Shown here: positions 1 to 25,480 of the stretch, piece after piece | Position numbering within the stretch: position 1 is the first letter of the stretch | How the letters are laid out: every line of letters begins with the position of its first letter | Origin: a virus | Reading direction: 5' to 3' (one strand) | DNA length: 25,480 nt | Virus record (IMG/VR): IMGVR_UViG_3300020214_000110 | Location: 1-25,480 of that record | The notes under the pieces: generated by a model | The model's database searches: none | What the model was told of the DNA's origin: nothing | The model's input: only the letters and a program-made list of their open reading frames with translations | Translations under genes and position numbers: made by a program

Positions 1-9
1 ATGAACCGC

Positions 10-198
10 TCACGTCGAATCGAACTCCAAGAACTGCTCGCACTTGCCGCACGAGCACGGACCTTTGCCGTCCTCGTGCTTGGCTCTCACGCACCCGCAC
101 CGCTCGCAGAGGTCGCCGCCCGAAGCCGCCGAAGGCTCATCGATCTCGACAAGCTCGTCGTCTTCGAGCAGCGACCTCTTACGACGGCGCGAGGTCAC
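10..198 (-). CDS. Small zinc-ribbon protein, function unknown
   Basis: This 62-residue protein starts at a GTG whose last two bases overlap the TGA of the upstream SSB-like gene (GTGA), so its translation is probably coupled to it. A longer in-frame ORF exists, but its extra N-terminus only mirrors the SSB-like gene. The N-terminus is basic and is followed by an acidic stretch. The C-terminal half has cysteines in CERCGC and CSCGKC blocks, a likely metal-binding knuckle. It is the last gene of the recombination operon visible here. Its role is unknown; nucleic-acid or protein binding is an inference from the cysteines. Confidence 0.6.
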   Translation of the reverse strand: MTSRRRKRSLLEDDELVEIDEPSAASGGDLCERCGCVRAKHEDGKGPCSCGKCEQFLEFDST

Positions 199-809
199 CG
201 ACGGGCTCGCCCGTTGCTGGTGCCGGCGCCCTTGGCCCGGCCAGCCGGCGCGCGCCCACGTCCGCGGGGCGCCTCGTCCTCCCCCTCGTCCTCGTCGTCG
301 CTCTGGACGGCGAGCGGCTTGTTCGGGTTGACGAACACGACCTCGGTCGTGGTCTCGCCCGTGTCCTTGCGCTGGGTGAGCTTCGTCCAGCACGTGAACT
401 TCTTGCCCTCCAGAGCGCGGATGAGCGGGTCGAGGTCGTTCTCCGGGTCCTCGAGATCGGTGGGCACGACGTCGAGGTCGACGTCCGCGGCCTCGCAGAG
501 CTGCCGGAGCCGGAGCTTGCTCATGCGAGCGGCGCGCGCCTTCTCGTCACCGAAGAAGACGATCATGGTCGACAGCTCGGCTCCGATCGCCTTCGTGTAC
601 TCGTCGCCGTCCTCCTCGGTGCCCTCGATGCGGATCGGGACGATCAGCATCGGGTAGTGGTCCTCCTTGGTCGGCTGCACCTTGCACTTGCCGCGGGGGA
701 TCGAGACCTTCCACTCGCCCGCGGGGGCGTCGGGCGTGATCTCGTTCACGTCGAACCTGACGCGCTTGTACTCCATCTTCTTCTCGCTGTTCTTGCTGGT
801 CTGAGGCAT
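195..809 (-). CDS. DUF669-like phage single-stranded DNA-binding protein
   Basis: This 204-residue protein has a beta-rich N-terminal two thirds containing WKVSIPRGKC and MLIVPIRIEGTEEDG, followed by LRQLCEAADVD and KKFTCWTKLTQ. An acidic stretch (SDDEDEGEDE) comes next, and the tail is Arg/Gly/Ala-rich. This layout resembles the DUF669 family of phage proteins, which sit beside RecA-like Sak4 or RecB-type nucleases and act as single-strand-binding partners in annealing and recombination. The gene lies 69 bases downstream of a Sak4-like ATPase, which supports the call. An AAGGAA Shine-Dalgarno lies upstream of the ATG. The basic extension after the acidic stretch is unusual, because SSBs normally end in an acidic tip. 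Confidence 0.6.
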   Translation of the reverse strand: MPQTSKNSEKKMEYKRVRFDVNEITPDAPAGEWKVSIPRGKCKVQPTKEDHYPMLIVPIRIEGTEEDGDEYTKAIGAELSTMIVFFGDEKARAARMSKLRLRQLCEAADVDLDVVPTDLEDPENDLDPLIRALEGKKFTCWTKLTQRKDTGETTTEVVFVNPNKPLAVQSDDEDEGEDEAPRGRGRAPAGRAKGAGTSNGRARR

Positions 810-878
810 CGGTCTTCTTTCCTTTGCGTTACTTCAGTCGTTGTTGACTGCCGTAGAACTTTGATCGCGGGCGGCTCG

Positions 879-1631
879 TCAGCGCGCCTTCCCCGCAAGC
901 TGTTTGCTGCTGGCCTTCTTGAACTCCTCGTGCAGCACTCCAACGTCTGCCGCGAGTTCGTGCGTGCCTGGGAGCGATGCGCACGCGGGGCCGTACACGC
1001 CGATCGGGTTGATGAAGAAGCTCCGCTCCCCCTTCACCTTGGTGCTCATCGCCATGAACACGATGTCGCCGTTGAAAGCGCCAGGCGCTTCCTTGCGCGC
1101 AGCACCGCCCAGCAACGGGACGACACCCGGCCCGACCTTGTCGGTTTGCCCGTCGATGAGGCCGCCGCCGGTCTCGATGTAGTGCGAGATCACGTAGACG
1201 TGCGCCTTGAAGTCTTGGAGGCGCAACAGGATGTTGCAGATCCTCTTCTTGTACTCGCGCCAGAAGCGGCGGCCGTCGGGCTCACCTTTCGCGTTTCGCG
1301 TCTGGTCTTCGAGCGCGTTCTCCAGCCAGCTCGCGTAGAGGTTCATGTCGTCCCAGACGACCCACTTGTACGCGCCCTCTTTGCAGCCGCGACGCGCCTC
1401 TTTGAGCGCGTCTTCCATCTGCGCCTCGTCACGCACGATGTCGAACTTGAACTTCGCGCGCCGAGAGGCTTCGAGCAGGCCCGAGTCGCGTCCGCAGTTG
1501 ATCACATAGCCGGGGCCGAACGCCTTCGCGGCTGATGACACGACGGCTGTGCTCTTTCCGATCCGCGGATCCCCCAGGAACCAGACGCGATCGTACGCCT
1601 CGCGCTCAAGCGAGCTCGATTCTCTCGGCAT
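879..1631 (-). CDS. Sak4-like RecA-fold ATPase (phage recombinase)
   Basis: This 250-residue P-loop ATPase has a Walker A motif GDPRIGKST (residues 20-28), a Walker B strand WVVWDD (90-95) and a later strand VYVISHY (about 145-151) that fits a sensor. The size and single-domain layout match phage Sak4/AAA_24 proteins, which load on single-stranded DNA with a phage SSB and promote annealing or strand exchange. The SSB-like gene directly downstream and the PD-(D/E)XK nuclease further upstream complete a plausible recombination module. It has its own predicted promoter about 70 bases upstream, just after a terminator. The ATG at 1631 lacks a strong Shine-Dalgarno. DnaB-like or other RecA-fold ATPases are alternatives. 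Confidence 0.75.
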   Translation of the reverse strand: MPRESSSLEREAYDRVWFLGDPRIGKSTAVVSSAAKAFGPGYVINCGRDSGLLEASRRAKFKFDIVRDEAQMEDALKEARRGCKEGAYKWVVWDDMNLYASWLENALEDQTRNAKGEPDGRRFWREYKKRICNILLRLQDFKAHVYVISHYIETGGGLIDGQTDKVGPGVVPLLGGAARKEAPGAFNGDIVFMAMSTKVKGERSFFINPIGVYGPACASLPGTHELAADVGVLHEEFKKASSKQLAGKAR

Positions 1632-1708
1632 GTTGTCGTCCCGTGTTGTCTTCCCCGCCCGCCGTTGCCTTCGAGTGGCGACGCTTCGACGTTGAGCGAG
1701 GAAAGACG

Positions 1709-1737
1709 ACCCTAGCTTACGGCTCCAACAAGCGCAA
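1709..1737 (-). promoter_or_regulatory. Predicted sigma70-type promoter for the Sak4/SSB operon
   Basis: On the minus strand a TTGCGC (-35) is separated by 17 bases from TAGGGT (-10). The expected start of transcription lies near 1702, giving a leader of about 70 bases before the ATG at 1631. The promoter lies just downstream of a strong terminator, so the two together mark a transcription-unit boundary. This is a motif match only. Confidence 0.5.
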
Positions 1738-1740
1738 GCA

Positions 1741-1781
1741 CAAAAGAGAACCGCAGCCCCCGTCGAAAAGGGCTGCGGTTC
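1741..1781 (-). terminator. Rho-independent terminator
   Basis: A perfect 12-base inverted repeat (GAACCGCAGCCC at 1748-1759 against GGGCTGCGGTTC at 1770-1781) encloses a 10-base loop. Read on the minus strand, the stem is followed by TCTTTTGTG. This suits termination of the transcript arriving from the minus-strand genes upstream (1973 onward). On the plus strand no T run follows the stem. Confidence 0.7.
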
Positions 1782-1972
1782 GGTGAGCGAGGTCGGGGGA
1801 CGACGGTCCGCTCGTGAGAGGAAACATAGCTGCGCACGTGGGGCTTGTCCAGCACGACGAATCGTGGACGAGCCTAAACCACCGCGGATCGAAAGATCCG
1901 AGATGACGAACGCGCATGTTTTCTGCGTGAATCACATCTCCGCGCGAAGAGGCGCAGAGACGATACGAAGCG
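1782..1972. other. Gene-free stretch between two minus-strand units
   Basis: Together with the promoter and terminator this forms a gap of about 340 bases (1632-1972). No convincing coding sequence was found: the short ORFs here lack family motifs. A small inverted repeat (CGGATC, GAAA loop, GATCCG) lies at 1885-1900. The stretch includes locally AT-richer DNA around 1871-1960. It could be an untranslated 3' region of the upstream operon, but no function is evident. Confidence 0.4.
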
Positions 1973-2392
1973 TCACGCCCCACCAGAAAGTGGGCGGGAG
2001 GTGAGCCAGACCTCCGGCAGCTCAAGCGCGCGGGACTCCCACCACTCGACGATCTCGTCCGGCGACCAGCCGGTAAAGTCGACGACGGGGATGGATCGCG
2101 TCGTCGCGTGAGCCGCTTCGAGCTTCATGCCCGGACTCAGCTCGGGACCGACGCACCAGAGCACGTCGCAGCGCTCGATCTGGGCGAAGTCGATGGCGAG
2201 GCCCTTCTCGCGCTTCTCCTCGGACCAGTACCGCGCGAGAGTCATCCACGAGGCGTGCGGCACGATGGGGAGGCGATCAGCCAGCTCGGCCATGAGCTTG
2301 CCGGCCGCTTCGATGTTCGCGGCGCGGAGGACGGGGTCGGGACCGAGCCGATGTGCGATGTAGACATGACAGCGGGGCGTTTCATTCGACAT
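1973..2392 (-). CDS. Nucleoside 2-deoxyribosyltransferase-like protein
   Basis: This 139-residue Rossmann-like protein has the features of the nucleoside 2-deoxyribosyltransferase/DUF4406 superfamily. These are an N-terminal strand HVYIAHRLGPD (9-19), then PIVPHASWMT (42-51), a D68 in the segment before CDVLWCVG (75-82), and SPGMKLE (86-92) supplying the usual catalytic-type glutamate. Family members cleave or exchange N-glycosidic bonds of nucleosides or nucleotides, and phages use them for nucleotide salvage or for hydrolysing nucleotide signals. The last residues (TSRPLSGGA) are encoded by a dispersed palindromic repeat, so the C-terminus is probably a recent addition. The start overlaps the HNH gene stop by 11 bases. 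The substrate is unknown. Confidence 0.65.
   Translation of the reverse strand: MSNETPRCHVYIAHRLGPDPVLRAANIEAAGKLMAELADRLPIVPHASWMTLARYWSEEKREKGLAIDFAQIERCDVLWCVGPELSPGMKLEAAHATTRSIPVVDFTGWSPDEIVEWWESRALELPEVWLTSRPLSGGA
1978..2001 (-). repeat. Copy 1 of a dispersed short palindromic repeat
   Basis: On the minus strand this reads CTCCCGCCCACTTTCTGGTG and continues into GGG. It contains the hairpin CCCAC, TTTCTG loop, GTGGG. It lies inside the last codons of the 2-deoxyribosyltransferase-like gene and encodes the end of its C-terminus (SRPLSGG). The same element occurs at 11664-11719 as an inverted pair, in part at 25091-25103, and at 25453-25480. Confidence 0.75.
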
Positions 2393-3020
2393 GCTTCCAA
2401 CGTCTCCGTTTGGCGATAGCGCAGATGTTCGACTTGGCGAGCCCGAACCTTTCGGACAGCTCGGACAGCGAGGCTCCGGCCGCCCTCTTGCGTCGGATCT
2501 CGCGGACGTCCTCTTCCGTCAAGACGGCGTGCGAGAGCTGCGAGCCGCGTAGAATACGTCTACGTTTCTTGGCGAACATATCGCGCATGTTGTCCGTGTG
2601 CGTGCCCAGGAAGAGGTGCTGCGGGTTCACGCAACCGGGCACGTCGCAACGGTGGCAAACATCCAGACCGTCAAGCACAGGTCCGTGATGTATGAACCAA
2701 GAGTAGCGGTGCGCCAGAACCCCGGACGATGCGAGAGCGCGAGATCGGAAGTGCCCGTACCCGATTCGATCTCTGCTGCCGCGCCAGAGCCAGCATCCGT
2801 CGGGTCGGCGTTCGACGAACTTCCAAAAGCGCAGCTTTTCTCTTTCAGAGATGCGAGCGATTGCGCCTGCGGGATCTAATCGCGCTTCGGCGCGGGCCGT
2901 ACGTATCATCGGCGCCCGCTGAGCGTAACGAGCGGCATCGTAGGCGCGTTTCTTGTCTTTCGCGGCCGGCGCCTTTGATGCGCTCGTCGGGATCTGTCGT
3001 GCCTGCCGCGTTGAGATCAT
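2382..3020 (-). CDS. HNH endonuclease with C-terminal helix-turn-helix
   Basis: This 212-residue protein is a free-standing phage HNH endonuclease (HNH_3 type). GCWLWRG (75-81) and GYGHF (87-91) precede AHRYSW (H104). The core CHRCDVPGCVNPQHLFLGT (122-140) carries the paired Cys/His zinc ligands and the Asn and His residues of the nuclease site, and N144 follows. Residues about 168-210 (LTEEDVREIRRKRAAG, LSELSERFGLAKSNICAI, RRRWKHV) form a helix-turn-helix that would give target specificity. The start ATG overlaps the upstream stop (ATGA), which is preferred over an ATG nine codons earlier. Such genes are mobile within phage genomes; no intron is visible, so it appears to be a homing-type insertion. 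Confidence 0.9.
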   Translation of the reverse strand: MISTRQARQIPTSASKAPAAKDKKRAYDAARYAQRAPMIRTARAEARLDPAGAIARISEREKLRFWKFVERRPDGCWLWRGSRDRIGYGHFRSRALASSGVLAHRYSWFIHHGPVLDGLDVCHRCDVPGCVNPQHLFLGTHTDNMRDMFAKKRRRILRGSQLSHAVLTEEDVREIRRKRAAGASLSELSERFGLAKSNICAIAKRRRWKHVE

Positions 3021-3235
3021 TCGAGCCCTTCCTTCCGAGCGAACCATCCCTGCACGACGAGCGTGCCCTCGCCCCCGAGTTCGTACACCTCGCTGTCGTC
3101 GTGGATCACGCTCTTCGGGATCCAGTGCTCATCGCCGTCTTCCAGGCGCACCAGCAGGGCGCGATCCGTCTCGCGGATGCACTCGACGCCCTCTTGCCGC
3201 CACGGCGGATCGTCCTCGTCTCTGTAGCCTCTCAT
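3017..3235 (-). CDS. Small conserved phage protein, function unknown
   Basis: This 72-residue acidic protein contains ALLVRLEDGDEHWIPKSVI, SEVYELGGEG and LVVQGWFARKEGL. That WIPKSxI/SEV/WFAxxxGL pattern is, from memory, common in small phage proteins of unknown role. Both ends are coupled: its ATG overlaps the preceding TGA and its TGA overlaps the HNH start (ATGA at both junctions). No catalytic motif or membrane segment was seen. Confidence 0.7.
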   Translation of the reverse strand: MRGYRDEDDPPWRQEGVECIRETDRALLVRLEDGDEHWIPKSVIHDDSEVYELGGEGTLVVQGWFARKEGLE

Positions 3236-3510
3236 GCGCTTCCTACCTTTCCCTTTCCGAAGATCCTCTCGTAGCCCTCGCAGTACGACCGGGTCGCGAC
3301 CTGCGCTGGCCCGTGCCGGTAGAGCACCGACACGGGCTGCCAGCCGTCGGCGTCGGGGGCGCCCGCGTCGATGACCTCGGAGCCCTCGACGAGGGGCGTC
3401 CCGTCGCCAGGCTGCGAGGCGACGACGAAGCGCTCGGTGCCGTCGCGCTCCAGCACGGCGACGCGCTTGCCGGGGGCGATCTCACGCCCGAAGCGGATCC
3501 GGCCGCTCAT
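3232..3510 (-). CDS. Hypothetical protein
   Basis: This 92-residue protein has no recognised family. The start MSGRIRF was chosen because its ATG overlaps the stop of the upstream gene (ATGA); the longer in-frame ORF would read through that gene. It contains GKRVAVLERDGTERFVVASQ, which looks like a small beta barrel or sheet, and a C-terminal YCEGYERIFG helix. It is part of a chain of four genes joined by 4-base overlaps. Confidence 0.6.
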   Translation of the reverse strand: MSGRIRFGREIAPGKRVAVLERDGTERFVVASQPGDGTPLVEGSEVIDAGAPDADGWQPVSVLYRHGPAQVATRSYCEGYERIFGKGKVGSA

Positions 3511-3746
3511 GCGCCCCGCCTCGTCGCTTCCGCGACCTTCTCGCGCGCGACCGGCTCGGCGAGCACCAGGGCCGCCTTGAGCTTCTCGTGGTCGATGTAG
3601 CCGGCGGCGACGAGGGCCGAGAGGCACAGCGCGAGGTCGGCCTCGGCGCCGGGCGCGCAGGCGACCTGGGCGATCAGCATGTTGCCGGCGCGCACGTCCG
3701 AGTCGGCGTAGCGCGGTGTTCGGTGGAGGTAGAACTGCTTCGTCAC
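3507..3746 (-). CDS. Hypothetical protein
   Basis: This 79-residue protein starts at a GTG overlapping the upstream TGA (GTGA). It contains VTKQFYLHRTPRYADSD and a helical second half with ALCLSALVAAGYIDHEKLKAAL. No known motif was found. Translation is coupled on both sides. A longer ORF upstream of the GTG would overlap the small membrane-protein gene entirely and is not supported. Confidence 0.55.
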   Translation of the reverse strand: MTKQFYLHRTPRYADSDVRAGNMLIAQVACAPGAEADLALCLSALVAAGYIDHEKLKAALVLAEPVAREKVAEATRRGA

Positions 3747-4009
3747 GAGTCCGTCCTTCTTGTCGGAGCGCCGGCTTCGCGCCGCATATCGGCGGCGTAC
3801 TCTTTCACCTCGGAGACGAACAGCTCGTCGTTCAGGTGGTAGAGCCACTGCGCGATGAAGGCGATGACGGGGGACGCTACTCGCCCCTGCACGAAGTGGA
3901 TCCCGTTACGGATCCGATCTCGCTCGACTCTGATGCCCTCCCTGCGCCCGAACCAGTACGCGACGAGAGCTGCGGCGACCGCCATCGTGATGCTGAGCAC
4001 GTTCATCAC
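3743..4009 (-). CDS. Small single-pass membrane protein
   Basis: This 88-residue protein has a hydrophobic N-terminal segment (LSITMAVAAALVAYWFG, residues about 5-21) followed by a charged region (RREGIRVERDRIR). It is therefore probably an N-in or N-out anchored membrane protein with a soluble tail. It starts at GTG (GTGA overlap with the nuclease stop) or at the ATG immediately after. Its position directly behind the nuclease does not reveal a role. No holin or Rz signature was found, although a small anchored lysis or exclusion protein cannot be excluded. Confidence 0.6.
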   Translation of the reverse strand: MMNVLSITMAVAAALVAYWFGRREGIRVERDRIRNGIHFVQGRVASPVIAFIAQWLYHLNDELFVSEVKEYAADMRREAGAPTRRTDS

Positions 4010-5172
4010 TTCTCCGCGACGAGCTTCTCGCGCGTCGCTTCCTTGAGCGCGCCCTTCGCGCGGAGCTTCTTGAGTTCCTTCTCGCCCGCGACCGCCCCGA
4101 GCGCCTCGATGACGCTCTTCTTCGAGAGGGTCTCGAACGTCTCCGTCCTAATCGCGAGCACCTTCCCGTCGCTGGTCTCGATGATCTTCCCGGCACGCAC
4201 GAGGTTCTTGATCTCCTCGGAGCCGGCCTTGTCGAGCACCCGGAAGCGCTTGAGCAGCTCGTAGAGCACCGCCGCCCTTTCCTCGACCGAGGCGAGTGCG
4301 GTGCTCTCGCCGGCCGGGACGAGAGCGGCCCCGTCGGCGACGATGAGCTTGTTCGCCCCTTCGACGAGCGCGGCCGTGCTCTCGGCGAGGAGGTCCGCGG
4401 TGCGCGCTGGGCAGCCGTCGCGCGCCGGGCACCACTTGCAGTGGTCACCGGGGCGCATGAAGCCCGAGCCGACGCGCGCGAACGCCGCGTGCAGCGCCTT
4501 GGCGTGCCGGTGCTGCTCCTGCTTCTCGTACGGCTCCGCGTACACGATCGGCAGGCCGCGGCGGTCGGCGTGGAAGATCCCGACCTCGACAGCCTCGCCG
4601 CGATCGGAGGCGACGAGCCCGAGCGTCCGCATCTGCGGGAGCGTGGCCGGCTGAGCGAACCCGATGTCGAGGCCGCCCGTCTTGTGGTCGATGACGACCG
4701 CCCGGGTCTTGTTCGTGTTCCGGGCGATGAGATCGACGGTCCCGGGCAGCTCTCCAGCCTCGACCTCGTAGCGGTGCTCCTCGTCGTGAGGCGGGATCTC
4801 GCGGGACCTCCAGCCGTCCTTCTCCGGCTTGACCGCGTAGGACCGCTCGATCTCATCGACCTTGAGCCCCTCTCGGTCGAGCCACTTGCGGAGCACCGTC
4901 ATGCTGCTCTTCACATGCCCAGCGAGTTCGGCTGCGGCGTGGGCAACTCCGTACTGCTTGGCGGCCTTGTGGACGACCTTGGAGTAGCGGTCCACGGAGC
5001 GCTCGAGGGGCTGCTTCGCGGGCGCGAGGCACGTAGCGGTTACGAGATGGAACGCCGATCCGTAGTTCGCCGCCTCCCCGCTGGAGCTCGATTCGGTCTC
5101 GAGTTCGGGGTCGAACGGGCGCGGGCAGGCGAGCAGTAGCGAAGTTCTGGACGCAGACGGTTGCAGACTCAT
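4006..5172 (-). CDS. PD-(D/E)XK exonuclease, RecB/Cas4-like, probable Fe-S cluster
   Basis: This 388-residue nuclease has the RecB/AddB-type core. GSAFH (38-42) is the GxxxH helix, GTVDLIA (144-150) supplies D147, and VVIDHKTG (159-166) supplies D162 and K164, with Q180 on the next helix. C16 near the N-terminus plus CKWCPARDGC (C245, C248, C254) form the four-cysteine set seen in Cas4/AddB nucleases that hold a [4Fe-4S] cluster. The C-terminal about 130 residues are helical and Lys/Glu-rich. With Sak4 and the SSB-like protein it probably resects DNA ends for phage recombination. A GAGGGAG Shine-Dalgarno precedes the ATG. Confidence 0.85.
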   Translation of the reverse strand: MSLQPSASRTSLLLACPRPFDPELETESSSSGEAANYGSAFHLVTATCLAPAKQPLERSVDRYSKVVHKAAKQYGVAHAAAELAGHVKSSMTVLRKWLDREGLKVDEIERSYAVKPEKDGWRSREIPPHDEEHRYEVEAGELPGTVDLIARNTNKTRAVVIDHKTGGLDIGFAQPATLPQMRTLGLVASDRGEAVEVGIFHADRRGLPIVYAEPYEKQEQHRHAKALHAAFARVGSGFMRPGDHCKWCPARDGCPARTADLLAESTAALVEGANKLIVADGAALVPAGESTALASVEERAAVLYELLKRFRVLDKAGSEEIKNLVRAGKIIETSDGKVLAIRTETFETLSKKSVIEALGAVAGEKELKKLRAKGALKEATREKLVAEK

Positions 5173-5251
5173 GCGGTTTCTCCCTCTGTTCAGACTGTGG
5201 CCCCGGCGGCTCGGGGGAGAGCCCCCCGAGCAGCCGGAGCTGCGGGCGGTT

Positions 5252-5419
5252 CTACTCGGCGGCCACGACGTACGAGGCGCCCTGCGGGGCGAGCGCGTAC
5301 GGGATGGGCGCGTCGGGATCGACGGGGGTCGAGAGCACGTACGGGATGGGCGCGTCGAGGTCGAGCGCCAGGCGGGGCTTGCGGGTCTGGGCGGGCTTGG
5401 TTGAGCGGGCGTGTTTCAT
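5252..5419 (-). CDS. Small repeat-containing protein
   Basis: This 55-residue protein begins MKHARSTKPAQ with a GAAGGAG Shine-Dalgarno upstream. Its body consists of two near-identical units (DLDAPIPYVL and DPDAPIPYAL) followed by a short tail ending YVVAAE. The repetition is also visible in DNA as a 20-base direct repeat. No known fold was recognised; it is probably unstructured. It lies upstream of and co-directional with the nuclease gene. Confidence 0.55.
   Translation of the reverse strand: MKHARSTKPAQTRKPRLALDLDAPIPYVLSTPVDPDAPIPYALAPQGASYVVAAE
5296..5357. repeat. 20-base direct repeat inside a small gene
   Basis: The sequence CGTACGGGATGGGCGCGTCG occurs at 5296-5315 and again at 5338-5357, 42 bases (14 codons) apart. 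It encodes the duplicated DAPIPY unit of the overlapping small protein. The near-perfect DNA identity points to a recent internal duplication. Confidence 0.8.
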
Positions 5420-5476
5420 GTTGTGCGGGCTCCTTCGCTGCTGCGGTTTTTCGACGATCAAGGTCAAGCAGATGAT

Positions 5477-5998
5477 TCAAGAGGTTCTTGTTGTCTTGCC
5501 GCTCGTGAGGTCCGTCAACTTGGTCTGAACCAGAGCGTCGAACGCCGCGAGCTTGGCGTCCTTCTGGGCACGGAACCCGCGATCAGCGGATACGGCGTAG
5601 TCGGTCCCGTCACGCTGGATTCGGAAACGCCACCCAGCCCCCCTCTGGAATACGACGATGTTGTAGCCATCCGTGTTGATGTAGTCGTTGCCGTTACGCG
5701 AGGTGCGCCACGCGCGCGTTAGCCAGTTCTTGCGACGGGCGTTCACGTTGTGCATCCAACGCTCACGTTCTTGCGCGTTGACGTAGTCGTTCTCCATGTG
5801 CCCGGCACAGATGCAACCGCACCCGAGCGCCTTCGGGTAATCGGGATGCTCCATGTAGTGCACGTAGCGGATCACCATCACTTCGCACATCTCGCATGTA
5901 CGTGACGGCTCGCCCAGATCCTCGATGCCGACGCACTGCCACCCCTTGTGCGGGATACCTCTCTGCGCCCACTTTCCGGTGCCTACCGTCTCGCTCAT
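5477..5998 (-). CDS. Conserved phage protein with cysteine/histidine zinc-binding motifs
   Basis: This 173-residue protein starts MSETVGTGKW. It contains IEDLGEPSRTCEMCE, IRYVHYMEHPDYP, LGCGCICAGHME and later RKNWLTRAWRTSRNGNDYINT and YNIVVFQRG. From memory this is the layout of a conserved protein found in many phages and some bacteria, with unknown function. The CxxC and CxCxC...H residues suggest a bound metal. The C-terminal AKLAAFDAL helix follows a small beta sheet. An alternative ATG at 6031 would overlap the upstream gene by 22 bases and lacks a ribosome-binding site. Confidence 0.75.
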   Translation of the reverse strand: MSETVGTGKWAQRGIPHKGWQCVGIEDLGEPSRTCEMCEVMVIRYVHYMEHPDYPKALGCGCICAGHMENDYVNAQERERWMHNVNARRKNWLTRAWRTSRNGNDYINTDGYNIVVFQRGAGWRFRIQRDGTDYAVSADRGFRAQKDAKLAAFDALVQTKLTDLTSGKTTRTS

Positions 5999-6009
5999 CG
6001 ACGCCCCAC

Positions 6010-6429
6010 TTACTCGCGGCACTTGGGGCACGTGCTCAGCGCATCGTGGCCGTGCTCATGCCTGAACGCGAGGCGTTCGGGCGTCGTACCTAGCGTTCGC
6101 ACCTCCTCAAGCACGCCGAGCTGAAAGAGCGGCATGAGCGCTAGCCGCAACGCCATGAGATCGGCGCGGCCGGAGACGATCACGAACTCCCAGCTCTCAG
6201 CGCCGAGATCCAGCTCAACGATGAAGTCGGCATCCCCGCGCGTGTAGACGCACCCGTTAGTGTAGGGCACGCCTTCGCCCCCGTACTCCTCGATCAGATG
6301 CCAGCCTGCGGCTTCAAGCGCCGCGCAATCCCAGACTTTATCGGCAGCGGGCTGCGGGAGCCCGAGCGCGTCTTCCATGCTTTCGACGTCGGTGAACCCG
6401 TTCGCTTGCGTGTATCTGACTGCTTTCAT
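6010..6429 (-). CDS. Hypothetical protein with C-terminal CxxC
   Basis: This 139-residue protein has a good AAGGAG Shine-Dalgarno about 11 bases before its ATG. It includes WHLIEEYGGEGVPYTNG, a beta-rich DADFIVELDLGAESWEFVIV segment, a helical MALRLALMPLFQLGVL stretch, and ends in CPKC. No family was recognised. It is separated by 11 bases from the following zinc-binding conserved gene, so the two are probably cotranscribed. Confidence 0.6.
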   Translation of the reverse strand: MKAVRYTQANGFTDVESMEDALGLPQPAADKVWDCAALEAAGWHLIEEYGGEGVPYTNGCVYTRGDADFIVELDLGAESWEFVIVSGRADLMALRLALMPLFQLGVLEEVRTLGTTPERLAFRHEHGHDALSTCPKCRE

Positions 6430-6507
6430 TGATGTTCTCGGCTCCTTTTCATCGTTGCTTCCTCCAAACCGCCAATGAAGATTCGGGATGAGGACCCCCC
6501 CTACAGA

Positions 6508-7833
6508 TCATCCTGTACCCCCTTTCTTAGTTGTCCCCCTCCGATCTTGTTTTTCTATTGGAGGATTGGAGGAAGAAGAGACCAGCTTGAGGGGGCCTTT
6601 CGATGAGGCTTCTGCGGGAAAGTAGCGGCGGACATCGTCGGAGCCGCGCACGATCTTCGACCAGCCGATCGCCTTGAGCGCCTTGCCCGCCTGGATCTGC
6701 GCGGCTCGGTTCTGGCGCTCCTTCGGCACGTCCACCGCGTTCGTGAGCAGGTCCGTGATCATCACCCCGTTCTTGCGGTAGAGCGCCCGGTTCATGTGCA
6801 GGTACTCGCGGAAGTGCGTCTCCCACGGATCGGACTCCCGACGCTCCTCGGCCTCGGCGGCAGCCGCCGCGAGGAGCTTGTCGTCGCGCAGGTGCCACTT
6901 CTCGTTCGCCCTGTACCGAACGTAGGCTTCGGCCCAGAGTTGGTCGCGCTCCTCGCGCACCATCTTGAGGTCCACCTTGCCGATGGTCACCGGCCAGAAG
7001 CGCCGAGCGCCGGTCGTGTCGTTCAAGTACCCCGAGCCGTTCGGGTTGACCGTCCCGGCGAACACGCACTGCCGCGGGAAGTCGACCGTCGTCTTGCCGT
7101 ACGAGGGGCGATAGCTGTCCTTCACCGATGAGATGAACGCCTTGACGCGCGACAGGTCGACGCCGTTCAACGCATCGAGTTCGCTGAACTCGACGATCCA
7201 CTTTCGCCGGAGCGCCTGGTAGCCGTCCTTGCCGCCGATGTTGAACACCGTGTCGAGGAACCAGTCGTCGCCCGCCAGCGTGCGGAAGAGCGTGCTCTTG
7301 CCGGCGCCTTGCGGACCCTCGAGAATCAGGACGGTATCGACTTGGACGCCGGGGCGCATCGTGCGCGCGACGGCCCCGAGGAAGAAGTTCTTGGTGATCG
7401 CGCGAGTGTAGAGGTTGTCCGGGGCGCCCGCCGCGCGGATGAGCAGATCATCCACGCGCGGCTTCCTGTCCCACTTGACGCTGTTCAAGTAGTCGCGCAC
7501 CGGATGGATCTTCCAGCGCTCCGCGACTAGCTGCACCGCCTCATCGACGACCGAGGAGTAGAACGCGCAACCGTATTCGTGCGTGAGCCACACGGCGGCG
7601 CGCGCCGAGTCGCTCTGCGTCCAGTCGCCGATCTTGTCGTCCTCCGGTTCGAGATCACCGGGCCACGGCGGCGGCTTCTTCTTGACGATCACGCCCGCGA
7701 AGGCGTCGAAGGCGATGACGTTGCGCCACTCTTCTCTGTGCGTGAGGATGGCGACCGCGTTCGCGAGGCATGGCAAGTAGTCCCCCCGCTTGTTTTTGAG
7801 CAAACCCATCTCCCAGGAGGCGGCCTTGGACAT
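6508..7833 (-). CDS. VapE-family P-loop helicase/ATPase
   Basis: This 441-residue protein belongs to the virulence-associated E (VapE, PF05272) superfamily of replication ATPases, which act with primases in phages and phage satellites. Walker A is GPQGAGKST (173-181) and Walker B is KWIVEFSELD (211-220). The diagnostic region GTVNPNGSGYLNDTTGARRFWPV spans about 260-282 with sensor Asn and arginine-finger residues. Upstream lie IHPVRDYLNSVKWD (109-122) and LYTRAITKNFFLGAVAR, also typical. MSKAAS was chosen as start because an AAGGA site precedes it; the 21-residue extension to 7896 is not supported. The partner primase is probably the gene at 11100. Confidence 0.9.
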   Translation of the reverse strand: MSKAASWEMGLLKNKRGDYLPCLANAVAILTHREEWRNVIAFDAFAGVIVKKKPPPWPGDLEPEDDKIGDWTQSDSARAAVWLTHEYGCAFYSSVVDEAVQLVAERWKIHPVRDYLNSVKWDRKPRVDDLLIRAAGAPDNLYTRAITKNFFLGAVARTMRPGVQVDTVLILEGPQGAGKSTLFRTLAGDDWFLDTVFNIGGKDGYQALRRKWIVEFSELDALNGVDLSRVKAFISSVKDSYRPSYGKTTVDFPRQCVFAGTVNPNGSGYLNDTTGARRFWPVTIGKVDLKMVREERDQLWAEAYVRYRANEKWHLRDDKLLAAAAAEAEERRESDPWETHFREYLHMNRALYRKNGVMITDLLTNAVDVPKERQNRAAQIQAGKALKAIGWSKIVRGSDDVRRYFPAEASSKGPLKLVSSSSNPPIEKQDRRGTTKKGGTG

Positions 7834-7894
7834 GCTTTCCTTCCCGGCGCTCCGAGCGCCAGTACGTTCGACGGTGTTGTAGAGTCGGAGGGGC

Positions 7895-7924
7895 AACCTA
7901 GACCCGAGATCGCCCCGCCGTCAA
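7895..7924 (-). promoter_or_regulatory. Predicted promoter for the VapE operon
   Basis: On the minus strand, TTGACG (7919-7924) and TAGGTT (7895-7900) are spaced by 18 bases, giving a start near 7888 and a leader of about 55 bases before the helicase ATG. It lies back-to-back with a plus-strand promoter at 7933-7960, so both may share regulation. The call rests on motif match and position. Confidence 0.6.
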
Positions 7925-7932
7925 GAAGGTCG

Positions 7933-7960
7933 TTGCTTTTGTCGAACAACCGCGTATAAG
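7933..7960 (+). promoter_or_regulatory. Predicted promoter for the ribbon-helix-helix gene
   Basis: TTGCTT (7933-7938) and TATAAG (7955-7960) are separated by 16 bases. Transcription would begin about 7966-7969, within a few bases of the ATG at 7970, so the message is probably leaderless. No Shine-Dalgarno is present. The -10 box lies inside a perfect inverted repeat. Confidence 0.6.
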
Positions 7961-7967
7961 TACGCGG
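7950..7967. promoter_or_regulatory. Palindromic operator over the -10 box
   Basis: CCGCGTA (7950-7956) and TACGCGG (7961-7967) form a perfect 7-base inverted repeat around TAAG. The element covers the -10 hexamer and the start of transcription of the adjacent ribbon-helix-helix gene. This position suits an autorepressor operator. Binding by that protein is an inference. Confidence 0.55.
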
Positions 7968-7969
7968 AC

Positions 7970-8158
7970 ATGAAGAATGACGTGATTCTTGGCGTGCGTG
8001 TTCCCGGTGAGTTGCGCGATGCGCTCGAACGTGAACGGCAGCGCCTAAGCCGCGCGGCCGGCGTCGAGGTGAAGACGAGTTCCGTCATCCGCGCGATCCT
8101 CACGGAGAAGCTCAGCCGTCGGCGCGCGCGTCGATCAACGGTGGCAGCAAGCGCATGA
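7970..8158 (+). CDS. Ribbon-helix-helix (CopG/Arc-like) transcription regulator
   Basis: This 62-residue protein has a beta strand DVILGVRVPGEL (4-15), a helix LRDALERERQRLSRAAG, a turn, and a second helix SSVIRAILTEKLS (36-48), followed by a basic tail. That order is the ribbon-helix-helix fold, whose dimers insert the strand pair into the DNA major groove. It is the first gene of the plus-strand unit and faces the VapE operon across a 136-base intergenic region. Its own promoter carries a palindrome on the -10 box, so it is probably autoregulated and may also control the VapE side. Confidence 0.7.
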   Translation: MKNDVILGVRVPGELRDALERERQRLSRAAGVEVKTSSVIRAILTEKLSRRRARRSTVAASA

Positions 8159-8514
8159 ACGACGCCGAGGCGTACGAGCTGATCGAACGCATCGCGAAGA
8201 TGCTGCACGAGCCGCTCGACTCGGAAGGCTGGAGGCACGCCATCGCCGCGCGCGGCGAGTACCCGCCTCTCAGCGAGCGCCTCGTCGAAGCCGTCGATCG
8301 TCTGATGCGCCGGAACCACTCGCTTGAGAAGAGCGAGGACGAGCTGCGCATGCTCCGCGCGGCCTGGGCCCCGGTCGTGCACGCGGCGGTGATGCAGTCG
8401 GTGAGCCTCTCGGTCACGGACGGCGACCACGCGGAGTGGCAGCGATGCTGCGAGAACACGGAGCGCGCCGTACAGAAGCTCACGAAAGACCAACGCAAGG
8501 AAGCGGAGCCGTAG
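8155..8514 (+). CDS. Hypothetical helical protein
   Basis: This 119-residue protein starts at an ATG overlapping the regulator stop (ATGA). The sequence is largely helical, with ELIERIAKMLHEPLDSEGW, SERLVEAVDRLMRRNHSLEKSEDELRML and a C-terminal ERAVQKLTKDQRKEAE. No known domain was recognised. It is coupled to the upstream regulator. Confidence 0.6.
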   Translation: MNDAEAYELIERIAKMLHEPLDSEGWRHAIAARGEYPPLSERLVEAVDRLMRRNHSLEKSEDELRMLRAAWAPVVHAAVMQSVSLSVTDGDHAEWQRCCENTERAVQKLTKDQRKEAEP

Positions 8515-8517
8515 CCC

Positions 8518-8895
8518 ATGAAGTACAGCGAGATCCCGCCCCTCTACCGCGCCACGTGGTCCGTCTACGAGGCGCTCCGCCGGCTCGGGTTCGGGGACGA
8601 CGACGTGACCTTCGTCGCCGGCCCTACGACGCAGGTCCAGGCGACTTGCCTGCACGTCGTGCTCACGACGCAGGGCAAGAGCTTCACGGTGACCGTGGGC
8701 GAACTCGACCGGCCTCTCGCCGAAGCGCGCGACCTACTGGAGAAGTTGCGGCTGTCGGTCCGCGACCGCAGCACGCCGGACGAGGTCTTGCTGCGCATCT
8801 GGCGGGAATCGGAGATGGGCGACATCGGCTACTACACGGACTTCTGCGGCGCGCTCGTGGCGCGCGGGTTCGTGCTCCCAGCGGTGACGAACTGA
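8518..8895 (+). CDS. Hypothetical protein
   Basis: This 125-residue protein begins three bases after the previous stop. MKYSEIPPLYRATWSVYEALRRLGF is helical and is followed by strands DDVTFVAG and CLHVVLTTQGKSFTVTVG. The C-terminal half holds DEVLLRIWRESEMGDIGYYTDF. The FGDDDVTFV to VGEL segment looks like a small alpha/beta domain, but no family was recognised. Confidence 0.6.
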   Translation: MKYSEIPPLYRATWSVYEALRRLGFGDDDVTFVAGPTTQVQATCLHVVLTTQGKSFTVTVGELDRPLAEARDLLEKLRLSVRDRSTPDEVLLRIWRESEMGDIGYYTDFCGALVARGFVLPAVTN

Positions 8896-8933
8896 TGAGC
8901 GCAGGGGACATCGCGCTCGGGGGCGGCCCATGA
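8895..8933 (+). other. Possible 12-codon coupling ORF
   Basis: An ATG at 8895 overlaps the preceding TGA (TGATG). The reading frame runs 12 codons and ends in a TGA overlapping the next gene start (ATGA at 8930). It may simply hand ribosomes from one gene to the next rather than encode a functional peptide. Coding function is not supported. Confidence 0.25.
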
Positions 8934-10288
8934 GTTCCAGGCTCGACTCCGTGCTCCAGAAGCACCCGGACCACGCAGAGGGCATCCGGCTGATCGCCGC
9001 GCGCGACCCGTCGAAGAACCTCAAGTACCTCGACTGGAGCGCGAAGGTGCTCGCCTCGGGCCAGGCGCTCGCGCCCGAGATCGCCGATGTCGTCGAGCTC
9101 TTCCACGAGTTCAAGGGGCACGCACTGCCTAGCAAGCGAGGCAAGGACGGCCGGGTACACCTCGAGAGGATCGCCCACGATCTCTACACCTACCGCGCGC
9201 AAGACTTCGCGAATCTGCGCGACAACCTGCGCCGCCTGAAGCGCACGAAGAACAAGAAGCTGCGGGAACGCGAGCGGCTCTATCGCCTCGACGGTCCGGT
9301 CGAGGCCGACGTCGTGTACGACTCGGACGACCTCGTCGTACGCCACATCAAGAACAAGAACGCGAGCGCGCACTACGGGCTCAGCACGAAGTGGTGCATC
9401 GCCATGAACCGCGAACGCTACTTCGAGGACTACGAGACGCAGAACGCGACCTTCTTCTTCTTCGAGCGCAAGGCGCCGATCAAGAACGAGTACGACAAGG
9501 TGGCGCTCGTACTCTCACGCGAGCGAGGGGCTGCCGATGGCACGGAGGGGGCCTACACGGCCCTCGACAATCGCGTCGGTCTACTGGATCTAGCCAACGC
9601 CTACGGCGCGCGCGTCTTCGACATCTTCCGCGTCGTCTACGAACGCAGCTTGGCGCATCCACCATCTGCCGCGTTCCTGACGAACCGAGGCGCCGCCTCC
9701 GCCGAGCAGCTCGAGGCCGTCTTCGCGAAGATCAATGAGACGCCTGCGTACGAGATAGCAAACACGTTGGAGTCCATCTGCTGCAACGACGGCGCGCCGT
9801 TCACGCTGCTCAAGCAGATCAGCGCGAACGCGCATAAGCTGGTCTGCGCCGCGTTCAAGCGCAGCACCGGACTATCCGGGCGCCGCGTCAGAAACAAGAC
9901 GCGAGCGCTCAAAGCGGCGAGGGAGGTAGACCGGAACGTGCGGGCGGCCTTGGCCGTCCACCGCGCAGTGCCCGACGACGAGCGCGCCGTCATCATCAAG
10001 GCGCTCCGTCGCAGCGGCGTCCACGTCGAATCGATCCGTGTAGCAGACGGGTACAACAGGATCGGCGTGGAGTACGCGACACGGTGGGGGCGCGACCGTA
10101 GCCTCCGGGCGCGGAAACGTCTGCGCCTACGGCGTCGCCACCGAGACAACCCCAAGAATCTGCTCCACCGCGCTGAGATGATGGAGCGCCGCGCGGTTCG
10201 GATGCGCAAGAAGGCCGAGAAACTCGCGACGAAGCTCGAAGCGCAGAAGGCGAAACCGAAGAAGCTGAAGAAGAGGCCGGCCCGATGA
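8930..10288 (+). CDS. Large-phage conserved protein with a TKWC motif, function unknown
   Basis: This is a 452-residue protein. Near the N-terminus, DPSKNLKYLDWSAKVL (26-40) resembles a motif seen in large-phage proteins (DPxxNxKYLxW). The centre has HYGLSTKWCIAMNRERYFEDY (148-168), followed by ATFFFFERK and YDKVALVLSR, a pattern recalled from phage proteins of unknown function in which GTKWC-type segments recur. The C-terminus from about residue 395 is extremely basic (Arg/Lys-rich, ending KPKKLKKRPAR) and probably binds nucleic acid. The start is coupled to the upstream micro-ORF. No enzymatic function can be assigned. Confidence 0.75.
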   Translation: MSSRLDSVLQKHPDHAEGIRLIAARDPSKNLKYLDWSAKVLASGQALAPEIADVVELFHEFKGHALPSKRGKDGRVHLERIAHDLYTYRAQDFANLRDNLRRLKRTKNKKLRERERLYRLDGPVEADVVYDSDDLVVRHIKNKNASAHYGLSTKWCIAMNRERYFEDYETQNATFFFFERKAPIKNEYDKVALVLSRERGAADGTEGAYTALDNRVGLLDLANAYGARVFDIFRVVYERSLAHPPSAAFLTNRGAASAEQLEAVFAKINETPAYEIANTLESICCNDGAPFTLLKQISANAHKLVCAAFKRSTGLSGRRVRNKTRALKAAREVDRNVRAALAVHRAVPDDERAVIIKALRRSGVHVESIRVADGYNRIGVEYATRWGRDRSLRARKRLRLRRRHRDNPKNLLHRAEMMERRAVRMRKKAEKLATKLEAQKAKPKKLKKRPAR

Positions 10289-10650
10289 AGCTCTCGGAAG
10301 CCGAAGCCCCCATCCGCGCAGCGCTCCAGCGGCTCGCCGAGAGCCCACGCGAGCTGCGGTGCTTCGTCATCATCGAAGACCGCAACATCACGGGGCGGTT
10401 CGTACAGTTCTGCACGCCCCCGCCGCCCGCCAAGCTCGCAGGCAGCCCGCGAATCTGCTGCGACGACAACAAGCCCCTCATCTTCGACGGGTACGGCAAC
10501 GGGAAACCGGACGGCTACAGAAGCATAGGGGAGTGCTGCAACGTGGAGACCGCGGTGCGCAGCGCGCTCAACAACCTCAACACCTTCCTCCCCGTACGCG
10601 CTGAGCTGCGCATCATCGAGGAGTCAACGCAGATGGAGCGACCGTCGTGA
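10285..10650 (+). CDS. Hypothetical protein
   Basis: This 121-residue protein starts in an ATGA overlap. It contains LRCFVIIEDRNITGRFVQFCTPP (strand-turn-strand), a Gly-rich KPLIFDGYGNGKPDGY segment, and VRSALNNLNTFLPVRAELRIIEE. The arrangement of a strand pair, an insertion and a long helix could be a small alpha/beta chaperone-like fold, but this is a guess. The gene ends in a GTGA overlap with its neighbour. Confidence 0.6.
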   Translation: MKLSEAEAPIRAALQRLAESPRELRCFVIIEDRNITGRFVQFCTPPPPAKLAGSPRICCDDNKPLIFDGYGNGKPDGYRSIGECCNVETAVRSALNNLNTFLPVRAELRIIEESTQMERPS

Positions 10651-10853
10651 GCGCGCATCAGCCCCCTCACCTCGTCTTCGAGGACGCCATCAAGCGAGCG
10701 CTCGGCTGGTCGTCTGAGGGCGAACTCCGGCGGCTCATCAAGCAACGCACAGGCGTCACGTTATCGCTCACGGAGGCGAACGCGCTCAGCCAGGAGATCG
10801 CTGAGATCGTCATCACGAACCTGCGCCAGCGCCCCGACAGGTCTTCAACATGA
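10647..10853 (+). CDS. Small hypothetical protein
   Basis: This 68-residue protein has a GTG start coupled to the upstream stop (GTGA). It is helical: FEDAIKRALGW, SEGELRRLIKQRTG and LTEANALSQEIAEIVITNLRQR. No motif was recognised. Its end overlaps the next gene by ATGA. Confidence 0.6.
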   Translation: MSAHQPPHLVFEDAIKRALGWSSEGELRRLIKQRTGVTLSLTEANALSQEIAEIVITNLRQRPDRSST

Positions 10854-11062
10854 ACGAGAACGACGGCCCCGCCCAGCTCAACGCGCTCGCCGTGCGCAAG
10901 CTCGGCCCAAGCGCGACCGTCCGCACGACGCGCGAAGGCTGGATCGCCGAACTCGTCGAGCGCCAGGGGGCCACGGTGAACATCAAGCGCGTCACCGGGA
11001 GGACATGGAGCGCGCTTGCGATGTTCCTCGAACGCATGCCGGATCACAGAACCGGCGTCTGA
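10850..11062 (+). CDS. Small hypothetical protein
   Basis: This 70-residue protein starts in an ATGA overlap. It contains a strand-rich stretch (ATVRTTREGWIAELVERQGATVNIKRV) followed by a helix with SALAMFLERM. It is the last of four coupled genes before a 37-base gap that carries the Shine-Dalgarno of the primase gene. Confidence 0.55.
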   Translation: MNENDGPAQLNALAVRKLGPSATVRTTREGWIAELVERQGATVNIKRVTGRTWSALAMFLERMPDHRTGV

Positions 11063-11099
11063 GAACCGCAACCTACAACACGTCGAAAGCTAGGAGCCG

Positions 11100-12275
11100 A
11101 TGCCGAACGACCACGACGAGCCCTTCACTCTGACCCTCTGGCGCAACTTCTCGCGAGGTCGGCGCAGCCGGTACACCTGGCCCGAGTTCACCGCCACCTT
11201 CATCGCCCAGCCCGAGGTCGTACGCGACAAGCACCAAGTCGCCGGCTTCTCCCTCGCGAGCTTCGAGGGGAACCGCCGCATCCTCTCCAGAGTCGAGAAC
11301 GTGCACGCCCTCGTCCTCGACTTCGACCGCGGCGACACGACCATCAAGCAGGCCGCGACGCTGATCCCGGGCACCCGCGGCATCGCCTACACGACGTTCA
11401 GCCACACGCCTGAGCACCCGAAGATGCGCGCCATCTTCCGGCTCTCACGCCCCGTGCTCGCCCACGAGTACGCCCGCATCTGGGCCTGGGCCGAGCCGAG
11501 CATCACGAAGACGGGCCACGTCCTCGATGAATCCGCCCGGGACGCGAGCCGGTTCTGGTTCCTGCCGAGCCACCCGCCCGGCGCCGAGTACATCTGGCGC
11601 GAACTCAACGGGGCGCCCCTCGACGTGGAGCGCGTCCTGGCCGAGGCGCCTCAAGTCTCCCCCCTCTCCCGCCCACTTTCTGGTGGAGGGCTCATTCTCC
11701 CAGAAAGTGGGCGGGAGAGGCGCCTCGTCGACATCGACGGTGCCGAGACGTTCTGGGGGACGGCCTTCGCCTTCGCCGGGATGGCCTTCGAGTCGCTCGA
11801 CGACGGCAAGCTCCCCGTCGTCTGTCCGTGGAGCGGCTCGCACACGAGCGGCTTCGACGGCGATTCCTCGACGGTGATCATGCCTGCGGCGACCGACGGC
11901 GGGTGGGGGCTCTTCCACTGCTCTCACGCGCACTGCGCTCGACGCCAGACGCTCGATCTTCTCGACGTGCTCCCCACGAAGGCGCTCAACGCGGCTCGCG
12001 CGGAGCATGGGCGGGGGCTCCTGCGCGTGAAGGTCGTGAACGGCTGGAAGGAGCAGCTCGACGCTCTCGGGCCGGATGTCCCGGCGCTTGAGCGTTTCGT
12101 TCTGCGGTGCCGTCCGTCCGACGGGGCGATCTTCCCGTTGACGGTCAAGCCGGGGAGCAGGGTGCACCAGTACCTCGACGAACTCTCGCTCAAGGCGCTC
12201 ATCGGGCGGCGGATCGATGTCTCGCTCGAGGGCGGCACGGTCCGTGCGGCCATGCTCGTGCGTGAGGTTGCGTGA
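11100..12275 (+). CDS. Primase of the archaeo-eukaryotic (AEP) type
   Basis: This 391-residue protein resembles phage/plasmid AEP primases. HALVLDFDRGD (69-79) carries the DxD metal motif (D74, D76). IAYTTFSHTPEHPKMRAIFRLSRPV (95-119) and ASRFWFLPSHPP (149-160) are typical of this family, and a downstream CPW..H...FHCSHAHC set (242-279) looks like a zinc site. A good AGGAG precedes the ATG. Primases of this kind pair with VapE or D5 helicases, and one is encoded at 6508-7833. Residues 187-208 between the catalytic core and the zinc region are encoded by an inverted pair of palindromic repeats, an apparent in-frame insertion. Activity is inferred. Confidence 0.75.
   Translation: MPNDHDEPFTLTLWRNFSRGRRSRYTWPEFTATFIAQPEVVRDKHQVAGFSLASFEGNRRILSRVENVHALVLDFDRGDTTIKQAATLIPGTRGIAYTTFSHTPEHPKMRAIFRLSRPVLAHEYARIWAWAEPSITKTGHVLDESARDASRFWFLPSHPPGAEYIWRELNGAPLDVERVLAEAPQVSPLSRPLSGGGLILPESGRERRLVDIDGAETFWGTAFAFAGMAFESLDDGKLPVVCPWSGSHTSGFDGDSSTVIMPAATDGGWGLFHCSHAHCARRQTLDLLDVLPTKALNAARAEHGRGLLRVKVVNGWKEQLDALGPDVPALERFVLRCRPSDGAIFPLTVKPGSRVHQYLDELSLKALIGRRIDVSLEGGTVRAAMLVREVA
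11664..11719. repeat. Inverted pair of palindromic repeats inside the primase gene
   Basis: CTCTCCCGCCCACTTTCTGG (11665-11684) and its exact reverse complement (11700-11719) flank 15 bases, so the insert can form a 20-base perfect stem. Each arm is a copy of the element at 1978-2001 and 25453-25480. It stays in frame and adds a Ser/Arg/Pro/Gly-rich linker (SRPLSGGGLILPESGRER). GAGGCGCCTC occurs on both sides just outside. Confidence 0.85.
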
Positions 12276-12391
12276 TGCCCAAGTCGGCCGCCCGCCGGGT
12301 GGAAAGGGGCACCCAGCGAGCGACCGGAGGGCCATCGGCCTCAACCACGAGGGGGAAGAATGGCGAAGCCAGAGGCCCCGCGAGAACTTGA
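12275..12391 (+). CDS. Possible small basic protein
   Basis: An ATG overlapping the primase stop (TGATG) opens 38 codons giving an Arg/Gly/Thr-rich peptide (MPKSAARRVERGTQRATGG and onward). No family or Shine-Dalgarno supports it. A second short ORF (MAKPEAPRELDIRR) starts at 12360 after GGGGGAAG. The 230 bases from 12276 to 12505 have no clearly coding frame, so this is a low-confidence call. Confidence 0.25.
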   Translation: MPKSAARRVERGTQRATGGPSASTTRGKNGEARGPART

Positions 12392-12505
12392 CATCCGTCG
12401 TTGATCGCTGTCAACCTGCCTGCCGGGAAGAATGGAACGAACGCGAAGAGCGGCTCGTCCTCGCACCTCGAAGCTCACGGCTGGTCGAGAAAGGCGGCGA
12501 CGTCG

Positions 12506-12682
12506 ATGAGCGACGAGAGGGCAGAGCGCGCGCGGGCTGAGCTGGCGGCGATGGGCAAGGTCATCAACGTGCTTGAGCCGCTCGATGACGAGACGCGCAA
12601 GCGGGCGCTGGCCGCCGCCGCCATCATGTCTGGCCTGGTGTCGCCGGACGTCGTTCTGCGGGAACTCAAGAAGGAGCGTTGA
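12506..12682 (+). CDS. Small helical protein, function unknown
   Basis: This 58-residue protein starts MSDERAERARAELAAMGKV. It is wholly helical, with the core LEPLDDETRKRALAAAAIMSGLV, a short pattern often seen in phage proteins. A longer ORF starting at a TTG (12401) is possible but its extra sequence is low-complexity. The gene ends two bases before the next ATG, whose Shine-Dalgarno (AAGGAG) is inside its last codons. Confidence 0.55.
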   Translation: MSDERAERARAELAAMGKVINVLEPLDDETRKRALAAAAIMSGLVSPDVVLRELKKER

Positions 12683-12683
12683 G

Positions 12684-12929
12684 ATGGCGGACACGAAGAA
12701 GGAGCTGAAGGATCTGTGGGTCGGCTGGACTCGGGATGCGATGAGCCGGTACGTGATGCCAGAGGAGGTCGAGGACATCGACGATCTGGTGGACGACATG
12801 GCCGCGGTCACGGCCACGTACGCCGATCAGATGCTCGACGAGTACGAGAACCGCTTCGGGGGCAGCGGCGGACGGAAGCGTCAGCGGAAGCCGAAGCCCG
12901 CCGATGATGACGATGACGACGACGACTGA
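12684..12929 (+). CDS. Small protein with basic then poly-Asp tail
   Basis: This 81-residue protein has a helical, acidic N-terminal domain (ELKDLWVGWTRDAMSRYVMPEEVEDIDDLVDDM). The tail switches to a Gly/Ser/Lys/Arg stretch (GGSGGRKRQRKPKP) and ends in ADDDDDDDD. The AAGGAG Shine-Dalgarno is well placed. No family was recognised. It is followed immediately by a Lys/Ala-rich protein of opposite charge, with which it could interact. Confidence 0.6.
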   Translation: MADTKKELKDLWVGWTRDAMSRYVMPEEVEDIDDLVDDMAAVTATYADQMLDEYENRFGGSGGRKRQRKPKPADDDDDDDD

Positions 12930-12946
12930 CGAAAGGAACAAGGAAC

Positions 12947-13150
12947 ATGGCATCGAAGAAGAAGGTTGCGAAGAAGGCTGCGAAGAAGGTCGCCAAGAAG
13001 GTCGCCAAGAAGGTCGCCAAGAAGAAGGCGGCGAAGAAGGCGGAGGCGGAGGCCACTCCGGTGAAGAAGGCGGGTCCGTCTCGCGCGCGCAGCGAGTGCG
13101 GCGTGCGCGGGCACAACCGGCGGAGCCACGAGGGCGGTCGGACTCCATGA
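12947..13150 (+). CDS. Histone H1-like Lys/Ala-rich DNA-binding protein
   Basis: This 67-residue protein opens with repeated KKVAKKAAKKVAKK units (residues 4-32), then AEAEATPVKKAG and a short region with Cys and His (RSECGVRGHNRRSHEGG). Such Lys/Ala repeats are characteristic of bacterial histone H1-like proteins that bind DNA non-specifically. The sequence has an AAGGAAC ribosome-binding site, and its end overlaps the next gene (ATGA). A role in DNA packaging or transcription silencing is inferred from composition. Confidence 0.65.
   Translation: MASKKKVAKKAAKKVAKKVAKKVAKKKAAKKAEAEATPVKKAGPSRARSECGVRGHNRRSHEGGRTP
12959..13018 (+). repeat. 12-base tandem repeat, five units
   Basis: Five successive 12-base units (AAGAAGGTTGCG, AAGAAGGCTGCG, then AAGAAGGTCGCC three times) encode KKVA or KKAA. 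The three identical units suggest expansion by slippage. Copy number is likely to vary between relatives. Confidence 0.85.
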
Positions 13151-13413
13151 CCCCCCGCCAGAAGGCGCGGGATCTCATCGAGCTGGCCGCGGACGAGCGC
13201 ACGCCCGAGAAGGAGCGGCTCGCTGCCGCTCTGAAGGCCGTCGCGATCATCCGCAAGCACGACCTTCTCGCGAGTCCGCTCGACGGGATCCTCGACAGCG
13301 GCGACGAGACGGTGCAGGCGGTGAAGTCGATCTTCGACGTGTTCACCGATCCGAAGCTGCGCGAGAACGTGAAGAAGGTCGCTCGGCGAGTCAATCGCGC
13401 GCGTCGTAGGTGA
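13147..13413 (+). CDS. DUF2786-like small protein
   Basis: This 88-residue protein has MTPRQKARDLIELAADERTP, EKERLAAALKAVAIIRKHDLL, a pattern close to the DUF2786 helical motif (LLxLAxxxxxxEAxxALxxAxxLMxKHxL). The C-terminus (VKSIFDVFTDPKLRENVKKV) is basic and ends RRVNRARRR. The ATG overlaps the previous stop. DUF2786 proteins are common in phages and have no established function. Confidence 0.6.
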   Translation: MTPRQKARDLIELAADERTPEKERLAAALKAVAIIRKHDLLASPLDGILDSGDETVQAVKSIFDVFTDPKLRENVKKVARRVNRARRR

Positions 13414-13417
13414 GCGC

Positions 13418-13600
13418 ATGTCCTCGCCCAAGAACGAGGGGCGTCTGATCTGGATGTCCGCTGTGGCGGCCGGCGACATCCTCGTTCCGCAGCTCGGCAC
13501 GTTCAACGAAGGCCGGAACGCTGCGAAGCGATTGAAGCGCCTGGCGCAAGAGCAGGCGAAGGCCGCACGGAAGAAGCCGCCCAAGCGGCCGAGTCGATGA
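13418..13600 (+). CDS. Small basic hypothetical protein
   Basis: This 60-residue protein starts MSSPKNEGRLIWMSAVAAGD. The C-terminal third is a Lys/Arg/Ala helix (AAKRLKRLAQEQAKAARKK, then PPKRPSR). The Shine-Dalgarno is weak. Its stop overlaps the next start (ATGA), which supports both genes. Confidence 0.5.
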   Translation: MSSPKNEGRLIWMSAVAAGDILVPQLGTFNEGRNAAKRLKRLAQEQAKAARKKPPKRPSR

Positions 13601-13773
13601 CGCCCCCCAAGTGCGCAGAACACGAGCTCCGCCCTGGAGAGTTCGGCGACAGCCCCCGGTACGTGCGTGCTCTCGTGGAGAGCCGCACGTGCTGGCGCTG
13701 TCGTCTGCTCGAGGTGCGGGCGCGGATCGTCTGGCGCTGGCGTCTGGAGCTGACGCGGTTCGGGATCTACTAG
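13597..13773 (+). CDS. Small zinc-binding-type protein
   Basis: This 58-residue protein begins in an ATGA overlap. CAEH (6-9) and CWRC (32-35) make a possible four-ligand zinc site. The C-terminus is Arg/Trp-rich (RARIVWRWRLELTRFGIY). It converges on the NUDIX gene, whose stop overlaps this one by four bases. Function unknown. Confidence 0.5.
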   Translation: MTPPKCAEHELRPGEFGDSPRYVRALVESRTCWRCRLLEVRARIVWRWRLELTRFGIY

Positions 13774-14216
13774 CCCGATCCGGGGCGCCAGCTCCGAAGA
13801 AGATCCGCGACGCCCGGGTGAAGCTCGAGCGGCGGGTCGCGCTCGGGATCCCACCACACGTAGTCGTCGTGCTCGTCGTTCAGGACCGGCGCGAACTGGC
13901 GCTCGACCTCGATGACGAACGTCGTGTAGCGAAAGTGCCCCTCGCGGAACACGAACTCGCCCACGATGCGCCGCCGTGGGGGCAGCGGCCCGATCTCCTC
14001 GTGCGCCTCGCGCAGCGCCGACTCGAGCGGGGCCATCGGCAGGCCGCGCTCGTTGACCGGGATGGCGCCCCCCGGGATGCCCCAGGTGCCGGGCTCCATG
14101 ACCCAGGCGGCTCGGAGGAGAAGCAGGATCTTCCGCCCGGCGACGAAGAGCAGCCCCGAGCCCGCATGGCCCCAGCGGCCTCGAACGTGGCCCACGTCCC
14201 GGTAGCGGCTCGGCAC
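13770..14216 (-). CDS. NUDIX hydrolase
   Basis: This 148-residue protein has a recognisable NUDIX box. TWGIPGGAIPVNERG (44-58) is followed by PLESALREAHEEIGPL (63-78), whose REAHEEIG matches the RExxEExG core that binds the catalytic metals. The loop between the glycine and RE is longer than in the canonical Gx5Ex7RE box. NUDIX enzymes hydrolyse nucleoside diphosphates linked to another group, including ADP-ribose, NADH and oxidised dNTPs. It is divergent from a run of three ART-like genes, so ADP-ribose or NAD derivatives are attractive substrates, but specificity cannot be read. The start is GTG. Confidence 0.8.
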   Translation of the reverse strand: MPSRYRDVGHVRGRWGHAGSGLLFVAGRKILLLLRAAWVMEPGTWGIPGGAIPVNERGLPMAPLESALREAHEEIGPLPPRRRIVGEFVFREGHFRYTTFVIEVERQFAPVLNDEHDDYVWWDPERDPPLELHPGVADLLRSWRPGSG

Positions 14217-14223
14217 GTCGGCC

Positions 14224-14253
14224 AGGGTATCACGCGGCGCGGTCAGGTATAGT
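14224..14253. promoter_or_regulatory. Divergent -10 elements between NUDIX and ART genes
   Basis: In the 43-base gap, TATAGT (14248-14253, plus strand) ends exactly 6 bases before the GTG of the first ART gene. TACCCT (14224-14229, minus strand) ends 7 bases before the GTG of the NUDIX gene. Neither start has a Shine-Dalgarno, suggesting two leaderless transcripts from overlapping promoters. No clear -35 boxes were found. Confidence 0.45.
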
Positions 14254-14259
14254 CATGGG

Positions 14260-15033
14260 GTGAAGGTCGTCGCCTACCACGGCAGCAGCAGGCCCGTTCG
14301 GCGCTTCGACCCGGAGGTGAGCACCTACGGGGTCATGTGGTTCAGCGGGGACCGCGCCAAGATCCTCGCGGGCGAGAGCGGCGCTGCGGCGGTGACCTGG
14401 CTGATGACCGTGGAACTCGACGTGGACAAGGTGGCTGGCTGGCCTGAGTACGACAGCCTGATGCTCCAGCAGATCAATGACCTCGGCTACGACAGCATCC
14501 ACCTCGACGATGTCGACGACTGGATCATGTTCGACCCGGATCGCATCCGGGTGCTCAAGGTCGAGCGGGTGCGTCCGGGCATGCGCGAGCCGGCCAAGTC
14601 GCGCGACGACTTCCGGCGGTACATCGCTCCTGCGGGGAGCAAGCGGCTGATCGTCAGTGGGAGGGCGTACGCGGACGTCGAAGAGATACCGCTCGCCAAC
14701 ATCTACGTGCTGCACCACTCGGTGAATCCGGTCGATGCGCGGCTAGTCGAGATTCTGGCGGCGGCGGATCCGAAAGAGATCCCGCCGGTACTAGGATGGC
14801 GTGATCGGCCGGAACTGTCGCCTCGGGAGTTCGTGAAGTTGATCCCCGGGAGGCTAAGAGCGGGGCACCCGAAAGTGTATGTGCACGACGGCACGCACCG
14901 AGCCAGGGCAGCCGCAGTACGCGGAGATCGAACGCTACGAGTCGCGTTCAGGTGGCACCGCGTCGAGGGCGATGTGGATGTGTGGGACGGCGTGGCTCAC
15001 CCTTGGGTGCTTCCTCCGTGGGTCAAGTCGTGA
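14260..15033 (+). CDS. ART-like domain fused to ParB/sulfiredoxin-like domain
   Basis: This is a 257-residue protein. Residues 1-110 resemble an ADP-ribosyltransferase of the ART-PolyVal type: AYHGSSRPVRRFD (H of the H-Y-E class), VMWFSGDRAKIL, and LGYDSIHLDDVDDWIMFDPDRIRVL (about 81-104). The C-terminal half has IPLANIYV (145-152), RLVEILAAADPKEIPPVLGW and VYVHDGTHRARAAAVRGD. This layout matches ParB/sulfiredoxin-like domains, in which a GHxRxxA-type motif binds nucleotide. The start is GTG, just after a -10 box. The same two-part layout recurs in the gene at 15616. Catalysis and target are unknown. Confidence 0.6.
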   Translation: MKVVAYHGSSRPVRRFDPEVSTYGVMWFSGDRAKILAGESGAAAVTWLMTVELDVDKVAGWPEYDSLMLQQINDLGYDSIHLDDVDDWIMFDPDRIRVLKVERVRPGMREPAKSRDDFRRYIAPAGSKRLIVSGRAYADVEEIPLANIYVLHHSVNPVDARLVEILAAADPKEIPPVLGWRDRPELSPREFVKLIPGRLRAGHPKVYVHDGTHRARAAAVRGDRTLRVAFRWHRVEGDVDVWDGVAHPWVLPPWVKS

Positions 15034-15602
15034 TGCGTGCAAAGCGCGGTGGGGCGAGGTATGCTTCCCGGGCGATGCGCGAGCCGCCTGACGACTACCG
15101 GATGCAGCACCGCGCGCCGGACCGCGACAGCGGCGCGCCCCTCTTCGACCTCACGGGCAACGGCATCTACCCGGCGGACTTCTACGACCGTCCGAGCTGG
15201 TATCCGGCGGGCCACGACTCGGACGGGGACGCGCTCAGCGTCATCTACCGCGTCCGCGGTCGCCCGGAAGCTCGCGTCTGGATGTACCGCGCCGTCCCCC
15301 GGGGCATCCTCACGTTCAACCCCGGCGATTGGGTGGCGATCACGAAGGCGTACGCGCGCGACCACGGGAGGCACGGGAGCGACCCGGGGCTCGACATGCC
15401 GGTCATCGCCGCGCGCGTGTTCGCCTCGCAGCTCTTCACGGCGGGAGACTCCTACCAAGAGTGGGGCTACGACGGGCCGCCGCTCCAGGGGCGCGTCGTC
15501 TTCCGGCCAAGGAAGCCGATGACGCCTGAGCAGCGGGAAGCGGCGAACCTCGCGCGGAGGTCGCAGCGTCGATGGGCGAAGCGCCAGGCGTGGGGCCTCT
15601 GA
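15033..15602 (+). CDS. ART-like protein, possible R-S-E class
   Basis: This 189-residue protein overlaps the previous stop (TGATG). The alternative ATG at 15075 (MREPPDDYRMQHRAP) has a TATGCT -10 nine bases before it. The body reads HRAPDRDSGAPLFDLT, GIYPADFYDRP, ARVWMYRAVPRGILTFNPGDWVAITKAYARDHG and DSYQEWGYDG. From memory this family occurs in phage genomes. YRAVP would supply the Arg, a later Thr/Ser the middle residue, and YQEWGY the Glu of an R-S-E ART. There is no ParB-like part here. The assignment is by pattern only and needs structural comparison. Confidence 0.55.
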   Translation: MRAKRGGARYASRAMREPPDDYRMQHRAPDRDSGAPLFDLTGNGIYPADFYDRPSWYPAGHDSDGDALSVIYRVRGRPEARVWMYRAVPRGILTFNPGDWVAITKAYARDHGRHGSDPGLDMPVIAARVFASQLFTAGDSYQEWGYDGPPLQGRVVFRPRKPMTPEQREAANLARRSQRRWAKRQAWGL

Positions 15603-15615
15603 AGTTGAACCTCCA

Positions 15616-16320
15616 ATGTGGCTCTACCACAGCACGCTGACTGAAAACCTGCCCGGCATCACGCGCGACGGTCTCCGCGCGCCGCTGTGGGTGTCGCCGA
15701 TCATGCGCGAGGCGGCTCGATGGGGCGAGCGCCGAAGTAGCTACTGGTCCGAACGCGGGAAGCTGGAGCATCGCCCGTTCTCCGTGTTGCGGTTCTGGAT
15801 CGATGATCCGACGGAGTTGTCTAGGGATCCGAATCTGTGGGCCGACATCGACGAGTCGGCGGTTCTTGAGCGGCCTGTTCCTCCGCAGGAGATCGAACTT
15901 CTTCAAGGTGATCCTTGGGGGCGCGAACCGTCTTGGGTGCCGTTGCGCGCCGCGCGCGGCATGAGCGAGCCCGTCGAGTGGGACGAGGACTACGGCAGCA
16001 TCCCCACCTACGCGCGCGGCTTCGAGCGAGCGCGCGTTCCGGTGCGCCAGATCGCCTCGCCCTTCATCAACCCGATCAGCCAGGAGCGCATCGACGAGCT
16101 GGCGCGGCTGGAGGACGCAGGCTACACGCTGCCGCCGATCATCGTGAACGGACCTCACGAGGTGGAAGAGGTGGACTACCCGGAGGAGAAGTACCCCTTC
16201 CTCGACGGGCACTACCCGGAGGTCGGGGAAGAGGTCTGGTACGTCCATGACGGGCACCATCGCGTGGCGCTGGCGCTCGAGCGCGGTGACAGGTACATCG
16301 ACGCCCTCGTCATGGGGTGA
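15616..16320 (+). CDS. Second ART-like/ParB-like fusion
   Basis: This is a 234-residue protein. WLYHSTLTENLPGITRDGLRAP (2-23) matches the YHxT...I..xGL opening of H-class ARTs, including the Tpt1-like and DUF952-like groups. VLRFWIDDPTEL and VPPQEIELL follow. The second half has VPVRQIASPFINPISQERIDEL, GYTLPPIIVNG and VWYVHDGHHRVALALERGDRYIDALV. The DGHHRVAL motif is the ParB/sulfiredoxin nucleotide-binding signature. It shares domain order with the gene at 14260, although identity is low. The end overlaps the convergent minus-strand gene by 11 bases. Confidence 0.6.
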   Translation: MWLYHSTLTENLPGITRDGLRAPLWVSPIMREAARWGERRSSYWSERGKLEHRPFSVLRFWIDDPTELSRDPNLWADIDESAVLERPVPPQEIELLQGDPWGREPSWVPLRAARGMSEPVEWDEDYGSIPTYARGFERARVPVRQIASPFINPISQERIDELARLEDAGYTLPPIIVNGPHEVEEVDYPEEKYPFLDGHYPEVGEEVWYVHDGHHRVALALERGDRYIDALVMG

Positions 16321-16696
16321 GTCCGGCGCCGGATGCCGTTTGGTACGCGACGTCATCGACGGCGTCTAGCTCTTCCTCGCTGTAGTTGTCCCACGTCGGA
16401 AGGCCGGCACGGGCGATGCCTGTTGCGGTGACACGCCGCCACTTGCCGAGGCGGCCGGCCTGGGACTCCGCTGCGCGATCAGTTTTCGTGTTCACGCCGG
16501 CAATATCCAGCACTTCGTCGCGAGAAACCTCTACTGCGACATGGTGCAGATCCCCGCGATTGTCGAAGAGCCCGACGAGAGGGAGCCCGGTAATCTCGGA
16601 GAGGCGCAGGGCGAGGATGGCGCAATCGCCGCGCTCGAAGTTCAGGTCGAGCGCGCCCTGCTCGTTGTCGTCTTCGTCGTCCCAGAGCCGGGGCAT
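16310..16696 (-). CDS. Possible papain-fold peptidase/deamidase-like protein
   Basis: This is a 128-residue protein. ERGDCAILALRLSEITGLPLVGLFD (21-45) places C25 at a helix start, LHHVAVEV (50-57) supplies H51/H52, and VLDIAGV (62-68) supplies D64. That Cys-His-Asp order and spacing resemble papain-like (NlpC/P60 or C39-type) folds used by peptidases and toxins. It has its own strong promoter and no leader. It converges on the ART cluster. The fold is a guess from pattern; the acidic N-terminus (DDEDDNE) is unusual. Confidence 0.45.
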   Translation of the reverse strand: MPRLWDDEDDNEQGALDLNFERGDCAILALRLSEITGLPLVGLFDNRGDLHHVAVEVSRDEVLDIAGVNTKTDRAAESQAGRLGKWRRVTATGIARAGLPTWDNYSEEELDAVDDVAYQTASGAGLTP

Positions 16697-16702
16697 GGAC
16701 TC

Positions 16703-16731
16703 ATGCTACTGCGAGCCGGCGCCGATGTCAG
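16703..16731 (-). promoter_or_regulatory. Predicted promoter giving a leaderless transcript
   Basis: On the minus strand, CTGACA (16726-16731) and TAGCAT (16703-16708) are separated by 17 bases. Exactly 6 bases follow before the ATG at 16696, so transcription would start at or next to the start codon. The promoter lies within the 3' end of the upstream gene. No Shine-Dalgarno is present. Confidence 0.6.
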
Positions 16732-17266
16732 ATCCCGGCCCCCTCGCGCGTCGTGAGGGCATGATCATCACCTCCGACTCGCACCTCGACCACGGCCTCA
16801 CCGAGCGCCAGGTCGCCCACACCTTCTGGATGTCGAGGTAGATCGCGTCCTGATCCATCAGCCGCGCGAGTTCCTCGCCGAGCGCGGCCATCTCGTCGAC
16901 GAACGTCTCCTCGTCGAGGCCGTCCTCGTTCAGGATGATGATCTGCGCGCCTTGCTCGTCCGGCTCCCGGCGCCCACCGAGCGGCTGCCAGATCCCTCGC
17001 TGGGTCAGGAAGCTCGCACCGGATGAGCGCCCCTGCCGTTCGCGGACTTCGATGAAGAATCGGATGAGATCGTCTTCGGTCCAGTGGGGGCGACCGTGGA
17101 CGTTGAACCCGACGAGGAAGCGCGCCGAGAGTAGCTGGGTGCCTACTCGAGGGCGTCTCCCCGAAACGATGTGGGGGCGAGCGCCGTGGGATTGAATTGG
17201 CCCTCCGGGCTTGAAGCGCCCCTTCTCTTGAACGGTGATCGGGCGAAGATCGGCGTGTAGCTTCAT
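16706..17266 (-). CDS. Conserved phage hypothetical protein
   Basis: This 186-residue protein has a GGAGG Shine-Dalgarno. It contains DDLIRFFIEVRERQGRSSGASF, LTQRGIWQPLGG, AQIIILNEDGL and FVDEMAALGEELARLMDQDAIYL, a set of segments recalled from a conserved phage protein family of unknown role. The C-terminus is Arg/Ser/Gly-rich. It lies downstream of the small gene at 17304 in the same orientation, with 37 bases between them. Confidence 0.65.
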   Translation of the reverse strand: MKLHADLRPITVQEKGRFKPGGPIQSHGARPHIVSGRRPRVGTQLLSARFLVGFNVHGRPHWTEDDLIRFFIEVRERQGRSSGASFLTQRGIWQPLGGRREPDEQGAQIIILNEDGLDEETFVDEMAALGEELARLMDQDAIYLDIQKVWATWRSVRPWSRCESEVMIMPSRRARGPGSDIGAGSQ

Positions 17267-17303
17267 GGGACGTAACCTCCGATTGAATTGTAGAAGAGCG
17301 TGG

Positions 17304-17561
17304 TCAGGGCTGCGAGGTCTTCCGGGGGCCGAACACGTCCTCCCGGTGCTTCACGAGCGCGTCGATGAAGGCGTCGAGCGTTCCAGGCCCCTTGAAGCGC
17401 ATGACGATGACGGCGCCGCCGACCGGGATGTGGAGGTGGACCTGCGTCGGCGGGACCGTGGGCTCCGGTGTCGGGCACCACGAGTAGACCGTGGCGCCTT
17501 CGGGCATCGACTCGTAGTAGTCGGCCGGTGGGATCTTGCCTGTTCGTCGATCGCTGGTCAT
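17304..17561 (-). CDS. Small hypothetical protein
   Basis: This 85-residue protein has a GGAGG Shine-Dalgarno. The N-terminus MTSDRRTGKIPPADYYESM precedes VYSWCPTPEPTVPPTQVHLHIPVGGAVIVMRFKG (beta-rich) and a C-terminal helix TLDAFIDALVKHREDVFG. The start overlaps the preceding stop (ATGA). No family was recognised. Confidence 0.6.
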   Translation of the reverse strand: MTSDRRTGKIPPADYYESMPEGATVYSWCPTPEPTVPPTQVHLHIPVGGAVIVMRFKGPGTLDAFIDALVKHREDVFGPRKTSQP

Positions 17562-17761
17562 GGTCGGCCTCCAATGTTGAGAGCTTTTCGCGCCGCGGCT
17601 CGGTCGAGTCTGTAACCGTGCTTCTCCGCGCGAAGGATGCCTCGACGGACGAGCGCCTGGATCGTTCGCTCGTCGTTCAGCATCACCACGGTCGGACCCG
17701 ACGGCGTGCGCAGCATGTCCCAGATCATCCCGCGCATGGCAGAGGAGAGCGGCCGTTTCAT
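17558..17761 (-). CDS. Small winged-helix-like protein
   Basis: This 67-residue protein reads MKRPLSSAMRGMIWDMLRTP, then NDERTIQALVRRGILRAEKHGYRL. A helix, a second helix (TIQALVRRG) and a short strand pair (ILRAEKHGYRL) are arranged as in a minimal winged helix. It is coupled on both sides by ATGA overlaps. DNA binding is an inference. Confidence 0.5.
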   Translation of the reverse strand: MKRPLSSAMRGMIWDMLRTPSGPTVVMLNDERTIQALVRRGILRAEKHGYRLDRAAARKALNIGGRP

Positions 17762-18516
17762 GTTGCCGCTTTCTTCGCCGCAGTGCGTTCGTAGTACCGG
17801 ACCTTCGCGCGCCACTTCGCGAGCGTGCGGCGCACCGACTGGAGGTTTCGCTCGCACTCGGCGAGCATCTTCGCGGCGTGAGCTGCGCGCCGCTCGACGA
17901 GGGCTGTGGCCTTCTCCGCGCGCGTCGGCTTCGCTTGGGGCGGCCCCGGCGGGAAGAGGTCGATCTCGCCGGCCTCGATCTTCGCCTTGAGCGTGGCCTG
18001 GGCGATGGCGTCCATCCTGTAGGCGACGCACCCCTGGCTTGCGGGCGCGTCGAGAGGGACATCGATCCCCCAGAGTTCCTTGCAAGCTCGGCGGAGGGTG
18101 CGCCGGAACCGCTCGCTGTGGCCCTCTCGAGGCGGCACCGCGAGGTGGCACATCTCGTGGACGAGCAGCTCCAGCACGCGCTCGGGGGTCGCGTCGAGAC
18201 CGGCAGCGATCCGAATCCGTCGCTGGGTAGTCCAAGCGCGCCCGCACGTGCCGTTCGATGTGCGGTGCCCGACCTCCAGGCGGATCTTCCCGAGGTTCCC
18301 GACGAAGGGCGGGAGCTTCCGGTAGGCCGCGAGGGCGCGGTCGAGGTCGACGCCCGCGACGACGTGGCCGAGCTTCCGGCGCTCGGCGGCAGCGCGGCGC
18401 CTGGCCGGCAGAACGACGCAGCGGTAGCAGGCACGCTCTTCGCCGTTGCCCGTGCGGACGAGGGGGAGGTTGCAGTCCGCGCAGCGGGGGGCGGGGGTTT
18501 CGACTACGGTGTCCAT
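17758..18516 (-). CDS. SprT-like zinc metalloprotease
   Basis: This is a 252-residue protein. CADC (12-15) and CYRC (30-33) form an N-terminal zinc ribbon. The catalytic motif LLVHEMCHLAV (117-127) contains HExxH (120-124). EGHSERFRRTLRRACKEL (131-148) supplies the third ligand (H133) and the helix typical of SprT-like domains. Such proteases, related to SPRTN and Wss1, cleave proteins crosslinked to DNA. The C-terminal 70 residues are basic and helical and may bind DNA. The start was chosen at MDTVVETP with a modest GAGAGG site. The gene sits within a coupled operon with a rhomboid protease upstream. Confidence 0.85.
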   Translation of the reverse strand: MDTVVETPAPRCADCNLPLVRTGNGEERACYRCVVLPARRRAAAERRKLGHVVAGVDLDRALAAYRKLPPFVGNLGKIRLEVGHRTSNGTCGRAWTTQRRIRIAAGLDATPERVLELLVHEMCHLAVPPREGHSERFRRTLRRACKELWGIDVPLDAPASQGCVAYRMDAIAQATLKAKIEAGEIDLFPPGPPQAKPTRAEKATALVERRAAHAAKMLAECERNLQSVRRTLAKWRAKVRYYERTAAKKAAT

Positions 18517-18740
18517 ACGGCCCTCTCTTTCTTCTTCGGGTTGTCCTTCTCGACGGGCACCAGATCGAAGAGGGTGCCGACCGGGAACCGAGCCTTGGTT
18601 TCCTCGTCGCACATGAGCACCACGAACGAGTCTCGGTCGTAGCCCTCGGCGCCGATACACAGCCCTTTGGACCCGCGCCAGTCGTGCTGCACGACCACGG
18701 CGCGGAAGGGCTGACCGTCCTTTTGCCTCAACACGCTCAT
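18504..18740 (-). CDS. Small hypothetical protein
   Basis: This 78-residue protein starts in an ATGA overlap with the ribbon-helix-helix gene. It has PFRAVVVQHDWRGSKGLCIG, RDSFVVLMCDEET and FPVGTLFDLVPVE, a compact beta-rich sequence like a small barrel. The stop lies 13 bases inside the SprT-like gene. No family was recognised. Confidence 0.6.
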   Translation of the reverse strand: MSVLRQKDGQPFRAVVVQHDWRGSKGLCIGAEGYDRDSFVVLMCDEETKARFPVGTLFDLVPVEKDNPKKKERAVWTP

Positions 18741-18934
18741 CGCTTCTTCTTCCCGAGGTCCGCCTCGAGTTGCTCCGCGCCCTTGAACGCGGCGAGGCGG
18801 AGCGCCTCCGCCCGCGTGATCTGCATCCCGGGCTCGCTCATCCGCTCGGCGATCTTGTCGAGGCGGGCGAGGAAGGCTTCTGGCAGCCGGATCGCCGTCT
18901 GGACGTTCGCGTCCTTCTTGGGCTTGGCGGTCAC
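18737..18934 (-). CDS. Ribbon-helix-helix DNA-binding protein
   Basis: This 65-residue protein starts at GTG in a GTGA overlap. NVQTAIRLPEAFLARLDKIAER (10-31) provides the beta strand and first helix, and ITRAEALRLAAFKGAEQLE (39-57) the second helix. This is the classic ribbon-helix-helix order. It could regulate the surrounding operon. Both junctions are coupled. Confidence 0.65.
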   Translation of the reverse strand: MTAKPKKDANVQTAIRLPEAFLARLDKIAERMSEPGMQITRAEALRLAAFKGAEQLEADLGKKKR

Positions 18935-19347
18935 AGCGCACCTCCGACGACGATGACCTGGGCCGCCTGGGCGTAGGCGTCCTGCACAGTGCCGCCGGAA
19001 AGGAAGGCGCGCACCTCGTCGTCGCGGTCGAGGAAGGTCACTTCGACCCTGCCGCTCGCACCGAGTTCGGTCACATAGATGCACGTGGGGTTGTCCCGCA
19101 GCCAGCCCGTGAGCGCGTCGAGCGTGCGCTGAGCTGCTGCCTGCTGCTCAGGCTGGATCACCTTGGCGGCCGGCAGGATCGTCACGCCTTGGCGCGCCAG
19201 TCGGAGCACGAGCCGGCAGGCGAGGTCCGTGTAGACCTCCTCCGAGGGCTCCGTCATCGCGCCTTCAGACGTGTCTCTGATCGTGTCGAGGAGGGCGGTA
19301 GCGACCGCCTTTATGGTGTCGTTGATGGTCATGGGTGCAGTGTTCAC
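18931..19347 (-). CDS. Hypothetical protein
   Basis: This 138-residue protein starts at GTG (19347) or at an ATG five codons later. A helical N-terminal half (INDTIKAVATALLDTIRD, CRLVLRLARQGVTILPA) is followed by QQAAAQRTLDALTGWL and a strand pair (CIYVTELG, VEVTFLDR). No family was recognised. The stop forms a GTGA overlap with the ribbon-helix-helix gene. Confidence 0.55.
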   Translation of the reverse strand: MNTAPMTINDTIKAVATALLDTIRDTSEGAMTEPSEEVYTDLACRLVLRLARQGVTILPAAKVIQPEQQAAAQRTLDALTGWLRDNPTCIYVTELGASGRVEVTFLDRDDEVRAFLSGGTVQDAYAQAAQVIVVGGAL

Positions 19348-19359
19348 GGTTCTTGCTTT

Positions 19360-19533
19360 TCAGTCGTTGGGGTCGGGATCAGAGTCTTCGGCCAGCGCTT
19401 CGGAGCGGGCCACGTCGGCGGTACAGCGAGTGCAGAGCACGCACGTCGGGAGCCAGCCGTAGATCCTCACGCGCTTCCCGCAGACGGCGCACGGGTAGGT
19501 GCCGATAAACTCGGGGTTGCGGATGTGGCTCAC
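19360..19533 (-). CDS. Small zinc-ribbon protein
   Basis: This 57-residue protein starts at GTG in a GTGA overlap. CAVCGKR and CVLCTRC form a two-knuckle zinc ribbon (C19, C22, C35, C38 approximately). The C-terminus is acidic (ALAEDSDPDPND). Longer ORFs in this frame mirror the neighbour on the same strand. Function unknown. Confidence 0.55.
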   Translation of the reverse strand: MSHIRNPEFIGTYPCAVCGKRVRIYGWLPTCVLCTRCTADVARSEALAEDSDPDPND

Positions 19534-19904
19534 GAGGCCCTCTGAGCGGCGCGCGCCTGCCGGAGCAACGAGCGCATGGCCGGGGTGGGCCTCCGGGCGA
19601 CCTCGTGCTCCAACACGGCGATCACTTGGTCGAAGGACAGGCTCAGCGCGGACCACGACGAGGCGCGGCGACGGGTGACCTCGTCCGCGATCCAGCCCCC
19701 GACGATCCCGACCGTGAGGCTCCCGGCCGCGAGGCGCGCGCGGGCCTCCGTCTGAACGTCCTCTCCGATGGCGCTCGCCGCGAGGCGCTCGGCCACGCGG
19801 AGCGGGTCTTCGGCGGCCCCTGCCAAGGCGGCAAAGTGGCGGGCCGAGTACCCGGAGCGCCCTTGGCGCCGGACCGTCGGCCATGCCTCCAAGGGGGTCT
19901 TCAT
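19530..19904 (-). CDS. Hypothetical protein, possibly soluble partner of the rhomboid gene
   Basis: This 124-residue protein starts in an ATGA overlap with the rhomboid stop. The sequence has helical stretches (PLRVAERLAASAIGEDVQTE), a short hydrophobic patch GSLTVGIVGGWIADEV (about 66-81) and a C-terminal helix FDQVIAVLEHEVARRP. The patch might be a marginal membrane segment. No family was recognised. Any partnership with the rhomboid protease is inferred from gene coupling. Confidence 0.55.
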   Translation of the reverse strand: MKTPLEAWPTVRRQGRSGYSARHFAALAGAAEDPLRVAERLAASAIGEDVQTEARARLAAGSLTVGIVGGWIADEVTRRRASSWSALSLSFDQVIAVLEHEVARRPTPAMRSLLRQARAAQRAS

Positions 19905-20434
19905 GCGGCCTCCAAGGCTTCGCTGCCGCTCGCCCGGAGGAGCCCCGCGACGAGAACCCCGGCGGCGAGGCCCCCAAGGTGGCATCCGAAGCTGACGTTG
20001 CCCGCGCCCCCGGCGACCGCGTGCCAGACCTCGACCCCCCCGAAGGCGAGGGCGAACCCCAGCAGGCGGGGGCGGACGGCCGCCGCCACGGCCAGAACCC
20101 CGAAGACGGCCCCGGACGCCCCCACGAGGGGGAGGGTCGAGCCCGGGTCTACGACGACGTGGAGGAGACCCCCGGCCGCCCCGGCGACCCCGTAGAGGGC
20201 CAGGAGCCCCAGGCCCCCGAGGGCGCCCTCGACGACGGCCCCGAAGACGGCCAGGAAGAGCATGTTCCCGAGGAGGTGGAGGGGGGTCTGGGGGTCGTGG
20301 AGGAAGGTGTAAGAGAGGAGCCCCTCGAGCCCCTGGGCCGGGGTGAGGCCGTGGGCGACGCAGAACGCCTGGCCCGAGCCGAGCTCTACGAGGTAGACGA
20401 GGACGTTGAGGGCAACGAGGAGGAAGGTCATCAC
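19901..20434 (-). CDS. Rhomboid-family intramembrane serine protease
   Basis: This 177-residue membrane protein has about six hydrophobic segments. YTFLHDPQTPLHLLGNMLFL (42-61) holds the H53 and N57 motif. The catalytic site is GASG (105-108, S107) at the start of a helix, and the second residue of the dyad is H152 in CHLGGLAAG. These are the key features of rhomboid proteases, which cleave substrates inside the membrane. The length is short but adequate for the six-helix core. It heads the minus-strand operon. The start is GTG or the ATG right after it, and no Shine-Dalgarno is visible. The substrate is unknown. Confidence 0.9.
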   Translation of the reverse strand: MMTFLLVALNVLVYLVELGSGQAFCVAHGLTPAQGLEGLLSYTFLHDPQTPLHLLGNMLFLAVFGAVVEGALGGLGLLALYGVAGAAGGLLHVVVDPGSTLPLVGASGAVFGVLAVAAAVRPRLLGFALAFGGVEVWHAVAGGAGNVSFGCHLGGLAAGVLVAGLLRASGSEALEAA

Positions 20435-20498
20435 GGGAGGACAGACGGGAGCCTAGCATGGAGTATTCAACGGGGTCCAGAAAAGATACGTTGGGGGT

Positions 20499-20527
20499 CA
20501 GTGAATACCAGCGGGGTCCGCCCCGTC
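20499..20527 (+). repeat. Copy 1 of a 29-base hairpin repeat
   Basis: CAGTGAATACC, a two-base variable spot, then CGGGGTCCGCCCCGTC. The CGGGG/CCCCG arms form a hairpin with a 4-base loop. It ends 9 bases before the ATG at 20537. A related half (GTATTCAACGGGGTCC) lies at 20463-20478. Copy 2 is at 20963-20991. Confidence 0.75.
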
Positions 20528-20536
20528 GGAGCGTAT

Positions 20537-20962
20537 ATGGCACAGAAGACCGCCCCCAAGGCCCCCCGGATCATCAACCAGCACGAGTACATCAGCATCG
20601 ACTTCGGCAACGGCCGGAGGCTGACCGCCTCGTTCAGCGGGGCCAAGGCGGCCGGGGCCATCCCGCCCCACGTGTGGAAGGCGTGGCTCGCGATGATCGA
20701 CTCCCCGACCGCCCCGGGGCCGAACGCCTTCCTCGTCAAGATCGAGGCGTTCGCGGCCTCCATCGGCACCCTGTGGCCCGAGTGGAACGTCCCGCCGCGG
20801 GAGTTCAAGGTGGGCGAGACGGTCAAGTTCGACTTCGGCCCCAAGCGGGGCGGGACCCGGAGCGGCAAGATCGAGAAGAAGTCGCGCACGTCCTACGTCG
20901 TCCGCTTCGACAGTGGGCTGATCAGCATCTCCGGCGACATGCTTGCCGAGCAGAACGGTTGA
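20537..20962 (+). CDS. Hypothetical protein with a C-terminal SH3-like segment
   Basis: This is a 141-residue protein. The N-terminal part contains HEYISIDFGNGRRLTASFSG and IPPHVWKAWLAMID, and the C-terminal part FKVGETVKFDFGPKRGGTRSG, KIEKKSRTSYVVRFDSG. The second segment has the VGxxVxF...GxIxxxxxxxYVV pattern of small KOW/SH3-like barrels. There is no Shine-Dalgarno; the hairpin repeat is directly upstream. Function unknown. Confidence 0.65.
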   Translation: MAQKTAPKAPRIINQHEYISIDFGNGRRLTASFSGAKAAGAIPPHVWKAWLAMIDSPTAPGPNAFLVKIEAFAASIGTLWPEWNVPPREFKVGETVKFDFGPKRGGTRSGKIEKKSRTSYVVRFDSGLISISGDMLAEQNG

Positions 20963-20991
20963 CAGTGAATACCGACGGGGTACGCCCCGTC
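20963..20991 (+). repeat. Copy 2 of the 29-base hairpin repeat
   Basis: CAGTGAATACCGACGGGG followed by TACGCCCCGTC. Here the arms ACGGGG and CCCCGT are perfect over six bases around TACG. A TTGACA lies at 20959-20964, overlapping its left end. It separates the SH3-like gene from the gene starting at 21024. Confidence 0.75.
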
Positions 20992-21023
20992 TATCTCCCT
21001 GAACCCCCCAAGGAGCCTCCCCC

Positions 21024-21305
21024 GTGAAGACCCCCACCATCATCGACGTGACCGTGACGCCCGAGCCGAACCGACCCGGGCTTGTCGGCGTGCGCCCTTT
21101 CTGGTCGGGGGTGGATCAGCCGGCCGGGGTCGGGTGGCTGTGCTCCGAGAAGATCGCCCCGCGCCTCGTGCGGGCGCTCCGGGCCGGAGTCGTCTGCACG
21201 AACCCCACGGTGGCTACCAGCGTGCACGGCCACACCTACGTTGAATGCGGCTACGCCGTAGATCGCCGTCACCTGAACGCGAGCCTCAAGCGGCTCGGAT
21301 TCTGA
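21024..21305 (+). CDS. Hypothetical protein
   Basis: This 93-residue protein starts at GTG with AAGGAG 8 bases upstream. It contains IIDVTVTPEPNRPGLVGVRP, GVGWLCSEKIAPRLVRALRAG and HTYVECGYAVDRRHLNASLK. Strand, helix, strand, helix order suggests a small alpha/beta domain. No family was recognised. Confidence 0.6.
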   Translation: MKTPTIIDVTVTPEPNRPGLVGVRPFWSGVDQPAGVGWLCSEKIAPRLVRALRAGVVCTNPTVATSVHGHTYVECGYAVDRRHLNASLKRLGF

Positions 21306-21319
21306 AGGAGACCCGGACC

Positions 21320-21769
21320 ATGAAGATCGAACTCAAGAAGATCAGCCACAACGCCCGCCTCTCCGAGGAGACCCCCGCCTTCGCCGCCGACGTTTGGATC
21401 GACGGCAAGAAGGCGGGCGAGGCCCGCAACGACGGCCACGGGGGCTGCAACACCTACTACCCGTGGGCGCTCGCGGACCAGATCAACGACTACGCGAAGA
21501 CGCTCCCCCGCCGCCCCTTCGGGTTCGGGATGGAAGGCGACTACCAGCCGGACGCCGACGCCGTGATCTTCGACCTCCTCGACGAGCACCTCGTGGCGAA
21601 GGATCTCAAGCGGATCCTCGGACGGAAAGTGCTCTTCCTGCGCGCCGGGAAGGTCTACGAGATGCGCAAGGGCGCGCAGGCCCCGGCGAACGCCGAGGCC
21701 GTGCTGAACGCCCTCCCCTTCGACGAGGCCCTCGCGCTCTACAACCAGCACGTCAGGAAGGCGTCGTGA
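21320..21769 (+). CDS. Conserved phage protein, function unknown
   Basis: This 149-residue protein begins MKIELKKISHNARLSEETPA and continues FAADVWIDGKKAGEARNDGHGG, CNTYYPWAL. The opening and the DGKKxGxAxNDGHGG motif are recalled from a protein family common in phages, with unknown role. Later it has FDLLDEHLVAKDLKRILGRK and VLFLRAGKVYEM. A strong AAGGAG precedes the ATG. It is coupled to the following zinc-ribbon gene by GTGA. Confidence 0.7.
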   Translation: MKIELKKISHNARLSEETPAFAADVWIDGKKAGEARNDGHGGCNTYYPWALADQINDYAKTLPRRPFGFGMEGDYQPDADAVIFDLLDEHLVAKDLKRILGRKVLFLRAGKVYEMRKGAQAPANAEAVLNALPFDEALALYNQHVRKAS

Positions 21770-22002
21770 GCCCCGATCAGGCAGCGCTTCGCATCATGCT
21801 GGACGGTCGGCTCACGGCCGCCCAGCGGCAGGCGAAGCTCACCCGCCTCGCTCGCGCCGTGAGCGACGCCGTCGAGTGCCGCGTGTCGTGCCCCGACTGC
21901 GGGCACCGCGGCCCCCACGAGTCGAACGGCGACCGCCGAGAGCCCATGCTCTGCTGCACCGAGTGTGGCGCCCACTTCGACGAGCCGGAGGTGCGACTGT
22001 GA
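21766..22002 (+). CDS. Small zinc-ribbon protein
   Basis: This 78-residue protein starts at GTG in a GTGA overlap. A helical N-terminus (LRIMLDGRLTAAQRQAKLTRL) precedes CPDCGHRGPHE and LCCTECGAHFDEPEV, a two-knuckle zinc ribbon. It may act as a small nucleic-acid-binding or adaptor protein. Coupled at both ends. Confidence 0.6.
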   Translation: MSPDQAALRIMLDGRLTAAQRQAKLTRLARAVSDAVECRVSCPDCGHRGPHESNGDRREPMLCCTECGAHFDEPEVRL

Positions 22003-22187
22003 ACGCCGCAGCCGCCATCGACCGGACCCTCCGCAAGACCGCCGACGCGGCGGGCTCGCGGAAGGGCTACGACATCGACGCCGAGGCCATCGCTCGGGTT
22101 CTCGTTCGCCACTACGGCGACGAGGCCGAGGCCGTGCTCAAGCGGGCTACGATGTTTCTCGACAGCGTACGGAGGGCGAAGCGGTGA
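21999..22187 (+). CDS. Small hypothetical protein
   Basis: This 62-residue protein starts at GTG (GTGA overlap). It is helical: AAIDRTLRKTADAAG, IDAEAIARVLVRHYGDEAEAVLKRA and FLDSVRRAKR. No family was recognised. GTGA also joins it to the next gene. Confidence 0.55.
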   Translation: MNAAAAIDRTLRKTADAAGSRKGYDIDAEAIARVLVRHYGDEAEAVLKRATMFLDSVRRAKR

Positions 22188-22372
22188 CCCGACAGGCACG
22201 CTTGGCAGAGATCCGGCGCGGCCTCGGGCCGTACGTCGCGCTCCAGGGCAGCGAACCGTTCCGCCTCTGCGATGCCGAGATCGCCCGCCGTCTCGTCGGG
22301 CTCATCGAGATCGTCGATGGGCTCGCGACCGAACTCGACGAGGCCCGCGCCGCACTCAAGAGGCTCCCGTGA
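22184..22372 (+). CDS. Small hypothetical protein
   Basis: This 62-residue protein starts at GTG (GTGA overlap). It contains LAEIRRGLGPYVAL, LCDAEIARRLVGLIEIVDGL and a C-terminal coiled-coil-like TELDEARAALKRL. No family was recognised. Confidence 0.55.
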   Translation: MTRQARLAEIRRGLGPYVALQGSEPFRLCDAEIARRLVGLIEIVDGLATELDEARAALKRLP

Positions 22373-22391
22373 ACGGACCGGAGATGGAACC

Positions 22392-22535
22392 ATGAAGAAT
22401 CTCGATCAGGTGCTCGCTACGATCGGTATGGCTCTAACGGCCAATCTCGCCAGCGGGGGTAGTTGGACTCTCGCCGGAGTATCCCTGTGCGCGACGGTGA
22501 TCTGCCTCATCGACTACGCGAAGAGGCCATCGTGA
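22392..22535 (+). CDS. Small membrane protein
   Basis: This 47-residue protein has GGAGATGG upstream of the ATG. After MKNLDQVLATIGMALTANLA comes a hydrophobic helix WTLAGVSLCATVICLIDYA (about 25-43) and a basic end (KRPS). It is a likely single-pass membrane peptide. Its stop is in a GTGA overlap with the next gene. Confidence 0.5.
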   Translation: MKNLDQVLATIGMALTANLASGGSWTLAGVSLCATVICLIDYAKRPS

Positions 22536-22834
22536 ACGCCAGCAAGTCCGAGCCGCACGTCGTCAGCGGGCCTGCGACCGCCGAGGAGATCGAGGCGTCC
22601 GACAACGCCGTGATCCGCGAGGCGTTCTCCGAGGCGCGCCGCAGGAACGAGGGCCTCGCCGTAGAACACATCGACAACGCGATCCGCCTGCTCGCGGAAG
22701 CGCGGAACGACGCCCTGCACGGCGGTTACGGGCACGCCCTCGAAACCGTGCGCGCGGCGAAGCACTTCGCGAGGCTCGCCGAGAGCGCTCTTCGCCGCGC
22801 CGAGGCCGGGCCGCGTGGTAGGGTGCACCCATGA
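22532..22834 (+). CDS. Helical hypothetical protein
   Basis: This 100-residue protein starts at GTG. It contains TAEEIEASDNAVIREAFSEARRR, AVEHIDNAIRLLAEARNDALH and GHALETVRAAKHFARLAESALR, resembling a helical hairpin or TPR-like repeat. It ends in ATGA with the next gene, while a -10 box for that gene lies in its last codons. Confidence 0.55.
   Translation: MNASKSEPHVVSGPATAEEIEASDNAVIREAFSEARRRNEGLAVEHIDNAIRLLAEARNDALHGGYGHALETVRAAKHFARLAESALRRAEAGPRGRVHP
22819..22824 (+). promoter_or_regulatory. -10 box for a leaderless transcript
   Basis: TAGGGT ends exactly 6 bases before the ATG at 22831, matching the spacing at 14248, 16703 and 25129. No Shine-Dalgarno or clear -35 is present. The downstream gene also overlaps the upstream stop, so it may be read both by coupling and from its own promoter. 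Confidence 0.4.
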
Positions 22835-23364
22835 ATGACTTCGAGGACTACAGAATCGTCGACCGCCGCGGGCTTCCGCGGGCGCGCGTGTTCCGACGCC
22901 CAACCGGCACGGTCGAGGTTCGGTTCTCGCCGTCGGACGTACGCGACTTCCCTTCGATGGGCGCGCTCGAGCGCTGGGTGAGCCAGCGCCGCTGGCGGCT
23001 CGTCGGCAGCGAGTGGCGCGAGCTGTACCGGAACCCCCCGGGAGAGCGAGTGGTCGAAGGACGCAGGCCCGTGCTCGCCGCCGCCAGCGCGAGCGACGAG
23101 GAGTTTGCCCAGCGGTACATGATCACGAGCGTGACCGGCCGCGTCTGGAACCGCACGATGATCCGCAAGGCTGCGATGGATCAGGTCCGCAGGAGCCCAC
23201 TGCCGGGGCTACGCGGCCTGCCGGTCGAGGAGCGTGCGGCTCTCGTGGATCGCGTGCTCGACGACGACGCTTTCATGCGGGGGCTCGCCGGCACGGTCCC
23301 GGCGAGGGTGGTCGAGGCCATCGAAGACCGCGTGTGGAAACTCGCGCGTGAGGGTGCCCTCTGA
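22831..23364 (+). CDS. Hypothetical protein
   Basis: This 177-residue protein has an N-terminal region with YRIVDRRGLPRARVFRRPTGTVEVRFSP and FPSMGALERWVSQRRWRLVG, then a helical C-terminal half (PVEERAALVDRVLDDDAFMRGLAG). It has no recognised family. The stop TGA overlaps the ATG of the next reading frame (TGATG). Confidence 0.6.
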   Translation: MNDFEDYRIVDRRGLPRARVFRRPTGTVEVRFSPSDVRDFPSMGALERWVSQRRWRLVGSEWRELYRNPPGERVVEGRRPVLAAASASDEEFAQRYMITSVTGRVWNRTMIRKAAMDQVRRSPLPGLRGLPVEERAALVDRVLDDDAFMRGLAGTVPARVVEAIEDRVWKLAREGAL

Positions 23365-23760
23365 TGCCGATCCCGAACGTATCCTACAGGTCGCTGACCT
23401 CACCGGGACCCCCTGATCCTCGTACGGCTCCCGCTCAAGGGGCGGCCAGGAAGGCGCAACTACACGGCGCCCTGGCGCGAGATCGTCAAGGCCGCGGGCG
23501 TCGTCATGCGAGCGCACGGTCTGCGCGCGAAGGATCTGTTCTCCATCGACCACGTCGTAGACGCCGAAGACTGGGATCCCGACCGCGACCCCAGGACCGC
23601 ATATCCGACGAAGCGCGACATGAGCGCGACGCATGCCGAGACGGCCCGCAAGGTCGACGCAGCGTTCGCCGGCAGCGCGGAGTGGTTCCGCCCGTTCTAC
23701 CTGTACGACTGGCGTGACGGCGAGTTCGTGCTGGTGCGCGAGCCCATCGAACCGGGGTGA
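23364..23760 (+). CDS. Hypothetical protein, apparently frameshifted
   Basis: Coding sequence from about 23413 to 23760 is convincing in one frame (LVRLPLKGRPGRRNYTAPW, REIVKAAGVVMRAHGLRAKD, DHVVDAEDWDPDRDPRTAYP, WFRPFYLYDWRDGEF). That frame has no ATG, GTG or TTG until 23506. The upstream ATG at 23364 (MPIPNVSYRSLTSPG) is in a different frame and would need a +1 shift near the C run at 23409-23413. Alternatives are a CTG start at 23413, an internal ATG at 23506, a programmed shift, or an assembly indel. The function is unknown. Confidence 0.5.
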
Positions 23761-23764
23761 GAAG

Positions 23765-24157
23765 ATGCCCAACTACAAGAGCTACAAGATCACGATCAGG
23801 GGCGCCGTGCGCGTCCTGCTGCCCGAAGGGCGCGTCGCGGATCAGGCCGCCACGCCGGGGGCCCTCCGCACACGGCTCAACGACGCCGCCAACTGGTGGT
23901 CGGACGGGCGCCGAAACCTCTCCGTCGAGCAGCTCCAGGCAGCGGCCGAGGCGATCGTGCGGAACGCCGTCGAGCGGCTAGTCGACGACCACCTCCGCGA
24001 TGGCGACTTCTGGGCGGCGCTCCAGATGGACAGCCGGGACGCCCACGACAAGCTCGACGACCACGTCGGGCTCGCGATGGCGCGCGTGTCGGTATGCGAG
24101 ACCAACGTGGACGACGAGCACACGCTCAAGTTCGAGATCGAGGAGGAAACAACATGA
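23765..24157 (+). CDS. Hypothetical protein
   Basis: This 130-residue protein starts MPNYKSYKITIRGAVRVLLPEG. Beta-rich ends (YKITIRG; LKFEIEEET) flank helical segments with LSVEQLQAAAEAIVRNAVERLVDD. The C-terminal glutamates overlap the next gene's Shine-Dalgarno and start. It directly precedes the nucleotidyltransferase-like gene, so it could be a partner, but nothing in the sequence proves this. Confidence 0.6.
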   Translation: MPNYKSYKITIRGAVRVLLPEGRVADQAATPGALRTRLNDAANWWSDGRRNLSVEQLQAAAEAIVRNAVERLVDDHLRDGDFWAALQMDSRDAHDKLDDHVGLAMARVSVCETNVDDEHTLKFEIEEETT

Positions 24158-24696
24158 GAACCAGAGAACCGATCGGCGGCAGGCTGCCGTCCCACGATGA
24201 GCTGATGGACGCGGCGGCAGCGGTCGCCCAGACCGCCAACGGCGGAGAGGTCGCGCTTGCCGGCGGGCTCGCCATGCAGGTCTGGGGCTCCCCGCGCCTG
24301 ACCGGCGACCTAGACGTCGTCGCGAACTCCGGCCTGGGCTACCAGGGGCCAGAGTTGAGCTTCGGCGGCGTGCGTACGCACGAGCGGGGCATCGATCTCG
24401 ACGTGATCGTCCGCGACGACGAGTGGCAAGGGCTGTACGAGGAAGCGCTCACCGAGGCCGTCAACGTGCGCGGCGTGCCGATGCCGGTCATCACGCCCGA
24501 GTACCTCGCGGCGATGAAGATGGTCGCCGGGCGAACCAAGGACGAGGGCGACGTGCGCTATCTGGTCCTGATGGAAGGCTTCGACCGCAAGAAGGCGGAG
24601 ACCATCGTGCGGCGGCACCTCGGCCCGTACGCGGTCAAGGAGTTCCGCAGCCTCATCGACGAGGCCGCCTGGCGCAGGTCCCGCGGCGACGAGTAG
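24154..24696 (+). CDS. AbiEii-like nucleotidyltransferase
   Basis: This is a 180-residue protein. ALAGGLAMQVWGSPRLTGDLDVV (34-56) contains the GG...TxDLD signature of the DNA polymerase beta-like nucleotidyltransferases (GG 37-38, D52 and D54). IDLDVIV (80-86) supplies the third acidic residue. ITPEYLAAMKMVAGRTKDEGDVRYLV (113-138) matches the C-terminal motif of AbiEii/DUF6036 proteins, in which KxxxxxxKDxxD contacts the nucleotide. Such proteins include toxins of AbiE-type systems and adenylylating enzymes. AGGAGG precedes the ATG. No recognised antitoxin is adjacent. Confidence 0.75.
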   Translation: MRTREPIGGRLPSHDELMDAAAAVAQTANGGEVALAGGLAMQVWGSPRLTGDLDVVANSGLGYQGPELSFGGVRTHERGIDLDVIVRDDEWQGLYEEALTEAVNVRGVPMPVITPEYLAAMKMVAGRTKDEGDVRYLVLMEGFDRKKAETIVRRHLGPYAVKEFRSLIDEAAWRRSRGDE

Positions 24697-24724
24697 CCGC
24701 GCGCCGCTCGGCGCGGTAGATCCG

Positions 24725-24743
24725 ACGCTGGGAGGCCCAGCGT
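24725..24743 (+). promoter_or_regulatory. Hairpin over the ribosome-binding site and start codon
   Basis: ACGCTGGG (24725-24732), AGG loop, CCCAGCGT (24736-24743) form a perfect 8-base stem with a 3-base loop. GGGAGG, the Shine-Dalgarno of the next gene, lies in the loop and stem, and the right arm runs into the GTG start (24742-24744). The hairpin would block initiation unless melted. Confidence 0.6.
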
Positions 24744-25092
24744 GCCGGACTACGTCACCATCCCGCGGAACGAGTACCTGGCGCTCGTGCGCGAGGTGAA
24801 GCGTGGCGTCGAGGTCTGCGACGGGGTCGGCGAGCTGCGGATAGCGCTCCAAGCGCTCTCGAAGATCCTGGCCGCGCGCGTGAACAAGACGGTGCTCGAC
24901 GCTGTGACGCGCGCGGTCGAGTCCTGCGACGAGGTCTCGCGCCTCCGCGTCGAGCTCGCGGCGCTCGAGCGGCGGCTTCGGGAGTTCGATCAGGAACTCA
25001 CCCCGGCCCGCCCCCCGAGCCGGACGGACATCGAGGCCGCGTTCCAGAACAGCGTCGAGTTCGCGCGCGGGGTGCGGAAGCCACCCAGCTAG
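24742..25092 (+). CDS. Coiled-coil-like hypothetical protein
   Basis: This 116-residue protein starts at GTG. It is nearly all helical, with related segments (YLALVREVKRGVEVCDGVGELRIALQAL and VLDAVTRAVESCDEVSRLRVELAALERRL) that look like an internal duplication. The stop codon TAG lies at the edge of a partial palindromic repeat. No family was recognised. Confidence 0.6.
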   Translation: MPDYVTIPRNEYLALVREVKRGVEVCDGVGELRIALQALSKILAARVNKTVLDAVTRAVESCDEVSRLRVELAALERRLREFDQELTPARPPSRTDIEAAFQNSVEFARGVRKPPS

Positions 25093-25103
25093 AAAGTGGG
25101 CGG
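25091..25103 (-). repeat. Partial copy of the dispersed palindromic repeat
   Basis: AGAAAGTGGGCGG is identical to the core of the element seen at 1978-2001, in the inverse orientation to the copy at 25453. The last two bases of the preceding stop codon belong to it. It lies between the coiled-coil-like gene and the promoter of the next gene. Confidence 0.6.
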
Positions 25104-25105
25104 CG

Positions 25106-25134
25106 TTGCCCTGTGTTCGCCCCGTCGGCATAAT
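25106..25134 (+). promoter_or_regulatory. Predicted promoter giving a leaderless transcript
   Basis: TTGCCC (25106-25111) and CATAAT (25129-25134) are separated by 17 bases. The -10 box ends exactly 6 bases before the ATG at 25141. No Shine-Dalgarno is present. Confidence 0.55.
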
Positions 25135-25140
25135 GCGCAC

Positions 25141-25452
25141 ATGATCAGTCCAACCGCGCTCAGATACCGTGGCGTGTCCGTCCGCGACTATGCGGCGACC
25201 TTGGTGGCCGAAGTCCGCGAGGACATCGCCCGCAACCCGGCCCGGTTCCGCCGCGCGCGGTCGTGGAGCGATCTCCACGATGTGGTCGATGCCAATGACT
25301 ACCTGCTCCTTACAAACGATGTCCACGGCATCGAGATGCCAGACGACGACGCACCGGGCGCCCTAGACCGCTACCTCGACTTCGTGAACGAAGCGATCTC
25401 TCTGGCCGACGCGGAACTATTCGGGCGCCGACGCACGAGCCGACGGCGCTGA
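25141..25452 (+). CDS. Hypothetical protein
   Basis: This 103-residue protein has a start fixed by a -10 box 6 bases upstream. Sequence: ALRYRGVSVRDYAATLVAEVRED, WSDLHDVVDANDYLLLTND, GALDRYLDFVNEAISLADAEL and a basic end (FGRRRTSRRR). Helical and acidic in the middle. The pattern resembles small phage proteins carrying a DxND..L motif, but no function is known. A palindromic repeat begins right after its stop. Confidence 0.6.
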   Translation: MISPTALRYRGVSVRDYAATLVAEVREDIARNPARFRRARSWSDLHDVVDANDYLLLTNDVHGIEMPDDDAPGALDRYLDFVNEAISLADAELFGRRRTSRRR

Positions 25453-25480
25453 CCCCCTCCCGCCCACTTTCTGGTGGGGG
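25453..25480 (+). repeat. Copy of the dispersed palindromic repeat at the window end
   Basis: CCTCCCGCCCACTTTCTGGT is flanked by C and G runs and continues into GGGGG at the window edge. It directly follows the stop of the preceding gene. The CCCAC/GTGGG arms form the same hairpin as the other copies. It may extend past the window. Confidence 0.75.

Follow-up and report, generated by a model that had tools for sequence, protein, structure and literature searches.

What would a virus do with a rhomboid protease? The question arose from a 25,480-base IMG/VR virus record, the whole of which is referred to here as the window, in which a 177-aa open reading frame with a GTG start (19901..20434, minus strand) encodes a rhomboid intramembrane serine protease. 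A sequence-only reading of the window had suggested that such an enzyme could cut a host membrane protein during infection, process a membrane protein of the phage or relieve host defence, and the second of these options now appears to gain indirect support from a set of tagged viral proteins that are co-distributed with the rhomboid. The finding of a viral rhomboid is in itself no novelty, since other viral rhomboids share the fold, among them BFVD models for Siphoviridae sp. ctLqe90, AaV and Yasminevirus, at 14-23% identity, and proteins of the uncultured phages LR756502 and LR745206 (0.63-0.64 Mb). Other rhomboids turn up in only a handful of known phages. No paper on a phage-encoded rhomboid was found in the literature searched, and a review from 2025 that covers the rhomboid superfamily (PMC12615303) does not use the words virus, viral or phage. 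What appears to be new is a conserved clade of phage rhomboids with co-distributed tagged proteins, in genomes that also give named candidate substrates and a predicted scissile bond.

The Rhomboid and Its Active Site

The product of 19901-20434 is a rhomboid protease (PF01694, MEROPS S54) by profile, active-site residues and fold. It matched the Pfam Rhomboid profile with an E value of 2.9e-17 (63.6 bits against a cut-off of 22.6), and it had a sequence-level match to H. influenzae GlpG in the PDB (6.8e-06). Numbering by script confirmed H46, H53, N57, S107 and H152 in the window protein, with S107 and H152 as the dyad and H53 and N57 as the oxyanion motif (HxxxN, in TM2). Across 66 aligned rhomboids from phages and bacteria, H46, H53, N57, E69, G105, S107 and G108 were invariant and H152 was kept in at least 90% of the sequences, so that the earlier statement that dyad and motif are intact was borne out; the catalytic Ser (GxSG) and the His of the last core helix were found in all 17 aligned phage copies. 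The AF2 model of the window protein has six helices (pLDDT 94.2, pTM 0.90), and Foldseek matched it to the GlpG structures of E. coli and H. influenzae with TM-scores of 0.62-0.77 and a probability of 1.00. Judged by the intact active site and the GlpG fold of the model, the phage enzyme is probably catalytically competent, as had been supposed, in a minimal six-helix form. The phage rhomboid has the same six-helix fold, GxSG serine, TM6 histidine and HxxxN motif as GlpG, but their identity is only about 20%, the phage protein has no N-terminal domain and it belongs to a separate, phage-only clade. Scored with the GlpG family model, the close relative from contig G012 falls short (12.8 bits, against 250) and the window protein gives no match.

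Genes were called with a simple home-made script, followed by homology-based correction. At this locus the script preferred an antisense frame (19883-20962, plus strand). That frame was rejected, as both protein conservation and third-position changes back the rhomboid frame: compared with those of its nearest relative, the rhomboid codons of the window differ at positions 1, 2 and 3 in 30, 16 and 40 cases, position 3 being the commonest. The closest rhomboid, that of contig G001, has 81% identity. The pN/pS ratio of the closest phage pairs, 0.32-0.48, shows purifying selection on the rhomboid.

The Operon and Its Surroundings

The rhomboid is the first gene of a nine-gene, mostly overlapping operon, all of it on the minus strand, and its stop shares bases with the start of the next gene (ATGA at 19901-19904). 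The junctions from there down to 17304 are mostly 4-nt overlaps, with one 13-nt overlap and one short gap before the gene at 18931. The second gene (19530..19904, 124 aa) is without a Pfam match, and the third (19360..19533, 57 aa) has a zinc-ribbon-like CxxC...CxxC sequence, with all Pfam families below cut-off. The fourth (18931..19347), a member of cluster 5, whose soluble proteins are 133-138 aa long, accompanies the rhomboid more constantly than any other gene, being found in 17 of 21 rhomboid contigs and usually within about 1 kb of it. The fifth (18737..18934, 65 aa; cluster 12), which many relatives also keep close to the rhomboid, is ribbon-helix-helix-like (RHH_1 at 14.6 bits, under the cut-off). 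There follow genes for proteins of 78 aa (18504..18740), 252 aa (17758..18516), 67 aa (17558..17761) and 85 aa (17304..17561), of which the 252-aa product is a SprT-like metalloprotease with the sequence HEMCH (PF10263, 27.6 bits). The soluble cluster 5 protein is a possible functional partner of the rhomboid.

The sequence-only reading had described the rhomboid as translationally coupled both to small phage-type genes and to the SprT-type protease. The chain of overlaps agrees with the first half of that description, but the SprT link is weak: the SprT-like gene lies six genes downstream in the window and was found, with its own profile, in 9 of the 21 rhomboid-bearing contigs, and SprT as an obligatory partner was rejected since most relatives have no such gene. 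The phage-like context was upheld, the window being a virus record with genes for a VapE-type helicase, a phage exonuclease, an AAA_24 ATPase and HNH proteins.

Upstream of the operon, a promoter-like element, GAATA-N16-CGTCT, was located by regular expression (20443..20468, minus strand) and ends 9 nt ahead of the rhomboid start. The same element, with 0 mismatches, occurs on the plus strand (20503..20528) before a divergent gene for a 141-aa protein (20538..20962), whose start lies downstream of it. The window holds 3 occurrences where 0.3 would be expected, each no more than 32 nt away from the start of a gene. As a phage-wide promoter the element was rejected; it is not enriched in most long relatives, and so it is a local feature of the window only.

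Several further features of the window may be recorded here. A 22-24 nt repeat with a hairpin core, CCACCAGAAAGTGGGCGGGAGG, is present in four copies with 0-3 mismatches (1980-2001, 11665-11686, 11697-11718 and 25456-25477), two of which fall within the gene at 11100-12275. It was found neither in the relatives, nor by exact search of IMG/VR, nor in 379 genomes of one phylum, and its use as a host marker was rejected for want of a match in those viral contigs and genomes. A plus-strand gene at 24154-24696 encodes an AbiEii-type nucleotidyltransferase-like protein (23.2 bits, barely over the Pfam cut-off) with 86% identity to a G001 protein; a small gene has, at 12944-13052, 12-nt tandem repeats that code for a Lys/Ala-rich, histone-tail-like stretch; and a NUDIX hydrolase gene (13770-14216, minus strand; phrog_1198, 2.7e-16) lies on the opposite strand inside a run of plus-strand genes.

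A Phage Lineage with Its Own Rhomboid

Relatives of the window, which are metagenomic contigs and mostly incomplete, were recovered through rhomboid profiles and through homology to its VapE-type replication helicase (6508..7896, minus strand; PF05272, 1.8e-75; phrog_1313, 8.8e-103). The rhomboid is present in the window and in 20 other IMG/VR contigs, one copy in each; two of these contigs, G013 and G014, are near-identical over their shared part. Six rhomboid contigs of 67-116 kb, each ending in direct terminal repeats (87-127 bases), are apparently complete circular genomes. A conserved block of structural-like genes, made up of clusters 32, 42-54 and others, includes proteins without a Pfam or PHROG match, and its most conserved member, the capsid-like cluster 49 (alignment A2), was recovered from 26 contigs, the 6 circular ones among which have exactly one rhomboid each. 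Megablast of the window against INPHARED gave no near-identical phage relative, and tblastn for a rhomboid of this kind gave no match in 50,697 phage records, in keeping with the earlier remark that rhomboids are rare in mobile genomes.

A comparison with host rhomboids had been proposed as a way of telling a recent capture from a phage lineage, and its outcome favours the latter. A quick tree search compared 17 phage copies with 55 bacterial rhomboids, which had been taken from the closest hits among genomes; all 17 phage copies fell on one side of a branch with an SH-aLRT support of 100 and a stem length of 1.1; the related viral contigs L046-L048 lie outside this clade. Rhomboid distances correlate moderately with those of the capsid-like gene (Mantel rho 0.54, p 0.02, n 11), and the 88-kb contig G041 has the cluster 5 gene and lacks the rhomboid. 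The phage-only clade, the six circular genomes and the correlation of distances together indicate that the rhomboid is old and mostly vertically kept, but not universal. That it is a recently captured host gene carried as passive cargo is extremely unlikely: bacterial rhomboids are indeed widespread (14/14 control genomes), but the deep phage-only clade, the presence of the gene in all six complete genomes, its constant companions and the purifying selection on it all speak against capture. Ordinary chromosomal DNA, with a gene order conserved across bacteria, is likewise ruled out for the window. By these comparisons the rhomboid has long been part of a lineage of dsDNA phages with large circular genomes, in which it is held under purifying selection and at a conserved operon position.

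Candidate Substrates with a C-Terminal STG Tag

All observations on substrates come from the relatives, the window being without the structural block. A membrane-protein scan of rhomboid-positive genomes brought out several structural-block proteins with four residues in common, followed by a C-terminal helix and a basic tail. Their C-terminus is tripartite, with K[KG]-[LIM]STG-A[IMV] leading into a Gly/Ala-rich transmembrane helix and then a K/R-rich tail. Each virus has 1-3 such proteins, whose ectodomains are of peptidoglycan-binding/LysM and other types, and the two main ectodomain groups have no likeness outside the tag. A scan of the capsid-bearing contigs for [LIMVF]STG with helix and basic tail gave 36 matches, against 0-4 for thirteen permuted or similar control triplets. 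Among 22 tags (families B and C, from 11 rhomboid-positive viruses) the S and the T are without exception and the G is present in 21; P4 is L or I in all 22, P1' is A in 20 and P2' is I, M or L in 21.

According to work on AarA, GlpG and YqgP, diverse rhomboids require a small P1, Gly included, and hydrophobic, preferably large, residues at P4 and P2' (PMC2941825), and [LI]STG↓A[IM], where the arrow marks the predicted scissile bond, fits that published recognition motif. The main difficulty is topological, because most STG proteins have no obvious N-terminal signal peptide (by hydropathy only; many start with a LysM-like domain), which makes it hard to account for an ectodomain on the outer side of the membrane, the side on which rhomboids cut. 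The topology cues conflict, since the basic tail points to an N-out orientation and the missing signal peptide to N-in.

Co-Distribution of Rhomboid and Tag

The distribution of the two features was compared after removal of same-virus fragments, namely G032 (of G018), G029 (which overlaps G030) and G034 and G036 (both of G040). STG tags were found in all 11 distinct rhomboid-positive viruses that have the structural block, and in the structural region of none of the five rhomboid-negative contigs of at least 80 kb (G035, G037, G038, G040 and G041, all linear), the sole pattern match in G035 being unlike the STG tag in sequence and excluded by eye. Homologues of the tagged proteins in G041, G035 and G026 have ectodomains of 43-59% identity and retain both the helix and the basic tail, but they no longer carry an exact STG, reading instead ILTAK, ISPGV, LSTPA, LSTVA or IGTGT; two of these forms from rhomboid-negative viruses, ILTA↓KM and ISPG↓VM, are still compatible with a loose rhomboid motif. 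In 12 more distant contigs, fetched once the pattern was set, there was neither a rhomboid (0/12) nor an STG tag (0/12), though most of them still encode proteins that end in a helix and a basic tail. The exceptions to the pairing are G031, which has tags and no rhomboid, and the 38 kb fragment G039. Truncation of the contig may explain G031, as it ends inside cluster 2, a gene that tends to lie no more than about 8 kb from the rhomboid. Fisher's test over all 24 contigs gave p = 6e-4; phylogenetically independent pairs number 1-2 in the same direction and 0 in the opposite one, which is not significant. With so few independent contrasts, we treat the pairing as a supported hypothesis rather than as a result.

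A Possible Role for the Rhomboid

The reading we tentatively favour, and which may quite possibly be right, is that the phage rhomboid cleaves the virus's own C-terminally membrane-anchored STG proteins, making a viral pair of protease and tag. The rhomboid, produced from an early-type operon, would sit in the host inner membrane, and the STG proteins, produced later, would insert into that membrane through their C-terminal helix; the rhomboid would then cut the G/A bond of STG↓A on the membrane's outer face and so free peptidoglycan-binding or other ectodomains for virion maturation, entry or release. The virus would thus supply both protease and tag, and the pair would work like rhombosortase and the GlyGly-CTERM proteins. 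In a wider form, which is conceivable and put forward with due reserve, the rhomboid and the STG-tagged, envelope-interacting proteins would co-evolve as a virus-encoded sorting and processing system, the tag being cut in maturation or entry, in a lineage of large phages, possibly non-tailed and membrane-containing, that has no isolate among its members. If true, rhomboids would gain a direct part in a viral life cycle, and the sorting logic of motif, helix and basic tail (LPXTG, PEP-CTERM, GlyGly-CTERM) would reach viruses.

Given the early-type operon, the strongest rival reading is an early protease directed at the host, which would cut one or more inner-membrane proteins (a receptor, defence effector or regulator) and leave STG as an unrelated virion anchor. 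It has the gene neighbourhood in its favour, as the rhomboid heads a small-gene operon of early type with a ribbon-helix-helix-like gene, cluster 5 and a divergent promoter-like element, and in complete genomes it lies in this early-type region, far from the structural block and the tagged genes. The phage clade also diverges rapidly, and bacterial rhomboids cut membrane proteins of their own cells (YqgP/MgtE, AarA/TatA; PMC7231995). We regard host-directed cleavage, the purpose of which would be cell takeover, a block to superinfection or the disarming of defence, as a serious rival but as somewhat less likely than the favoured reading: a candidate host target is lacking, the only specific evidence is that neighbourhood, and the confinement of a strict STG to rhomboid-bearing viruses is left unexplained. 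About as likely as host-directed cleavage is that STG serves another enzyme or virion assembly, with the rhomboid co-occurring through a common sub-lineage and having its target elsewhere. Phylogenetic non-independence, with its few independent contrasts, would allow for this, and the tag has an LPXTG-like look, its best known sorting-signal model being NPXTG (15.6 bits against a cut-off of 23.5). A sortase (PF04203), however, was found in none of the 11 rhomboid-positive records and was rejected as the enzyme for the tag, and rhomboid and STG are both missing at no fewer than three separate places in the tree of the capsid-like gene (G041; G035 with G026; the G037/G040 group). Membrane quality control, in which the rhomboid would degrade orphan or surplus viral or host membrane proteins during assembly, perhaps as an adaptor, is a documented function of bacterial rhomboids (PMC7231995) and would suit viruses that encode many small membrane proteins, but it is improbable here: a motif as strict as STG speaks for an enzyme that recognises a particular sequence and against general clearance, and the phage rhomboid is without an extra domain of the YqgP type.

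Among known systems, the predicted pair of phage rhomboid and STG proteins resembles rhombosortase and GlyGly-CTERM (PMC3237569; VesB/RssP, PMC11389362), where a small rhomboid likewise stands in a many-to-one relation to proteins with a motif, a helix and a basic tail. The many-to-one co-distribution seen there recurs in the phage pair (11/11 positive viruses, 0/5 long negative contigs, 0/12 distant ones), with limited phylogenetic independence. Membership of the phage enzyme in rhombosortase was rejected, as TIGR03902 (cut-off 84 bits) gave no match for the window protein and 14.6 bits for that of G012. The GlyGly-CTERM tag is SGGS-like as against [LIM]STG in the phages, the GlyGly-CTERM model did not match the tagged proteins, and rhombosortase targets have N-terminal signal peptides, unlike most of the phage STG proteins. 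Both halves of the phage pair are viral, and its cleavage is predicted. A further likeness is to AarA and its substrate TatA in Providencia stuartii. TatA is cleaved at IATA↓AF, a site that resembles [LI]STG↓A[IM] at P4, P1 and P2'; there, enzyme and substrate both belong to the host, and the motif is near the TatA N-terminus.

The Kind of Virus

Contigs G012 (L141-L146), G014, G015, G017, G018 and G027, with about 20 others, form a phage lineage of 67-120 kb without an isolate relative. The capsid-like gene was not found in 8 genomes, in 379 genomes of one phylum (Myxococcota, from its centre genome) or in phage and plasmid collections. Clusters 49 (capsid-like), 50 and 51 have no Pfam or PHROG match; structure prediction for cluster 49 was poor (pLDDT 29), and a search of the PDB with the profiles of clusters 50 and 51 gave nothing convincing. 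Terminase_6N was found in 0 of 8 genomes, and portal and tail families were not among the 25 most-matched families listed; one transglycosylase-like protein matched a baseplate-hub family. Some genomes have a HerA-type ATPase (DUF87, 30.8 bits), and the best PHROG for the HerA-like ATPase of G012 was "terminase large subunit" (3.6e-20). These are possibly large non-tailed, membrane-containing phages. G012 also encodes a sigma factor of its own, Thy1, a dCMP deaminase, a uracil-DNA-glycosylase-like domain and a protein with an ice-binding-like domain (PF11999, 7.5e-45).
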